A stretch of DNA of 64,000 nucleotides from Pseudomonadota bacterium. GTDB lineage: Bacteria; Pseudomonadota; Gammaproteobacteria; Pseudomonadales; Pseudohongiellaceae. The number at the start of each line of letters is the position of its first letter. Positions within the stretch are counted from its first letter, which is position 1. Position numbers and translations under genes: made by a program. Positions 1 to 64,000 of this stretch are shown one piece after another. Below the pieces are notes generated by a model, which was given only the letters and a program-made list of their open reading frames with translations, was not told the origin of the DNA and did not search any database. The DNA is taken from the NCBI GenBank assembly GCA_027623555.1, contig JAQBSZ010000003.1, positions 179,082 through 243,081 on the forward strand. Direction: 5' to 3'.

Positions 1-68
1 AGTGGTGACCTCGCACACTAGTGACGAACTACCCAAGCCCGAGCAGACTATTCACTAGCGAGCCTTTT

Positions 69-533
69 CTATTGCCCCGCTTCGAATGCCTTGATTTCAT
101 CGGTCACCTTGCCTGACAATTCATTAGGAATCGGAAACGTGAGGTGATACTGGGAGATCTTCCAACCATCTACTGTTTTAATTAACACGCCAGTACCTCT
201 ACTGGTGCCATAGCTGGCGCTGTCAAGAAGCTCGTCGAACCAGGCACTCAAGCCGTCCGGGGTGAGATTGATGTTTCTGCTCACCGAACGGTAAGTCCAG
301 CCACTGCGATTCCCTGCATAGGCTCTGAACTCATCCTTCGTCCAGCGTTCCGCCGCATCGGTTCCCAGGAAAACACCATCCGTGCTCATCAGGTCGAAAT
401 AGGTGCCCCAGTCACCCCGTGATGCGGCCATGTGGTAGGCATCCAGCACCTGGCCTACACTGGCAATATCGACATTCGCCGAATCTGTATTCTGTGCCAT
501 TGTAAACGGAGCAATGACGAACAGCGCAAGCAT
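69..533 (-). CDS. Secreted NTF2-like / SnoaL-like (DUF4440-type) protein
   Basis: ORF 69..647; the internal Met (MLALFVIAPFTMAQ) gives a signal peptide and avoids overlap with the upstream symporter gene; NTF2-like pattern (VLDAYHMAASRGDWGTYFDLMSTDGVFLGTD). Confidence 0.7.
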   Translation of the reverse strand: MLALFVIAPFTMAQNTDSANVDIASVGQVLDAYHMAASRGDWGTYFDLMSTDGVFLGTDAAERWTKDEFRAYAGNRSGWTYRSVSRNINLTPDGLSAWFDELLDSASYGTSRGTGVLIKTVDGWKISQYHLTFPIPNELSGKVTDEIKAFEAGQ

Positions 534-552
534 GCAGAATCTTTGTATCACT

Positions 553-1983
553 CTAGTTCTCCTGTACCTGGTTGGTGCCGGACGGGTGACTCGACGCATC
601 GCTCTCGAACTCACCTGCATCCAGCCTGCGGAAATAATCTCTGGCAACAGCCCTGACTTTGGGAGCGAGGATAATGGTAGAAATCATTGTCGGTATTGCC
701 ATTGTCGCATAGACACCATCGAACAGACTGATGACCGCATCCAGAGATACTACCGCTCCTGCAGTAACGAGGGCCATGTAAGCCCATAAATAGTACTTTT
801 CCGATTTACTGCCAAACAGAAATCCCATGCACTTGCTGCCGTAGTAGGAATAAGTCAGTACGGTCGTCGTACTCAGCACGAAGACCATGAGCAGTACCAG
901 GTAGGCACCGAATCCAGGAAACACTTGCTCGTAGGCCTGCGAGGTCAGCGTAACGCCGATCGCATCCCCTCGCCAGGCATCGGTAACCAGAAGCGCCAGT
1001 GCTGTGCAGGTACAGACAATCAAGGTGTCGACGATAGGACCCAGCATTGCCACCAGCCCTTCGCGGGTCGGCTCGTTGGTCTTGGCAGCGCCATGGGCCA
1101 GGGACTCTGTCCCCAGCCCAGCCTCGTTGGAGAACACGCCACGCTGAACTCCGATCAGAATTACCGCACCCAGCACGCCGCCTGATACCGCTTCGCCGGT
1201 GAAGGCATCGGTGAAGATCAGTGCGAACATGGCAGGTATCTCGGCAATATTGCTGAGCAGCAAAAATCCAGTGATCAGCAAGTAAAATACCACCATGCCA
1301 GGCACCAGTTTGGCAGCCACAGCTGACACCCGTTTGACCTTACCAACAGCGATAGAGAACAAGGCGACAGAAAGAACCACCCCCAGAGAAAAATCGAAAG
1401 CCAGGTGATCATCTGCTGAGGCGATACCTGCTGGAATGGCCACAACATCCCTCACCAGCTGTACCAGCTGATTGATCTGGAAAACCGGCAAAGTGCCGAA
1501 CATTCCTGCGACCGCAAACATCCAGGCCAGAGGTAACCATTTCCAGCCCAGTCCTTCGGTTATCACATACATCGGCCCGCCCTGCAATTTACCGCTGTCA
1601 TCATAGCCGCGATAAAGAATGGCGAGTGAGGCTGTGTAGAACTTGGTGGAGATACCGACAATGGCGGTGACCCACATCCAGAACACCGCTCCGGGACCAC
1701 CGACAGTAATGGCGACCGCGACTCCGGTAATATTGCCCAGTCCGATAGTCCCGGCCAGCGCCGTTGCCAACGCCCGGTAGTGGGTAATGTCTCCTGCCAC
1801 ATCGCCGGACTGACGGTTGTATTTGCCGCGCAGCAGATCGAAGGCGTGCGTGAAGTAGCGAAAGTGCATCATTCGCGAATGCACCATGAAAAACAGACCT
1901 CCCCCAACCAGCAGGACTACCAGGGGAGGCCCCCACATGAAGTCAGCAAAGGCTGCCAGGGCAATTTCTATTTGTTCCATCAC
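553..1983 (-). CDS. Sodium:alanine/amino acid symporter (AGCS family)
   Basis: 476 aa, multi-TM, AGCS motifs (GTIGLGNITGVAVAITVGGPGAVFWMW; GVQRGVFSNEAGLGTESLAHGAA). Confidence 0.9.
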   Translation of the reverse strand: MMEQIEIALAAFADFMWGPPLVVLLVGGGLFFMVHSRMMHFRYFTHAFDLLRGKYNRQSGDVAGDITHYRALATALAGTIGLGNITGVAVAITVGGPGAVFWMWVTAIVGISTKFYTASLAILYRGYDDSGKLQGGPMYVITEGLGWKWLPLAWMFAVAGMFGTLPVFQINQLVQLVRDVVAIPAGIASADDHLAFDFSLGVVLSVALFSIAVGKVKRVSAVAAKLVPGMVVFYLLITGFLLLSNIAEIPAMFALIFTDAFTGEAVSGGVLGAVILIGVQRGVFSNEAGLGTESLAHGAAKTNEPTREGLVAMLGPIVDTLIVCTCTALALLVTDAWRGDAIGVTLTSQAYEQVFPGFGAYLVLLMVFVLSTTTVLTYSYYGSKCMGFLFGSKSEKYYLWAYMALVTAGAVVSLDAVISLFDGVYATMAIPTMISTIILAPKVRAVARDYFRRLDAGEFESDASSHPSGTNQVQEN

Positions 1984-2085
1984 AGCTCTCGAGACAGTAT
2001 TGGATTTGGGTATTACAAGAATGGCCTTGCCAGTAACCAGTAAATAACCGGGGGTTTAACATTACCCCCGGTTCTCATACCCCTG

Positions 2086-3078
2086 TTACTGTTCAGTAGC
2101 CCTGGCGTCGGCTTCGTGCCTGCGGGCACCAGCCAGTATCGCCGGCATCGCATAGTTGCCTTCATGGCAGGCATACTCGTAGAGGTTTTCACCCGTATAC
2201 ATGGGCATCTCGCTAGTCCACGGCTGCGTATACAGGTCCGGGTCATCGATAGTGAATGAATAGTGCAGCTTGTCATCTGCCACGCGCGTGAAGCGCTCGG
2301 TCAGTTTCATATTCATCGAAGTCAGTTGTTCCTTGCCGACTTGCCAGGGATTGAAATTACGGGTTTCTACTACCAGTGCACTATCTTCGTAGTAGCCGAT
2401 TGAATCACCCAACCATAGCTCGAAGGGCAGATTCCGAAAATCCTGGTCTATGCGAACTACCCTTGCGTTATGCACCATTTCCGCGAGAAGCACCACGTGG
2501 GTTGGAGACTGCACTATCTGCATGTGATTGTTATACAGGCTGCTCATAAATGGAGCAGTAGATGAGAAACTTACCAGGCAGCGGTCCGATAGCGTACGAC
2601 CTTCCGGACCGTCACTGTCCCCCAGCCCCATCGGGTTTTGCAGCCTCTGTGCGCGTCGAGTCGTCTGGCCTTCTTCGCGCCAGGGGATCTTGCCATCGAC
2701 AGGATCGACAATCAGTGAAGTACGAAATTTTCCATTCATGAAGGCCAGCGCGTCACCGGGAGTAATCCACCAGCCGTTATAGCCTCCCACATTGTGCGGC
2801 CCCGGCGCCTCGGCACCGCTGGCTTCCAATGCGGCGATGTAGTCGGGCGTGGACATCATCTTGTCCAGCATGGTGGCTTCATCAACTTCCAGTTCGCCGT
2901 CGTAGACATCGGGTCGTTCCAATGAAGTTCGCGTCTTGAAGTTCCACACACCCTGCACATCAGGCACGCCAAATTCTGTCATTGCTTGCACATACTCCTG
3001 CGCCATTGCACTGCTGCTCATACTGATCATCAGCAGCAAGACTGTCACTGTGCTTACTAATTTAGAAAGTGTTCTCAT
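2086..3078 (-). CDS. Secreted protein of unknown function
   Basis: 330-aa ORF with signal peptide (LLLMISMSSSAMAQ). Confidence 0.7.
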   Translation of the reverse strand: MRTLSKLVSTVTVLLLMISMSSSAMAQEYVQAMTEFGVPDVQGVWNFKTRTSLERPDVYDGELEVDEATMLDKMMSTPDYIAALEASGAEAPGPHNVGGYNGWWITPGDALAFMNGKFRTSLIVDPVDGKIPWREEGQTTRRAQRLQNPMGLGDSDGPEGRTLSDRCLVSFSSTAPFMSSLYNNHMQIVQSPTHVVLLAEMVHNARVVRIDQDFRNLPFELWLGDSIGYYEDSALVVETRNFNPWQVGKEQLTSMNMKLTERFTRVADDKLHYSFTIDDPDLYTQPWTSEMPMYTGENLYEYACHEGNYAMPAILAGARRHEADARATEQ

Positions 3079-3177
3079 TAAAAATCTCCGTAACGCTCTG
3101 AATTGCTACCATTTAGCTGGCACAGCCGTTGATTCTAACTTAAACCACCACACCGGTGCATGAGAAAAACCCTCGCC

Positions 3178-5562
3178 TCACCTTATATTCTCGGCGAATC
3201 TGAATTCCCGGGGTGGCGCGATATTCTGCAGGTGCTCGACAAAATAATCCCAACGCCGCTTCATGAAATAACGCGAGTTTCCAAAGCCATGCCCGGCACT
3301 GGGCAACACCAGTAAATCAAAATCTTTCTCGGCCTCGATGAGAGCCTCAACCATCAGCAAAGTACTGGAGGGGTGTACGTTTGTGTCCATCATGCCGTGG
3401 GCGAGCAATAGCTTGCCCTGCAGCTTGCTCACCAGCAGCTGATTGGCCTGATTGTCATAGTTTGTGGACTGCGTCGCTACGCCGTTGACTTGCGCAAGTG
3501 GATTAGTCTCTAAACTGGTTTCTAATTTGGTCTCTGGATAGGTCTCCAGCAAGCCTTGCCACTTCTCTGCCCAGTCGTCTTCATAGTTACGATTATCATG
3601 GTTGCCGGCACCGGAAACGGCCACTTTATAAAAATCAGGGTAGCGAAGAATTCCGGCCGTGGAGGCATTGCCGCCTCCGGAGTGCCCCCAGATACCCACT
3701 CTTTCCAGGTCCATCCAGGGATGCCGCTGTGCTAACTGACGGATCGCGGTTACCTGGTCAGGCAGACCGTTGTCTCCCATGTTGCCATAATAGATATCGT
3801 GGAAAGACTTGGAACGCCCTGGTGTGCCCATGGCATCGACTTCCACGACGATAAATCCCAGTTCTGCCAGTGCCTGCTTGTCGCCCCTGGCGGTCCGAAA
3901 AGCGCGACCGCCGACACTGCCAGTCTGGGGACCGGGATAGAGATAATTGAGAATGGGATAGGAGCGGCTCGCATCGAAATTTACCGGCCGGTACATAAGC
4001 CCATACAGATCGGTCTGTTGATCCCTGGCCTTTACTGTAAATGGAATCGGTGCCACCCAACCACTGTCCACCAGTGCACTGATGTCAGCTTCTTCCAGGT
4101 CCACCATTATCTCGCCATTGGAATCGCGCAACACAGTTCTGGCCGGCTGGACCGGGGTTGAGTAGCTATCGGTGAAGTAATTGTAAGAATCTGACCAGTT
4201 GATGACGTGATGAGCGTACTCGGGCGTCAGGTTAACCAGATTGCTGCCATCGAAATTCACCCGATATAGATAGTGGAAATAGGGATCGCCTGCTTCCCGA
4301 TTGCCACCGGTGAAATACACCTGTTTATTGATGCTATCAACCTTTTGAACCTCTAATACAACCCAGTTACCGGAAGTGAGCTGTCGTTTCAGCGCGCCAC
4401 TGTTCAGATCGTGCAGGTACAAATGCCCCCAGTTGTCCTGCTCAGAGAACCAGAAAAACTCATCCCGATCATGCAGAACACGCCAGTTTGCAGTGCTGAA
4501 GCCCGACTCGTAATAAGTCTCTGTGGATTCGGAATACACATCACGCACCTCACCCGTATCAGGATTGGCCAACTTTAACTGTGCCACCTTGTGGTCTCGA
4601 GAAGATGAAATAAAAGCGAGATTCTTGCTGTCTTTGCTCCACTCGACATCGAGGAAAAGCCCGCCAAGCCCGGCTATATGGTCACTGGTAGTCGATCGAT
4701 GGGGGTCAGGTGGCATAATTAAATGTACAACTCTGGGCTGTGCTTCCAGGTGAATTACCACACGCTCGATCATGAAAATGAATTCGTCCCCTGCTAACGG
4801 GTACTTCCAAGCACTCAACTCCGGATGCCCGATCCTGGTCGAATAGAGATACATCTCGCCTACATTTCTGCCATCGTGACGAAACGTGGCGATCTTGCTG
4901 GAATCCGGCGACCACAACAGCACCGGCCCGTCATCTCTAATCCAGCCTGCATTATTCGTGGCATAGCCGTAATGCTGCTCACCGTCAAAAGTAAGTTGGG
5001 TCAATTCGCCAGTGGCTGTATCGCGAATCCAGAGATTGTAGTCTGCAATGAAGGCGGCCTTGCTGCCATCGGGAGAGATCGATTCATCGGGTGGCGCACT
5101 TTCGAGTTGCCGAACCTGGTAAGTTTCGCGATTAAGCAGATAGCGATCACCGGCATAATCGAATGCCACTGCATCGGAGCTTGTTGAGAGTTCGATCGCG
5201 GACAGGGAAAGATCATTGCTGTCCAGGTCATTGTCGGCAAATTCACGGAGAGCCTCCTCCAGACGCACTCGATCGAACAAGGAGGATTTGCTCTTGTCGG
5301 CCGGGTCCACGAGTACATAGTCCGAGCCCTGCTCTATCGATTTGCGATAGACCAGCCGATCATCTGGTTGCCAGTACTGGGCAAGAATATCGTCGACTAC
5401 CAGTTGGGAAGTATTGGGTGCCAGAAACTTTTCCGCCCGCTGATAGTCTGCAATCGTAATCCGGGCTTGAACAGGGCTTTCCAGCGAAGGCGGTGCACAT
5501 CCTCTCAGGGCAAGCAGGGACAGGAAAATGAACAGCAGCGTACCAGAATGAAACTTCATCAT
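3178..5562 (-). CDS. S9 family prolyl oligopeptidase / dipeptidyl-peptidase IV-like lipoprotein
   Basis: 794 aa; lipobox LRGC; beta-propeller repeats; catalytic GHSGGG; C-terminal HGMMDTNVHP and AGHGF. Confidence 0.88.
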   Translation of the reverse strand: MMKFHSGTLLFIFLSLLALRGCAPPSLESPVQARITIADYQRAEKFLAPNTSQLVVDDILAQYWQPDDRLVYRKSIEQGSDYVLVDPADKSKSSLFDRVRLEEALREFADNDLDSNDLSLSAIELSTSSDAVAFDYAGDRYLLNRETYQVRQLESAPPDESISPDGSKAAFIADYNLWIRDTATGELTQLTFDGEQHYGYATNNAGWIRDDGPVLLWSPDSSKIATFRHDGRNVGEMYLYSTRIGHPELSAWKYPLAGDEFIFMIERVVIHLEAQPRVVHLIMPPDPHRSTTSDHIAGLGGLFLDVEWSKDSKNLAFISSSRDHKVAQLKLANPDTGEVRDVYSESTETYYESGFSTANWRVLHDRDEFFWFSEQDNWGHLYLHDLNSGALKRQLTSGNWVVLEVQKVDSINKQVYFTGGNREAGDPYFHYLYRVNFDGSNLVNLTPEYAHHVINWSDSYNYFTDSYSTPVQPARTVLRDSNGEIMVDLEEADISALVDSGWVAPIPFTVKARDQQTDLYGLMYRPVNFDASRSYPILNYLYPGPQTGSVGGRAFRTARGDKQALAELGFIVVEVDAMGTPGRSKSFHDIYYGNMGDNGLPDQVTAIRQLAQRHPWMDLERVGIWGHSGGGNASTAGILRYPDFYKVAVSGAGNHDNRNYEDDWAEKWQGLLETYPETKLETSLETNPLAQVNGVATQSTNYDNQANQLLVSKLQGKLLLAHGMMDTNVHPSSTLLMVEALIEAEKDFDLLVLPSAGHGFGNSRYFMKRRWDYFVEHLQNIAPPREFRFAENIR

Positions 5563-5650
5563 GTTGCTCCGAGTACCTTTACCTGGACAATATTAATCTT
5601 GATTGACAGGCAGCGCACGACTGATAGGCACGTGGCTGTGAGTGCGGGGT

Positions 5651-6703
5651 CTACAGTAACGCGTCCAGGATCAGGTTGGTGGAATCGACGAGGCGCTCAT
5701 CACGGGGGCGCAGGTCCGGACTAAAAGAGACCCCCGTTAGATGCTGTAAGCCCTGAATATACCGTATTGCTATCTCATTGGCCTGCTCTTCGGTGAACTG
5801 CTGATCTTGCTCTTTCACCATTCCGCGGGCAAATTCCTTGGAGAAAGACACTGGCTTACCGTCACGGGTAAGCAAGTCACCCTTGTCATCGAGTCTCCAG
5901 AACCGTGAAGAGTCCATCGTGTAGAGCTCATCGGCAACCACTATCTTAGCTTCACTGTTTATTCCGTGTTCGGTCTTCGTGTCTACCAGCACCATGCCCC
6001 TGGTGGACAAATACTGAGACACCATGCCGAATGCCATCAAGGATGAGTTGCGAATCTGCGCATACTGCGCCCAACTACACACCTTGTTCTCCACCAGGTA
6101 CTGGGCATCGATAGTCTTGTCGACCTTGTCTTTGGTACTGGGTGTATCCAATAAATACGGCAGCAAGCCGTTGGGCTGCAGTTCAGAGACTGTGAGTTCA
6201 TGGCCGGCATAGCGAAATGTTGACTCCCCTGTACCTTTGGCTACCAGCCAATGTTGATACAAGGAAGTCGAAGTCGAGCTCTCCGCCATATACAAACGCA
6301 ATACGTTTTCAAGCATGACCAGGTCAAGATTCTCGGCCGGAATTACCGTGGAGCTGGGTTCCAACCCGCTTACTTCGAATTGCGACGAGCCCAGTACATC
6401 CTTCACCAGCTGCAGCATATGATCGTGATTAAATGCCAGCACCTGGTCTTTAAAAGGAATCGCACCACGATTCACATCATGAGTTGAGATGCGATTATTG
6501 CGAAACATCAGGCGCAATCGTTGACCGGATTTGCTGACCAGGTCACCGGAGAACACGGAGTCGGAAACTTTGCCTTCCAGGACTGTAGCTCCCTTAAGGC
6601 GAGGAATCTCCCCATCTTCAATGAGTTGTCGTACGCCTCGACCCTGGTTTACATTCACCCCGTGGCTGGCTACCAGGTCACGAATTTGCTGTTCGTCTAA
6701 CAT
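5651..6703 (-). CDS. purC: Phosphoribosylaminoimidazolesuccinocarboxamide synthase (long form)
   Basis: 350 aa; SAICAR synthase motifs (EGKVSDSVF, LVDTKTEHGIN, ADELYTMDSSRFW). Confidence 0.85.
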   Translation of the reverse strand: MLDEQQIRDLVASHGVNVNQGRGVRQLIEDGEIPRLKGATVLEGKVSDSVFSGDLVSKSGQRLRLMFRNNRISTHDVNRGAIPFKDQVLAFNHDHMLQLVKDVLGSSQFEVSGLEPSSTVIPAENLDLVMLENVLRLYMAESSTSTSLYQHWLVAKGTGESTFRYAGHELTVSELQPNGLLPYLLDTPSTKDKVDKTIDAQYLVENKVCSWAQYAQIRNSSLMAFGMVSQYLSTRGMVLVDTKTEHGINSEAKIVVADELYTMDSSRFWRLDDKGDLLTRDGKPVSFSKEFARGMVKEQDQQFTEEQANEIAIRYIQGLQHLTGVSFSPDLRPRDERLVDSTNLILDALL

Positions 6704-6888
6704 CGATGCGGGTTTGCTCAGTTCGAGTTCAAATTAATATCTGTGTGAATAGTGCGAAAGATGCGAAGAATAGTTGAAACGACTTACGACTACAAGACAG
6801 TGGTAGATCATGCCTGACTAATGGGTAACTACAATGCTCTGATCTGGAAACTAACCGGCCCTACCTCAGACCCGGTGGCTAGGCTAGA

Positions 6889-8478
6889 ATGTGCAGTCTT
6901 ATGAATAGCCCGACCCAAACATCTGCCTGGACTCGACTGGCAACGCTTAGCGAAGATCTCCAGGATGAAGATTTTCGAATTAGCCACCTGTTCGATGAAT
7001 CTGCCAATCGATTTGAGCGCTTCTCCCTGGCCCATGATTCGCTATTGCTCGACTACTCCAAGAACTTCCTGACGGATGAGAGCCTGGCGACACTTATTGA
7101 TCTGGCGCGAGAATGTCATCTGCCGGCTGCCATCGAGGCAATGTTTGGTGGCGAGAAAATCAATCGCAGCGAAGACCGGGCCGTCTTGCACGTGGCCCTG
7201 CGCGATCCGGACACTCCCAAGCAGGAAGTTCTCGACACGCTTGCCAGAATGGAAACCCTGGTCGAGGCAATCAACTCAGGAGAATGGAAAGGATATTCCG
7301 GAAAGCGCATTGCCAACGTGGTCAATATCGGTATCGGTGGATCAGACCTGGGACCTGCTCTGGTCAGTGACGCCTTATCTGCATTCTCGAGTGGCTCAGT
7401 CGACGTACATTTTGTGTCCAATGTCGACCCCGTGCATTTGCGAAATACGTTGAGTTCACTGAATCCGGAAACCACGCTATTCATCATTGCTTCAAAATCT
7501 TTTACCACGCTGGAAACCCATCAGAATGGAAAAGCCGCTCGGCAATGGCTACTCAATTCGGCGCAGAACGAAGAGGCTATCGCTCGGCATTTTATCGCCG
7601 TAACAACGAACGAATCTGCCGCCACCGAATTCGGCATACTTGGCGACAAGCTATTGCCGCTGTGGGACTGGGTGGGAGGCCGCTATTCGCTGTGGTCGGC
7701 GATCGGCTTACCAATCGCGCTCGCAATTGGCATGGACAATTTTCGGGCCCTACTGGCCGGTGCGCATGCGATGGACCGCCATTTTCAAGAGGCTGACCTG
7801 GAAGAGAATATGCCAGTGCTTATGGCCCTGGTCTCGGTGTTCTATAACGGATTTTTTGATTGCCACAGCACGGCCGTAGTTCCCTATAGCCAGCAACTGA
7901 ATCGACTACCTGCCTACCTGCAACAGCTCTGCATGGAAAGCCTTGGTAAAGCTGTAGATATCCAAGGCCGCCAGGTTGCAACGAACAGCGGCGAAGTGAT
8001 CTGGGGAACACCAGGAACCAATGGACAACATTCCTACTTTCAGTTACTGCATCAGGGTACTCAATTTGTGCCAGTCGATTTCATCGCTTTTGCAAATGCC
8101 GCTACCGTAGGTGACGAGGAACAGCACCGGCATCTTTTAGCGAATTGTTTCGCTCAGAGCCTGGCCCTGATGAATGGTCACACGGTGGCGCACGAGCCTC
8201 ATAAGCACGTACCAGGAAACAGACCGAGCAATACGCTGCTTATCGAAGCACTCAATCCCTATAATCTCGGTAGCCTGATCGCACTTTATGAGCACAAGGT
8301 TTTTGTGCAGAGTGTCATCTGGAATATCAATGCCTTCGATCAGTGGGGAGTACAGCTGGGAAAACTATTATCCGGAAGACTGTTTGATGCCTTATCTGGC
8401 GAAGCACCAACTCAGGATTTTGATGCCTCAACCCGTGGCCTCATTGATCTCGCGAGGAAGTGGAACGGCAGGAAGTGA
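6889..8478 (+). CDS. pgi: Glucose-6-phosphate isomerase
   Basis: 529 aa; PGI motifs (GIGGSDLGP, DWVGGRYSLWSAIGLP, EALNPYNLGSLIALYEH). Confidence 0.96.
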   Translation: MCSLMNSPTQTSAWTRLATLSEDLQDEDFRISHLFDESANRFERFSLAHDSLLLDYSKNFLTDESLATLIDLARECHLPAAIEAMFGGEKINRSEDRAVLHVALRDPDTPKQEVLDTLARMETLVEAINSGEWKGYSGKRIANVVNIGIGGSDLGPALVSDALSAFSSGSVDVHFVSNVDPVHLRNTLSSLNPETTLFIIASKSFTTLETHQNGKAARQWLLNSAQNEEAIARHFIAVTTNESAATEFGILGDKLLPLWDWVGGRYSLWSAIGLPIALAIGMDNFRALLAGAHAMDRHFQEADLEENMPVLMALVSVFYNGFFDCHSTAVVPYSQQLNRLPAYLQQLCMESLGKAVDIQGRQVATNSGEVIWGTPGTNGQHSYFQLLHQGTQFVPVDFIAFANAATVGDEEQHRHLLANCFAQSLALMNGHTVAHEPHKHVPGNRPSNTLLIEALNPYNLGSLIALYEHKVFVQSVIWNINAFDQWGVQLGKLLSGRLFDALSGEAPTQDFDASTRGLIDLARKWNGRK

Positions 8479-8509
8479 GTCGAGAAGAAATGAAGAGAGC
8501 AGAGAGGCC

Positions 8510-8947
8510 ATGGTTCAATACTTGACTATCCGCAATGGACGCCGTGAAGACGAAAACTGGTTATTCCAGCTATTTCGCGCCACCATGCAAGACTATATTG
8601 ACGAGGCCTGGGGTTGGGATGAGTTATTGCAACGGGAAGGATTCATCATCTCGCTGCCGGCAAAAAATTTTCAGATCCTTGAATTCGCCGGTGACTGCGT
8701 TGGCAGCTATCACCTGAGCGACCGCGCGAACCACTTTCTCCTGGACATGATACTGGTAACACCAGATCAACAACGCAAGGGCTTTGGCAGCAAGATGATG
8801 GCACAAATAAAACGACTTGCCGAAGAAGAAAACAAGGCAGTCTGGCTAAGTGTGCTCAAGACCAACCCTGCCATAGCATTTCATCTAGCGGAAGGGTTTC
8901 GTCAGGTCGAAGAAGATGAACACAGCATTATGATGATGTGGCCTTGA
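8510..8947 (+). CDS. GNAT family N-acetyltransferase
   Basis: C-terminal part of ORF 8288..8947; start at MVQYLTIRNGRRED avoids deep overlap with pgi; GNAT motif (DQQRKGFGSKMMAQI). Confidence 0.8.
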   Translation: MVQYLTIRNGRREDENWLFQLFRATMQDYIDEAWGWDELLQREGFIISLPAKNFQILEFAGDCVGSYHLSDRANHFLLDMILVTPDQQRKGFGSKMMAQIKRLAEEENKAVWLSVLKTNPAIAFHLAEGFRQVEEDEHSIMMMWP

Positions 8948-9407
8948 TTAACTCAAGCGTGACAATCTCATATCCTTCCCGGTTTTTGCGACGAGATAAT
9001 TCGGTGAAACCAAATTTTTTATAGAGGGCGATCGCGGGCAGGTTTTGTGCCGCGGTCTCAATTCGAAGACAAACCGCATCGGCAATACCCAGAATTCCCT
9101 GCAACAGCTGACTGCCTAATCCAAGACGAAATCGGTCAGGCGTTACAATAAAGCTGTTGATGACAAGCGTTTTACCCTTCGCGCGCGGAAACTCTTCCAA
9201 CTCCGCCGCCGCCAACAGCTCAGACATTTCAACCAACCCGTAGAAACGATTTCCGCTCTGCTGAATATCTTCGGCACTACGCCGCAGTGGTGGAAAATCG
9301 CAAACGCCAAGCAACCCGGCTTCAACACGGTAAGCCCGCTGATTGAGCCGCCAGATTTTCTCGGCGGTTGGAGACTGCGCTTGATCGAGCAAAATCAATT
9401 CAGGCAT
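8928..9407 (-). CDS. GNAT family N-acetyltransferase
   Basis: 159 aa; RFRLGLGSQLLQGI and IALYKKFGFTE. Confidence 0.75.
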   Translation of the reverse strand: MPELILLDQAQSPTAEKIWRLNQRAYRVEAGLLGVCDFPPLRRSAEDIQQSGNRFYGLVEMSELLAAAELEEFPRAKGKTLVINSFIVTPDRFRLGLGSQLLQGILGIADAVCLRIETAAQNLPAIALYKKFGFTELSRRKNREGYEIVTLELIKATSS

Positions 9408-9415
9408 GGGTACAA

Positions 9416-9718
9416 TCAGAGATCGGGCAGGGTCAACGCTTGATAGTGCTCAACCACGGGAAAGGGATCGTAAAAATGGTGCAGCAACCGGCGCCACCCC
9501 TGGTACGATTCTGATTGCCTGAACCCCTGGGTATGAGCTTCCAGGGATTCCCAATTCACCATCAACAGGTAGCGATCAGAATCTTCGATACAGCGTTGGA
9601 GCTGGTGATTCAGGTAACCTGGCATGGCGGTGATGATCTTCTGCGCCTGGCCGAATGCCAACTCGAAATCTTCCGCCAGACCGGGTTTCACATTGAGTAT
9701 CGCGACTTCCAGGATCAT
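9416..9718 (-). CDS. Antibiotic biosynthesis monooxygenase (ABM) family protein
   Basis: 100 aa; ABM-like pattern (LEVAILNVKPGLAEDFE...YLLMVNWESLEAHTQGFRQSE). Confidence 0.8.
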   Translation of the reverse strand: MILEVAILNVKPGLAEDFELAFGQAQKIITAMPGYLNHQLQRCIEDSDRYLLMVNWESLEAHTQGFRQSESYQGWRRLLHHFYDPFPVVEHYQALTLPDL

Positions 9719-10203
9719 GTTTCTCTCTCGCTATTAATGATTGGAATCCACACTTCTTCCTCGGCCTCAGGGTCGTCCATGCGATAGCCGGGCTGCAGAA
9801 TCTCGAAATGCTCGCGATGATCCAGCTGGTATTCCGAGGCGGAAATCCAGTCGGCCAATATGTACTTGAGGGTTTGTGGAAAGGTTGCAGCCGGACCCTT
9901 GTGAATGAATACCGCATACAGTCCACCTGTTAACTCAAGGATATCCATTCCCTGGGGCACGTCATCGCGGCTAACGACTTCGACAGCGGCCCATTTCCTC
10001 CATTGTGTATGCGGGGTGAACTTGTCGAACTCCAGGACTGCGTCGTAGCAGTTTATGGAATAGAGATTCTCATCCACCCGCTGCTGAATCTCGTTGCGGC
10101 GCAGCATGAATCTCTGCCATAGCTGCACCGTGGTGTCGTCGGTGAGGCTGACCCGACAATGCATGCCAACCATCAGCTTGCTCGGTAACTCTACTAGATT
10201 CAA
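9715..10203 (-). CDS. GyrI-like / AraC effector-binding domain protein
   Basis: 162 aa; GGLYAVFIHKGPA...LPDWxxxSEYQLDHREHFEIL-type pattern. Confidence 0.75.
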   Translation of the reverse strand: MNLVELPSKLMVGMHCRVSLTDDTTVQLWQRFMLRRNEIQQRVDENLYSINCYDAVLEFDKFTPHTQWRKWAAVEVVSRDDVPQGMDILELTGGLYAVFIHKGPAATFPQTLKYILADWISASEYQLDHREHFEILQPGYRMDDPEAEEEVWIPIINSERET

Positions 10204-10249
10204 GAGTTCTCCAATTCATCAATCTACTATTGTGCTGCACCAGTTCAGA

Positions 10250-10426
10250 CTATTGATCGTTGCTTCCATGGTCTCGTGGTTTGAACAAGCCCTTCCAGAA
10301 GGCTGCCTCAAAGAGAACACCCACGACCAGGAAGAAAGCTAATCCAGCACTACTACCAAGCAGGTAGCAGGCGCCAGCAAGAAGCAACAGGGTAGATAAC
10401 ATTACAACACGGTATATTGTGCTCAT
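10250..10426 (-). CDS. Small membrane protein
   Basis: Internal Met of ORF 10250..10561 (MSTIYRVVMLSTLLLLAG), two hydrophobic stretches. Confidence 0.45.
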   Translation of the reverse strand: MSTIYRVVMLSTLLLLAGACYLLGSSAGLAFFLVVGVLFEAAFWKGLFKPRDHGSNDQ

Positions 10427-10442
10427 AACAGTTGTTCTCGCT

Positions 10443-10856
10443 TTATGAGTCGGCTCCAGGCACAGTTTGGTGTTCGGGAAGTTCCGGATTAGTATTAATC
10501 CAGGCAAGCCTGTCTGCCACGAATATCTGCATTCCTGGCACCAGTGCATCGGGATCGACAAGAGATGCCAGGGTGAAATCTACATCGTTTTCTCTCAGGG
10601 CATTAGCATAAGTCAGTGTAGTTCCACATTGATTACAGAATCCCCGTTCGACTCCAGGTGAAGAGTTATGAACCGCCATGCTGCCCTGGTTGATTAGAAA
10701 GTTCTTTTTATCGACGGTTCCCCATGCGACGAAAGGTGCTCCGGCAGCTCGTCGACAGCTCTCACAATGGCACAGACACAGATTTCTGACTGGACCTGAC
10801 GCGCGGAATTTAACTGCACCACAGAAACAGCCACCGGTATAGTTTTCTTCAGACAT
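10443..10856 (-). CDS. GFA (glutathione-dependent formaldehyde-activating enzyme-like) family protein
   Basis: GGCFCGAVKFRA, CHCESCRRAAGAP, FCNQCGTTL zinc-binding pattern; start at MSEENY. Confidence 0.88.
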   Translation of the reverse strand: MSEENYTGGCFCGAVKFRASGPVRNLCLCHCESCRRAAGAPFVAWGTVDKKNFLINQGSMAVHNSSPGVERGFCNQCGTTLTYANALRENDVDFTLASLVDPDALVPGMQIFVADRLAWINTNPELPEHQTVPGADS

Positions 10857-10896
10857 TGAGTAATCTCCATGCAACACGCGCAGTATAGCGCGCGGA

Positions 10897-11247
10897 TTAG
10901 TTTTCAAGAGACTCCGCCAATACGTAGACCTGCACGCTAATCCAGGAACCATCCTCGCACTGAGCCAGGGTTGTTACTCGTTGGTAAGCAGATCCTTCGA
11001 ATTCATCCAAAACATTCCAGTGATCCGGCAACTGCACTGAGTTGAAGATCTGCCCTTTTACCATTGTGCCCTTCTCATCCAACACGATGGCAGGATATCC
11101 CAGGGCGGCCCCCCATCCTTTCGGGTGCAAAGTCCCCCTGACAGAAGCAGGATGCCAGGAACCCTGCAACGGAGCCAGCACGAGTTCGTTTGGCTGCCCG
11201 GGAGCCAGTGTTCCGTAAACAAACAGCCGTTGTTCGCTCACTTCCAC
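10897..11247 (-). CDS. Gamma-glutamylcyclotransferase family protein
   Basis: 116 aa; LFVYGTLAPGQPN...LDEFEGSAYQRV. Confidence 0.85.
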   Translation of the reverse strand: MEVSEQRLFVYGTLAPGQPNELVLAPLQGSWHPASVRGTLHPKGWGAALGYPAIVLDEKGTMVKGQIFNSVQLPDHWNVLDEFEGSAYQRVTTLAQCEDGSWISVQVYVLAESLEN

Positions 11248-11294
11248 AATCTCGTTTGATACAGATGAATCAACATTGATCGGCTACCGAAAGC

Positions 11295-11777
11295 TCATTT
11301 GGAAGAGGCTTGTCGCAGCCTGCTGAGCAGAATAAAACCGACAACACCTGCCAAGGGAGAGGTGACCAGTCCCGGGAAGTAACCAGCTGTTAGCAAAGCA
11401 AAGAGCGGGTGGGCTAGGCCGTTCATTGCCGATGCAATAGCCAGAAACCAGAACGTGGCGATGACAAGCGTCTGTGTCTGCTTGAGTTGAGTACCCAGCA
11501 ACCAGATCACTATCCAGGCGCAATTAAACGCGATAAAAGCCCAGAGAGGCATGGCAGGTAGACCGAATAACTGGGGGAACAGGATATGAAAATCGAACAT
11601 TGTCTCTTCGCTAAAGTGCAGGAGGTGCACAGCAACGGCAATCAGCACAGTCCTATTGATCGCCGGGAGTTCACTGGAAGAGACCGCAGGCCTGGTTTGA
11701 GTGAGCACAAGTGCAACGATAAAGATAACACCGAGTATGGTTATGCTGGGTACAAAACTCGTAATAAGCGAAGTCAT
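11295..11777 (-). CDS. HXXEE domain-containing membrane protein
   Basis: 160 aa multi-TM with HFSEE motif. Confidence 0.65.
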   Translation of the reverse strand: MTSLITSFVPSITILGVIFIVALVLTQTRPAVSSSELPAINRTVLIAVAVHLLHFSEETMFDFHILFPQLFGLPAMPLWAFIAFNCAWIVIWLLGTQLKQTQTLVIATFWFLAIASAMNGLAHPLFALLTAGYFPGLVTSPLAGVVGFILLSRLRQASSK

Positions 11778-11836
11778 TTCATGCTCTCAGATTCGCAGTC
11801 ACGGTATTTACTTTGCTTGACTTCGCTGTCCAGAAA

Positions 11837-12346
11837 TCAAGCTTCGTTTGCCCTTATTAGCATTTGAATGAATTGCTGCGCACCCCAGAACAGAATAAAT
11901 ACGACTCCGCTGTAGAAGATTGGAAACTCGTTGCCTGGAAAGAAACCCGGTGAATTTGCCAGCTCCATCAAAATAGCAACAGGCATGGTCAGGAAATAAG
12001 ATGTGACTAACAATCTGTACCCTGGTGATTGTGGCAATGGAATATTCCGCTTTCTGGATTTACTAACCCAGTTCAGGTTAAAAGCCAGCAATCCTGAAAG
12101 AATTAATGAGAGCAGCGCACTGGACACTCGCCAGTTAAAAGGCTCCTGAAGGTAGGATGCAAAGATCAGCGCCAGAAATGAGCCAAATGCAGCGGCGAAT
12201 GCATAGAGCACCAGTGACAGCGTGCGATAGCTATTCCACAAGCCCAGGTCCTTCCCGCCGCCTCTGATGACAAAAATCAGACCGGAGAATCCCGCCAGAC
12301 CCACGGAGAATTCGATGGCAGCAGTCAGAGATTGCGCAGAATCCAT
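11837..12346 (-). CDS. Multi-TM membrane protein of unknown function
   Basis: 169 aa with four hydrophobic segments. Confidence 0.6.
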   Translation of the reverse strand: MDSAQSLTAAIEFSVGLAGFSGLIFVIRGGGKDLGLWNSYRTLSLVLYAFAAAFGSFLALIFASYLQEPFNWRVSSALLSLILSGLLAFNLNWVSKSRKRNIPLPQSPGYRLLVTSYFLTMPVAILMELANSPGFFPGNEFPIFYSGVVFILFWGAQQFIQMLIRANEA

Positions 12347-12426
12347 GTCGGCACCTATAGTCGTAACATGAAGGGGCAGTACGCCCCTTTCCCGTCACTC
12401 TACACAGGCAAGACGGGAAATAAAAC

Positions 12427-13779
12427 TCAGGATTTGATAAGGTTGAGTAACTCGTCAGTCATCGCCAGCATCAGATCTTCATCTCCGCGGGATTCCACGT
12501 TCAGGCGCACAACCGGTTCGGTGTTGGACATCCGCAGATTGAAGCGCCAATCCTCAAAAGTCATCGATAAGCCATCGGTATGATCGATATTATCTGCGCG
12601 TTCGGCATACAACTGCTCTATCAATTGCAACAGTGCCGGTGGATCGCCGATGGTGTTATTAATCTCACCACTGGCGGGAAAGGCTGCCATGCGCTCATCA
12701 ACGAGTGCAGAAAGGGGTTGCTGTCGTTTCGCCATCAGTTCCACAACCAGCAACCAGGGCACCATGCCGCTGTCACAGTAATAAAAATCCTTGAAATAGT
12801 GGTGTGCGCTCATCTCACCCCCGTAGACTGCGTCTTCGGTGCGCATTCGCTCCTTCATAAACGCATGACCGGTCTTGCATTGAATGGCCTTGCCACCGTG
12901 TGCTTCGGCTATTTCTATGGTATTCCAGGTCAGGCGGGGATCATGCACGATACTGGCACCGGCATGCTTCTTCAGAAAGGCCTGCGCTAACAAACCAACG
13001 ATGTAGTAGCCCTCAATATAGCGACCACCTTCATCAAAGAAGAAGCAGCGATCGAAGTCTCCGTCCCAGGCGATGCCGAGGGCTGCGTTACTAGACTTGA
13101 TAGCATCGATCGTGGGCTGGCGATTCTCCACCATTAGAGGATTCGGGACACCGTTCGGAAAATTACCGTCAGGCTCATGCTGAATCTTAATGAATTCAAA
13201 GGGCAGGAGTGGCTCCAGCAGATCGATTACAGGTCCGGCACCGCCATTGCCTGCATTACAGACAATTCTCAATGGCTTGAGTGCGCTTACGTCGATAAAA
13301 CCTAACAGTTTCTCTATATAAGCAGGCTTGGTATCCTGCTCGGTGACTGTTCCTTTTCTCCCAGCGATTTTGAATTTGTTCTGTTCCGCCAAAGACTTGA
13401 TGTCAGCAAGGCCAGTATCTCCGCTGATCGGCCTTGAACCGCTGCGCACCAGTTTCATGCCATTGTAGTCTTTGGGGTTGTGGCTGGCGGTTACGACAAT
13501 GCCCCCGTCGGCCTGGAGATGGGACGTAGCGAAGTAGACTTCTTCAGTGCCGCATTGACCGATGTTGATGACATTGGCGCCGCCGTCGGTAAGCCCGGCG
13601 ACCAGCGCGACACAGAGCTGTTTGCTCGTCAGTCGAATGTCATAGCCCACCACAACTATAGAAGGAGAAAGATACTCACAATAGGCACGGCCGATGCGGT
13701 AGGCGATGTCCTCGTTCAATTGATCGGGAATACGGCCGCGGATGTCATAGGCCTTGAAGCAGTTAATCTGTTCAGTCAT
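12427..13779 (-). CDS. manB: Phosphomannomutase/phosphoglucomutase
   Basis: 450 aa; [55 protein letters not shown]. Confidence 0.92.
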
Positions 13780-13791
13780 GCTGTTTAATAC

Positions 13792-14619
13792 TCATCTTTT
13801 CTGCCTCGCGTATGTGTAGTTGGTCGCTTCGACAAAACCTTCAACACTGCCACAATCGAAGCGCCGACCCCGGAACTTGTATCCTATTACTCTGCCCTGT
13901 TTCGCCTGGACCAATAACGCATCGGTAAGCTGCATTTCGCCATTCTTGCCCGGCGGAGTCTGTTCGATAATCTCGAAGATATCCGGTGTCAGGATGTAGC
14001 GGCCGATGATAGCCAGGTTGGTAGGCGCTTCTTCCGGCCCAGGCTTCTCGACCATATTGCTGATTCGATAGATGCCTTCGGCCTCTTCCTGGCCCTCGAT
14101 AATTCCGTAGCGATAAGTTTCGTTGCTCGGTACTTCTTCGATGGCAACGATACTGCACTGGTACTTCTCGAACAGTTTTACCATCTGGCCCATGACTGAT
14201 TCGCCTTCGGCCACACAGTAGTCATCGGCGAGAATAACCGCGAAAGGTTCATTGCCGATCAAACTGGAACCAGTAAGGATGGCATGACCCAGGCCCTTCA
14301 TCTCAATCTGCCGAGTATAAGAAAAAGTGCAGCGCTGAATAATGTGCCGTGTAGTGTTTAATAACTCTTCCTTGTCCGTTCCGGCAATCTGGTGTTCAAG
14401 TTCATAGCTGATATCGAAATGATCTTCCAGTGCCCGTTTGCCACGACCCGTAACGATAGCCATACCGGTAATTCCTGCTGCCATCGCCTCTTCAACGCCG
14501 TACTGAATTAGTGGCTTGGTCACAATCGGCAGCATTTCTTTGGGCATGGCCTTGGTTGCCGGGAGAAACCGGGTGCCGTAACCGGCCGCCGGGAATAGGC
14601 ATTTCTTGATTGATGACAT
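13792..14619 (-). CDS. galU: UTP--glucose-1-phosphate uridylyltransferase
   Basis: 275 aa; FPAAGYGTRFLPATKAMPKEMLPIVTKPLIQYGVEEA. Confidence 0.95.
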   Translation of the reverse strand: MSSIKKCLFPAAGYGTRFLPATKAMPKEMLPIVTKPLIQYGVEEAMAAGITGMAIVTGRGKRALEDHFDISYELEHQIAGTDKEELLNTTRHIIQRCTFSYTRQIEMKGLGHAILTGSSLIGNEPFAVILADDYCVAEGESVMGQMVKLFEKYQCSIVAIEEVPSNETYRYGIIEGQEEAEGIYRISNMVEKPGPEEAPTNLAIIGRYILTPDIFEIIEQTPPGKNGEMQLTDALLVQAKQGRVIGYKFRGRRFDCGSVEGFVEATNYTYARQKR

Positions 14620-14667
14620 GACTGCTTCGTTGGTCCCTTTTTATGCGGCTTATGTTAGCTCTGTTAC

Positions 14668-16092
14668 TCAGGGCTCACCAATACGCCCATACTTATCTTC
14701 AAATCGCACAATGTCGTCTTCTCCGAGGTAATTCCCGACTTGCACCTCGATAATCTCAACAGGCGCTGCACCGGCGTTTGCGAGCCGGTGTTTGCTGCCC
14801 AGCGGTATAAACGTGGATTGGTTCTCACCCAGTTCAAATTCATTTTCATCGCAAGTGATGAGCCCGGTTCCCTTAATTACTGTCCAGTGTTCCGCCCTTC
14901 GGTGGTGCAGTTGCAGGGAAAGTGACTCGCCCGGGTTCACGATGATGTGCTTTACCTGGTAACCCTCCCCGCTGGCCAGAGATTCATAAGACCCCCAGGG
15001 CCGGAACACCCGGGTATGACTGACTCGTTCAACCCGTCCATCCTGTTCCAGTTTGTCGACTATCTGCTTGACCGCTTGCACTCTATCCTTGCTGGCCACC
15101 AGAACTGCATCGGGTGTCTCGACAATTACCGCCGCTTCCATGCCAACCACAGCAACCAGGCGGGAATGGGCCTGGATATAGCTGTTACTGACAGCTTCCG
15201 TGAGTACGTCACCATCGATGACATTTCCTGCGTTGTCCTTTTTGCCCACATCCCACAGCGCGTCCCAGGCACCCAGATCATTCCATCCGACTGCCAACGG
15301 AATAACTGCTGCCCGCTCGGTGTGCTCCATCACGGCATAATCCAGCGACTCACTACGACATTGGGCGAATTGCTGCTCCGGTAACCGGAAGAAGTCTGCC
15401 CCCTGCTCCATACCCGCATAGGCTGCCTGACAGGCGCTATGGATGTCCTGCGCATAGCGTTCGAGTTCGGCCAGATAATCCCTGGCTCTGAATAAAAACA
15501 TGCCACTGTTCCAGACATAGTCGCCTGAAGCCAGGTATTTCTCGGCTGACTGCAGATCAGGCTTTTCCACGAAGCGGGAAACTCGATATGCCGATGATGC
15601 ACCTATCGCGTTCCCTTTCTCGATGTAACCGTAGCCAGTTTCTGGGGCACCTGGCACTATCCCAAAAGTCACAAGATAATCGTTGCGCGCTAATTCAATG
15701 CCTTGATTGACTGCCTCATGAAATGCCTCTATTTTCTGAATAAGATGATCGGCTGGCAATACTAGCAAGAGCGCCTCGGGATCTTTTGTCAGCGCATGAA
15801 ATGCAGCTATAGCTACTGCGGGTGCTGTATTTCTACCAATGGGTTCCAACAGAATGCTGCTATCTTTATTATCGGCTTGCCGGAGTTGTTCGGCAACCAG
15901 AAAGCGGTGGTCAGCATTGCAAATCACCAGGCAATCTTCGATCTCCGCAATACCCTCGAGCCGCTTAAGCGTATTTTGAAACAGGGATCCCTGTTGCTGA
16001 GGAAAATAGATGAATTGCTTGGGCAGTAACGCTCTCGAGACCGGCCAGAGTCGGGAGCCAATGCCACCAGCGAGAACAACGGGGAGTAACAT
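14668..16092 (-). CDS. manC: Mannose-1-phosphate guanylyltransferase/mannose-6-phosphate isomerase
   Basis: 474 aa; LAGGIGSRLWPVSRALLPKQF; C-terminal cupin PWGSYESLASGEGYQVKHIIVNPGESLSLQLHHRRAEHW. Confidence 0.93.
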   Translation of the reverse strand: MLLPVVLAGGIGSRLWPVSRALLPKQFIYFPQQQGSLFQNTLKRLEGIAEIEDCLVICNADHRFLVAEQLRQADNKDSSILLEPIGRNTAPAVAIAAFHALTKDPEALLLVLPADHLIQKIEAFHEAVNQGIELARNDYLVTFGIVPGAPETGYGYIEKGNAIGASSAYRVSRFVEKPDLQSAEKYLASGDYVWNSGMFLFRARDYLAELERYAQDIHSACQAAYAGMEQGADFFRLPEQQFAQCRSESLDYAVMEHTERAAVIPLAVGWNDLGAWDALWDVGKKDNAGNVIDGDVLTEAVSNSYIQAHSRLVAVVGMEAAVIVETPDAVLVASKDRVQAVKQIVDKLEQDGRVERVSHTRVFRPWGSYESLASGEGYQVKHIIVNPGESLSLQLHHRRAEHWTVIKGTGLITCDENEFELGENQSTFIPLGSKHRLANAGAAPVEIIEVQVGNYLGEDDIVRFEDKYGRIGEP

Positions 16093-16177
16093 AACATTAA
16101 CCTGTAAAAACTGGCGGCAATGGTAGCAAATTATTGATGTATTTAATAAAGATGGAGATTTGATATTCTAGTTATAC

Positions 16178-16443
16178 GGGAGCCTCTTATCATATCTATG
16201 ACCACTCTGGCTTATCGCCGATTCCGATATCAAGGCGCACTTTTGCCGGCATGTGTCGACCTGTCAAGAAAGTGCAACGCTGAGATCGGGTTCGGCGGTA
16301 AGCCCCTTTGGGCGCGGCCTGGCGAGAACCACTGCGGCGTTGTCGTGCTTGCCAAGGATGATGGCCATTACCTGCGCACGACGCCTTGCAGCGGCGCGCG
16401 CCTGACTCCCGCAGAGTGGTCGCAGATATGATAAGAGGCTCCC
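16178..16443. mobile_element. MITE-like element bounded by 32-bp terminal inverted repeats
   Basis: gggagcctcttatcatatct (16178-16197) is the exact reverse complement of agatatgataagaggctccc (16424-16443); complementarity extends after a 2-nt mismatch through gaccactctg/cagagtggtc. Intergenic between manC and fabA; GC-rich interior. Confidence 0.6.
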
Positions 16444-16537
16444 AAGCTTTGGAGTGAATTTGTTATCGATTATTTAGCCTCGGCACGATAATATCGCATG
16501 CCTTGTAGAATCAGCCCTGGAGGGCTTGCTGATAGCG

Positions 16538-17074
16538 ATGAAACCAAGGAATGATAGTTTCGTTCCAAAGAGCTCATACGAGCTGCCTGAACTGGTGGAA
16601 TGTGGCTATGGGAAACTTTTCGGACCCGAAAACGCGAAGTTACCCATAGAAAATATGCTGATGCTCGATCGCATTACCGAAATCACTGCCGATGGGGGTG
16701 AATACAGTCGCGGCCAGATTATCGCTGAATTAGATATCAACCCCGATTTATGGTTCTTTGCCTGCCATTTTCCTGGTGACCCTGTTATGCCAGGCTGTCT
16801 CGGTCTCGACGCCCTTTGGCAACTCGTCGGCTTCTTCCTCGGCTGGAGCGGATTCCCCGGTAAGGGTCGAGCACTCGGTGCCGGAGAAGTCAAGTTTACC
16901 GGCGAGATTCTGCCTACCTCCAAAAAAGTAGTATATAACTTGTCCATGAGCCGCGTGATTTCGCGTAAACTGGTGGTCGGTATCGCCGATGGCACTGTGG
17001 CGGTGGATGGCAAGGTTATCTACACTACCAAGGCATTAAAAGTCGGCCTGTTCACACCGGAACTATCTTTCTAG
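16538..17074 (+). CDS. fabA: 3-hydroxydecanoyl-ACP dehydratase/isomerase
   Basis: FabA motifs ([43 protein letters not shown]). Confidence 0.95.
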
Positions 17075-17096
17075 GATTCATTTCTCAGAGGTTTTT

Positions 17097-18314
17097 ATGC
17101 GACGAGTTGTAGTTACCGGGATTGGAATCGTTTCCTGCCTGGGTAACGGAAAAACAGCTGTTCTTGATTCTCTCAAGGCTGGGCGCAGTGGTATTCGCCA
17201 TAACGAGTCCTATGTGGAAATCGGCATGCGCAGTCATGTCAGTGGCAGCGTGGATATCAATACCGAAGAACTGATTGATCGCAAATTATTGCGCTTCATG
17301 GGTGACGCGTCAGCCTTCAGCTATCTGGCCATGCTCGAAGCAATCGAAGATGCCGGACTGCATGAAGACCAGGTCTCGAATACACGCAGCGGTATTGTCG
17401 CTGGCTCAGGTGGCGGTTCCCCGGAAGATCAACTTGAGGCCACCGATATTGCCCGCGAGAAAGGAGTCAAGCGAGTCGGCCCCTATCGCATCCCGCGCAC
17501 GATGAGCAGTTCTGTTTCAGCTTGCCTGGCAACTCCATTTAAAATAAAGGGAGTTAACTATTCTATTTCTTCCGCTTGTGCCACCAGCGCTCATTGTATC
17601 GGCAATGCCGCCGAGCTAATTCAAATGGATAAACAGGACATTGTTTTCGCTGGCGGTGGAGAATCCGAACATTGGACGATGTCCCATATGTTCGATGCTA
17701 TGGGAGCGCTCTCTACAAAGTACAACGAGACTCCTGAGAAAGCATCCCGCGCATTCGATGCCGATCGGGATGGCTTCGTGATTGCCGGCGGTGGCGGAAT
17801 GCTGGTTATCGAAGCCCTTGATCACGCGCTGGCGCGTGGAGCAAAGATCTATGCAGAATTGACCGGTTACGGCGCTACATCAGATGGATACGACATGGTC
17901 GCGCCATCGGGTGAAGGTGGCGCCAGGGCCATGCAGATGGCCATGCAGAATCTCGCCGGTCCGATCGATTACATCAATACCCATGGCACCAGCACACAGG
18001 CCGGTGATGTCTCGGAATTACGTGCAATTCGCAATGTATTTGGAGATGAAGTTCCGGTAATCAATTCCACCAAGTCTCTGAGTGGACATTCTCTGGGCGC
18101 GGCGGGTGCGCAGGAAGCCATCTATAGTCTTTTGATGATGGAAAATAATTTTATTGCGGCCTCTGCCAATATCGAGAAACTCGATGAACAGGCCGAAGGA
18201 CTGCCGATTGCCCTGGAAAGAAAGGATGACATAAAGCTCGACCGGATCATGTCGAACAGTTTTGGTTTCGGCGGCACGAATGCCTGCCTGGTATTCGACC
18301 GTTACGCCGACTAG
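17097..18314 (+). CDS. fabB: Beta-ketoacyl-ACP synthase I
   Basis: 405 aa; [38 protein letters not shown]; directly downstream of fabA. Confidence 0.95.
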
Positions 18315-18365
18315 GGACGCTCTGATTACCTATAACCGCTCTGGCCATATGTAATCAGAGCGTCC
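18315..18365 (+). terminator. Stem-loop immediately after fabB, possible terminator
   Basis: Perfect 15-bp inverted repeat ggacgctctgattac (18315-18329)/gtaatcagagcgtcc (18351-18365); no T-tract. Confidence 0.4.
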
Positions 18366-18421
18366 ATAATTTAGAGCGTATGAAACTGGAACACTTCCAG
18401 TAAATCACCGGTCACCTGATC

Positions 18422-18901
18422 ATGAGAATTACACAGCTATTCCTAATGATACTGCTCTCCTGGTTTATTCCAGCCGTGGGATTGGCGCAAACAGATCCGC
18501 CGACCTTCCGGGATTTCTCGACGTTGACTCCTGGACTACCCACTCCGCTTGCATTGGAGCAGGCCTTCCCCTTCTATGTGAGCATAGTCAGCCCTGGCAA
18601 GATGCGCGTCACCTGGAACCTGGCCGATGGGCACTACCTGTATCGCCATGCCTTTGACTTTTCCATGCAACAAAATGAGGGCAGCGAAAGTATCACTGTT
18701 GATGCCAAAATTCCGGACGGACTGAAGAAAACGGACCAGTTCTTTGGCCAGATCGAGGCTTACTATACTAGAGTCAGCATAGAGCTCAGCCTGACCACTG
18801 TACCGGGCCCGGACGCCATTCTCATGATCGAGTACCAGGGCTGCGCAGACTGGGGCTTCTGCTATCCACCCCAACAATCTCCCTTTCAGTTAGTCCCTTA
18901 G
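18422..18901 (+). CDS. Stand-alone DsbD N-terminal (alpha) domain protein
   Basis: 159 aa with signal peptide and nDsbD motif YQGCADWGFCYPP; no transmembrane or thioredoxin domains follow before aroQ. Confidence 0.8.
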   Translation: MRITQLFLMILLSWFIPAVGLAQTDPPTFRDFSTLTPGLPTPLALEQAFPFYVSIVSPGKMRVTWNLADGHYLYRHAFDFSMQQNEGSESITVDAKIPDGLKKTDQFFGQIEAYYTRVSIELSLTTVPGPDAILMIEYQGCADWGFCYPPQQSPFQLVP

Positions 18902-19048
18902 CAGCTCGTCATTTGCAATAAATGGGTGAAATACCCGCTAAATTCTGAGAAAATGCCGCGAAAATAGACTAACCTCCGGTAATCTGGCGATTTCGCATGA
19001 ATCAGCCTGGTCCTGAGGCTACTTTCAGGAAAATCAGGAATCTTGATA

Positions 19049-19489
19049 ATGGCGACTATTCTGGCTCTTAACGGGCCGAATCTGAATCTGCTGGGACAGC
19101 GCGAGCCGCACATCTACGGCGCCGATACTCTCGATGACATCAACGCTCGCTGCACAGAATTATGTGTGGCTGCGGGGCATGAATTCACCACAATGCAGAG
19201 TAATGCCGAAGCAGACTTCATTCACCGATTGCATGCGGCACGGGAAGACGGCACGGCATTCATGCTGGTTAACTTCGGCGGCTTTACCCACACGAGTATC
19301 GCTATTCGTGACGCGATTCTGGCGGTGGAAATACCCTTTATTGAAGTTCACCTGTCAAACCTGCATGCCAGAGAAGAATTTCGCCAGCATTCCTATTTCG
19401 CCGATATTGCCGTGGGTAGCATCGTCGGACTTGGCGCACAGGGCTACGAACTGGCACTACAGGCAGCGTTTAAAAAATTGGCAAGCTAG
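19049..19489 (+). CDS. aroQ: Type II 3-dehydroquinate dehydratase
   Basis: ILALNGPNLNLLGQREPHIYG, FGGFTHTSIAIRDAI, VHLSNLHAREEFRQHS. Confidence 0.95.
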   Translation: MATILALNGPNLNLLGQREPHIYGADTLDDINARCTELCVAAGHEFTTMQSNAEADFIHRLHAAREDGTAFMLVNFGGFTHTSIAIRDAILAVEIPFIEVHLSNLHAREEFRQHSYFADIAVGSIVGLGAQGYELALQAAFKKLAS

Positions 19490-19527
19490 GTCATTCCTGG
19501 CAGAGCTATTTTCGGTAGGACAACATT

Positions 19528-19971
19528 ATGGATATAAGAAAAATAAAAAAACTCATTGAGCTGATCGAAGCCTCGGATATAGCAGAGATTGAGATCAAGG
19601 AAGGCGAGGAGGCAGTGCGTATCAGCAGACTCTCCTCTGCAGCTCCCTTAACCTACCAGGTCGCGCCTGCACCGGTAGCAGCGGCTCCAGCTGCAGCTGC
19701 CACGTCAGTAGCTCCACTTGCTACACCCGCAACAAAGGGCAAGGTTATTCAATCGCCTATGGTGGGTACCTTTTATCGATCACCCTCTCCCTCATCACCG
19801 CCGTTTGTCGAAGTCGGCGCGCATGTGAAGGTCGGCGACGTGGTTTGTATTGTTGAGGCCATGAAGATGATGAATCAGATCGAGGCAGACCATGCTGGCG
19901 TTGTTGAAGCTATCCTGGTCGAAGACGGAGAACCCGTAGAATTCGATCAAGCACTGATCACAATCGTCTAG
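19528..19971 (+). CDS. accB: Acetyl-CoA carboxylase biotin carboxyl carrier protein
   Basis: 147 aa; [11 protein letters not shown], biotinylation site [10 protein letters not shown]. Confidence 0.95.
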
Positions 19972-20029
19972 TAGCGCATTCCAAAATAGTGTCTTTCCGC
20001 TTTTTTACTCAGATCCAGGATCATCCGGC

Positions 20030-21373
20030 ATGCTTGATAAAGTCCTAATAGCCAATCGCGGGGAAATCGCGCTGCGGGTACTACGCGCCTGCAAGGAACT
20101 CGATATCAAGACAGTCGCCGTTCACTCCGTGGCAGACAAGGACCTGATGCATGTCAGACTCTCTGACGAGTCTGTTTGCATCGGACCTGCCAGTCCTACT
20201 GATAGTTACCTGAACATTCCCTCCATTATCAGTGCCATGGAAGTCACCGACGCCGATGCCGTGCATCCGGGTTACGGATTCCTGGCCGAGAATGCCGACT
20301 TTGCTGAACAGGTAGAAAACAGTGGCTTTACGTTTATCGGGCCGACGGCTGAAACGATTCGCCTGATGGGTGACAAAGTATCAGCCATCAAAGTCATGCT
20401 CGCAGCAGGCGTACCAACAGTTCCAGGCTCCAATGGCCCGCTGGATGACAATAAGGACCGCACACTGGCACTCGCTAAAGAGATCCGCTATCCAGTCATT
20501 ATCAAGGCAGCGGCAGGAGGCGGTGGGCGTGGTATGCGCGTCGTCCATACTGAAGCGGCACTGCTAAAAGCAGTCTACGTTACCCAGGCTGAGGCAAAAT
20601 CGTTCTTCGGCAGCGGTGTAGTCTACCTGGAGAAGTTCCTGGAAAATCCGCGCCATGTTGAAATTCAGGTTATCGGTGATGGCCAGGGCAATGCCATCCA
20701 TCTGGGAGATAGGGACTGTTCCCTGCAAAGACGTCACCAGAAAGTGCTCGAGGAAGCTCCCGCACCTGGCATCCCGGATGAGATTCGAGAGCAAGTTGCG
20801 GCGACGTGCGTAAAGGCGTGTAAGAACATGAAGTATCGCGGTGCCGGGACACTGGAGTTTCTCTACCAGGACGAACAGTTCTTTTTCATTGAAATGAATA
20901 CCCGAGTTCAGGTTGAGCACCCAGTCACTGAAATGGTCACAGGGGTGGACATTGTAAAGGAGCAATTGAGAATCGCCAGTGGCAAACCATTGTCTATTTC
21001 GCAGGAAGAAGTTGTTATTTCCGGTCACGCCATTGAATGCCGTATCAATGCCGAAGACCCAGCTACATTCCTGCCCTGCCCTGGTAAGGTCAAGATGTTT
21101 CATGCGCCAGGTGGACCTGGAGTAAGAGTGGACTCCCATCTCTACAGCGGCTACACCGTGCCTCCCTATTACGATTCGTTAATCGCCAAGCTGATTACCC
21201 ACGGCAAAAATAGAAGTCAGGCTCTCGTGCGTATGAAGATTGCCCTTGATGAGTTGTTAATCGATGGAATTCGCAGCAATATCCCGCTGCATAGGGAACT
21301 CGTTCGCGATGCCGAGTTCCAACATGGCGGAGTAAATATCCACTATCTGGAACATAAACTCGCGCGCCATTAA
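20030..21373 (+). CDS. accC: Acetyl-CoA carboxylase biotin carboxylase subunit
   Basis: 447 aa; [54 protein letters not shown]. Confidence 0.97.
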
Positions 21374-21390
21374 CTCCGTTATGCTCTTCT

Positions 21391-22272
21391 ATGTGGCAAC
21401 AACTCAAAATTCAAATTAAGACTGAAGACTGCGCTACCCTGGAGCAGCGGCTACTCGAACACGGCGCGCTCTCGGTGAGCTATCTTGATGCCGAAGACGA
21501 TCCAGTATTTCAAAAAGAGCCAGGTAGCACACCTTTATGGAAAAACACCTGTATGTATTGTTTGTTCGATGACGCAGTCGATTTGCACGACCTGATACAG
21601 GAACTCAAACAGCATCCCAATGTAAAAGACCCCGAAAATCTGTTGCTGGAAACTATTGATGACCAGGACTGGGAACGCAGCTGGATGGCAGACTTTCATC
21701 CGATGCAATTTGGCGAGCGGCTGTGGGTCTGTCCAAGCTGGCGGCCACCCCCTGATCCGGATGCCGTCAACATTCTGCTGGACCCGGGCCTGGCCTTCGG
21801 TAGCGGTACCCATGTAACTACTGCCCTTTGCCTTCACTGGCTGGAGCAGGCAGCACTTAAGGATGCCGAGCTGATTGATTACGGTTGTGGTTCTGGCATT
21901 CTCGCAATTGCTGCGGCCTTACTCGAAGCAGCATCGGTCCATGCTGTTGATAATGACCCACAGGCCATCGCGGCAACTATAGATAACAGTTACCGCAACA
22001 ACATCTCTCAGGGCATCATTACGGCTTATCTGCCGGAAGCTCTGCCTGCACTGCAGGCTGATATCCTGGTGGCCAATATCCTGGCAGAGCCACTGCTGGA
22101 TTTGTCCGTGAAATTCGCCGCACTGCTCAAGCCCGGCGGCAAGATCGTCCTGTCGGGAGTACTCGAGGAGCAGTTACCTTCTCTGGTGAGCTGCTATAAG
22201 CGCTGGTTTGAGCTTGACGAGCCGGTGATCGAACAGGAGTGGGGATTGCTTAGCGGTACCCGCAAGGCGTGA
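21391..22272 (+). CDS. prmA: Ribosomal protein L11 methyltransferase
   Basis: 293 aa; DPGLAFGSGTHVTTALCLHWLE, DYGCGSGILAIAA. Confidence 0.95.
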   Translation: MWQQLKIQIKTEDCATLEQRLLEHGALSVSYLDAEDDPVFQKEPGSTPLWKNTCMYCLFDDAVDLHDLIQELKQHPNVKDPENLLLETIDDQDWERSWMADFHPMQFGERLWVCPSWRPPPDPDAVNILLDPGLAFGSGTHVTTALCLHWLEQAALKDAELIDYGCGSGILAIAAALLEAASVHAVDNDPQAIAATIDNSYRNNISQGIITAYLPEALPALQADILVANILAEPLLDLSVKFAALLKPGGKIVLSGVLEEQLPSLVSCYKRWFELDEPVIEQEWGLLSGTRKA

Positions 22273-22331
22273 TATCCGCCTTCTGTTCACCTACAATCCA
22301 TCGCTAAGCATTTACCATAATAGTAGTAGCA

Positions 22332-24368
22332 ATGGCTTTTCACGTTACCCAGTGCCCGAGTTGTGAATCTACGTTCAATACCAGCGCCAGGCTGCTAGAG
22401 TCGGCGGCTGGACGAGTTCGCTGTGGCGCGTGCCTGGCGGTATTTCAAGCGACTGACAATCTCGTATTTCAACATTCTGATGACTCAGCTGAGAGCGATG
22501 GTGAGTCTGTCTTTGTCGGTAACAATCCTCTGGATTACTTCGATCCTTCCAGTTTCCTGACGCGCAGCGCCTTACAGGAGCGGGACGAGCATGAACAACA
22601 AGCAACCGTTGACATGGAAGTGAGCGAATCACCTATAAGTCCGTCAGAAGCTACTAAATTATCAAAACCTGATTTTCCTGATATCGAGAGCGAGGAATTT
22701 TTCGCTGCCATCTCAGCAAGCAATGCAGATCCAGTCAATGAAGCGACTGCAATTGAAGTTGAGGATCTCTTTGCCGAAGTAGCAGATTCGAATTCCATAC
22801 CCGAATTCACCGTGGATACTGCAGAAGAGACTGAGCAAGCGGCAGACGTCGAGCCGTCTATTGAGCATTGGGATCGCGAACAGAAGGAAAAAGACGAAGA
22901 GGACGAAGACTCGCTGGCTGGCATGCAGGATTTCCCGGAATTTGAAATTACCGAATCGGAGATTCCCGCCCCGACCAATCACGAATACGCTTACGACCAG
23001 CCTTACACTCTGGAAGAGTTCGCTGACAGAGCGAATACCGAAGTCACGCCGGTAGATGACACATTAATTGATCCTGCCAGTGCGCACGAGCCCGCCGCAG
23101 AAACAGAGACCTGGTCAGAATCAGTAACCATTGCTGAGCCTGATTCCCGGCATTTGCAAGCTACGCCTGTCACGGTCAATCCTGAAGACATCAGTCTCTG
23201 TGTTTCATTTTCGTTGACCCAGGGACCACCGCCCTCGGTGGAAACAGCGCCGGAGGAAGCAACCACACTCGCGTTCGGGCCGTCCGAAATTGAAGAGCCT
23301 TCAGCGTATAAAGAGCCTTCAGCGTATAAAGAGCCTTCAGCGTATAAAGAGCCTTCAGCGTATAAAGAGCTCTCTCCCTACGATGACGTCAGCGTCTTCA
23401 CTGATTCAGATGCGCCGCAAGAAGCTGATTATTCGGATCCGCTCGAACAACAATTGAATCATGAAATAACCGAACTTGATTTTCAGGAAACAGTTGCGGA
23501 TGGGCTGAACGCGACCGAATTCGAGACCGCCCTGTTTGGCGATACCTACGAGAATCCTGACTTCGATACCATTGCTGAAAATTCAGCAAGCGATGACCAG
23601 TTGTTCTCGCCAACCGGGTCGGCAGTAGTTAACTTCGCAGACGAAACAATCCCGGTAAGACACGAAGATGCAAAACAAGCAATTGAGGGAATAAAAGCAG
23701 CAGAACCAACTGAAGAACTGGCTCAAGACGCCGAAATAGCAGCCGAAGACTCCACGGAGGCGATAAGAGCGCGAGTACGGAAGTCTGGACTGACAGATGA
23801 CGAAGCGCTGGAGGCCATCCCCGAGGAAAACCTGGCAGTCCTGAGACAATTCTCAACACCGGTAGAACTGCAAGCCGGCATTGAACGCCACTGGGGACGT
23901 CTGATTGGCCTATCCCTGCTGTTTCTGATGTTAAGCGCCACCTTCGCCGGTCAATACCTGTGGCGACACATGTCGCTGTACAGCCAGGTCGCCCAGGTAA
24001 GACCACTTTTTGAAGCGGCCTGCACCTGGCTGGAATGTGAACTACCCACGTATTCGAACATCGCCGAAATCCGCAGTGACAACCTGGCAGTGCACAGTCA
24101 TCCTGAATTAGCAAACGGATTGGTCGTTAACATCGAGTTTAGAAATACCGCTGACTTCCCGCAACCCTTTCCTGTCCTCATCCTGAGTTTTAACTCGGCC
24201 AGCAATGAGATCGTTGCATTACGGGAATTCGAACCGCGGGAATATCTCGAGCCAACATTACAATCATTTAACCTGATGCCTGTGCAGTCGCCCGTACAGA
24301 TTGCTATGGAAATCATCGACCCTGGTCCGGGCGCAGTGAATTATACGCTGGCATTTCGCAGTCCCTGA
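22332..24368 (+). CDS. Zinc-ribbon / DUF3426-type membrane protein with a long acidic linker
   Basis: 678 aa; N-terminal MJ0042-type zinc ribbon (QCPSCESTFN...RVRCGACLAVF), one TM segment, C-terminal DUF3426-like region. Confidence 0.8.
   Translation: MAFHVTQCPSCESTFNTSARLLESAAGRVRCGACLAVFQATDNLVFQHSDDSAESDGESVFVGNNPLDYFDPSSFLTRSALQERDEHEQQATVDMEVSESPISPSEATKLSKPDFPDIESEEFFAAISASNADPVNEATAIEVEDLFAEVADSNSIPEFTVDTAEETEQAADVEPSIEHWDREQKEKDEEDEDSLAGMQDFPEFEITESEIPAPTNHEYAYDQPYTLEEFADRANTEVTPVDDTLIDPASAHEPAAETETWSESVTIAEPDSRHLQATPVTVNPEDISLCVSFSLTQGPPPSVETAPEEATTLAFGPSEIEEPSAYKEPSAYKEPSAYKEPSAYKELSPYDDVSVFTDSDAPQEADYSDPLEQQLNHEITELDFQETVADGLNATEFETALFGDTYENPDFDTIAENSASDDQLFSPTGSAVVNFADETIPVRHEDAKQAIEGIKAAEPTEELAQDAEIAAEDSTEAIRARVRKSGLTDDEALEAIPEENLAVLRQFSTPVELQAGIERHWGRLIGLSLLFLMLSATFAGQYLWRHMSLYSQVAQVRPLFEAACTWLECELPTYSNIAEIRSDNLAVHSHPELANGLVVNIEFRNTADFPQPFPVLILSFNSASNEIVALREFEPREYLEPTLQSFNLMPVQSPVQIAMEIIDPGPGAVNYTLAFRSP
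23295..23366 (+). repeat. In-frame tandem repeat, 4 x 18 bp (gagccttcagcgtataaa; EPSAYK)
   Basis: Four identical consecutive 18-bp units followed by a diverged fifth copy (ELSPYD). Confidence 0.95.
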
Positions 24369-24541
24369 TGCAGGCCGCTCGCGTTTAGAGGATCGAACAT
24401 CGCATCGCCGCTAGTGCTTAAAGCTGGCACGATCTGTTTGTGCGCCAAACACAGGCACTGAACTAAAGCCTAAATCGCTTTAAAGAGTGTCTGCTCCCGG
24501 CTATCATAGTCGCCCTTGAAAAAGCCTACAGACTTTCTTTT

Positions 24542-25534
24542 GTGATCAATCTCGGCCCTTATCGGATCAAGAACAATCTTCTGCTCGCGCCCATGGTTGG
24601 CGTAAGCGATACTCCGTTTCGGGAGATTTGCAGTGAGCAGGGAGCAGGATTGACTATCAGCGAGATGCTGACTTCAAACAGCAAACTGTGGAACAATAAA
24701 AATAACCGCCTGAAACAAGTCAAGCCGCGCATACAGGGCTATCAGGTAGTACAAATAGCCGGATCAGAACCCGCGATGATGGCCGCCGCCGCCGAACTCA
24801 ATGTCAATCAAGGCGCAGATGCCATCGACATCAACATGGGATGTCCGGCCAAGAAGGTGCTGAAGAAAGCCGCGGGTTCGGCACTGTTGAAAGACATAAA
24901 TCTGGTCAAAGCTATCCTGCTGGCCGTTGTGAATCGTGTCGATGTTCCGGTTACACTCAAGATTCGAACCGGTTGGAGTCCCGATTGCCGCAATGGCGTT
25001 GAGGTCGCCCGGGTGGCCGAGGACTGTGGTATTCAATTATTGACAGTGCATGGTCGCACTCGCGAGTGTCGATTCAAGGGTGAAGCGGAGTACGACACAA
25101 TTGCCGCCATAAAACAGGCAGTTACAATTCCGGTGGTTGCTAACGGAGATATCGATTCTGGTTTGAAAGCGGCACGAGTATTAAGACACACGCAAGCGGA
25201 TGGTTTGATGATTGGCCGAGCGGCTCAGGGTCGCCCCTGGATCTTTAACGACATTGCGCAATATCTCGAGACTGGAAAGCTACTTTCTACCCCTGGTTAC
25301 TACGAAAAACTGCTAGTTATCGAATCTCACCTAAAAAAGTTGCATAGTTTCTATGGCGAAGTGAGGGGTGTGTGGTACGCTCGCAAACATGTTGCCGGAT
25401 ATGTTAGAAATCTTCCCGAATGGAAAGATTTTCTGGCAAACTTTAACAAGATCGAGTCGGAGCTTGGCCAGCTCGAGACAATAAACAATTATTTTAAATT
25501 TCTGACTGGAGATGAGGGAGTCATTGCTGCATGA
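24542..25534 (+). CDS. dusB: tRNA-dihydrouridine synthase B
   Basis: 330 aa; LLAPMVGVSDTPFR, NMGCPAKKVLKKAAGSALL, TVHGRTRECRFKGEA; directly upstream of fis. Confidence 0.94.
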   Translation: MINLGPYRIKNNLLLAPMVGVSDTPFREICSEQGAGLTISEMLTSNSKLWNNKNNRLKQVKPRIQGYQVVQIAGSEPAMMAAAAELNVNQGADAIDINMGCPAKKVLKKAAGSALLKDINLVKAILLAVVNRVDVPVTLKIRTGWSPDCRNGVEVARVAEDCGIQLLTVHGRTRECRFKGEAEYDTIAAIKQAVTIPVVANGDIDSGLKAARVLRHTQADGLMIGRAAQGRPWIFNDIAQYLETGKLLSTPGYYEKLLVIESHLKKLHSFYGEVRGVWYARKHVAGYVRNLPEWKDFLANFNKIESELGQLETINNYFKFLTGDEGVIAA

Positions 25535-25833
25535 ACAAACTGGACGAAACCTCAACATTTTCAAGCTTCCAGATTGCAGAACAGCTGGAATCTTTTTCCC
25601 AACAAGAAAACACGCTAAGGTCAGAAGTCGAAAAGGCGCTGCGACGTTATTTTCAACATATCGAAGATGAACCAGTAACAGATCTCCATCGCATGGTGAT
25701 CTCTGAAGTCGAGGCGCCATTACTTGAAGCAGTGATGCGCTACGCAGGAAACAACCAGAGTAAGGCTTCTATCATGCTCGGGCTGAACCGTGGTACGCTT
25801 CGCTCGAAATTAAAACTCTATGGTCTGTTGTAA
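25531..25833 (+). CDS. fis: DNA-binding protein Fis
   Basis: 100 aa; EAPLLEAVMRYAGNNQSKASIMLGLNRGTLRSKLKLYGLL. Confidence 0.95.
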   Translation: MNKLDETSTFSSFQIAEQLESFSQQENTLRSEVEKALRRYFQHIEDEPVTDLHRMVISEVEAPLLEAVMRYAGNNQSKASIMLGLNRGTLRSKLKLYGLL

Positions 25834-25913
25834 GGCTGCCTTTGACAAATCGCTATTCTTGTATACTCTTTTAAAAACACAATTTTTAAAAACACAACGC
25901 ACGTAACACCAAT

Positions 25914-27494
25914 ATGACATCAGATAACTCTGGCGCCATACGTCGGGCATTAATCAGTGTTTCCGACAAGTCTGGCGTCATTCCCTTCGCTCAAGCACTT
26001 CATCAACTCAATATCGAAATACTCTCCACCGGTGGCACCTATAAGCTATTGAAATCGGAGAATATCCCGGCGATTGAAATTTCCGTCTACACCGGGTTTC
26101 CCGAAATGATGGATGGTCGGGTGAAAACCCTGCATCCCAAGGTTCATGGGGGCATTCTGGCTCGACGGGACCTGGATCAGGCCGTCATGGAAGAACACGG
26201 CATACCTCCTATAGATCTGGTGGTGGTTAACTTGTACCCATTCGAAGCGACTGTAGCGAATCCTGACTGTGATCTGCCTACTGCAATTGAGAATATTGAT
26301 ATCGGCGGGCCCACCATGCTGCGCGCGGCAGCCAAGAATAATCGCTTCGTGGCCGTGGTGGTCAATCCAACTGACTATGATGAAATTATCAAACTCCTTA
26401 AGGCCAACAACGTTTGCCTGGATAACCAGACCAGGTTCGATCTGGCGGTTAAGACTTTTGAGCATACTGCAGCTTATGATGGCGCAATTGCCAACTACCT
26501 CGGAACCAGACTGGACGACAAAGAACCTGCGGATTTTCCGCGTACCTTCAACACCCAGTTTATAAAGAGCCAGGAGATGCGCTACGGAGAGAATCCTCAC
26601 CAGAGGGCGGCCTTTTATGTTGAGAAAAATCCTCAAGAAGCCAGCATCAGTACTGCTACTCAGCTACAAGGCAAGGAATTGTCCTATAACAACATCGCCG
26701 ACACCGACACCGCGCTGGAATGCGTTAAATCGTTCGCTGCCCCTGCCTGTGTCATTGTCAAACACGCAAATCCCTGTGGTGTAGCTATCGCCAGTTCCCC
26801 GGTGCAGGCTTATGAACTGGCATTTCAAACAGACCCAACTTCGGCCTTTGGAGGAATCATTGCCTTCAATCGCGAATTGGATGCTGAAACCGCACAGCGA
26901 ATCGTCGATCAACAGTTTACCGAAGTGATTATCGCTCCGTCGGTTTCCGAAGCAGCGCTGGCGGTAACTGCTGCCAAGAAGAACATAAGAGTTCTGAGTT
27001 GCGGCCAGTGGCAAGGCAACCGTGCTGCAGATTTAGATTATAAACGGGTCAGTGGTGGCCTGTTGGTACAGGACAGGGACATTCACGAAATCACCGAGGC
27101 CGATCTGAAATTAGTCACGACCCGCGCGCCGAGTACCGACGAGATTCGTGACCTGTTATTCGCCTGGCGTGTTGCCCAGTATGTAAAATCCAACGCTATT
27201 GTGTACTGCAAGAACAACCAGACCATCGGCATTGGTGCCGGACAAATGAGCCGAGTCTACAGCGCCAGAATCGCCGGAATAAAGGCCGCCGATGAGAAGC
27301 TGGAAGTAGCGGGTTCAGTTATGGCCTCGGATGCGTTCTTCCCATTCCGCGACGGCATCGATGCGGCAGCCGCTGCAGGAATCACGGCAGTTATTCAACC
27401 CGGTGGGTCAATGCGCGACGATGAGGTCATCGAAGCGGCAAATCAGGCGGACATTGCCATGGTATTTACCGGCATCCGCCACTTCCGGCATTAA
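25914..27494 (+). CDS. purH: Bifunctional AICAR formyltransferase/IMP cyclohydrolase
   Basis: 526 aa; [46 protein letters not shown]. Confidence 0.97.
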
Positions 27495-27551
27495 ACCAAT
27501 TCTCCTGCCGTTCGCAGGAAACTGGAATCATTCAGGAAATTATTCTTCTCA

Positions 27552-28838
27552 ATGAAAGTACTGGTAATAGGTTCAGGTGGCCGCGAGCATGCTCTGGCCT
27601 GGAAGTGCGCGCAATCCAGCACAGTAGAAAGAGTGTTCGTGGCGCCGGGAAATGCCGGTACTGCACGTGAAGATAAAGTTGAAAATGTAGCAATCGAAGT
27701 TATGGATTTTGTGACGTTGGCACACTTCGCCGAATCGAATAAAGTAGGGCTCACTATTGTGGGACCTGAGGCACCTTTGGTTAGCGGCATAGTCGACTTA
27801 TTCAGAGAGAGAAACCTGGCCTGCTTCGGCCCATCTGCAAGAGCCGCTCAACTGGAAGGGTCAAAGGCGTTTAGCAAGGACTTTCTAAGCAGGCATGGCA
27901 TCCCTACTGCAGCCTACCAGACGTTTACCGACATCGGGTCTGCTGCGACCTTTATCCGCAACAACGGTGCGCCAATAGTTATCAAGGCTGATGGCCTGGC
28001 GGCGGGCAAAGGCGTTATCGTGGCCATGACTGAAGCAGAAGCGATAACCGCCGCAGAAGACATGCTGGGCGGCAATAAGTTTGGCGAAGCCGGACATCGG
28101 GTCGTCATCGAACAATTTCTGGAAGGCGAAGAAGCCAGTTTTATCGCCATGGTGGACGGCAGCAATGTCCTGCCAATGGCCACGTCGCAGGATCATAAGG
28201 CCCGCGATGATGGTGACCTTGGACCAAACACCGGCGGCATGGGTGCTTATTCGCCTGCCCCGGTGGTGACTGACGAGGTCTACCGGAGAATCATGGACCA
28301 GGTGATCCTTCCCACCGTGAAGGGAATGGCGGCGGATGGCAATGAGTACACGGGTTTTCTTTACGCCGGCTTGATGGTCTCTGCAGAAGGGAATGTCAGC
28401 GTTGTTGAATTTAACTGCCGCTTCGGAGATCCGGAAGCGCAACCCGTTATGCTGCGACTGCAGTCCGATCTGCCTGAACTCTGCCTGGCTGCCATTAATC
28501 GCGAACTTGACGCACACAGCGCAGAGTGGGACTCCCGTAGCGCGGTGGGCGTCGTACTTGCCGCTGGTGGCTATCCTGGCACCTATGCTAAAGGCGACGT
28601 AATCCAGGGGCTCGAGACGGTTCACGGCGATCACCAGAAAATTTTCCATGCCGGAACGGCTGAGAAAGCCGGTGAGGTTGTTACCAATGGGGGGCGCGTG
28701 CTCTGTGCCACGGCCCTAGGTGACAGTGTCTACGCCGCGCAGGCAGCTGCCTATGAACTGGCAAACAGCATAAATTGGAAAAATGTCTATTGCCGCCGTG
28801 ATATTGCCTATCGGGCGATAGCGCGCGAGAATGACTGA
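27552..28838 (+). CDS. purD: Phosphoribosylamine--glycine ligase
   Basis: 428 aa; VLVIGSGGREHALAWK, KADGLAAGKGVIVA, EFNCRFGDPEAQPV. Confidence 0.97.
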   Translation: MKVLVIGSGGREHALAWKCAQSSTVERVFVAPGNAGTAREDKVENVAIEVMDFVTLAHFAESNKVGLTIVGPEAPLVSGIVDLFRERNLACFGPSARAAQLEGSKAFSKDFLSRHGIPTAAYQTFTDIGSAATFIRNNGAPIVIKADGLAAGKGVIVAMTEAEAITAAEDMLGGNKFGEAGHRVVIEQFLEGEEASFIAMVDGSNVLPMATSQDHKARDDGDLGPNTGGMGAYSPAPVVTDEVYRRIMDQVILPTVKGMAADGNEYTGFLYAGLMVSAEGNVSVVEFNCRFGDPEAQPVMLRLQSDLPELCLAAINRELDAHSAEWDSRSAVGVVLAAGGYPGTYAKGDVIQGLETVHGDHQKIFHAGTAEKAGEVVTNGGRVLCATALGDSVYAAQAAAYELANSINWKNVYCRRDIAYRAIAREND

Positions 28839-29486
28839 ATGTCGCCGAATTCACTACACTCCCGGCTCGATCGATTGCTTATTCAGTTTGACCAGGCGCT
28901 GCGTACCTGTGTGCCGGGTTCTACCCAGGCCAGGCGACAATCGCCAGCGCAGGATATCGATGACGCTGAATTGGCAGCAAGCGAGAAACTACACGCAGCA
29001 GGGCTGATGCGCGTTAACCACAGCGGTGAAGTTTGTGCCCAGGCGCTGTACCAGGGGCAGGCAGCGACTGCCCGGCTCGGGGAAGTGCGCGCCGCGATGG
29101 AGCATGCGGCGGAAGAAGAGATTGACCATCTTGCCTGGTGCGAACAAAGACTTCGCGAGCTCGATAGTGGGCCCAGTATTCTTAATCCCTTGTTCTATGC
29201 GCTCTCTTACGGCATGGGAGCAATGGCAGGGCTGGCAGGCGATAAATGGAGCCTGGGATTTGTTGCAGAAACTGAACAACAGGTGTGCGAACACCTGGAA
29301 GAACACCTGGAAAAACTCCCTCAGCAGGATGAGAAAAGCCGGGCGATTCTGCAGCAGATGATTGTCGATGAGAAACAGCACGGCGAGACCGCCCGACAGG
29401 CTGGCGGTGCCGACCTGTCGCCACCAATTCGACAGGCCATGACTGCTGTGTCTAAGGTCATGAAGAGAACAAGCTACCGGATCTAA
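28839..29486 (+). CDS. coq7: 2-polyprenyl-3-methyl-6-methoxy-1,4-benzoquinone monooxygenase
   Basis: 215 aa; [43 protein letters not shown] di-iron motifs. Confidence 0.93.
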
Positions 29487-29509
29487 TCTCCGCGCTTGAA
29501 AGCCAGGTC

Positions 29510-29941
29510 TCATTCGGCAGATTGCGGCGCCAGAATTTCGAAATCATGGGTAACTTTTACCCCTGCATTCTTAAGCATTATCGAGGCCGAACAATATTTC
29601 TCCGCCGATAACTCGACGGCGCGCTGAACCTGCTTGTCGCTCAGATCGACTCCTCCTACCTTGAAATGCAAATGTATGGATTCAAACACCGCTGGTGTCG
29701 CATCCACCCGCACCGCGGTGACTTCTGCTTCACAGCTGGTGATTTCCTGGCGTGCCTTCTTGAGAATTGTCACCACATCGTAGGAAGAGCAGCTACCGAC
29801 ACTCAATGCCATTAACTCAAGCGGACGCATTCCTAAATTTTTGCCGCCGCTCTCTGGCGCACCGTCCAACACGATGGCATGTCCGGTACCGGACTCAGCA
29901 ACAAACATTACATTTTCTACCCATTTAATTCGTGCGTTCAT
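29510..29941 (-). CDS. OsmC/YhfA family protein
   Basis: 143 aa; RPLELMALSVGSCSSYDVVTIL, EKYCSASIML. Confidence 0.88.
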   Translation of the reverse strand: MNARIKWVENVMFVAESGTGHAIVLDGAPESGGKNLGMRPLELMALSVGSCSSYDVVTILKKARQEITSCEAEVTAVRVDATPAVFESIHLHFKVGGVDLSDKQVQRAVELSAEKYCSASIMLKNAGVKVTHDFEILAPQSAE

Positions 29942-30212
29942 AAACTGACTCGATCCTGAATTCGTTGTCTAGCGTGCCCTGAGTCTGTGCGTTCAACTAC
30001 AAGCCCGACCTGGAGAGATGAAAGCGCGCAAGATTAACACGATTGACCTTATCGCACTATTTGGACTGATTCATTCGCCGAAATGTCCGATAACAAGTAA
30101 GTATGGATCGCCTGATTAATGTGCTCAGCATCTCACATTTGCCCAAAAAATGTGCTATATCTTCAATCTGATGAAATCGCATTAACGCGACCAGTTAGCA
30201 GGAGCTTAACTC

Positions 30213-30848
30213 ATGGCATTAATGGCCATAACGCCACATATCGAGGACCTGGATAACTTTTTATCCCATTGTCATCGGAAACGCTATCCAAACCGAGCCA
30301 CTATCATCTATGAAGGTGATCAATGCGATACCCTGTATTACATCATCAAGGGTTCTGTCTCGGTAATTCTCGAAGACGATGACGGGAAGGAAGTAGTCAT
30401 CGCCTATCTCAACCCGGGAGACTTTTTCGGCGAGATGGGGCTATTCGAGCAATCTGAAGAACGTAGCGCCTGGTGTCGCGCCAGAATCGCCTGTGAGATT
30501 GCCGAAATCAGCTATGCGAGTTTCAATACCTATATTCGCTCGCATCCTGAAATCGTCTTCACGATCGGTCAGCAGATGGCCCATCGCCTCAGAAACACTA
30601 CTCGCAAGGTTGGCGACCTTGCCTTTTACGACGTAACGGGTCGAATCGCACGAACCTTGATTGAACTCAGCAAAGAGCCCGATGCAATGACTCATCCTGA
30701 CGGAATGCAGATCAAGATCCCCCGCCAGGAAATCGGGCGAATCGTTAACTGCTCCAGGGAAATGGCTGGTCGGGTGTTGAAGACGCTGGAAGAGCAGGAG
30801 CTGATCAGTGTTGCCGGTAAGACTATCGTAGTCTTCGGTACCCGCTGA
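30213..30848 (+). CDS. crp: cAMP receptor protein (Crp/Vfr family)
   Basis: 211 aa; [42 protein letters not shown]; Vfr-like neighborhood next to trpC. Confidence 0.93.
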
Positions 30849-30860
30849 CAACAGACCTGG

Positions 30861-31664
30861 TCAAGGAGCCTGTGTAAACAGCTCCCTCAATTTGTCTCCC
30901 GGACAGGGAGCACGCATGCAAGACTCACCTACCAGGAATCCGTAGATGCCATGGCTCATCATCATGGCCACATCAGCCGCTGTATTGATCCCGCTCTCGG
31001 TAATAATCAGCTTCCCTTTTGGGATGCTCTCTACAAGGTCGATGCTGATCTGAAGATCAGTTTCGAATGTGTGTAGATTACGGTTATTGATACCCAGCAA
31101 ATCCGTATCAAGTTCCAGTGCCCGATCCAGTTCTTCGAAGTTATGAACTTCGACCAGTACATCGATGCCAAGGTCGCTCCCATAGGCTGCGAGTTCTTTC
31201 AATGCCGAATGTTGCAACGCTGCCGCAATCAACAGTATGCAGTCTGCTCCCAGCGCCCTGGATTCAGCAATCTGATACTTGTCGATCATGAAGTCCTTGC
31301 GGATAACCGGCAACTCACAGGCTGCTCGGGCTTGTTGCAGGTAGAGGTTAGCGCCCTGGAAGTATTTCTCATCAGTTAAAACCGACAGGCAGGTCGCACC
31401 ATTCTCTGCATAGTCCACTGCATGTTCGGCAGGATTGAAATCGGCTCTTATCAGGCCTTTGGAGGGTGAGGCTTTCTTGATCTCCGCAATCACTGCCGGA
31501 ATTCGCTGATTGATGCGCGCACCCATTGCATCGGCAAAGCCCCTGCACGCATCGGCCAGAGCAATCGTCTTTTCCAGTTCACCCAGGGAAACCCTGGATC
31601 TGGCCGCAGCAACTTCCCATTGTTTGTGGGCAATAATTTCCTGGAGAATCGTTGCTTCAGACAC
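30861..31664 (-). CDS. trpC: Indole-3-glycerol phosphate synthase
   Basis: 267 aa; [32 protein letters not shown]. Confidence 0.96.
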
Positions 31665-31669
31665 GCTGA

Positions 31670-32698
31670 CTAGCTACCCGCTGCCTGGGTGAATCGAACG
31701 AGTTCCTCCAGCTTTTCAAGGGCTTTACCGCTTTGTAGTATTGCTCTGGCTTTGGCGACGCCGCTGCCGAGGTCTTCGACAAGATTGGCGACATAGATCG
31801 CGGCGCCTGCGTTCAGCGCAACAATATCGGCGGCTGCCTGGTTCTCAGCGGTGAGCGCCTGCTTGAGCATAACCAGGCTCTGGTCCGCACTGTCGATCTG
31901 TAGCATGCTGAAATCCGGGTACTGCTGAATACCAAAATCAGTTGGAGAAACCGAATAGATGGAAATTTTTCCAGCTTTGAGTTCACCGATCCGGGTGGTG
32001 GCGGCGATGCTGATTTCATCGAGCCCGTCATCGGCTGCCACAATCATGACATGGTTACTACCAAGGTCTTGCAGCACTTCCAACAGAACTGCAATCCACG
32101 CGCCGTCAAACACACCCATTATCTGGTTGGGAGCCGAAGCCGGATTAGTCAGCGGTCCCAGCAAGTTGAACACGGTTCTGATTCCAATTTCTTTGCGTGC
32201 AGTAATAACATGCTTCATGGCACTGTGATGAGCAGGAGCGAACATGAATCCCAGGCCGATCTGGTTGATCGCCCGGGCGACCTGATCAGCATCCAGACCA
32301 AGATTCAGTCCTGCGGCTTCCAGCACATCGGCGCTGCCGCTTTTACTGGTTGCGCCACGATTACCGTGTTTGGCCACTTTGGCACCCGCTGCGGCGGCAA
32401 CGATGGCCGCCGCCGTAGAGACATTGAATTTATTGGAACCACTGCCGCCGGTGCCGCAAGTATCGACCAGGTGAGGGCTGGGAGTGACACTGACCCGCGT
32501 AGCCAGTTCTCTCATTACTGTTGCGCCTCCGAGAATCTCGGACGCCTTGACGCCCTTCATTTGCAAGCCTACCAGGAAGGCCGCATTCTGGGCATCAGTG
32601 GTCTGACCAGACATGATGTCCCGCATAACGGCTATCATCTGGTCTTTATGCAGATCTTGCTTGCTGGTAACTGTTTTGATCGCTTCTCTGATATCCAT
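31670..32698 (-). CDS. trpD: Anthranilate phosphoribosyltransferase
   Basis: 342 aa; [47 protein letters not shown]. Confidence 0.96.
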
Positions 32699-32740
32699 GG
32701 TAAATCTCCGCCACTCGAATCCAGACGATTAAGTCTTTGA

Positions 32741-33322
32741 TCAGAGGCTCCCTAGAAAATTCTGCAACAACTGGTGGCCGTGTTCGCTCAAGATGGACTC
32801 AGGGTGAAACTGCACCCCCTCAATCGGATATTCCCGGTGGCGAACGCCCATAATTTCTTCGCGGTTTCCGTCCACGTCCTCAGTCCAGGCTGTCACTTCC
32901 AGTGCTTCGGGGACTGTCTGGGCATCGATTACCAGCGAATGGTAACGCGTAGCCGTAAATGGGCTAGCCAGCTGCCTGAACACACCCTCGCCCGTATGGT
33001 GAATCTGTGAAAGCTTGCCGTGCATGACTTTTCCAGCACGAACGATCTTTCCTCCGAAAACCTGACCGATACTCTGGTGACCGAGGCAGATTCCCAGCAT
33101 CGGCAGCTTGCCGGCGAAGTGACTGATAACCGCCGTGGAGATACCGGCCTCGTTGGGAGTGCATGGCCCCGGCGAGATCACGATCTGGCTGGGCTGCAGG
33201 GCCTCGATTTCTTCTACTGTCACTGCATCATTGCGATAGACCTCAACATCTGCGCCCAACTCGCCCAGGTACTGCACGACGTTGTAAGTAAACGAATCGT
33301 AATTGTCTATCATCAACAACAA
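32741..33322 (-). CDS. trpG: Anthranilate synthase component II
   Basis: 193 aa; [47 protein letters not shown]. Confidence 0.96.
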
Positions 33323-33337
33323 GGGTTTGGTCTCCGG

Positions 33338-34816
33338 TTATTCGAGCGAGAGTGAATTCTGGGCTAGTTGTAGCGCCCGGACTATAGCCCGGGCCTTACT
33401 CTGGGTTTCTTCCCATTCCGCCTCTGGCTGGGAATCGGCCACTATACCAGCGCCGGCCTGAACATAAAGTGTGCCATCTTTGATCACCGCCGTGCGAATC
33501 GCGATCGCCATGTCCATGTTGTCATTCCAGCTCAGGTAACCCATGGCACCGCCATAAATGCCCCGCTTCTCGGGTTCGAGTTCGTCGATGATCTGCATCG
33601 CTCGAACTTTAGGCGCACCACTTAAGGTACCCACCGGCAGGGTCGATTTGAGAACATCCAGCGCCGTTCTGTCATCGCGAATTTCGCTCTCGACTATGGA
33701 GGCGATATGCATTACATGGGAATAGCGCTCGACAAACATCTTTCTCGGGACGCTTACCGAGCCAATTTTGGAGACGCGCCCTGAATCGTTACGAGAAAGA
33801 TCGATCAACATGAGGTGCTCTGCGATTTCCTTCGCGTCAGCTAACAACTCCTGCTCCAGCGCCAGATCTTCCTGTTCCGTGATGCCACGCTTGCGGGTGC
33901 CTGCCAGGGGCCGCACGGTAATCTTGCCGGATTCCACCCGAGCCAAAATCTCGGGTGAGGCACTCACAACGTGATGGTCCCCCAGGTCGAAGAAGACCAT
34001 GTAGGGCGAAGGATTGAGGTAGCGGAGCGCCCGGTAAACATTCAACGGATCGCCGTCGAATGCAATCGACATCCGCTGTGCCAGTACGACCTGCATCACA
34101 TCGCCGGCCACAATGTAATCCTTGATTCTGTTTACGGCCTGTTTATATTCTTCGCGTTTGAAGTGGTAGCGAAAATCCGCTTCAGTTACTGGAACTCCTT
34201 GAGTTAGCTCGGGCAGCGGTGCGGGCGCTTCGAGTTCCTTTTGCAATTTGTCCAGGCGAGCCTGGGCTTCATTAAAGGCATCAGGTTCAGTTGGATCAAC
34301 CGTGATGACAAACGAGATGGTACCGCGCAAGTTATCGAACACGATGACCTCTTCAGAAAGCATCAACAGAATGTCCGGTGTATTTATCTGATCGACACCA
34401 CGAGCGGGCCCGATGCTGGTTTCTACATATCGAACAGTATCATAGGAAAAATATCCAACCAGCCCGCCGCTAAATCGTTGGTTATCTGGGACATCTGCCA
34501 CTTTATATTGAGACTGGAACTTCTTGATGAATGCGAACGGGTCGTTGCTTTCAATTTCTTCCATGACCTCACCATCTTTTTCCACTGTGATGCGCGCACC
34601 GCAAACACGAATGATGGTGCTGCAAGGCAGTCCGATAATGGAGTAACGCCCCCATTTCTCGCCGCCCTGAACAGATTCGAAGAAATAGCTATGCGGACCT
34701 TTGCCCAGTTTGAGATAGGTGCTCAGTGGCGTCTCAGTATCCGCCAGGACTTCGCGCACAATCGGGATGCGGTTGAATCCTTCCCCGGCGAGATCCTGAA
34801 ACTGCTGTCGATTCAT
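33338..34816 (-). CDS. trpE: Anthranilate synthase component I
   Basis: 492 aa; RPLAGTRKRGITEQED, DLSRNDSGRVSKIGSV, STLPVGTLSGAPKVRAMQII. Confidence 0.96.
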   Translation of the reverse strand: MNRQQFQDLAGEGFNRIPIVREVLADTETPLSTYLKLGKGPHSYFFESVQGGEKWGRYSIIGLPCSTIIRVCGARITVEKDGEVMEEIESNDPFAFIKKFQSQYKVADVPDNQRFSGGLVGYFSYDTVRYVETSIGPARGVDQINTPDILLMLSEEVIVFDNLRGTISFVITVDPTEPDAFNEAQARLDKLQKELEAPAPLPELTQGVPVTEADFRYHFKREEYKQAVNRIKDYIVAGDVMQVVLAQRMSIAFDGDPLNVYRALRYLNPSPYMVFFDLGDHHVVSASPEILARVESGKITVRPLAGTRKRGITEQEDLALEQELLADAKEIAEHLMLIDLSRNDSGRVSKIGSVSVPRKMFVERYSHVMHIASIVESEIRDDRTALDVLKSTLPVGTLSGAPKVRAMQIIDELEPEKRGIYGGAMGYLSWNDNMDMAIAIRTAVIKDGTLYVQAGAGIVADSQPEAEWEETQSKARAIVRALQLAQNSLSLE

Positions 34817-34841
34817 GGCAGACTCTGCAAAAGCAGTTTAA

Positions 34842-35525
34842 CTAGTGGCGTTTAGCGGGCTTCTGACCCAATTCGGTTCTCATGGCAGCAATGGTCGCAG
34901 AATAATCCTTGCTGTTAAAGATGGCAGACCCGGCGACAAACATGTCGGCCCCGGCATCGGCGATTTCTCGTATGTTTTTAATCCCAACTCCACCATCGAC
35001 TTCAAGGCGAATCGGATGGCCACTGTCATCTATCAACTTACGAACTTTTTCGAGCTTCTTCAGTGTTGAGGGAATGAATTTTTGTCCACCAAACCCGGGA
35101 TTCACCGACATCAACAAAATCACATCGATTTTGTCCATCAGGTATTCGAGACAGTCGATCGGGCTGCCAGGATTAAATACCAGACCTGACTTGCAACCCT
35201 GATCCCTGACCAGCTGCAATGATCGATCCACATGGAAAGTCGCTTCCGGATGAAAACTGATATAGCTTGCGCCAGCCTTGGCAAACTCGAGAATTAACTG
35301 GTCCACTGGCGTGACCATCAGATGCACATCAATCGGCGCGGTGACCTTGTGATTGCGCAGCGCCTCACACACCAGCGGGCCGATGGTCAGGTTTGGCACA
35401 TAGTGATTGTCCATGACATCGAAGTGAATCAGGTCTGCTCCGGCATCCAGTACTGCATCGACTTCTTCGCCGAGCCTGGCAAAGTCGGCGGATAGTATGG
35501 ATGGTGCAATCAGGTAGTCATTCAT
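34842..35525 (-). CDS. rpe: Ribulose-phosphate 3-epimerase
   Basis: 227 aa; [44 protein letters not shown]. Confidence 0.96.
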
Positions 35526-35579
35526 GAATTCAACTCAGGCCGTGATCTTCAGGTGGGCAATATTGTACAGGAAAAGTCC

Positions 35580-36305
35580 CTAATGAGCCTTGCGATAGCC
35601 GCACAGAGTTTCGTAGGCAGCGCGGATCGCCACGTATTTTTCCTGAGCCTGCGCGATCATCTCTGCAGACAGATTTTGCCTGACTAGCTTGTCCGGGTGA
35701 TAACGGGACATCAGTCGACGGTAGGCACGGCGAATTTCCCCATCTTCTACACCAGGCTCCAGTTGCAGGACGCGATAGGCGTGCTTGAGAAAGCCGCGCG
35801 GTTCAGTACACAGGTAATCGTGATGTCCCTGCATCTCCTTGCAGATTTCCAGGAACTCAGGTTTATCGAATCCGAGGATTTCAGCCACATCTCTTAGCAA
35901 CATTTTTTCCTTCAGGCGCAGCTCACCCTTTGTGTAAGCCAGTCGACATTGAATCCTTAGAAACAGGTTCGCCAGCACACTTCGACAGCCAATGGCCCTG
36001 ACCAGATCCTCTACGCATTGCATAACATCCGTGTTCAGCCGCTTGCCCTGATCGAAATAGTAAATTGCCCGCTGCCGCTGAGTTGCATCCAATCCAAGCT
36101 GGCGCATGATGGAGGAGACGAAAGCTATCTCCTCTTGAGTGACCAGGCCATCGAGTTTAGCCACTCTACCCATGACCGCGAACATCGCCATAGTCAAGCG
36201 TTGCTCCGCTCTGCCGCCCGGTGGAATATCCGCCTGCGGATTACTGCCGCTGAGCCGCTCGATTATGGCTTGCTTATAGGCACGATTTTTCAGCAAGGCT
36301 AGCAT
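35580..36305 (-). CDS. TerB/DjlA-like co-chaperone with C-terminal J domain
   Basis: 241 aa; TerB-like helical domain and J-domain HPD motif (YRRLMSRYHPDKL). Confidence 0.82.
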   Translation of the reverse strand: MLALLKNRAYKQAIIERLSGSNPQADIPPGGRAEQRLTMAMFAVMGRVAKLDGLVTQEEIAFVSSIMRQLGLDATQRQRAIYYFDQGKRLNTDVMQCVEDLVRAIGCRSVLANLFLRIQCRLAYTKGELRLKEKMLLRDVAEILGFDKPEFLEICKEMQGHHDYLCTEPRGFLKHAYRVLQLEPGVEDGEIRRAYRRLMSRYHPDKLVRQNLSAEMIAQAQEKYVAIRAAYETLCGYRKAH

Positions 36306-36308
36306 AGT

Positions 36309-36998
36309 TCAGTCGCCACCTTTGTCTGCAACCAGAGCGTTGACTTCCTGCAGGCGTTGCGGTGTGCCTACATCAATCCATAAACCCTTAAAGACCTCTC
36401 CACTTACCAGATTTTCAGCCATGGCTTCCCGCAGTAAGGGAACATGTGAGCGTGGTTGAATCGGCAATCCCGCAAACAAATTCTTGTGCATTACACTGAT
36501 GCCACTGAATGTCAGCCGTTGATCCTGCGCACTATGGTCCTCGTGCACGCGACCACTATCATCAATATTGAAGTCTCCATGGGGGTTGTGTTCGGCCTTC
36601 TGTACCAACACCAGATGGGCGAGCCTGTCTTTACCATCCACTGGCTCGAGAGTCCCATAATCAAAATCGGTCCAGATGTCGGCGTTCACAACGATAAAAC
36701 TATCGTCTTTCAGCTTCGGTAAGGACTTTATGATTCCTCCGGCCGTTTCCAGTCGAATCGCTTCCCTGGAGTACTTGATATCAATACCAAACCGGGAACC
36801 ACTGCCGAGCGCTTCCTCGATCATGGAACCCAGATAAAAATGATTGATGACGATGCCCGTCACACCTGCGGCGATAAGCCTCTCGATCTGATATTCGATA
36901 AGAGTCTTCTCGCCGACTGGTAACAGTGGCTTGGGCAGATTAGCAGTCAGGGGCTGCATGCGTTTGCCAAGCCCGGCCGCCAGAATCATTGCGCGCAT
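36309..36998 (-). CDS. murU: N-acetylmuramate alpha-1-phosphate uridylyltransferase
   Basis: 229 aa nucleotidyltransferase (MILAAGLGKRMQPLTANLPKPLLPVGEKTLIEY); paired with an AmgK-like kinase. Confidence 0.85.
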   Translation of the reverse strand: MRAMILAAGLGKRMQPLTANLPKPLLPVGEKTLIEYQIERLIAAGVTGIVINHFYLGSMIEEALGSGSRFGIDIKYSREAIRLETAGGIIKSLPKLKDDSFIVVNADIWTDFDYGTLEPVDGKDRLAHLVLVQKAEHNPHGDFNIDDSGRVHEDHSAQDQRLTFSGISVMHKNLFAGLPIQPRSHVPLLREAMAENLVSGEVFKGLWIDVGTPQRLQEVNALVADKGGD

Positions 36999-37000
36999 TT

Positions 37001-38110
37001 CTAATCCAGGTTGAGTTTAGTCTTCGCGATCGGCAGGACGTCCTGCTTGAACCACGCTACAAAAGGGTCCAATGGTCTATAGCGCTGACTTACCTCTAAA
37101 AAATAGCGGATAACCAGAGGGATATCGGCCAAATAGCGCGGTTTATTATCTCTGATACCCAATCTGGAAAAGATGCCCATGACCTTCAATTGGCGCTGCA
37201 GCCCCATTAAATCGAAGTCTTTGAGGAATTGCTTTGGCTCTATCTGATCAATGATGCCCCGGGCTATGGCACGCTCGAGATACCCAAGCGCCCACTTGTC
37301 TCCCTGCTCGGCAGGCCAACGGATATAAAAATCCCGCAATAGTGAAACCAGGTCATAGGTATACGCTCCGGCCACTGCATCCTGAAAATCAATTACTCCG
37401 GGACCAGCACCATCACCGAAACTCCCGGGCTCAAGAATCATCAGGTTTCGCGAATGGAAATCCCGGTGTACGGCGACCTGTGGTTGGCCTAGCGCCTGGT
37501 CTTCCAGATAATGCAAGGTTTTGGCGATCAACTGACGAGCCTCAGCATCGAGCTGCATTTGCAACAACTCCGCGCAAAACCATTCTTCGAACAGTGCCAT
37601 CTCCCGATGCAATTCGTCTCTATCGTAAGGGTCAAGTGTCTCTTTACTGACATTCGCCTGCAAATCGATCAGTGCAGCAATCGCCTGATGATATAAGCGG
37701 TCAGCGTCTTGCAGTCGGTTCTCTTGTTGCGCCTTGAGCAGCTCATCGAGATAAAGAACATCACCGAAATCCACTAACAACAAAAATCCCTGCTCATAGT
37801 CTGCCGAATAGACCTTAGGGGCGGTGACTCCGGCGTTACGCAGAAGATTGCAGATACTGACAAACTTACGGCTGTCTTCGTTCTCTGGAGGCGCATCTAC
37901 CGCGATATATGATTGCTCACCGAACCTGGCACGGAAGTAACGTCTAAAACTGGCATCACCACTTACGATCTCAAGATCGATCGATTCCCTGATTTCAGGC
38001 AATAGTCGGCCGAGGACCTCATTGGTCCAGAGACTCAATTGTTCACGACGGGAATCTGTCATGGCTGCCGGTCTGGAGCGTGCGCTGCCTTCCTCAGGGT
38101 TACTTTGCAT
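37001..38110 (-). CDS. amgK: Aminoglycoside phosphotransferase-fold sugar kinase (AmgK-like)
   Basis: 369 aa; VHRDFHSRNLM, GVIDFQDAVAGAYTYDLVSLLRD; adjacent to murU. Confidence 0.85.
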   Translation of the reverse strand: MQSNPEEGSARSRPAAMTDSRREQLSLWTNEVLGRLLPEIRESIDLEIVSGDASFRRYFRARFGEQSYIAVDAPPENEDSRKFVSICNLLRNAGVTAPKVYSADYEQGFLLLVDFGDVLYLDELLKAQQENRLQDADRLYHQAIAALIDLQANVSKETLDPYDRDELHREMALFEEWFCAELLQMQLDAEARQLIAKTLHYLEDQALGQPQVAVHRDFHSRNLMILEPGSFGDGAGPGVIDFQDAVAGAYTYDLVSLLRDFYIRWPAEQGDKWALGYLERAIARGIIDQIEPKQFLKDFDLMGLQRQLKVMGIFSRLGIRDNKPRYLADIPLVIRYFLEVSQRYRPLDPFVAWFKQDVLPIAKTKLNLD

Positions 38111-38285
38111 TCATACTGCAATGAATTATTATGCCCTTGCATTGAGCTCAGGCACAGCCAGGCATAAACAGGCGCCCGTACATCGGTCTTAAAGTGCGAA
38201 TGCGCTACCTGTTAATCGGTTTCAACAACGAATTGTTTATCACCTTTACCACTCTATTCATAATCAAGAACGAAATCAGGAAGAA

Positions 38286-41021
38286 ATGCCGTTTAGAAAA
38301 CGTCTTCTGTGCTCCGAAATAACGCTGATTCTCGCCGCAGGCATTCTGCTCACCGCGATGCCCGATTCAGCCGATGCGCAAACTACCCAATACACCTGTC
38401 GCCCGAATGCCAGCGGTGATGGCTGGATCTGCGATACCAGCAACCCGGATGTGTCCGGCATTTCCACCCGCGGCAGCAACACAGGCGTTATTCCTCCTCA
38501 GATCCAACCGCCCACTCAAGTGCCACCGATCGTTCCAGCGCCGGAAGTTCTGCAGGACAGCAGTGCAGAAATTGACTCCGGTGAGACCACCGATCCAGTC
38601 CAGGCCAGCACTGTCACCCGGCAAATCCTGGCGCCTGCTTCTGACTATGCACTGGACTGGATCCCGCGGGAATCCCTGTCGGCCGAGCAGTTAGCGAGCG
38701 TGCCAGACAATTGCTGCGGTGCCTACATCGATCCGTCGACGGCTACCGGACGTTTGACTGAAGACCCGGCGACAGCTGAAACCCGGTTCAGAACGAGTAC
38801 TGGTTTACAGCAGGTTTCGCAAAACCTCATCAGCATCGATGGCGATGTAATCGTGCAGCAAGGTTATCGCACTCTGGTGAATGACAACACGACCAGCATT
38901 GATCGCGATGCCAATACTGTGCTGATGGATGGTAATGTGGAATTCAGGGAGCCAGGAATCCTGTTGCTAGGCACTTCTGCCTATATAGATAGTGCTGACA
39001 ATGTAACCCGTATCGAGTCTGCTCAGTATGTGCTGCATCAATACGGTGCCCGCGGGCAGGCGGAGAGTATGGTCTATAACAGTGACTCTGGAGTCATCAG
39101 CATTGAGAACGGTGAATTCAGCCGCTGTGAACCCGGCAGTAACTTCTGGAGACTTGAAGCTGACTCTATCATTCTCAATCAGGAAGAGAGTCGGGGATAT
39201 GCCCAGAATGTAAGCCTGCGGCTGGGAAATTTTCCAATCTTCTATTATCCCTTTACACTACCTTTTCCGCTGGGCGACGAGCGCAGTTCCGGGTTCCTGC
39301 CCCCGAGTACTGGATCGACGCGCAGCGGAGGTGCCGATTTCGAATTGCCCTATTACTTCAACCTGGCGCCACACTATGACGCCACACTCGCCCCGCGTTT
39401 TATTTCGGATCGGGGTACGCTGATTGGGCTCGAGACTCGTTACCTGGCCAACTGGTCAATGAATACTCTCAACCTGTCCGGGTTATCTGGTGATAAACTG
39501 TTCGATCCCGCCACTTCCCAGATAGCTGGTGCCGATTCACCACCGGTTGAAGACCGCTGGTTCCTGGGCTTCGAGCACTTCGGGGCGCTGGGTGATAACT
39601 GGTCTACGTTCGTGGATTACAATGCGGTAAGCGATACAGACTATTTCTACGACCTTGGCAGCTCCGGGCTGAATGTCACCAGTCGCACACATTTAAACAG
39701 GCAGGGAATGCTCATTTTCAATTCCGAGTATCTGCGTGCAGGAATCAATGTGCAGCGCATCCAGATCATCGATCCTTTCGTTTCCCCTGACGGTCTCACG
39801 CTACCTTATGACCGTCTGCCCCAGTTTCATTTTGAATCCGACGCCTATCTGGCTGCCGGTTTTCGGGTAGCGATTCGAGGGGAAGTCAGCTCATTCGATC
39901 GGGACCTCAATGAAGCCGCACTTAGTGCAACCCAGTTGGCCAACGGTGCCCTGGTCAATGGCGAACGTGTCAACCTGGAGCCGGAAATCAGCTGGTCCAC
40001 TGAACGTCCCGGCTGGTTCCTGCGCAGCAGCGCTAAATACAAGCACATGCAATACAAATTGGAAAACCAGGCGACCGCCTCTATGGATGATCCAGACATC
40101 GGGATCGGGGTCTACGATTTCGACGCCGGGCTGGTCTTCGAGCGATCCATGGCACGTGGCCAGGGTGGCTGGACCCAGACGCTGGAGCCACGAGTCTACT
40201 ATCTGTATAGCGAATACGAAGATCAAAGCTTGTTGCCGCTGTTTGATACTGCGGAGCTAAATTTCAGCTTCAACCAGTTGTTTCGAGACGACCGCTTCAG
40301 CGGTGGCGATCGTATTGCCGATTCCGATCAGGTTACCGTCGCACTGACGAGTCGAATCCTGAACCCCGCCGGCAAGGAAACCGCCCGTATCAGCGTCGGC
40401 CAGATTCGCTATTTTGCAGATCGTCTGGTGAGCCTCAGTAACCCCTTGCAATCCTGGCTGCCCCGTTACTCGCCTCTGGCCGATACCTCGGCGCTGGCCA
40501 GCGAAGTAGCGTTCACACTTGCAGATAACTGGCGCTTCAACTCCGACGTGCAATGGAATGAAGAAACTGAAGAAATCGACGAAGGCAGTATCCAACTGCG
40601 CTATCATCGGGACAACGATCACCTGTTTAATCTGGCCTATCGTTACCGAAGCCTTGTAAACACACCAAATTTCATCCTGCCCCCGGGAGTCGACCCGCGT
40701 ATTAAGCAGACCGATATCTCGGGAATCTGGCCGCTGAATGCAAACTGGAAAATATTGGCTCGGTGGAACTACGACCACAGCAATTCAAGAAACCTGGAGA
40801 GTTTCGCCGGCGTAGAATGGAGTAACTGTTGTGCCACGATTCGCCTGATCGGTCGCGAATGGGTTGACGAAGACGAATTGTTTCTTCCTAATATCGAACC
40901 CAATCGCGGAATTTTTGTCCAATTTACCTTAAACGGACTCGGAAACCTCACTGGAGGAGGCCTGGGTAACTTGTTAAGTGACGGAATATGGGGTTTTAGA
41001 GAGACTGACTATGAGCAATAA
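38286..41021 (+). CDS. lptD: LPS-assembly protein LptD
   Basis: 911 aa; signal peptide, OstA-like N-terminus, LptD barrel region; directly upstream of surA. Confidence 0.93.
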   Translation: MPFRKRLLCSEITLILAAGILLTAMPDSADAQTTQYTCRPNASGDGWICDTSNPDVSGISTRGSNTGVIPPQIQPPTQVPPIVPAPEVLQDSSAEIDSGETTDPVQASTVTRQILAPASDYALDWIPRESLSAEQLASVPDNCCGAYIDPSTATGRLTEDPATAETRFRTSTGLQQVSQNLISIDGDVIVQQGYRTLVNDNTTSIDRDANTVLMDGNVEFREPGILLLGTSAYIDSADNVTRIESAQYVLHQYGARGQAESMVYNSDSGVISIENGEFSRCEPGSNFWRLEADSIILNQEESRGYAQNVSLRLGNFPIFYYPFTLPFPLGDERSSGFLPPSTGSTRSGGADFELPYYFNLAPHYDATLAPRFISDRGTLIGLETRYLANWSMNTLNLSGLSGDKLFDPATSQIAGADSPPVEDRWFLGFEHFGALGDNWSTFVDYNAVSDTDYFYDLGSSGLNVTSRTHLNRQGMLIFNSEYLRAGINVQRIQIIDPFVSPDGLTLPYDRLPQFHFESDAYLAAGFRVAIRGEVSSFDRDLNEAALSATQLANGALVNGERVNLEPEISWSTERPGWFLRSSAKYKHMQYKLENQATASMDDPDIGIGVYDFDAGLVFERSMARGQGGWTQTLEPRVYYLYSEYEDQSLLPLFDTAELNFSFNQLFRDDRFSGGDRIADSDQVTVALTSRILNPAGKETARISVGQIRYFADRLVSLSNPLQSWLPRYSPLADTSALASEVAFTLADNWRFNSDVQWNEETEEIDEGSIQLRYHRDNDHLFNLAYRYRSLVNTPNFILPPGVDPRIKQTDISGIWPLNANWKILARWNYDHSNSRNLESFAGVEWSNCCATIRLIGREWVDEDELFLPNIEPNRGIFVQFTLNGLGNLTGGGLGNLLSDGIWGFRETDYEQ

Positions 41022-42327
41022 GCTGGCGTTCGATCGCATCGGGATATCCACGACACTGGCTGCAGGCCTGGCATTGCTATTGGTTTTGCTGCCCTCGCCA
41101 GTCTCAGCCCAGCGAGTCTTGCTGGACCGCATCATTGCTATCGTGGATGAGGATGTAGTTCTGCAGAGCGAGCTCGAATTCAGGATGGAGGAAATTCGGG
41201 CGAGTGCCGCTGCTGCCAATCAGCCACTGCCCCCTGCAGCAGAACTGCGCGCTGAAGTGCTGGATGCAGTAATCCTGGAAAATTTGCAGATGCAATTTGC
41301 TGAGCGAGTCAGTATTCGTTTCGATGATGACACGATCAATCGGGTGCTGGGGAACATGGCACAGAACAGCAACCTGCCATTCGATGAGTACATTACAGCA
41401 TTGGAAAACGCCGGGGTTTATCTGCAGACTCGCGAACAGGTGCGTAAACAAATGACTCTGCAGGAATTGCAGCGCGGCATGGTAAACCGGCGAATCAGGA
41501 TTACCGAGCAGGAAATCCAGAATTTTTTAAGTTCAGAGATGGGCCGCGAAGTAATCGCCGCTGAATACCTGGTAAACCATTTATTAATTCCCACCAGCGT
41601 TGCCGATTCACCAGAAGAGAATTCTGCGAAGCTCAAGTTTGCAGCCGACCTGATTGCGAGGATCGCTGAGGGAGAAAATTTCGGCCAGGTTTATTCTGAA
41701 GCACAACAGGCCAGGGTATTTCCAGTAGATAGCACGAGTTTTGGCTGGCGCCGAGCCGAGCAATTTCCTAACTTGTTTGCTGACATCTTGAGCGCTATGG
41801 ACATCGCCGATATAGAAGGTCCGATCGAAGCCGGCAATGGCTATCACATTATTCAATTGGCTCAAAAACGCGGTGGAACAGAGCAAATCGTCAAGCAAAC
41901 CAACGTGCGCCACCTCATGCTGATGCCGAATGAGATTCGCAATGCCGAACAAACCATCGCCGAATTGACCCAGCTCCGACAACGCATCGAAGCGGGCGAA
42001 GACTTTGCGACTCTGGCGCGACAGAACTCGGACGATGCCACCTCAGTGGTAGGCGGCGGTGACCTGGACTGGGTGAATCAAGGAAACCTGCCTGAGGCTA
42101 TGGAGGTCGTGGTCGATCAATTGGAAATCAATGAACTTAGCGAGCTGTTTGAAACTGACACCGGCTGGCATATCGCCGAAGTCCTGGGCAGACGCGAGAC
42201 TGACCTGAGCCGTGAGTATTCTCGGGCACAGGCAGAGAATGCGCTGCGCAGTCGCAAGTTCGATCTCGAACTGCAGAACTGGCTTATCGAGATTCGTGAA
42301 GAAGCCTTCATCGAGTTGGTAGAGTAA
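41011..42327 (+). CDS. surA: Periplasmic peptidyl-prolyl isomerase SurA
   Basis: Start at MSNKLAF overlapping the lptD stop; VLLDRIIAIVDEDVVLQSELEFR and two parvulin domains (RHLMLMPNEIRNAEQ...). Confidence 0.93.
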   Translation: MSNKLAFDRIGISTTLAAGLALLLVLLPSPVSAQRVLLDRIIAIVDEDVVLQSELEFRMEEIRASAAAANQPLPPAAELRAEVLDAVILENLQMQFAERVSIRFDDDTINRVLGNMAQNSNLPFDEYITALENAGVYLQTREQVRKQMTLQELQRGMVNRRIRITEQEIQNFLSSEMGREVIAAEYLVNHLLIPTSVADSPEENSAKLKFAADLIARIAEGENFGQVYSEAQQARVFPVDSTSFGWRRAEQFPNLFADILSAMDIADIEGPIEAGNGYHIIQLAQKRGGTEQIVKQTNVRHLMLMPNEIRNAEQTIAELTQLRQRIEAGEDFATLARQNSDDATSVVGGGDLDWVNQGNLPEAMEVVVDQLEINELSELFETDTGWHIAEVLGRRETDLSREYSRAQAENALRSRKFDLELQNWLIEIREEAFIELVE

Positions 42328-42348
42328 AGGCTCCCTGGATAATGTCCC

Positions 42349-43389
42349 GTGATAAACCGAATTGCCATCACACCTGGCGAGCCAGCCGGCATCGGACCGG
42401 ACCTCTGCGTTTCTCTTGCGCAACGCCCTCCCCCTGATACCGAACTGGTTGTCGTTGCCGATACGGAACTGCTTCGGCAGCGCGCTGAACAGCTCAGACA
42501 GCCGCTAAACCTGAAACCTTTTACTGCCGACTCTCCGGCAACAGCGTCTGGACCAGGTGAACTGAGCCTGCTGCAGGTTGACCTGTGCGCTCCAGTCAGG
42601 GTTGGTGAATTGAATCCGAGGAATGCAGAATATGTGCTCCATACTCTGCGCACTGCCACCGATTGTGTGCTGGAAGGGACGCTCGATGCGATGGTGACCG
42701 GTCCCGTTCATAAAGGCAACATCAATGACGCAGGGATCAGTTTTTCAGGTCATACTGAGTTTCTGGCCGAACACTGCAAGCAAGAACTGGCTGTTATGAT
42801 GCTGGCCACTGAAGGCCTGAGAGTCGCGCTTGCCACTACTCATTTGCCTTTAATAAAAGTGCCAGGTGCAATTACTAAGGAACTGCTCGATCACGTGCTG
42901 CGGATATTGCACAAAGACCTGCATGATAAATTTGGCATTGAGAATCCCGCTATTCTGGTCTGCGGCCTCAATCCGCATGCGGGCGAAGGTGGACATCTGG
43001 GCACGGAAGAGATAGAGATTATCGAACCGGTGCTGCACCGACTCCAATCAGAAGGCATGGACCTGATCGGCCCACTTCCGGCGGATACGCTGTTCACGGC
43101 AAAGTACCTGGATCATGCCGATGCGGTGTTGTCCATGTACCATGATCAGGGCCTGCCGGTACTTAAATTCAAGGGTTTCGGCACTGCCAGTAATATTACT
43201 CTGGGCCTGCCGATTATTCGCACTTCAGTCGATCATGGCACAGCTCTGGACCTGGCTGGTTCGGGACAGGCCAGTACTGGCAGTCTCTACAATGCCATCG
43301 GCACGGCAATTGAGATGCTGAGTCACTGGCGCAAACATGTGAACAAGTACAAGACTAAGAGCGCGGAAGAAAAACATGAAAGCGCCTGA
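42349..43389 (+). CDS. pdxA: 4-hydroxythreonine-4-phosphate dehydrogenase
   Basis: 346 aa, GTG start; [40 protein letters not shown]. Confidence 0.95.
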
Positions 43390-44197
43390 GATTTCCATCG
43401 CGCTAGCCAATGGGCAGTCCCATCAGCCACGCAGGCGCTTCGGGCAGAATTTTCTACACGATCAACAGGTAATTCAGCGCATTGTTGAATCGATCGCTCC
43501 CCTTACTGATGATCACCTGGTCGAGATTGGTCCTGGTCGCGGCGCAATCACAAGACCACTGGCTGCCAGCGGAGCTCAACTGGACTGTATAGAACTGGAC
43601 CGGGACCTGGCTGGCTTTCTGGCGGCTCAATTTGCTGGCGAGTCAAACGTGCGCATCTATCAGCAAAACATTCTCAAGTTCAACCTCGATCAGTTAACCT
43701 CTTCTGAGAAGTCACTGCGTATTGTCGGCAACCTGCCCTACAACATCTCAACACCGGTGCTGTTTCATCTTCTGAAAAGCCATAGCTTGATTTCGGACAT
43801 GACTTTTATGCTGCAGCTGGAGGTGGTGCAGCGTATGGCAGCGAAAGTGGGCAATAAGCACTACGGCAGACTGGGGCTCACGCTGCAGTATTTCTGTAGG
43901 ATTGAACATCTTTTTAACGTACCATCTGCTGCCTTCTCACCTAAACCAAAAGTGGTTTCGGCCATAGTGAGGCTCACACCCCATCGACAATTTCCAGTGA
44001 TTGCAGCAGACGTCGAGTGCCTGCAGACCGTCATAAGAACGGCCTTCAACCAGCGGCGCAAGACCTTGAAAAACAGTCTGAAAGCCATTATCTCTGAAGA
44101 AGCGCTCAATGAATTGTCTGTTGACGCGAGCCTCCGACCGGAGAATCTAGATCTGGCGGATTACGTGCTGATCAGTGATGCAATTAGTGAACGATAA
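43376..44197 (+). CDS. rsmA: 16S rRNA dimethyladenosine transferase
   Basis: 273 aa; [39 protein letters not shown]. Confidence 0.95.
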
Positions 44198-44221
44198 CAA
44201 GGCGCCTATGGCCCCACACCT

Positions 44222-44599
44222 ATGAAAAACAGTGACAACATCAAGATCGAAGTAGCTACCTGCTTCTTGCAAGAGCAGTCTGCACCAGAGCTGGGCCGCT
44301 ATGCTTTTGCCTATACTATTGGCATTACCAATCATGGCAGCGAAACCGTGAAACTGCTCAACCGGCATTGGCAGATCACCGATGATAACAACCGGGTTGA
44401 AGAAGTCATTGGAGAAGGTGTGATCGGTCAGCAGCCGGAGATTGCTCCGGGTCAATCTTTTCAGTACACCAGTGGTGCGGTTATCAGGACCGAATTTGGT
44501 ACCATGCAAGGCAGCTATGAAATGCTTGCCGCCGACGGTCACAAATTCAAGGCGCTTATCCCACCGTTCCTGCTATCGCCTCCACATACTGTTCACTAG
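44222..44599 (+). CDS. apaG: ApaG protein
   Basis: 125 aa; YTIGITNHGSETVKLLNRHWQITD, VGQQPEIAPGQSFQYTSG-type pattern, GTMQGSYEM. Confidence 0.94.
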   Translation: MKNSDNIKIEVATCFLQEQSAPELGRYAFAYTIGITNHGSETVKLLNRHWQITDDNNRVEEVIGEGVIGQQPEIAPGQSFQYTSGAVIRTEFGTMQGSYEMLAADGHKFKALIPPFLLSPPHTVH

Positions 44600-44678
44600 G
44601 TTCGGCACCTGCGTCCCGGACACGGAGTTCGACTGCGGTAGTGCTATACTGCAGGCTGATGGGTAGCCTGCAATTTTC

Positions 44679-45500
44679 ATGAGCACTTATGTCGTCGGGG
44701 ATATCCAGGGCTGTTACAAGGCCCTGAAACGCCTCCTTAAAAAAGTTAAGTTTTGCCCCAGCAATGACAAGTTGTGGTGTGTCGGTGACCTCGTCAATCG
44801 GGGACCTCGCTCACTCGATACTTTGCGCTTTCTACAAGACATGGATTATGCCACGGAGATAGTGCTCGGCAATCACGATCTGCACTTCATTGCGATACAC
44901 GAGGGTTGCGCACCAAATCGCTCCAAGGACACTCTCTCGGGCCTGCTGCACGCTCCCGATTGTGATCAGCTCAGTAACTGGTTACGGCGTAAACGGCTCG
45001 CCCATTTCGACTGCCTGGACACGATCCATGGATTGGAAAATTTTCTAATGGTGCATGCAGGCGTAGCTCCGCGTTGGACATTGCAGAAAACCCTCGACCT
45101 GGCGGCGGAAGTTGAATACGCACTGCGCAGCAGAGAGTACAAGGAGTTTTTGCGCGCCATGTATGGTGATCGTCCGATTCGCTGGTATGACAGATTGCAG
45201 GGTCAGGACCGCTTGCGAACCATAACCAACTACCTGACCCGGGTCAGGTTCTGCGACGATATCGGAAGCCTGCGCTTGAGTATCAAGGAGGGACTCTGCG
45301 CCGCACCGAGCGGCTTCAAGCCCTGGTATGAATATGAAACCATCTCCCAGAAGGCAACGATTATCTTCGGCCATTGGGCTGCACTGGAGGGCAAAACTGG
45401 CCGCCGCCGCGTGCACGCCCTCGATACAGGCTATGTGTGGGGTCGCGAACTGACCCTGATGCGCCTGGAAGATCACCAGCGTTATTCGGTGGGCAACTAG
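44679..45500 (+). CDS. apaH: Symmetrical diadenosine tetraphosphatase
   Basis: 273 aa; YVVGDIQGCYKALKRLL, GDLVNRGPRSLDTLRF, LGNHDLH. Confidence 0.95.
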   Translation: MSTYVVGDIQGCYKALKRLLKKVKFCPSNDKLWCVGDLVNRGPRSLDTLRFLQDMDYATEIVLGNHDLHFIAIHEGCAPNRSKDTLSGLLHAPDCDQLSNWLRRKRLAHFDCLDTIHGLENFLMVHAGVAPRWTLQKTLDLAAEVEYALRSREYKEFLRAMYGDRPIRWYDRLQGQDRLRTITNYLTRVRFCDDIGSLRLSIKEGLCAAPSGFKPWYEYETISQKATIIFGHWAALEGKTGRRRVHALDTGYVWGRELTLMRLEDHQRYSVGN

Positions 45501-45552
45501 TGAGCCTTCCTGACGGTCTGTTATAGTCTCGCTTCATTCAAGAGTGCTTAGT

Positions 45553-46797
45553 ATGGAAACCTATCTGGTTGGCGGTGCCGTTCGCGACAATCTGCTTGGG
45601 CTCCCGGTCATAGACAGGGACTGGGTGGTGGTTGGTGCGACACAGGAACAGATGTTGTCACTGGGTTACCTGCAAGTCGGCAAGGGTTTTCCGGTTTTCC
45701 TTCATCCCGATTCTCGACAGGAATACGCACTGGCCCGAACTGAACGAAAAACGGCGCCAGGTCACACTGGTTTCGAAATTGATGCGTCGCAGGAGGTAAC
45801 GCTGGAGCAGGATTTGCTCCGCCGCGACCTGACCATTAATGCTATAGCCCAGGGCAATGACGGCAGCCTGATCGATCCTTACAACGGCGTCGCCGATCTT
45901 GAGATGCGCGTGCTTCGACATGTGTCGCCCGCCTTTAGCGAGGATCCACTGCGAGTTCTACGGGTAGCAAGATTCGCCGCTCGCTTTGCAGCATTAGGCT
46001 TTACAGTTGCGGCGGAAACAATTGATCTTATGCGATCCATTGTCAAAGCCGGTGAACTGGAGAACCTGGTGGAAGAGCGGGTATGGCAGGAAATAGAGAA
46101 AGCCATGATGACCTCCTCGCCAGCGGACTTTATCCGGGTGCTGAGAGAGTGCGGGGCATTAGAGATCATTCTCCCCGAAGTTGCCAAGCTGTTCGGTGTT
46201 CCCCAACCCGCTAAATACCATCCGGAAATCGACACCGGCATTCACACCCTGATGTGTATAGAGCAGGCCAGCAAGCTGAGCCGCGATCCTGTCGTGCGCT
46301 ACGCCACCCTGATTCATGATGTTGGCAAGGGAGTTACCGACCCGAGTAAGTGGCCAAGCCACGTTGGACACGAATTGCTGGGCCTGGCACTGCAGGCAAG
46401 TATTACAACGCGCTTGAAAGTGCCTAATGAGTACTCGCAACTCGCGGCGCTGGTTTGCCAACACCACACCAAGCTGCACCGTGTCAGGCAACTCAAAGCA
46501 AAGACACTACTGGGATTGCTGGAAGCGCTGGACGCAATTCGCCGCCCCGAGCGTCTGGACAAGTTTCTGTTGGCCTGCGAAGCCGATGCACGTGGCCGTA
46601 CGGGTCTGGAATATCGTGCCTATCCGCAGCGTGACTACCTGCTTGGTATCCTCAAAGTTGTGACCGAGATAGACATTGAGGAGTTGCTGGCCGCCCATCC
46701 ATCGGCACAACCCAAGGCAGTGATCGAACAACAACGGCTGCAGGTGATCACTGAAGCAAAATCTGCACTCGATGCCCAGTTCAGCAAAGATGAGTGA
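45553..46797 (+). CDS. cca: Multifunctional CCA tRNA nucleotidyltransferase
   Basis: YLVGGAVRDNLLGLPVIDRDWVVVGAT, RRDLTINAIA, HD domain LIHDVGKG. Confidence 0.94.
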   Translation: METYLVGGAVRDNLLGLPVIDRDWVVVGATQEQMLSLGYLQVGKGFPVFLHPDSRQEYALARTERKTAPGHTGFEIDASQEVTLEQDLLRRDLTINAIAQGNDGSLIDPYNGVADLEMRVLRHVSPAFSEDPLRVLRVARFAARFAALGFTVAAETIDLMRSIVKAGELENLVEERVWQEIEKAMMTSSPADFIRVLRECGALEIILPEVAKLFGVPQPAKYHPEIDTGIHTLMCIEQASKLSRDPVVRYATLIHDVGKGVTDPSKWPSHVGHELLGLALQASITTRLKVPNEYSQLAALVCQHHTKLHRVRQLKAKTLLGLLEALDAIRRPERLDKFLLACEADARGRTGLEYRAYPQRDYLLGILKVVTEIDIEELLAAHPSAQPKAVIEQQRLQVITEAKSALDAQFSKDE

Positions 46798-47542
46798 GAG
46801 TAGAGTAGTACTGGTAACTGGCGCCGCCAGGCGCATCGGCGCCTGCATCGCGGAGACTTTTCATCGACGGGGTTATCGGGTAATTATCCATTTTCGTCAT
46901 GCTGCTGATGATGCCAATGCGCTGGTAAAGCGGCTCAATGCACAGCGCGCAGAAAGCGCATGCGGAATACAGGCAGACCTGAATAGTAGGGAACAGAGTG
47001 AGCTATTGGCGAGCAAGGCGCTGGACTGTTTTGGCAGGCTCGATACGCTGGTGAATAATGCCTCCTCCTATTATCCTACCCGGTTCGGTGAATCGACCCA
47101 ACAGCAATGGGATGATCTGCAGAACAGTAATGTGCGCAGCGCTTACTTTCTGGCGCAATCATTCAGTGATGAACTGGCCAGACAAGCAGGCAGCATTGTA
47201 AACGTCATCGACACTCATGCCGACAGACCGCTTCGACACTATCCCATCTATAGCATTGCAAAGGCCGGGCTGAAGGCGATGACCAGATCTCTTGCGATCG
47301 AGCTGGCGCCGAAAGTGCGAGTTAACGGCGTCTCTCCTGGTGCGATATTATGGCCGGCTGCATTGGCAGACACAGATAACCCGGCGGTGGTTGACGCTCG
47401 CAAGAATATTTTGCAACAAATACCACTAAGAGCACTCGGCAAACCGGCCGACATTGCCGATGCCGTTTACTTTCTCGCCGCAGAGGGCACTTATGTGAAT
47501 GGCCAGGTAATCAAGGTCGATGGTGGAAGAAGCCTGGCGTGA
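46790..47542 (+). CDS. SDR family pteridine reductase (FolM-like)
   Basis: VTGAARRIGACIAETFHRRGYRVIIHFR; SDR YPIYSIAKAGL; near folB/folK. Confidence 0.82.
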   Translation: MSESRVVLVTGAARRIGACIAETFHRRGYRVIIHFRHAADDANALVKRLNAQRAESACGIQADLNSREQSELLASKALDCFGRLDTLVNNASSYYPTRFGESTQQQWDDLQNSNVRSAYFLAQSFSDELARQAGSIVNVIDTHADRPLRHYPIYSIAKAGLKAMTRSLAIELAPKVRVNGVSPGAILWPAALADTDNPAVVDARKNILQQIPLRALGKPADIADAVYFLAAEGTYVNGQVIKVDGGRSLA

Positions 47543-47578
47543 GAGCCGGCAAAAGTCTAAGCGTAAAAGGAATCAAGT

Positions 47579-48181
47579 ATGTATAAAGTCTACGGCGATA
47601 TTCAATCGGGCAATTGCTACAAGATCAAACTGCTGCTGAGTTGGCTGGAGTTGGAGCACGAATGGATTGCAGTCAATATTCTTGAGGGTGAAACCCACAC
47701 CGAACAATTCAAAAAAATGAATCCAAATACCCGCATACCGGTTCTGGACTTCGGTAATGGGGAATTTCTGTGGGAATCGAATGCTATTCTGAACTATCTG
47801 GCTGAAGGCACGCGCTATCTGCCGGATGACCGCTACGACCGTGCCCTGGTGTTGCAGTGGCAATTCTTTGAGCAATACAGCCATGAACCGTATATTGCAA
47901 CGGCCCGCTATATCAATAAGTACCTGGGATTGCCGAAAGAGCGCGCAGCGGAATATCATGGCAAACAGGAAGGTGGTCACAGGGCGCTGGCAATCATGGA
48001 ACAGCAACTCGCCAAGACGGCTTTTCTCACGGGAGCTGCACCTACCATTGCCGACATCAGCCTGTATGCCTATACCCATGTTGCTGATGAAGGTGGATTC
48101 GACCTGCAGGGATACCCGGCGATCCAGAAATGGATTGCAGCCATTGCAGCGACTGAGAATTACTTCGCTATGGATGCATAA
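47579..48181 (+). CDS. Glutathione S-transferase family protein
   Basis: 200 aa; GST N-terminal thioredoxin fold (SGNCYKIKLLLSWL...FLWESNAILNYLAEGT) and helical C-terminal domain. Confidence 0.9.
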   Translation: MYKVYGDIQSGNCYKIKLLLSWLELEHEWIAVNILEGETHTEQFKKMNPNTRIPVLDFGNGEFLWESNAILNYLAEGTRYLPDDRYDRALVLQWQFFEQYSHEPYIATARYINKYLGLPKERAAEYHGKQEGGHRALAIMEQQLAKTAFLTGAAPTIADISLYAYTHVADEGGFDLQGYPAIQKWIAAIAATENYFAMDA

Positions 48182-48189
48182 CTAAAGAG

Positions 48190-48220
48190 GCTCTGATCAC
48201 ATAGGATCAGAGGCTCCCTA
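48190..48220. terminator. Bidirectional stem-loop between convergent GST and folK genes
   Basis: ctctgatc-acatag-gatcagag 8-bp perfect stem, located between convergent genes. Confidence 0.45.
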
Positions 48221-48233
48221 AACTTCAGGCGCT

Positions 48234-48743
48234 TTATGTATCCTGCCAATCGAAATCGACTCGCCAGAGTCGCTGACCGGCTTTATCGAATGCCTCCCAC
48301 AGGGCAGCATGGGTGCGGCCCGTTTCCTTGTGGACCACATCCGGCAGCAGTTCCGCTAACGGCTTCAGCACAAACGCATTGCGGGTGATCTCTGCCCGCG
48401 GTAATTCGATTCCACAATCGTGCCCAGTCTCATCACCGAAGCTGAGGATATCGATATCTATAGGTCGCCCCGAAAACCGTGGTTGAGTCCGATCCCTGCC
48501 AAGCTGGTCTTCCAGTTGTTTGAGGAACAGAACTATCGGTTGCAGATCGACCTGAGTTTCGGTGATAACCACCAGGTTTAAAAAATTATCACCATCGAAG
48601 CCAATCGCTTCGCTTTCGAAAACCGCTGAACAAGTTATCTCACCGAATTCTTGCTGCAACGCCCTCGCTGCCCGGCGAATGTTCTCGGCAGGATCGATAT
48701 TGCTTCCCAGACTTAGTGATAGAAGTGGCAAGGCTGTTTCCAA
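48234..48743 (-). CDS. folK: 2-amino-4-hydroxy-6-hydroxymethyldihydropteridine diphosphokinase
   Basis: 169 aa; LSLGSNIDPAENIRRA, RDRTQPRFSGRPIDIDILSFG. Confidence 0.95.
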   Translation of the reverse strand: METALPLLSLSLGSNIDPAENIRRAARALQQEFGEITCSAVFESEAIGFDGDNFLNLVVITETQVDLQPIVLFLKQLEDQLGRDRTQPRFSGRPIDIDILSFGDETGHDCGIELPRAEITRNAFVLKPLAELLPDVVHKETGRTHAALWEAFDKAGQRLWRVDFDWQDT

Positions 48744-48756
48744 TACTATGCCAGTT

Positions 48757-49125
48757 TCATGGCTGGTTTGCTGCCGACGCAGGTCGTTCGATGATAACCC
48801 CTACATCTTTCGATCCGGTTACCGCACCTGGTTTGCCCAGGCGCAGTTTTATATGGCTCACGTGAAACTCATCGAGAACCAGGCTGGCTATTTTTTCCGC
48901 CAGGGTCTCTACCAGGAAAAACTCTGAACTCTCGACGAAATCGATGAGTCTTTTCGCCACCGCCTTGTAATCGAGTGCCTGTTTAATACTATCGGTGCTG
49001 GCGGCCGGACGAATGTCTGTCGCCATTTCCAGATCCAGGCTGACTACCTGCTTCTGTTCTCTTTCCCAGTCGAAGATGCCGATGATCGTTTTTATCTCCA
49101 GCTCTCGAATATAGACAATATCCAT
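48757..49125 (-). CDS. folB: Dihydroneopterin aldolase
   Basis: 122 aa; IRELEIKTIIGIFDWEREQKQ, LDYKAVAKRLIDFVE, LRLGKPGAV. Confidence 0.94.
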   Translation of the reverse strand: MDIVYIRELEIKTIIGIFDWEREQKQVVSLDLEMATDIRPAASTDSIKQALDYKAVAKRLIDFVESSEFFLVETLAEKIASLVLDEFHVSHIKLRLGKPGAVTGSKDVGVIIERPASAANQP

Positions 49126-49143
49126 AACAATCCTTCTATCTGA

Positions 49144-50175
49144 CTAGGAAATCGCCGACAGCGATTCCAGGGGCCAGCGGGGAAACGCGTCGATGGCGAG
49201 CGATGCAGACTGACCGGCCAGCAATCGCTGACACCCGGCGTAAGCGATCATAGCACCATTGTCGGTGCAGAATCGGGGCTGGGCGTAGAAGAGACGTCCG
49301 TTAATTTTCAGCATTGCCGTCTCCAGCACTTCGCGCAAACGGGTGTTCGCACTGACCCCGCCGGCGATGATCAAGGACTTCAGACCCGTCTGCTGAAGTG
49401 CGCGGCGACACTTGATCACCATGGTATCGATAACGGCTTCTTCGAAGGCTCGGGCGATGTCCGCCTGCGTCTGTACATCCAGTTCGCCATTGTTATTAGC
49501 GTGTTCAATGATGGTGTTGCGTACAAAAGTCTTCAGCCCACTAAAACTGAAATCCAGGCCGGGGCGCTTCGTCATCGGCCTGGGAAATTCAAAGCGGCCC
49601 TCAATACCCGACTGTGCCAGCTTCGCTACATGGGGTCCGCCTGGATACCCAAGCCCCAGCATCTTGCCCACCTTATCGAAGGCTTCACCGGCGGCGTCGT
49701 CCAGAGATTCACCCAGTAGCTGGTAATCACCGATGCCACTCACTCGCACTAATTGCGTGTGGCCCCCCGAGACAAGCAGGGCGACGAAAGGAAAACTCGG
49801 CGGCTCGGCTTCGAGCATGGGAGCGAGCAGGTGACCCTCCATGTGATGTACGCCGATAGCAGGAACATCCCAGCCCATCGCCAGGGAGCGTCCGATAGCC
49901 GCCCCAACCAGCAAGGCGCCTACCAGGCCAGGGCCGGCCGTATAAGCAACGCCAGTGATGTCCACATTACGGATGCCTGCCTTGGCGATAACCTGTTTCA
50001 CCAGTGGCAGGGTCTTGCGAATGTGGTCACGGGAGGCCAATTCCGGAATAACTCCACCGTAGGCAGCATGAATGTCAACCTGGCTGAACAGCGCATCCGC
50101 CAGCAGGCCATGAGTGCTGGCGTAGACGGCGACTCCGGTCTCATCACAGGAAGTTTCAATACCTAGTACAATCAA
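49144..50175 (-). CDS. tsaD: tRNA N6-adenosine threonylcarbamoyltransferase
   Basis: 343 aa; [38 protein letters not shown]. Confidence 0.97.
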
Positions 50176-50379
50176 TGACTTAGTCTCAAATGTGGCATAA
50201 CGCGTGGGCCATCATGCCAAAAAACCCGGAATATCCCAAATCGGTCGTATTTACGGCCTTGAATGGCCTATTTTCTTTGCAATTCGGGGCGCTGGGCTTT
50301 AAGATACCGCCCCTCTGAAAGGTCCCCGTTACCGGGACACACTCTGTAACTGAATAGAATAATAGGTAGGTGTTTTTTA

Positions 50380-50595
50380 GTGCCACAAGTCAAACTCAAA
50401 GAAAACGAACCGTTCGATGTAGCCCTACGTCGTTTCAAGCGTTCGTGCGAAAAAGCCGGTATCCTGGCGGAAGTGCGCCGCAAAGAGTTTTATGAAAAGC
50501 CGACTTCAATTCGCAAGCGCAAGGCGGCCGCTGCTGTGAAGCGACATCTCAAGAAAATGTCTCGGGAAAGTCGCAAGAGCGTGCGTCTCTACTAA
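50380..50595 (+). CDS. rpsU: 30S ribosomal protein S21
   Basis: 71 aa, GTG start; [35 protein letters not shown]. Confidence 0.97.
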
Positions 50596-50657
50596 CCTCC
50601 ACATTGTTTATGCGCGGTCATCTGAATTGGCCGCCCCGCTCACCTCAGAGCAGTCCC

Positions 50658-51110
50658 ATGTCCGAAAGCCCTCTCAAACTGCAAATCGTTGCCGCCATGC
50701 AAGACGCCATGCGTGCCAGAGACAAGCCTCGCCTGGGTGCCATTCGCCTGGCGCTGGCCGAGATCAAACGTGTCGAAGTCGATGAACGCATCGACCCTGA
50801 CGAGACTCGTGTCACATCAATCCTGGATAAGATGGTCAAGCAGCGCCGTGAATCCATCAGGCAGTTTGAGGTAGCCGGACGCGCCGAGCTGGTAGCACAG
50901 GAAGAACTGGAAATTGGCGTGCTGCAGGAATTTCTTCCTCAGGCATTGAATGAAGAAGAACTGGACGCCATCATCAAATCGGCGTTGGCAGAATCCGGTG
51001 CCAGTAACATGCAGGACATGAGCAAGGTGATGGGACTGGTTAAACCCAAGGTCGTCGGGCGGGCTGACATGGGTGCGGTGAGCCAGAAAATTAAGGCGGT
51101 TTTAGCCTAG
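50658..51110 (+). CDS. GatB/YqeY domain protein
   Basis: Start at MSESPLKLQ; AMQDAMRARDKPRLGAIRLALAEIKRVEVDER; between rpsU and dnaG. Confidence 0.93.
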   Translation: MSESPLKLQIVAAMQDAMRARDKPRLGAIRLALAEIKRVEVDERIDPDETRVTSILDKMVKQRRESIRQFEVAGRAELVAQEELEIGVLQEFLPQALNEEELDAIIKSALAESGASNMQDMSKVMGLVKPKVVGRADMGAVSQKIKAVLA

Positions 51111-51127
51111 TCAACCAATAGGCAAAC

Positions 51128-51162
51128 AAAAGGTGCCAGGCACCGGTGCCAGGCACCTTTTT
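51128..51162. repeat. Double GGTGCCAGGCACC palindrome
   Basis: aaaggtgccaggcacc-ggtgccaggcacctttt; two tandem 13-mers (51132-51144, 51145-51157), together a near-perfect larger palindrome. Confidence 0.7.
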
Positions 51163-51252
51163 AATCTTTCAATTCCTCACCAACACATTCCTCAATCCGC
51201 TACAATAGATCGCTCGGCTACTCCTGAATTTTCCAACGGACGACAAGCGTAA

Positions 51253-53082
51253 ATGGCGGGTTTGATTCCACAGGCCTTTATCGATGACCTTCTGCATCGA
51301 ACTGACATTGTCGAAGTCATCGACAAGCGCGTTGGCCTGAAGAAAACCGGCAAGAACTACTCGGCCTGCTGCCCATTCCACCAGGAAAAGACTCCCTCCT
51401 TCAGTGTCCAACCCGAGCGCCAGTTCTATTACTGTTTCGGCTGTGGTGCCGGTGGCAATGCAATTGGTTTTGTCATGAACTTCGAACAGGTGGAATTCCC
51501 GCAGGCCGTTGAGAGCCTGGCGCGTGAGGCAGGCGTGGAAGTTCCACGGGAGGAGTCCCGGGCAGCCACGCAGAAACAGTCTGAGAACGTGAAGCTGCTG
51601 GAAGTGCTGGAGCGTGCCAGTAAGTTTTACCAATACCAGCTGCGTCACCATGAAAATAAACAGGCGGCCGTGGATTACTTGAAGTCGCGGGGAGTCAGCG
51701 GGGAGATCGCCAAGGATTTCTGCCTGGGTTATGCCCCACCCGGTTGGGATAATTTGTTGAGTGCTATCGGTACCGATAGCAAGGAGCAGAAAGCACTGCT
51801 CAAAGCAGGCATGGTCATCGAGAAGGAGCGGACCAAATCTGGCGATGACGAAAAACTCGAAGAGTCAGATGTCCATTACTACGATCGCTTTCGCCATCGC
51901 ATCATGTTTCCTATACGTGATAGTCGCGGGCGCACAATTGCCTTCGGTGGCCGCGTGTTGGGAGATGACAAACCCAAGTATCTGAATTCACCTGAGACTG
52001 CCGTTTTTCACAAGGGTTCCGAACTGTATGGTTTGCATGAAGTGAAACGCTTAGGAGATAAGTTCAATCGATTGTTGCTGGTGGAAGGCTATATGGATGT
52101 CATTGCCCTGGCGCAGATGGAGATCCGCAATGCGGTAGCCACCCTGGGAACGGCGACCAGCGCTCGACACCTGACGCGCATGTTTCGCCAGGTGCAGGAA
52201 GTGGTGTTCTGCTTCGATGGCGACGAGGCAGGCCGAACGGCGGCCTGGCGCGCACTGGAATCCACACTGCCCCATATGGAAGACGGCCGGCAGGTAAAAT
52301 TCCTGTTTCTGCCTGAAGGCACCGACCCGGATACCTATGTCAGGCAGGTCGGCAAGGAAAAATTCAACAGCGAAGTGGACAATGCCACAGCGCTGGAAAC
52401 TTTCTTCTTCGACAAACTCAGCCAGAACCTGGACGTGCGCTCAATCGAGGGCAAGGCACGCCTGAGTAATCTTGCCAAGCCACTGATCAGGCAACTGCCC
52501 AGGGGGGTCTATGGACAACTCATGCTGGACCGCCTTTCGGAAATCCTCGGGGTAAACAGCGAGTCTCTCGATCGTCTGTTAGAAGCCGTTCCAGCACTAC
52601 CGGAACGCTATACCGATTCACCACCTCAACATGCACCACCTCCCTTCTACCCGAACCATCGGGGCAGATATCCTGACAGCGGCGTAGTAAAGCTTTCCAC
52701 CTACCGCAAACCGGCCAGCCTCAAGGCCATTGAGTTACTCCTGCGCAACCCTGAGATTGCCCTGTCAATAACGACGGATCTGGAACCACTGCGCAGTGCC
52801 GAGGATGAGAGCCGCAAGCTGTTGTTGGCGCTCATTGAAATGGTTAAGAACGACCCCAATACTGAGACCTATACCCTGCTTGGTTACTGCTACGGGACAA
52901 ACCTTGGAAGCCAGCTCACGCAAGTGCTGCAAAGTGAGCGCATTACGCCCCAGGAAGGCGTAGAAGAGGAATTTCATCATATCCTTGACAATATCTTGTC
53001 AGATATCGTGAAGAAGCTCGAATTATTGCAGCTCAGAGATGAGCTGAAATCCCGTGTCTCTGCGGCAAAAGATCGCAACTAA
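51253..53082 (+). CDS. dnaG: DNA primase
   Basis: 609 aa; CHC2 zinc finger (CPFHQEKTPSFSVQPERQFYYCFGCGAGG), TOPRIM (LLVEGYMDVIAL). Confidence 0.97.
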   Translation: MAGLIPQAFIDDLLHRTDIVEVIDKRVGLKKTGKNYSACCPFHQEKTPSFSVQPERQFYYCFGCGAGGNAIGFVMNFEQVEFPQAVESLAREAGVEVPREESRAATQKQSENVKLLEVLERASKFYQYQLRHHENKQAAVDYLKSRGVSGEIAKDFCLGYAPPGWDNLLSAIGTDSKEQKALLKAGMVIEKERTKSGDDEKLEESDVHYYDRFRHRIMFPIRDSRGRTIAFGGRVLGDDKPKYLNSPETAVFHKGSELYGLHEVKRLGDKFNRLLLVEGYMDVIALAQMEIRNAVATLGTATSARHLTRMFRQVQEVVFCFDGDEAGRTAAWRALESTLPHMEDGRQVKFLFLPEGTDPDTYVRQVGKEKFNSEVDNATALETFFFDKLSQNLDVRSIEGKARLSNLAKPLIRQLPRGVYGQLMLDRLSEILGVNSESLDRLLEAVPALPERYTDSPPQHAPPPFYPNHRGRYPDSGVVKLSTYRKPASLKAIELLLRNPEIALSITTDLEPLRSAEDESRKLLLALIEMVKNDPNTETYTLLGYCYGTNLGSQLTQVLQSERITPQEGVEEEFHHILDNILSDIVKKLELLQLRDELKSRVSAAKDRN

Positions 53083-53202
53083 GCAGCCGCTATTACAGTC
53101 TTATAAATATACAAGCTGGTCCTTCATCTATATAATGCCCGGCTCACTTTTATTCACGCAATTCAGACTACCCGGCATCCACGCCCGGGAAGACGAGAGT
53201 TC

Positions 53203-55035
53203 ATGGCCAAGATAATCGCACCCCAATCCAGTCTTAAAGCTTTGATTGCCAAGGGTAAGGAGCAGAGCTACTTGACCTATGCCGAGGTTAATGACCATCT
53301 GCCCGAATCCATCTCGGATCCGGACCAGGTCGAAGACATCATCCAGATGATCAACGACATGGGCATCAAGGTTTTCGAAGCAGCACCGGATGCCGATGCA
53401 TTACTGCTCAATGAAGACGACAGCGATGACGGTGCCGATGAAGTAGCTGCCGCCGAGGCTGCCGCGGCCCTGGCTGCCGTTGAGAACGAAGCAGGCAGGA
53501 CCACTGATCCAGTGCGTATGTACATGCGTGAAATGGGTACGGTAGAACTGCTTACCCGTGAAGGCGAAATCGTGATCGCCAAGCGTATCGAAGAAGGTCT
53601 GCGGGAATTGATGCAGGCCATGGCCCACTTCCCTGGCACTGTCGAACATGTGCTGAACGAGTATGCGCTTGTCGATACCGACGAGCGACGCCTGAATGAA
53701 CTTATCACCGGTTACCTCGACTCGACCGATGAAGAGATTCCAGCGCCTATGACTGCAGAAGAGCGCAAGGAAGAGCTGAAAGCCGCTGCCAACAGAGACG
53801 ATGATGATGACGAAGTTGCGGTCGGTCCAGATCCAGAGGAAGCCAGGATTCGTTTCGCCGATCTCAGGAAACAGTACGAGTTAACCAGTTCGGTTGTTGC
53901 CAAGCGCGGCCGTCCCGATGCCAAGTCCATCGGAGAACTGGAAAAACTCGGTGAGCTTTTCAAGTGTTTCAAGCTAACACCTCGCCAGTTCGATCCCCTG
54001 CTGAGTCATATCCGGGCAGTGCTGTCTCGCCTGCGTCGCCATGAGAAGACCGTCATGAGTCTGTGTGTGCGCGGCGCGAAGATGCCTCGCAAGGATTTCA
54101 TTGCCAGCTTCCCAGGTAACGAAGTCAATGAAAAATGGATCGACCAGCACATCAAAGCGAAGGTCGCTTACTCAGAATTACTGGTAAACGTGAAGACCGA
54201 AGTCCTCAGGGCCCAGAAGAAGATTCGCATGCTGGAAGAAGAGACCGGCCTGTCTGTTTCGGAGATCAAGGACATCAATCGGCAGATGTCTATAGGCGAG
54301 GCCAAGTCACGCCGCGCCAAGAAAGAAATGGTCGAAGCCAACCTGCGCCTGGTAATCTCCATCGCCAAGAAATATACCAACCGCGGCCTGCAGTTTCTTG
54401 ACCTGATCCAGGAAGGCAACATCGGTTTGATGAAAGCGGTCGATAAGTTCGAATACCGCCGCGGCTACAAGTTTTCAACCTATGCCACCTGGTGGATTCG
54501 TCAGGCTATTACCCGTTCCATCGCCGACCAGGCGCGCACCATTCGTATCCCGGTGCATATGATCGAGACGATCAACAAGCTCAATCGAATCTCACGACAG
54601 ATGGTGCACGAGAAAGGTCGCGAGCCTACACCGGAAGAGCTGGGTGAGCGCATGGAGATGTCTGAAGACAAGGTGCGCCGAGTATTGAAGATCGCCAAGG
54701 AGCCAATCTCCATGGAGACTCCAATTGGTGACGATGAAGATTCACACCTGGGTGACTTTATCGAAGACGCCACCGTGGACTCACCGGTAGATTCTTCTAT
54801 CGATGAAGGTCTCAGGGAAGCCACCAAGGATGTACTTGGCAGCCTCACAGCACGGGAAGCCAAGGTACTGCGCATGCGCTTCGGCATCGACATGAACACC
54901 GACCATACGCTGGAGGAAGTGGGTAAGCAGTTCGACGTTACCCGTGAGCGCATACGCCAGATCGAAGCGAAGGCGCTCAGGAAACTACGGCACCCGACGC
55001 GCTCCGACCATCTGCGATCTTTCCTGGACGACTAA
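53203..55035 (+). CDS. rpoD: RNA polymerase primary sigma factor RpoD
   Basis: 610 aa; regions 2-4 ([89 protein letters not shown]). Confidence 0.98.
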
Positions 55036-55182
55036 GCGGGATTGGCAAGTAGTCTTTAAGCACAGCGAGATGCTTGAAGATGAGGCGGGAGTGATTGTTG
55101 ACGAAGGATTGTAGCCCCCTGCCTGAGTGAGGAGAAAATCGCTTCCAACGAAGTATTCGAGCAGCTAGCGTGGCTTAAATTA

Positions 55183-55216
55183 GAGGGGCGCTATAAAATG
55201 CGCCCCTTCTTGTTTT
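55183..55216 (+). terminator. Rho-independent terminator downstream of rpoD
   Basis: ggggcgc (55185-55191) - tataaaat - gcgcccc (55200-55206) followed by ttcttgtttt. Confidence 0.75.
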
Positions 55217-55235
55217 AGAGCCGGGGATTCGATTT

Positions 55236-55303
55236 CTCGATTTCAACCAAAGCCGAGCGATCTCTATCGAAGGCTTTGGCGAAGTGAGAAGCTCGAAATC
55301 GAG
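55236..55303. repeat. Nested inverted repeats between rpoD and the tRNA
   Basis: ctcgatttc (55236-55244)/gaaatcgag (55295-55303) enclosing ccaaagcc (55247-55254)/ggctttgg (55272-55279). Confidence 0.55.
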
Positions 55304-55400
55304 GCGAAGTAGTTTCTAAGCGAGGGAGCGTACAAGTAGTACTTAACCGAGCGAAGAGAAAGCTACAACGAAGAGTTCGAGCTTCTAGCAAAGACAAAGA

Positions 55401-55477
55401 GGGCCTATAGCTCAGTTGGTTAGAGCGCCGGACTCATAATCCGTTTGTCCCAGGTTCGAGTCCTGGTGGGCCCACCA
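55401..55477 (+). tRNA. tRNA with CAT anticodon, probably tRNA-Ile2 (elongator Met not excluded)
   Basis: gggcctatagctcagttggttagagcgccggactcataatccgtttgtcccaggttcgagtcctggtgggcccacca: cloverleaf, TTCGAGTCC T-arm, encoded CCA, anticodon loop CTCATAA. Confidence 0.93.
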
Positions 55478-55575
55478 TTTTTCGTTGGATTTCATCGAGT
55501 TATGATTTGGAGCGACGGACTATGAGTTTTTGGAGTCCGTTGGTCGACATAGTCGCGCCGTAAAACTTCCCCTCG

Positions 55576-55651
55576 CCACCCGACGACTCGACGCACCCGA
55601 CGCCGGCCATGGGGCTCATGGTGTGTGGGCGGGCGACGGGTCGTCGGGTGG
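55576..55651. repeat. Imperfect palindrome (REP-like)
   Basis: ccacccgacga (55576-55586) / tcgtcgggtgg (55641-55651), GC-rich interior. Confidence 0.5.
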
Positions 55652-55791
55652 GGTTGAGTAGCGCGGCATGAGTGCCACTGCAATGCTTTCGAGACGGCCT
55701 CCAGCAAGCAAGGCTTCGCCCAAACCAATACCTTCTCTGCGTTTTACCCGTTCTATCTCTAGGCCGGGTATGCCTATAATTGTTCCTGCGT

Positions 55792-55855
55792 GGGACATGG
55801 GTATTCTCCATTAAAGTGATCGTCGCAAAATCAGTTTAATGAATACCTGTGTCCC
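55792..55855. repeat. Long imperfect hairpin
   Basis: gggacatgggtattctccattaaagt (55792-55817) is largely complementary to agtttaatgaatacctgtgtccc (55833-55855). Confidence 0.6.
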
Positions 55856-55881
55856 CCGTTAATGATGAAGAGCCTTAGTTT

Positions 55882-58101
55882 TCACTCCAGCATTTCTAAG
55901 TATTCCTCGTATGTCGCCTCGCTGAAGTATACTTTCTCTTCCAAGAGGCTAAATTTCATTACAAAAATATCATCGTCCTTTAAGCCCGCTTGCCTACAAT
56001 AAGGTCCCATTCCATAAATGGCACCATCTTGAGACACTCCGATGGTTCCCACGCTTTCATTGCTTTTTTCAACAATTCCTAAAAACTTTTTATTAATAAG
56101 AAACTGCTTCACTGATGAAGGGGAGCCTACAACCATGTTACTCGTAAACTCTGGGCATTTAACAACAATTCTAATCTGACCTTTATCCCAATCGCATAAC
56201 AACAACCGTTTGGTTCGCAATTTGATTTTGGCTTGATCTGACTGCGACGCCATGTGGGCCGAAACATCTCCCGAGGAAGTTCTTGAACCAATGACAGCAT
56301 GAGTATCGACCCCAATGTGCATTACAACAGGGGAGTATGTCATATAAATGCTAAGCGACATTTCATTAAAGCCACTGGCGATACAGCTCCTCAACAAATC
56401 ACCTCGCGACATCAGACCTGACGGAGAAGCGCGTATTCCATCCACAAGAGCTCGCTCTATGCTTGACAGCTCCAATTTGTAGTCCAACTCCTCATTGGAA
56501 GATACCATAGCGTCTTTCAAACTATACTTCGAAGACTGAGCAAGAAAAGCCTCAATGGCTGACGCACTCGGAGGTACTATCTCCTTCGCTCCTCCACCTC
56601 TTGAAGAATTCCTAAACGTAGCCAACCTACGATATCCATCGCAGACGTACTCGATAGATATTGGGTCACATACACTGAGAACTTTTCGCAGTACATTCTC
56701 TAGTCGGTTACGACTAATCGCGACATCATTGACGGGAATCCACCAAATATATTCATCATCAATTGCTTTCCAACCACCAATATTTTTAACAATATTAAGA
56801 ACCTCAGAAAATTCTAGGGTACTTGAATTTTTGGATACTGCTTTGAAAACCAATCTCAAATCAGCAATGCCGTTCCTACTATAATGCTTTGATAATTGAG
56901 TATGAATCTGATTCACTGCTGCGGAATCGCCTCCTACTATCAGCGTCCCATCTCTCATTCTCGACATTGAAAGATCGTCTTCTGGTGCTCTCAGTATCCT
57001 TGAAAAAAGCAATATCGACTCGACAGATACGCCAATTTTGGATACACCGCTAGAGATGAGTTCGTTCTGAATCGATTCAGCACTCGATCCGAGAGAGTCT
57101 CGAATGATTGTAATTGCCTGCGGCAGTTTCGGCATAAAAATAGGAGCAAAACCGGGGATTGATTTAGCTCCTTTTAGCACCTTCGACTCTAACTGACGAA
57201 TGCGCTCTCTAGTTATCCCTGCTAAATTGCCACATTGCTCCAAAGTCAAAATACCGTCTCGATTTATACCAAAACGATTATGTATAGCATTGAGGTTTTC
57301 TTCTTTTATTCGCTTATAGAAAACCGATATGAAGTCTTCAAACTGTTTCTCAAGTGGGAGCTTCTCTATACGTAAAACCCTCTCATGCGTAGACGCAATG
57401 AGGCTTCTAAGTCTCTTGCGATCCTGCACTGTCCACAATTGATAACCTCCCTCCAAAAACTCAAAAAGATCTTCTAGTGTACTTCCTGCCTGGTAGCTCT
57501 TATCAGGGAGGTTGATGTCGAGTTCAGGGAATCTTGGGTCTCCTCGATGGATCTCATTTAATCCACTAATCTTCTGCATATTTGCTACTAAATTACCAAT
57601 CTCTGCATTTAGATCATTGTCTGCAAGCTCTACATCTCTTGGATTTTCTGCCAACTCTTGACTCGCTGAACAATCAAAATCTTCCATTTTATTAAGAAAT
57701 TCCATGATAGATTTTGCACCCATAGCATAAATCCGGCTCAAATCGAGAAGAGTTATTTCTCGGGCATGCACTTTTCCACCACGGCTATCTAAAAATGAAA
57801 CGATGCAGTTGGAAGTTCTAATGGATAGACCGAGCTCTTTAACAATTTCATATGTAAGAATAAGATTTGAATCAGGGAAGCAAGTAGAATTAGCTTTCGT
57901 CATTTCCGGAGCCCTTCGCGTGATTAAAATATTAATATAATGATTAACTGCTTTAACCTCCGCTACGGACAATGAGTTGAAACTAGAGGGTAAATCTCCG
58001 AGTTTCGAATCCCCACTAAGGTTAAAAATATCCTTAATCCAAACTGGAAGTTTTTGCCCGTAAAAGATATCCCGAATAGCTTGTGATAGATCAATACTCA
58101 T
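55882..58101 (-). CDS. Large protein with RNAP alpha-CTD-like segment and sigma-70 region-4-like HTH
   Basis: 739 aa; LGLSIRTSNCI...LLDLSRIYAMGAKSIMEFLNKM resembles alpha-CTD; RFGINRDGILTLEQCGNLAGITRERIRQLESKVLKGAK resembles sigma region 4.2. Confidence 0.85.
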   Translation of the reverse strand: MSIDLSQAIRDIFYGQKLPVWIKDIFNLSGDSKLGDLPSSFNSLSVAEVKAVNHYINILITRRAPEMTKANSTCFPDSNLILTYEIVKELGLSIRTSNCIVSFLDSRGGKVHAREITLLDLSRIYAMGAKSIMEFLNKMEDFDCSASQELAENPRDVELADNDLNAEIGNLVANMQKISGLNEIHRGDPRFPELDINLPDKSYQAGSTLEDLFEFLEGGYQLWTVQDRKRLRSLIASTHERVLRIEKLPLEKQFEDFISVFYKRIKEENLNAIHNRFGINRDGILTLEQCGNLAGITRERIRQLESKVLKGAKSIPGFAPIFMPKLPQAITIIRDSLGSSAESIQNELISSGVSKIGVSVESILLFSRILRAPEDDLSMSRMRDGTLIVGGDSAAVNQIHTQLSKHYSRNGIADLRLVFKAVSKNSSTLEFSEVLNIVKNIGGWKAIDDEYIWWIPVNDVAISRNRLENVLRKVLSVCDPISIEYVCDGYRRLATFRNSSRGGGAKEIVPPSASAIEAFLAQSSKYSLKDAMVSSNEELDYKLELSSIERALVDGIRASPSGLMSRGDLLRSCIASGFNEMSLSIYMTYSPVVMHIGVDTHAVIGSRTSSGDVSAHMASQSDQAKIKLRTKRLLLCDWDKGQIRIVVKCPEFTSNMVVGSPSSVKQFLINKKFLGIVEKSNESVGTIGVSQDGAIYGMGPYCRQAGLKDDDIFVMKFSLLEEKVYFSEATYEEYLEMLE

Positions 58102-58177
58102 TATTTATTTTTTTTCATTGACAACTAGATTAAAGGCATCATACCATCAGTGTCAACATTTTTAAATATATATACTT
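58102..58177. promoter_or_regulatory. Divergent intergenic region (probable shared promoter/operator)
   Basis: 76-bp AT-rich gap between divergent start codons at 58101 (-) and 58178 (+). Confidence 0.45.
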
Positions 58178-58744
58178 ATGAAAAAGTACGATTTAGTTAC
58201 CGTGGCGATGCGAATACTGGGCGGAGACGATCACGCTTTGGATATTGAAGACATTGCGATGAAATGCGAGGAGTTAGCACCCGGCAGTTTTGCATGGAGA
58301 AAATATAGAAACCAAATTAATTTGGAATTAGTAGGGTTTGCTGTTCGAGATGCAAAAAAACCTAAATATGGCGGGCTTGTCTCCGGATCACACGCAAAAG
58401 GCTGGAGACTAACTGCTCCCGGCGTAGCACAAGCTAACAAATTGCTCGCCGATCTCGGCTCCGACGACATACTCCAGGTTCAGCCCACAAAGCACCGAAA
58501 CTTGGATGAAAACCGAAATAACCGCGAATTAATTCGATTGCGAGAATCCAGCGCCTTCAAAGAATGGCAAACCTCAACCGAGGCTTCGAAACTCGCCCTT
58601 ACCCAACTTCTACGCATAAACGCCTACGCTTCTCAAGACTCTATAGATGTTAAGGTCGCCAGACTAGCTAAGGTAATTGGACTGGACGAAGAAGTTGACA
58701 CCTTCGTCAACTATATCATCTCCCGGAAACAGGACTTACTATGA
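58178..58744 (+). CDS. Hypothetical protein, probably winged-helix N-terminus
   Basis: 188 aa; basic N-terminal segment compatible with wHTH (FAWRKYRNQINLELVGFAVRDAKKPKYGGLVSGSHAKGWRLTAPGVAQA). Confidence 0.75.
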   Translation: MKKYDLVTVAMRILGGDDHALDIEDIAMKCEELAPGSFAWRKYRNQINLELVGFAVRDAKKPKYGGLVSGSHAKGWRLTAPGVAQANKLLADLGSDDILQVQPTKHRNLDENRNNRELIRLRESSAFKEWQTSTEASKLALTQLLRINAYASQDSIDVKVARLAKVIGLDEEVDTFVNYIISRKQDLL

Positions 58745-60405
58745 ATAATATAAATGTAACCAGCCACATAGGCAGGGACCTACTCCAATCCGCGAATATG
58801 TTCAAGACCGCTGATGTAGCAGTTTGGGAGTATGTAGTTAATAGCCTCGAATACGTCACATTAGGCACAACGCCTAAAATCACGATAGATATAGATAACA
58901 GAGGAAAAAGCATCACGATTCGCGACAACGGACGAGGCATGGACCTCGCTGGTCTAAGTAATTTCTTCACCATGCACGGTGAGAATATAGACCGAAAACA
59001 GGGCATCCAGGGAAGGGGGAAGTTCGGTACAGGCAAGTCAGCGGCATTTGGAATCGGGAAAAGACTAACTGTATCTAGTGTTGTAGATAATATTCAAAAT
59101 ACCATTACTTTACATAGAGCCGATATAGACGCGTCTGATGGCGGCGAAATTCCCGTAGAAATAATTGAGTCGGGCTTGAGGCTCGAAGGCATAAGGAATG
59201 GCACCGTAATTAGAATTGAAGAAATATTTGTTCCCAAAATTGATTCGCAAAAAATCATTAAAAAGGTTGAAAAGCATCTTCAGTCCTTTCGGCATTCAAG
59301 CCCAGAGATTTTAGTTGGAGATCATATTTGCACATATAAAGAACCTTTCTTCCAAGAAACAGTAACGTTCACCCCTGAAGAAAACCTAAAAAGATACCTT
59401 GGGGATACGCAGCTAATAGTTAAAACGTCACAAAAACCTCTAGACCGCGATGAGAGAGGAATCCTTGTAAGCTGCGGGCCTGGCAATCTTGTCGCCATGG
59501 TCGACGCTGGCGTTTGCTCAAAAGAGATGGGAGAGTTTCTATTTGGTGACATCGATGTGCCAACTCTTGAGAGCAATGAGTATGATATGGATGCATTCAG
59601 CTCCTCAAGGGACATGGACTTGAGACCGGAGCATCCAGTGGTCATAGCTCTGACAATGTTCATCGGAACATCTTTGGAGGAAGTACGCAAAGAACTAGTA
59701 AAACAAAAGAAAGAGGCGCTCAAAACTGAAGTAAGCAAGAGGCTGAAAGAGCAAGCTGACAAAATAGCCGACCTGCTCAATAGCGATTTCAAGGAGTTAA
59801 ACGACAAGGTTTTAGAAATAAGGTCATCCACATCAAATTTCGGAAAATTTGCACAGAAGCCGGCAGAACAAAATGAGGATGATGGACAAGGATGGGTGAG
59901 CGGTCTGGAGGAAAGAGGCGAATTAACTGACAAAGAATTTCCTATTTTTGAAAGCGGTGACACTCCGCATATACCTCAGCCCTCGCCGAACCCTGGCCCA
60001 GAAACGCCTAATTCTGGCGAACCTGATAAAGAAGGAACAGCGTCACTCGACGCCACAGATATGGTTGAAGCAAGAAAGCCCAGACGACCAAAAGGCGGCT
60101 TTAGTGTTGAATACAAACACATGGGAGCTTCTCATGATAGAGCTACGTATACCGCAGATAAAGGAGTGTTTACAGTCAACCTCGACCATCCGCTGGTTCA
60201 CAGCGCATCAACCAATCTTGGCATCAGCGATCTAGGCTTCCAGCGTCTAAGCCATGAGATAATTTTCTCTGAATATGCTCTTGCGCTGGCAAACATGGCC
60301 GCAGTTGATGACCCTGATATTCCAGCAGACGATGTGATCTACGATGCAAGGGAAACTCTGAACCGGATATCAATCAAAAGCGCCATCCTTTACGAGAGCC
60401 AGTAG
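58741..60405 (+). CDS. GHKL (HSP90/MutL/MORC-type) ATPase
   Basis: 554 aa; N-box VWEYVVNSLEY (ExxxN), G1 box IRDNGRGMD, G2-like box GRGKFGTGKSAAFGIG; ATGA overlap with upstream gene. Confidence 0.88.
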   Translation: MNNINVTSHIGRDLLQSANMFKTADVAVWEYVVNSLEYVTLGTTPKITIDIDNRGKSITIRDNGRGMDLAGLSNFFTMHGENIDRKQGIQGRGKFGTGKSAAFGIGKRLTVSSVVDNIQNTITLHRADIDASDGGEIPVEIIESGLRLEGIRNGTVIRIEEIFVPKIDSQKIIKKVEKHLQSFRHSSPEILVGDHICTYKEPFFQETVTFTPEENLKRYLGDTQLIVKTSQKPLDRDERGILVSCGPGNLVAMVDAGVCSKEMGEFLFGDIDVPTLESNEYDMDAFSSSRDMDLRPEHPVVIALTMFIGTSLEEVRKELVKQKKEALKTEVSKRLKEQADKIADLLNSDFKELNDKVLEIRSSTSNFGKFAQKPAEQNEDDGQGWVSGLEERGELTDKEFPIFESGDTPHIPQPSPNPGPETPNSGEPDKEGTASLDATDMVEARKPRRPKGGFSVEYKHMGASHDRATYTADKGVFTVNLDHPLVHSASTNLGISDLGFQRLSHEIIFSEYALALANMAAVDDPDIPADDVIYDARETLNRISIKSAILYESQ

Positions 60406-60506
60406 GTATTGGTAGTTAAATTATCAATCTCGATAAAGACAACTGTTAGATTAACAAATAAAGTGTAATGACAAGTAAACGTGCTTAGCCGAGAGAAATT
60501 ACAAAG

Positions 60507-60683
60507 ATGGCGCTCTTTATCGCAGCTGCATTTTTTCAAGATAAAAAGGTGCTCATCCGAAGATATCGAAAGTTTTCAGCTGAAAAACTCTGGATCATTC
60601 GCGAAAGGCTTTTTGAAGAATGGGGGGCAAATAGTACCGCCATGCAAGTGGGCTTGGCTCATCTACACTTTAATCGGTACTGA
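60507..60683 (+). CDS. Possible small basic protein (58 aa), below the ORF-track cutoff
   Basis: ATG at 60507 reads MALFIAAAFFQDKKVLIRRYRKFSAEKLWIIRERLFEEWGANSTAMQVGLAHLHFNRY, stop in the 23-bp repeat. Confidence 0.3.
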   Translation: MALFIAAAFFQDKKVLIRRYRKFSAEKLWIIRERLFEEWGANSTAMQVGLAHLHFNRY

Positions 60684-60697
60684 CAACTTAACTTCCA
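60675..60697. repeat. 23-bp direct repeat, copy 1 (cggtactgacaacttaacttcca)
   Basis: Exact match to 62364-62386, same orientation. Confidence 0.95.
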
Positions 60698-60907
60698 TTA
60701 GTCAGTAAATTAGCAAATCCCTTGCCATCAAACCATTGCGGCATTTTCCCAAGACGCAAAGGCGCGCAGCCGAAAATAACGGTAATTCTCAGCTGACACC
60801 AAATGCCTGCCAAGGCAAAAGACTTTGCACAATCTTGCTTTTCAGTTTCTTTCTGAGGGCCAATGTAGATGCATTTTAAGTCAATCAAATAGAACATTGT
60901 TTTCTAT

Positions 60908-61282
60908 CTAGTATTGCTGTTTTTCCATAATCACGCCTCTGACACCACCACGCGGATTCTCGGTGTCGCCCTTCCTCCTCGGAATCAAGTGTATGTGGCA
61001 ATGAAATATAGTCTGGCCCGCATCCTCACCACAATTCATACCAATGTTGAATCCAGTAACATCAGCATCTTCAGCCTGAATTAGTTCTTTATGCTTCTTC
61101 AATAACCCTTGAAGGTCTTCCAACTCTGCATCATTGAGACCAAAGTAGTCCGTCACATGTCGCTTGGGGATTACTAACGCATGTAATGGCGTAACAGGAA
61201 ACCCATCCCGGATAACGAAGAAAAGTTCAGATTCATCCACGATACGCTCGCTCTCTATACTACAAAATGCACATTTACTCAT
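60908..61282 (-). CDS. HIT family protein
   Basis: Start at MSKCAFC (ATGA overlap with upstream HNH stop); HIT motif TIFHCHIHLIPRRKGD. Confidence 0.9.
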   Translation of the reverse strand: MSKCAFCSIESERIVDESELFFVIRDGFPVTPLHALVIPKRHVTDYFGLNDAELEDLQGLLKKHKELIQAEDADVTGFNIGMNCGEDAGQTIFHCHIHLIPRRKGDTENPRGGVRGVIMEKQQY

Positions 61283-62295
61283 TCTCTTAACTCTTTTCTC
61301 AGACGGGGCTTCCACTTTTCCTTACTTGGAATCGCCTCAACCGCTCCGTTATACATCGACTGCAAGAAAGCCTTTCTATCAGACTCTGTTCTGCCGGTCT
61401 GGTTGACTATCGTCTCTCTCAGAGGGTGGTGGCTCTCCACATAATAGTTATTTCTATCATTCAAGGCATAAAGAAAATCTAGATGCGCAATTCTTTCAAA
61501 TTTACCACCTTCACCTCTGTTACACTCTTTGCACGCAAGCACCAGGTTCCACACTTGATCAACATTCATGATACCCGAGGACTTCAGCTTATGCGGAAAG
61601 AAATGATCTACATCGCAAGAGTTCTCATACCCCTGTTCGATAAGTATGTCTTTTGAACAGTAGAAGCAACTACCTTTCTGATATCCGTTGAGCGCATCTC
61701 TTGAAGACGAAATACTGATTCTTCTAGCTTCAGGGTTATGCACAAACAGTTCATTACTTTCAATATCTGCGTTCACTTGGATCAGGTTTGGACTAATCCC
61801 CAACGATATAGCTGTCTCCCAAAGCCGCCATCTCGACTCAACTTCATATCCAAAATTTGAAGACTGCGAAGACTTCAATAGCTGATAAAAATTGTCTGTA
61901 AGGATTATGCCTTTCTCGTCCTTTCGCTTGTCCTCGAAGAATCTTGGCACCTCGTTTCCAGACACTTTGTGAAAGGCGTCAATGACATTCACAAATCCCA
62001 ATTTAATAGCTTGAGCTCTCAATTCGTCTTGTGCGATTTGCTCAGAATTATACTGGCGACAGTAATCTAGGAACTTGCTGGACTTCGAGGTTACCTGTTT
62101 ATCGTTATGTTCCAGGTGTTGAGCAACATTAAGCGCAAAAGGTAACGCAAGATCTTCCATTCTTATTAGCGTGCTATCTGCTTGTACCTCCAGAAGGGTT
62201 TTGGCAAGAGCAAATTTATAGGAGGCGACATTATTTCCGAGCAAAACAATTGCCCGCCAATAGGTGCTTAACGAAGGATCCTTGTCAATAAACAT
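61279..62295 (-). CDS. HNH endonuclease domain protein
   Basis: 338 aa; CFYCSKDILIEQGYENSCDVDHFFPHKLKSSGIMNVDQVWNLVLACKECNRGEGGK. Confidence 0.9.
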   Translation of the reverse strand: MFIDKDPSLSTYWRAIVLLGNNVASYKFALAKTLLEVQADSTLIRMEDLALPFALNVAQHLEHNDKQVTSKSSKFLDYCRQYNSEQIAQDELRAQAIKLGFVNVIDAFHKVSGNEVPRFFEDKRKDEKGIILTDNFYQLLKSSQSSNFGYEVESRWRLWETAISLGISPNLIQVNADIESNELFVHNPEARRISISSSRDALNGYQKGSCFYCSKDILIEQGYENSCDVDHFFPHKLKSSGIMNVDQVWNLVLACKECNRGEGGKFERIAHLDFLYALNDRNNYYVESHHPLRETIVNQTGRTESDRKAFLQSMYNGAVEAIPSKEKWKPRLRKELRE

Positions 62296-62357
62296 CTAAT
62301 CGTCGCTCGCTGGAATTCCGATCAGTTTCAATGAATCTACGCATTATCCTCCATCTA

Positions 62358-62651
62358 TCAACACGGTACTGACAACTTAACTTCCACTACGACCAGCTTT
62401 CCGTGCTGCGTTATATAGAGTATATCCAATGGTCCGGCAGGGGTATTCAGCTCACAACACACAGGCAACATACCCGAGAATATATTGTCGATATCCTCGA
62501 TTGGTATGGATGACGGGTTATTGAAAAGGAAATTCTGCAACCACTTCTCGTCATAAAAGAAATCTGAATTAGATTGCAGACCGATTTTCTCTAAAGGCCT
62601 AGGTATGCCATCAGATATGAGAACAGGGGAAGGAAATGCGGATTTACTCAT
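62358..62651 (-). pseudogene. Truncated PD-(D/E)XK-type nuclease ORF
   Basis: 97-aa ORF ending ...AGPLDILYITQHGKLVVVEVKLSVPC; the catalytic D...ExK core is reached, then stops in the 23-bp repeat. Confidence 0.65.
62364..62386. repeat. 23-bp direct repeat, copy 2 (cggtactgacaacttaacttcca)
   Basis: Exact match to 60675-60697, same orientation. Confidence 0.95.
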
Positions 62652-62697
62652 AAGTCACCAATTTAGTATTCTACATCTATCGATAGTCTAGCTGGAT

Positions 62698-63099
62698 CTA
62701 TGAAGCCATCTTCTGTGAATCGGGCATAACCACAACCTCAATGTCCTGAGCGGCACACAGTTCAGACATCAGCTCGTCATTCTTGCTGCATATCGCCACC
62801 GTTCTGATTGAGAGCGGGTTCAGCTTCATCAAAAGCTCTCTCGAGAAGAACGCTTGACCCATCAAGTACATCCCCAACCGACTCCCTTTTGTCTGAATAC
62901 AGATAACGTCTCTGCCGGAGATATCAAAACTTCCTCCGCTTCGAACAGTAGTTTCTTCACCGAGAACGATTAAACCATCTATCAAGCGCCTAGCAACATT
63001 CCCGCCAGAGTTTGCAGATACAGCCTGAAATTCTTCTATGAGGAGACCTCCGACTTTTTCCCAATAAGCTCTGGTTCTCCATGACTCATGCTTACTCAT
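62698..63099 (-). CDS. Small restriction-endonuclease-like (PD-(D/E)XK-like) protein
   Basis: 133 aa; RRLIDGLIVLGEE...GRDVICIQTKGSRLGMYLMGQAFFSRELL compatible with D...QxK nuclease core. Confidence 0.6.
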   Translation of the reverse strand: MSKHESWRTRAYWEKVGGLLIEEFQAVSANSGGNVARRLIDGLIVLGEETTVRSGGSFDISGRDVICIQTKGSRLGMYLMGQAFFSRELLMKLNPLSIRTVAICSKNDELMSELCAAQDIEVVVMPDSQKMAS

Positions 63100-63163
63100 A
63101 ATACTTACCCTGCGACTTTAGAGCCTTGAACCTTGCCCAAAACATCTCCTTAATTCACTCGCC

Positions 63164-64000
63164 TCAAAAACTCTCTGTATCAGTAGGACTAAATTTCATC
63201 TTGAGAGCAGGAAAAGCATCAATCATAGACTGAACAACTTTAGGAACTCCTCTCCCCCATTGGTTCGAAAGCACATATGTCTTCCCATCAATAAAAAACA
63301 TCTCTCCTTCTTTGCAAAAATATCTTTTGGTTCGAGGTCGCTCCGCATGGGGATCATCTTTACAAAGCTCGATAGACAGTGCCGTCTCATCTAACTCTCC
63401 ATCGAAGATTTTAAACATTCTGTTCTTTCTACCTGGCACAAATTCAGCCACTGCCTCTGGGGCAATTCCACTTTCAATGGCTGCTTTCACTGTCCTATAC
63501 ATTAAATGCCGCTTTGGTAGGTTTCTATGAACCTCTTGCCCAATAGCAAGGTCAAATCTAGTGGTATCTATATTTGATGATCGTACCTTTTTTACTTCTT
63601 GCTTTTTTTCATTTAGCTGAACTTGATATTGCTCAGTCTCTGGCAGAGGTATGACTGTCTGCACATCCAGCAGAGTTTTATTACCATCTTGATAAGGCCT
63701 AATCCTGATACATCTTATATCTACACTTTTTTCATTCAACCACAGTACTGCGCTTGTGACCTCCTTCGAAAACTCAGCAGCAGCCAGAATAATTCGAACA
63801 TCATTCCCGAAACTTTCTTCGTCGGGCTCTTCTAGCTCTAAAAATTCTAAAAGATTTTCCTCAGCATTCGCTTCAGTACCTATGCTCTTTAAATACCCTT
63901 CGTATATATCAACAACTTTACTGAAAGTAAGATTTGCGATCATTGCAGCGTATCTAATAGCCTGTAACTCCATATGACCGCCATCTTCAGACCGCTTCAA
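63164..64000 (-). CDS. C-terminal part of a PD-(D/E)XK-type DUF91-like protein (5' end outside window)
   Basis: Open to window edge; begins LKRSEDGGHMELQAIRYAAMIANLTFSKVVDIYEGYL, which follows the catalytic E-x-K in related proteins. Confidence 0.75.
   Translation of the reverse strand: MKRSEDGGHMELQAIRYAAMIANLTFSKVVDIYEGYLKSIGTEANAEENLLEFLELEEPDEESFGNDVRIILAAAEFSKEVTSAVLWLNEKSVDIRCIRIRPYQDGNKTLLDVQTVIPLPETEQYQVQLNEKKQEVKKVRSSNIDTTRFDLAIGQEVHRNLPKRHLMYRTVKAAIESGIAPEAVAEFVPGRKNRMFKIFDGELDETALSIELCKDDPHAERPRTKRYFCKEGEMFFIDGKTYVLSNQWGRGVPKVVQSMIDAFPALKMKFSPTDTESF

What the first reader, a model, noticed from the sequence alone, without database searches (positions are those of the whole stretch)
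55882..60405. Candidate undescribed system: alpha-CTD/sigma4-like protein divergent from a wHTH-GHKL ATPase operon
Seen: a 739-aa minus-strand gene and a plus-strand pair (188 + 554 aa) share a 76-bp divergent intergenic region, with a 4-nt ATGA overlap in the pair, beside a tRNA and nuclease genes. Established: GHKL ATPases of the MORC type occur in prokaryotic conflict systems, and sigma region 4 and alpha-CTD are RNAP promoter-contact modules. Inference: a regulator/sensor built from RNAP modules may control or partner with a GHKL effector, possibly monitoring transcription takeover by phage. I recognise no named system with this composition.
Basis: partly seen in the sequence, partly recalled or inferred. 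Interest (0 to 1): 0.8.

Follow-up and report, generated by a model that had tools for sequence, protein, structure and literature searches.

The report
Promoter-reading protein with GHKL ATPase module
Three linked genes, one made of RNA-polymerase promoter-reading parts and two encoding a small DNA-binding-type (winged-helix) protein and a clamp-type ATPase, travel together between very different bacteria and look like an undescribed, probably anti-phage system that may recognise foreign DNA by its promoters.

Summary
A 739-aa protein (alpha-CTD, sigma region 4, tandem winged helices, B3-like C-terminus) sits next to a translationally coupled winged-helix/GHKL-ATPase pair. In 16 of 16 further loci whose GHKL protein is at least 32% identical (Gamma- and Alphaproteobacteria, Acidobacteriota, Actinomycetota, Chloroflexota, Bacteroidota) all three genes lie together, in three different arrangements. 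Their divergences correlate (r 0.85-0.96). In 15 genomes searched whole, the sigma4 gene family occurs only at this place. No PADLOC, NCBIfam or Pfam model covers the module. It is not MZA: MzaA is a full sigma-70 factor and this protein is not, and Z1/AIPR partners are absent here. About half of the loci adjoin defence genes (CBASS, SIR2, type ISP, DNA methylases), and several sit beside tRNAs. A new regularity: the -35 consensus TTGACA, the target of the sigma4 helix retained here, occurs in all 8 divergent control regions (14 copies; shuffles give 1.1). Best model: a mobile defence or silencing complex in which the sigma4/alpha-CTD protein reads promoters, autoregulates, and directs a MORC-like GHKL DNA clamp. 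Module and domains are shown; function and mechanism are inferred.

The parts
55882..58101 (-). 739-aa RNAP-module protein ('sigma4 protein'): N-terminal region, alpha-CTD-like HhH, sigma region 4, tandem winged helices, B3-like C-terminal barrel
57685..57849 (-). alpha-CTD-like domain (residues about 85-139)
57163..57354 (-). sigma region 4 (residues about 250-313); recognition helix RERIRQ at 57193-57210 identical to the host RpoD
55882..56220 (-). B3-like C-terminal domain (residues 628-739), strand/helix order b-b-a-b-b-b-a-b-b
   Evidence: fold match weak in E-value, prob 0.77-0.97
58102..58177 (.). divergent control region with TTGACA at 58118-58123 (+) and TGTCAA at 58151-58156; overlapping face-to-face promoters (minus: TTGACA-16-TTTAAT; plus: TTGACA-18-TACCAT)
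58178..58744 (+). 188-aa winged-helix-type protein, family without Pfam entry, present in all 16 homologous loci
58741..60405 (+). 554-aa paraMORC-type GHKL ATPase: GHKL + S5-like domain, coiled coil, C-terminal domain with INLDHP motif
59635..59838 (+). predicted long helix/coiled coil (residues 299-366) of the GHKL protein
55401..55477 (+). tRNA-Met after rpoD; an integration hot spot in same-genus genomes (context, not part of the module)

Best explanation
A mobile three-protein defence (or foreign-DNA silencing) complex. SHOWN: the three genes are an obligate, co-evolving, horizontally spread module; the 739-aa protein keeps the sigma4 helix that reads the -35 box plus an alpha-CTD, but has no recognisable sigma2, so it is unlikely to be a working sigma factor; the GHKL ATPase keeps all catalytic motifs; the module's control region, wherever divergent, contains TTGACA. 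INFERRED: the sigma4/alpha-CTD/winged-helix/B3 protein is the DNA-reading subunit. It binds -35/UP-type promoter DNA, represses its own divergent promoters through TTGACA, and is titrated by, or loaded onto, promoter-rich incoming DNA. There it recruits the winged-helix/GHKL partner, whose ATP-driven dimer closes on DNA like MORC2 and compacts or silences it, blocking RNA polymerase or replication. No nuclease domain was recognised in the three proteins, so silencing by a clamp is preferred over cutting.
For: Triad in 16/16 loci with GHKL identity of 32% or more, in three gene orders. In 15 whole genomes the sigma4 family's C-terminal profile hits only the gene(s) beside the pair, and 3 genomes with only a distant GHKL homologue have none. 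In 369 class genomes, intact sigma4 and GHKL genes are in the same 2 genomes; the 2 extra sigma4 hits are one cut by a contig end and one decayed remnant near an IS. Mantel r 0.956/0.910/0.850, 0 of 10000 permutations, and the tree mixes phyla. 4-nt or few-nt overlaps in most arrangements. RERxRQ invariant, helix identical to host RpoD. TTGACA in 8/8 divergent regions, 14 copies against a shuffle mean of 1.07 (max 6 in 2000) and 2/70 control upstream regions. GHKL fold near Hsp90 and MORC2-DNA; MORC2 is a DNA clamp that compacts DNA (PMC12216690). Defence neighbours: CBASS, SIR2, type ISP RM, MTases, PDC-S11.
Against: No experiment. The homologous loci came from one GHKL-seeded scan. About half of the neighbourhoods are ordinary metabolic genes. 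TTGACA is also what any strong sigma70 promoter carries, so its presence does not prove binding by this protein; it is not enriched in the non-divergent arrangements apart from single copies in L020, L022 and L027. The B3 and tandem-wHTH assignments rest on a predicted model with no PDB match below E=0.001. Clamp/compaction is by analogy only.
Confidence: 0.45

Rival explanations
1. RNAP-surveillance sensor: the sigma4 and alpha-CTD domains dock on RNA polymerase (beta flap, UP/activator surfaces) and detect phage takeover such as sigma appropriation or RNAP modification; this releases the GHKL partner to act, probably abortively.
For: Both domains contact RNAP as well as DNA in the holoenzyme (established knowledge); the module has two promoter-contact modules and defence neighbours.
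Against: The best conserved feature is the DNA-reading helix (RERxRQ); conservation of RNAP-contact surfaces was not tested; the TTGACA regularity favours DNA binding.
Confidence: 0.2
2. Restriction-like system: the GHKL ATPase loops DNA between the sigma4 protein's site and a nuclease, with an adjacent methylase protecting self in some hosts, as proposed for MORC/paraMORC operons.
For: DNA methylase genes near the triad in L012, L013/L014, L015 and a type ISP enzyme in L017; weak similarity of GHKL members to type II REase profiles and BbrUII; precedent in PMC2292703.
Against: No conserved nuclease or methylase in the other loci; no nuclease family match in the three proteins; DUF4263/PD-(D/E)XK absent.
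Confidence: 0.15
3. Not defence: a mobile regulatory or nucoid-organising module, in which the 739-aa protein is only the transcription regulator of the pair.
For: Divergent regulator-like layout in 8 of 17 loci including the window; TTGACA operators; about half of the neighbourhoods ordinary.
Against: In the other loci it is co-operonic upstream or downstream, often with stop/start overlaps; it is far larger than a dedicated repressor; patchy distribution (2 of 369 genomes) and defence neighbours.
Confidence: 0.2

Closest known systems
MZA (MzaABCDE) anti-phage system
   Same: A sigma70-related protein beside a GHKL ATPase in a defence locus; only weak local profile matches (MzaA over sigma4, MzaB over the GHKL core)
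   Different: MzaA contains a full sigma70 (ordinary RpoD matches it over about 480 positions), here only sigma4 with alpha-CTD and no sigma2; no Z1, AIPR or DUF partners at this locus; a winged-helix protein instead; bit scores far below cut-offs (39.8 vs 800; 22.7 vs 850)
MORC and paraMORC1-5 GHKL families of R-M operons (Iyer 2008, PMC2292703)
   Same: GHKL+S5 ATPase with intact motifs, widely but sporadically distributed, near methylases and nucleases
   Different: No MORC S5 signature, no SFII helicase or conserved nuclease partner; constant partner is an alpha-CTD/sigma4 protein, which the text of that paper that I read does not mention (its figure, which lists Pelagibacter, could not be read)
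VcSduA (GHKL-Shedu, paraMORC3; PMC12137116)
   Same: N-terminal GHKL ATPase predicted to act as a clamp in defence
   Different: VcSduA carries a DUF4263 nuclease in one protein; here no nuclease and two partner proteins
PglW of type 2 BREX (PMC12839542)
   Same: alpha-CTD-like domain followed by several winged helices in one protein
   Different: PglW is a kinase with other sensor domains; here sigma4 and a B3-like domain and no kinase
BbrUII/HgiDII-type GHKL restriction enzymes (NF050001)
   Same: Homologous GHKL core (E=2e-10)
   Different: 39.8 bits against a cut-off of 550; the rest of the protein does not match
Eukaryotic MORC2 silencing ATPase
   Same: Predicted fold: GHKL+S5 with long coiled coil (TM 0.43/0.50)
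   Different: Different C-terminal domains; no chromatin context

Membership tests
MZA | MzaA: sigma70-family protein, NF041931, cut-off 800 bits | tested here: not met
   39.8 bits over profile 634-699 only; RpoD proteins match profile 230-716
MZA | MzaB, NF041932, cut-off 850 bits | tested here: not met
   22.7 bits over the GHKL core; PADLOC MzaB 19.2 bits
MZA | Z1 (MzaC), MzaD and AIPR (MzaE) genes beside it | tested here: not met
   No such match in window genes 60908-64000; no fourth gene shared by most loci. Neighbour tallies of the other loci were cut at 25 families
MORC (strict sense) | GHKL + S5 with catalytic motifs | tested here: met
MORC (strict sense) | S5 motif GhXhhpXXRhl | tested here: not met
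   Read from alignment A3: G240 conserved, but the R position is G248 and is R in no member; motif from PMC2292703
paraMORC3 / VcSduA | C-terminal PD-(D/E)XK (DUF4263) nuclease | tested here: not met
   No such Pfam match; C-terminal domain is a small a+b domain
paraMORC1, 2, 4, 5 | Family-specific C-terminal extension, ExxxH, TIR, HxH | tested here: inconclusive
   No TIR match, no invariant ExxxH or HxH; paraMORC1 extension not available for comparison
sigma-70 factor | sigma2 and sigma4 regions | tested here: not met
   Only sigma4 found
sigma region 4 domain | significant profile match and -35 contact residues R-E-x-x-R-Q | tested here: met
RNAP alpha-CTD domain | significant profile match | tested here: met
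   weak in the window protein itself (E=0.13)
PADLOC / DefenseFinder defence systems | matches an existing model | tested here: not met
   PADLOC 2.0.0 only; DefenseFinder models were not available
anti-phage defence system (function) | protects cells from phage | not testable with these tools
   needs phage challenge

The most novel reading that the evidence does not exclude
A bacterial counterpart of MORC-type silencing: immunity that recognises foreign DNA by its promoters, using captured RNA-polymerase parts (sigma4 + alpha-CTD), and shuts it down with an ATP-driven DNA clamp rather than a nuclease; its own -35-containing control region serves as the sensor switch by titration.
Probability: 0.25. 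Interest if true: 0.92.

Novelty: new variant of a known kind. Interest (0 to 1): 0.72.

Why it matters
[quoted passage not shown] This module gives a compact, widely spread set of three proteins in which the DNA-choosing part is made of recognisable promoter-reading domains. The idea that immunity could read promoters becomes directly testable with a 4.5-kb clone.

Tried and rejected
MZA membership was rejected after profile tests. Presence in phages, plasmids or viral contigs: none found with GHKL or sigma4 queries, apart from one distant GHKL (26%) on a Rhizobium plasmid without sigma4 or wHTH partners. Viral scans with the sigma4 and wHTH alignments could not be run because they are too divergent. 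The downstream HNH gene is not part of the module: not conserved in other loci. An att-type copy of the tRNA-Met 3' end was sought downstream in the window's own contig and not found, though relatives have one. Literature: no description of this combination in the open-access library. The structural search of the sigma4 protein against viral models gave nothing significant.

Full report
WHAT IS THERE. The three ORFs, the 76-bp divergent gap and the ATGA overlap are exactly as reported. The window lies in a 4.5-Mb genome (G000), and the locus follows dnaG, rpoD and a tRNA-Met. On the 739-aa protein alone the RNAP-derived domains are weak hits. With 13 homologues, sigma region 4 is found at E=1e-16 against solved RpoS/RpoD and in 13/13 members by Pfam, and the alpha-CTD in 6/13 members with best E=1.7e-25 or E=2e-12 from the segment profile. 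The sigma4 recognition helix, TRERIRQ, is identical to that of the host's own RpoD, and R-E-R-x-R-Q is invariant in the family. No sigma2 region was found. The AlphaFold model (mean pLDDT 84.7, pTM 0.49, so domain placement is not reliable) shows a string of helical and winged-helix domains and a C-terminal b-b-a-b-b-b-a-b-b barrel whose nearest solved folds include plant B3 DNA-binding domains (prob 0.77-0.97 for the best, E 0.08-0.24) and SelB tandem winged helices; I treat these two as likely, not shown. The 554-aa protein has its GHKL motifs invariant over 17 members; its model (pLDDT 78.2) is GHKL + S5-like + 68-residue helix + small C-terminal domain, near Hsp90 and DNA-bound MORC2. The 188-aa protein has no family match anywhere; 'winged helix' is my reading of its sequence pattern.

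LINKAGE. A scan of 84,980 species genomes with a two-sequence GHKL alignment gave 21 loci. Profile searches of these loci show all three genes in all 16 loci with 32% or more full-length GHKL identity: Gammaproteobacteria, Alphaproteobacteria (Maritimibacter, Pelagibacteraceae), another Pseudomonadota genome, Acidobacteriota, Actinomycetota, Chloroflexota and Bacteroidota (two Chloroflexi loci, L013 and L014, are near-duplicates). The five remaining Chloroflexi loci (29-34%, the last over a partial gene) have GHKL only, within the sequence held. Arrangement differs: sigma4 gene divergent, upstream in the same direction, or downstream, with stop/start overlaps of a few bases in most co-directional cases, which speaks for co-production rather than chance adjacency. 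Searching 18 of the genomes whole with the sigma4 protein's C-terminal half: in 15 triad genomes it occurs only at this locus (once, or as a split gene in L017); in the 3 GHKL-only genomes it is absent. In an even sample of 369 genomes of the class, GHKL is in 2 and intact sigma4 genes in the same 2; of two further sigma4 hits one is cut by the contig end and one is a decayed remnant near transposase-like genes, with no partner genes. Distances of the three proteins correlate strongly (Mantel r 0.956, 0.910, 0.850; 0 of 10000 permutations each) and the GHKL tree mixes phyla.

MOBILITY AND COMPANY. Six loci including the window have a tRNA gene within 2 kb (no significance test made). In the window's genus the rpoD-adjacent tRNA-Met is an integration site: in G450 a 48-bp copy of its 3' part lies 3.2 kb downstream. 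A Pelagibacteraceae locus (L022) carries the module just after its own dnaG-rpoD. Of 137 genomes of the window's family only this one has the sigma4 gene. Neighbours in several loci are defence genes: a CBASS cyclase and Cap15 directly downstream (L029), SIR2 and SNF2/PLD helicase (L016), a type ISP restriction enzyme (L017), Eco57I-type methylases (L012, L013/L014), a DNA methylase (L015), and PDC-S11, HNH and GmrSD_C-like genes (window contig). Other loci have ordinary neighbours (amino acid permease, amidase, molybdopterin enzymes). So the defence association is fair but not uniform, and no statistical control was made for it.

A NEW REGULARITY. The window's control region has TTGACA at 58118 and TGTCAA at 58151, forming overlapping face-to-face promoters. 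Locus L029 has the same geometry to the base. In all 8 divergent loci the 200-bp region holds at least one exact TTGACA on either strand, 14 in total; dinucleotide shuffles give 1.07 on average (maximum 6 in 2000), and 70 other gene starts in the same loci give 2. TTGACA is the only hexamer present in all eight. In five loci a copy lies at or close to the start of the wHTH gene, too far downstream to be the -35 box of that gene, which is easier to explain as an operator than as a promoter. Caution: in some loci the anchor was set at the most plausible start after inspection, by up to about 35 bp in most cases, and strong sigma70 promoters also carry TTGACA. Non-divergent arrangements show single copies only (L020, L022, L027). 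It fits autoregulation by the sigma4 protein and is a direct, testable prediction.

WHAT IT PROBABLY DOES. Shown: obligate module, domain identities, catalytic motifs, control-region regularity. Inferred from established roles of sigma4 (-35 recognition) and alpha-CTD (UP element, RNAP contacts) and of GHKL/S5 ATPases (ATP-gated dimer clamps on DNA; MORC2 compacts DNA, PMC12216690): a promoter-reading protein that controls its own operon and guides a GHKL clamp to incoming DNA. No nuclease family was recognised in any of the three. Rivals are RNAP surveillance, a restriction-like system with facultative methylases, and a non-defence regulator.

COMPARISON. MZA is the only named system with a sigma70-related gene beside a GHKL ATPase that I met, but MzaA is a whole sigma70 protein (RpoD matches the model across about 480 positions) while this protein matches only 66 positions; MzaB fails its cut-off; partners are absent at this locus. 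The GHKL protein belongs to the wider paraMORC radiation (PMC2292703) without the strict MORC motif. A figure of that paper lists Pelagibacter among neighbourhoods; I could not read it, so an earlier sighting of the GHKL gene (or pair) there is possible. Verdict: a real, apparently undescribed module; a new variant within GHKL-associated conflict systems, with a potentially new mode of target recognition.

Noticed in passing
L006:13246-14313 (window 63164-64000 and beyond): Intact 355-aa PDC-S11 family gene (candidate defence system; E=4e-87 on the part inside the window), running out of the window; next to it a 241-aa GmrSD_C-like HNH gene (L006:14416-15141).
   Followed up: partly
window 61279-62295 and 62358-62651: 338-aa HNH gene (PtuB-like HNH motif, E=8e-8) and a 97-aa fragment resembling the C-terminal domain of NucS, apparently truncated; a 135-aa HIT-domain gene overlaps the HNH gene.
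   Followed up: partly
L053:12507-12554, 12374-12394 and 15742-15818: In a same-genus genome the rpoD-adjacent tRNA-Met has a 48-bp and a 21-bp copy of its 3' part 3.2-3.4 kb away; other relatives (G448, G489) have further partial copies: a repeated integration site.
   Followed up: partly
L022:4031-13861: A Pelagibacteraceae genome carries the module immediately after its dnaG-rpoD genes and a tRNA-Val, the same chromosomal neighbourhood as in the window; it and L020 share an extra small (74-75 aa) gene in front of the wHTH gene.
   Followed up: no
L017:6818-9335: In Arthrobacter the sigma4 protein is split into two adjacent genes, each with its own sigma4-like helix, and the control region has an 18-bp direct repeat (AGTAGTAAGTGTGCGAAC).
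   Followed up: no
L021, L027, L030: A subclade with two alpha-CTD-like repeats in one protein; these Bacteroidota and Chloroflexota loci also share xanthine-dehydrogenase-type neighbours, suggesting joint transfer or a misbinned contig.
   Followed up: no
L012:4871-6526, L013:4777-6387: An Eco57I-type adenine methylase beside the sigma4 gene in an Actinobacteria and two Chloroflexi genomes, possibly a four-gene variant with self-modification.
   Followed up: no
L064:9872-11083: Decayed sigma4-protein remnant (N-terminus lost, one stop) near transposase-like genes in another gammaproteobacterium, without the GHKL pair.
   Followed up: yes

Follow-up and report, generated by a model that had tools for sequence, protein, structure and literature searches.

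A rare protein joining RNA polymerase alpha-CTD-like and sigma region-4-like domains is encoded in a conserved three-gene module with a GHKL ATPase

Introduction

What is the role of a protein that carries, in one chain of 739 residues, segments resembling two DNA-binding parts of RNA polymerase (RNAP)? The gene that raises this question lies in a stretch of DNA of 64,000 nt, which we analyzed as a whole (the window; positions are counted from its first letter). A preliminary description of the locus had proposed that the C-terminal domain of the alpha subunit (alpha-CTD) and region 4 of sigma-70 (sigma4) are both represented in the protein, that it is unlikely to be a normal sigma factor, and that it acts as an RNAP-mimicking regulator or a DNA-binding scaffold. 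We asked whether the two domains are real, which genes accompany them, and what these genes suggest about function.

P739 carries two RNAP-type DNA-binding domains

The protein, hereafter P739, and its domains lie as follows.

55882-58101, minus strand: P739, 739 aa, with alpha-CTD-like, sigma4-like and further domains; open reading frame as first described; full-length relatives at loci L073, L075 and L076
57685-57849, minus strand: alpha-CTD-like domain, residues 85-139 (Pfam score 12.4 bits here and 27.3 in L073; invariant columns; fold match of the L073 model to 3gfk_B)
57163-57351, minus strand: sigma-70 region-4-like helix-turn-helix (HTH), residues 251-313 (profile matches; invariant columns; fold matches of the L073 model)
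55885-56211, minus strand: C-terminal beta-rich domain, residues ~631-739, tentatively a B3-like DNA-binding barrel (AF2 pLDDT ~80-88; Foldseek)

The sigma4-like segment of P739 reaches significance without help from relatives. Residues 253-311 matched the NCBIfam model RpoD_Cterm (3.6e-9), residues 252-311 matched sigmaA region 4 in the PDB (2.2e-6), and residues 244-310 matched the MzaA model (2.6e-10, 39.8 bits) over its sigma4 part only. Against Pfam Sigma70_r4, P739 scored 21.9 bits (1.3e-4), just below the curated cut-off of 24.1, and L073 scored 31.1 bits, above it. The recognition helix TRERIRQ, at residues 297-303 of P739, is invariant among the four complete family members, and the family as a whole has a region 4 HTH with the residues that contact the -35 element. 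This HTH with its TRERIRQ helix is the feature P739 shares with RpoD and RpoS. Unlike them, it has no match to sigma regions 1-3, and its region 4 sits in the middle of the protein; in the relatives, too, matches to sigma models are confined to region 4 and the part immediately upstream. Since searches of Pfam, NCBIfam and the PDB found no match to sigma region 2, P739 is, as far as its sequence indicates, not a sigma factor, in agreement with the preliminary description.

Evidence for the alpha-CTD-like domain is strongest in a relative. Residues 85-139 of P739 scored 12.4 bits (E=0.13) against Pfam PF03118 (RNA_pol_A_CTD), which is sub-threshold (cut-off 23.8), as are the scores of L075 (the same locus as L069) and L076 at the aligned position (12.7 bits each). 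L073 reached 27.3 bits (E=3e-6) at the aligned position, above the cut-off, and matched TIGR02027 rpoA at 1e-4. R95, N98, G128 and S131 of P739 correspond to R265, N268, G296 and S299 of alpha and are the same in all four complete proteins. We take these residues and those of TRERIRQ to be the equivalents of those with which E. coli RNAP contacts UP-element and -35 DNA.

The full-length AF2 model of P739 was of moderate quality (pLDDT 66.7, pTM 0.31), with the sigma4 part poorly modeled at low confidence; both RNAP-type folds were recovered from the model of its relative L073, not from P739 itself. The model of L073 residues 1-340 had block-mean pLDDT values of 80-94 over residues 21-160. At the alpha-CTD position it contains helices 110-119, 125-129, 133-138 and 144-174, and Foldseek aligned it with the Bacillus subtilis alpha-CTD (3gfk_B) at TMt 0.67 and probability 0.95. 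At the sigma4 position it contains helices 256-268, 273-282, 292-299 and 303-316, with TMt 0.65-0.69 to sigmaA region-4 structures (6onu, 6ono and 4g8x). The Foldseek E-values for both folds were not significant, which is usual for domains of ~65 residues. The preliminary description would have failed had structure prediction yielded neither fold; the L073 model yields both.

Could the alpha-CTD-like part be a chance resemblance, or some other helix-hairpin-helix domain, with only the sigma4 domain real? The sub-threshold scores of P739, L075 and L076 would fit this explanation, as would the poor scores of the family against a narrow profile built from alpha-CTDs of the same order. Yet L073 passes the Pfam cut-off at the aligned position, the equivalents of R265, N268, G296 and S299 do not vary, and the L073 model matches an alpha-CTD structure; we consider a chance resemblance highly improbable. 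In L073 the alpha-CTD-like domain has both a significant profile match and the fold, P739 itself remaining sub-threshold, and both RNAP-type domains are real at the family level. The proposed fusion is thus borne out by profiles in P739 and L073, by the L073 folds and by the invariant residues.

A third DNA-binding domain may lie at the C terminus, where the top PDB matches of the beta-rich domain in Foldseek were plant B3 DNA-binding domains (probability up to 0.97, TMt up to 0.61), with E-values of 0.19 and above that are not significant. We tentatively assign it as a B3-like barrel on the basis of the predicted model. Some restriction enzymes, BfiI and EcoRII among them, use B3-like barrels to recognize DNA.

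P739 is encoded divergently from two conserved partner genes

The preliminary description, which did not mention the possible B3-like barrel, also left out the conserved partner genes and the island in which they lie. Next to P739 are the following.

58102-58177: divergent intergenic region, 76 bp, holding two TTGACA hexamers that face each other (58118-58123, plus strand; 58156-58151, minus strand)
58178-58744, plus strand: 188-aa partner of no known family, 35-36% identical to the proteins at the same place in L073, L075 and L076
58741-60405, plus strand: 554-aa GHKL ATPase partner of the MutL/Hsp90 type (HATPase_c_3, 5.4e-16), overlapping the stop of the 188-aa gene

Wherever the flanks are intact (the window, L073, L075 and L076), the same two genes lie next to the P739 gene and point away from it; in the window these two overlap (58741/58744). 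The small partner measures ~190-210 aa across loci (188 in the window); it had no match in Pfam, NCBIfam, PADLOC or PHROG and no relatives in the PDB. The GHKL ATPase of the window is 45-49% identical to its counterparts, that of L073 being present on its contig as the N-terminal half only. The motifs WEYVxNS, DNGRGM and FGTGKSAAFG (N, G1 and G2) are kept across loci; an intact GHKL ATPase, a feature of GHKL defense systems, is conserved with the P739 gene. Its best named match was BbrUII/HgiDII (NF050001; 2e-10 for the window, 1.7e-13 for L076), far under the curated cut-off of 550 bits, and it more remotely matched MzaB, TopoVI-B and MutL. No nuclease, methyltransferase or helicase is common to the four loci, a point against the explanation given below. 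The three-gene module is small and testable, and matches no entry of PADLOC 2.0.0 or NCBIfam release 20.

The layout of the module brings up the main rival to the explanation we propose below. P739 could be a dedicated transcription regulator of the divergent 188-aa/GHKL operon, a repressor or activator bound to the 76 bp between the genes, with the partners alone doing the work. Divergent transcription, seen at four of four loci, is typical of such regulators; P739 has DNA-binding domains throughout, and the intergenic region of the window holds two consensus TTGACA hexamers. However, the hexamer pair is not conserved in L073, L075 and L076, the gap is only 41-48 bp in L075 and L076, and no conserved operator was found in the intergenic region across loci. 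Moreover, 739 residues with several DNA-binding domains are far above the usual size of a local regulator. We regard this explanation as rather unlikely.

The P739 family is rare and patchily distributed

P739 is without close relatives. Among 369 genomes of its class, a profile search recovered two fragments and one full-length relative, of 735 aa and 26% identity. A second scan covered 85,462 species with one genome each; it was seeded with patterns of short conserved peptides, may miss members, and recovered five loci.

L073 (SZUA-140): full-length relative
L075 (OFTM98): full-length relative
L076 (Woeseiaceae): full-length relative
L074: fragment at a contig start
L077:8782-9993 (Ectothiorhodospiraceae metagenome-assembled genome, MAG): broken family copy with an interrupted frame

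Complete proteins thus number four, the three relatives all coming from gammaproteobacterial MAGs. With a profile of the P739 C terminus, 399 genomes of the phylum gave the window's own gene only. Virus relatives were sought in a collection of phage records and by a BFVD fold search, and the fold search gave nothing convincing. The family is rare and its distribution very patchy, and a literature search found no description of an alpha-CTD-like and sigma4-like fusion. IS3-like transposase genes lie a few kb from the broken copy at L077:8782-9993.

What more distant proteins have in common with P739 is limited to the sigma4-plus-middle module, which is therefore the common core; the P739 subfamily is distinguished by its alpha-CTD-like N terminus. 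Relatives of ~350 aa on Pseudomonas megaplasmids of ~0.9-1.2 Mb (L024:7067-8017, L036:1546-2625, L037:1528-2601 and L038:1501-2619) have a sigma4-like HTH and the middle module without the alpha-CTD part. Those that are annotated directly follow dnaE, with dnaG a few genes further on in two cases, and they may be replication-linked regulators. A Rhodoferax plasmid encodes an 852-aa protein annotated as an XRE regulator (L023:5858-8416), in which N-terminal HTH repeats precede the sigma4-plus-middle module.

The module lies in a low-GC island beside a tRNA gene

The surroundings of the module in the window contain two further features.

55401-55477, plus strand: tRNA-Met, the likely insertion point, between rpoD and the low-GC island
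61279-64000 and L022:5440-8141, minus strand: nuclease-like island genes (HNH, NucS_C-like and GmrSD_C-type)

The module starts ~400 bp past the tRNA-Met gene, downstream of rpoD, at the point where GC content falls from ~54% to ~41-47%, and the low-GC stretch runs to the contig end. Neither the window nor the 9 kb that lead to the contig end yielded an att duplicate of the tRNA-Met end. The island encodes a HIT protein, an HNH protein (phrog_338), two NucS_C-like proteins and, near the contig end, a GmrSD_C-type HNH protein, and the stretch of nuclease-like genes appears, from its predicted products, nuclease-rich and defense-like. Near the L076 module, two genes look recombinase-like by eye and a third is weakly PDDEXK_3-like.

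P739 resembles known defense systems but belongs to none of those compared

In PglW of type-2 BREX, three winged helices come after an alpha-CTD-like domain (PMC12839542). P739 shares with PglW the theme of a large protein with an alpha-CTD-like helical domain and then HTH modules. It differs in lacking, in Pfam and PADLOC scans, the NERD nuclease and Ser/Thr/Tyr kinase domains, and in its partner genes, which encode a GHKL ATPase plus a small protein and are not BREX genes. Homology between P739 and the C-terminal half of PglW was considered and none was detected in a comparison of a single sequence with a shallow profile. In a genome of the same order (L103), the alpha-CTD-like domain of PglW passes the PF03118 cut-off with 32 bits, an independent case in a defense protein.

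A second parallel is MZA, in which a sigma region 4 protein (MzaA) is encoded with a GHKL ATPase (MzaB); the P739 family has weak matches to both. The MzaA model, whose curated cut-off is 800 bits, aligned with P739 over region 4 only, at the 39.8 bits given above, and the GHKL partner reached 22.7 bits against a cut-off of 850 for MzaB. The MzaA model aligns with a complete RpoD over 230-716, whereas P739 matches region 4 only, and we therefore rejected an identification of P739 as MzaA. Further differences are the alpha-CTD-like domain of P739, its long C-terminal part and the absence of other recognizable MZA genes from its neighborhood. The P739 system resembles PglW and MZA and is a member of neither.

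The partner ATPase carries the GHKL motifs found in MORC/paraMORC proteins and in BbrUII/HgiDII; it differs in that no helicase, methyltransferase or fused nuclease is common to its loci. Prokaryotic MORC/paraMORC GHKLs occur mostly in restriction systems (PMC2292703), and the text of that paper describes no sigma or alpha-CTD protein, the word sigma being absent from it.

P739 may be the DNA-reading subunit of a GHKL-powered system

From the architecture of P739 and its conserved module we infer a function, to which we give an even chance: P739 would read DNA, as specificity or sensor subunit, for a mobile system of three genes that also comprises the ~190-210-aa partner and the GHKL ATPase, the system most likely serving defense against phages or plasmids. 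Four results speak for this proposal: both domains exceed the Pfam curated cut-offs in L073, both folds are recovered from its model, the DNA-contact residues are invariant, and the genes and their layout recur in the window, L073, L075 and L076. The sub-threshold alpha-CTD match of P739 itself, the low confidence of its own model around sigma4 and the non-significant B3 E-value count against it. An anti-phage or anti-plasmid role is the most likely one to judge from the company of the genes and the type of partner: the ATPase has intact motifs and its nearest named relatives (BbrUII/HgiDII and MzaB) belong to restriction or defense, the island beside tRNA-Met carries several nuclease-like genes, the distribution is very patchy, and PglW and the MORC-like GHKLs of restriction systems provide precedents.

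In such a system, P739 would engage DNA through several domains simultaneously, its target possibly being promoter-like DNA, AT-rich and with a -35-like element. It would then load or gate the GHKL ATPase, which would close on DNA in an ATP-dependent manner, as MutL and MORC proteins do, so that incoming DNA might be silenced or its destruction helped.

In the RNAP holoenzyme, alpha-CTD and sigma4 bind adjacent UP and -35 DNA. This fact, together with the DNA-contact residues kept in both RNAP-derived domains, speaks for P739 as a true RNAP mimic, one that binds RNAP or competes at promoters and so shuts off transcription of host or invader. But the RNAP-like features of P739 are DNA-contact residues only, alpha-CTD-like domains also occur in the defense protein PglW, and mimicry leaves the ATPase partner unexplained; we think it improbable. 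The scaffold half of the preliminary interpretation comes close to our preferred reading, and the mimicry half holds only for the kept DNA-contact residues.

Collectively, these data suggest a rare, undescribed three-gene DNA-targeting system, probably anti-phage, rather than a sigma factor. A stronger version, a new GHKL-powered defense system whose specificity subunit combines the UP-element and -35 readers of RNAP and finds invaders by their promoters, which they need in any case, seems to us a doubtful extension. If the DNA-reading role is correct, two such modules of the transcription machinery have been joined in a non-sigma protein that is coupled to an ATPase of the MutL/MORC type, an arrangement that would point to the sensing of foreign DNA by promoter features.

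Two other GHKL genes were observed. A Rhizobium leguminosarum plasmid encodes a GHKL ATPase (L035:8941-11619) that is 26% identical over 381 aa; the gene after it encodes 360 aa and belongs to no known family, and no sigma4 gene was noticed adjacent. By eye the 360-aa product looked like a relative, and a homology test detected no similarity. The genome of the window itself holds a second, distant GHKL open reading frame (L034, G000:C39:39466-39717; E=2.1e-4) within a 667-aa open frame.
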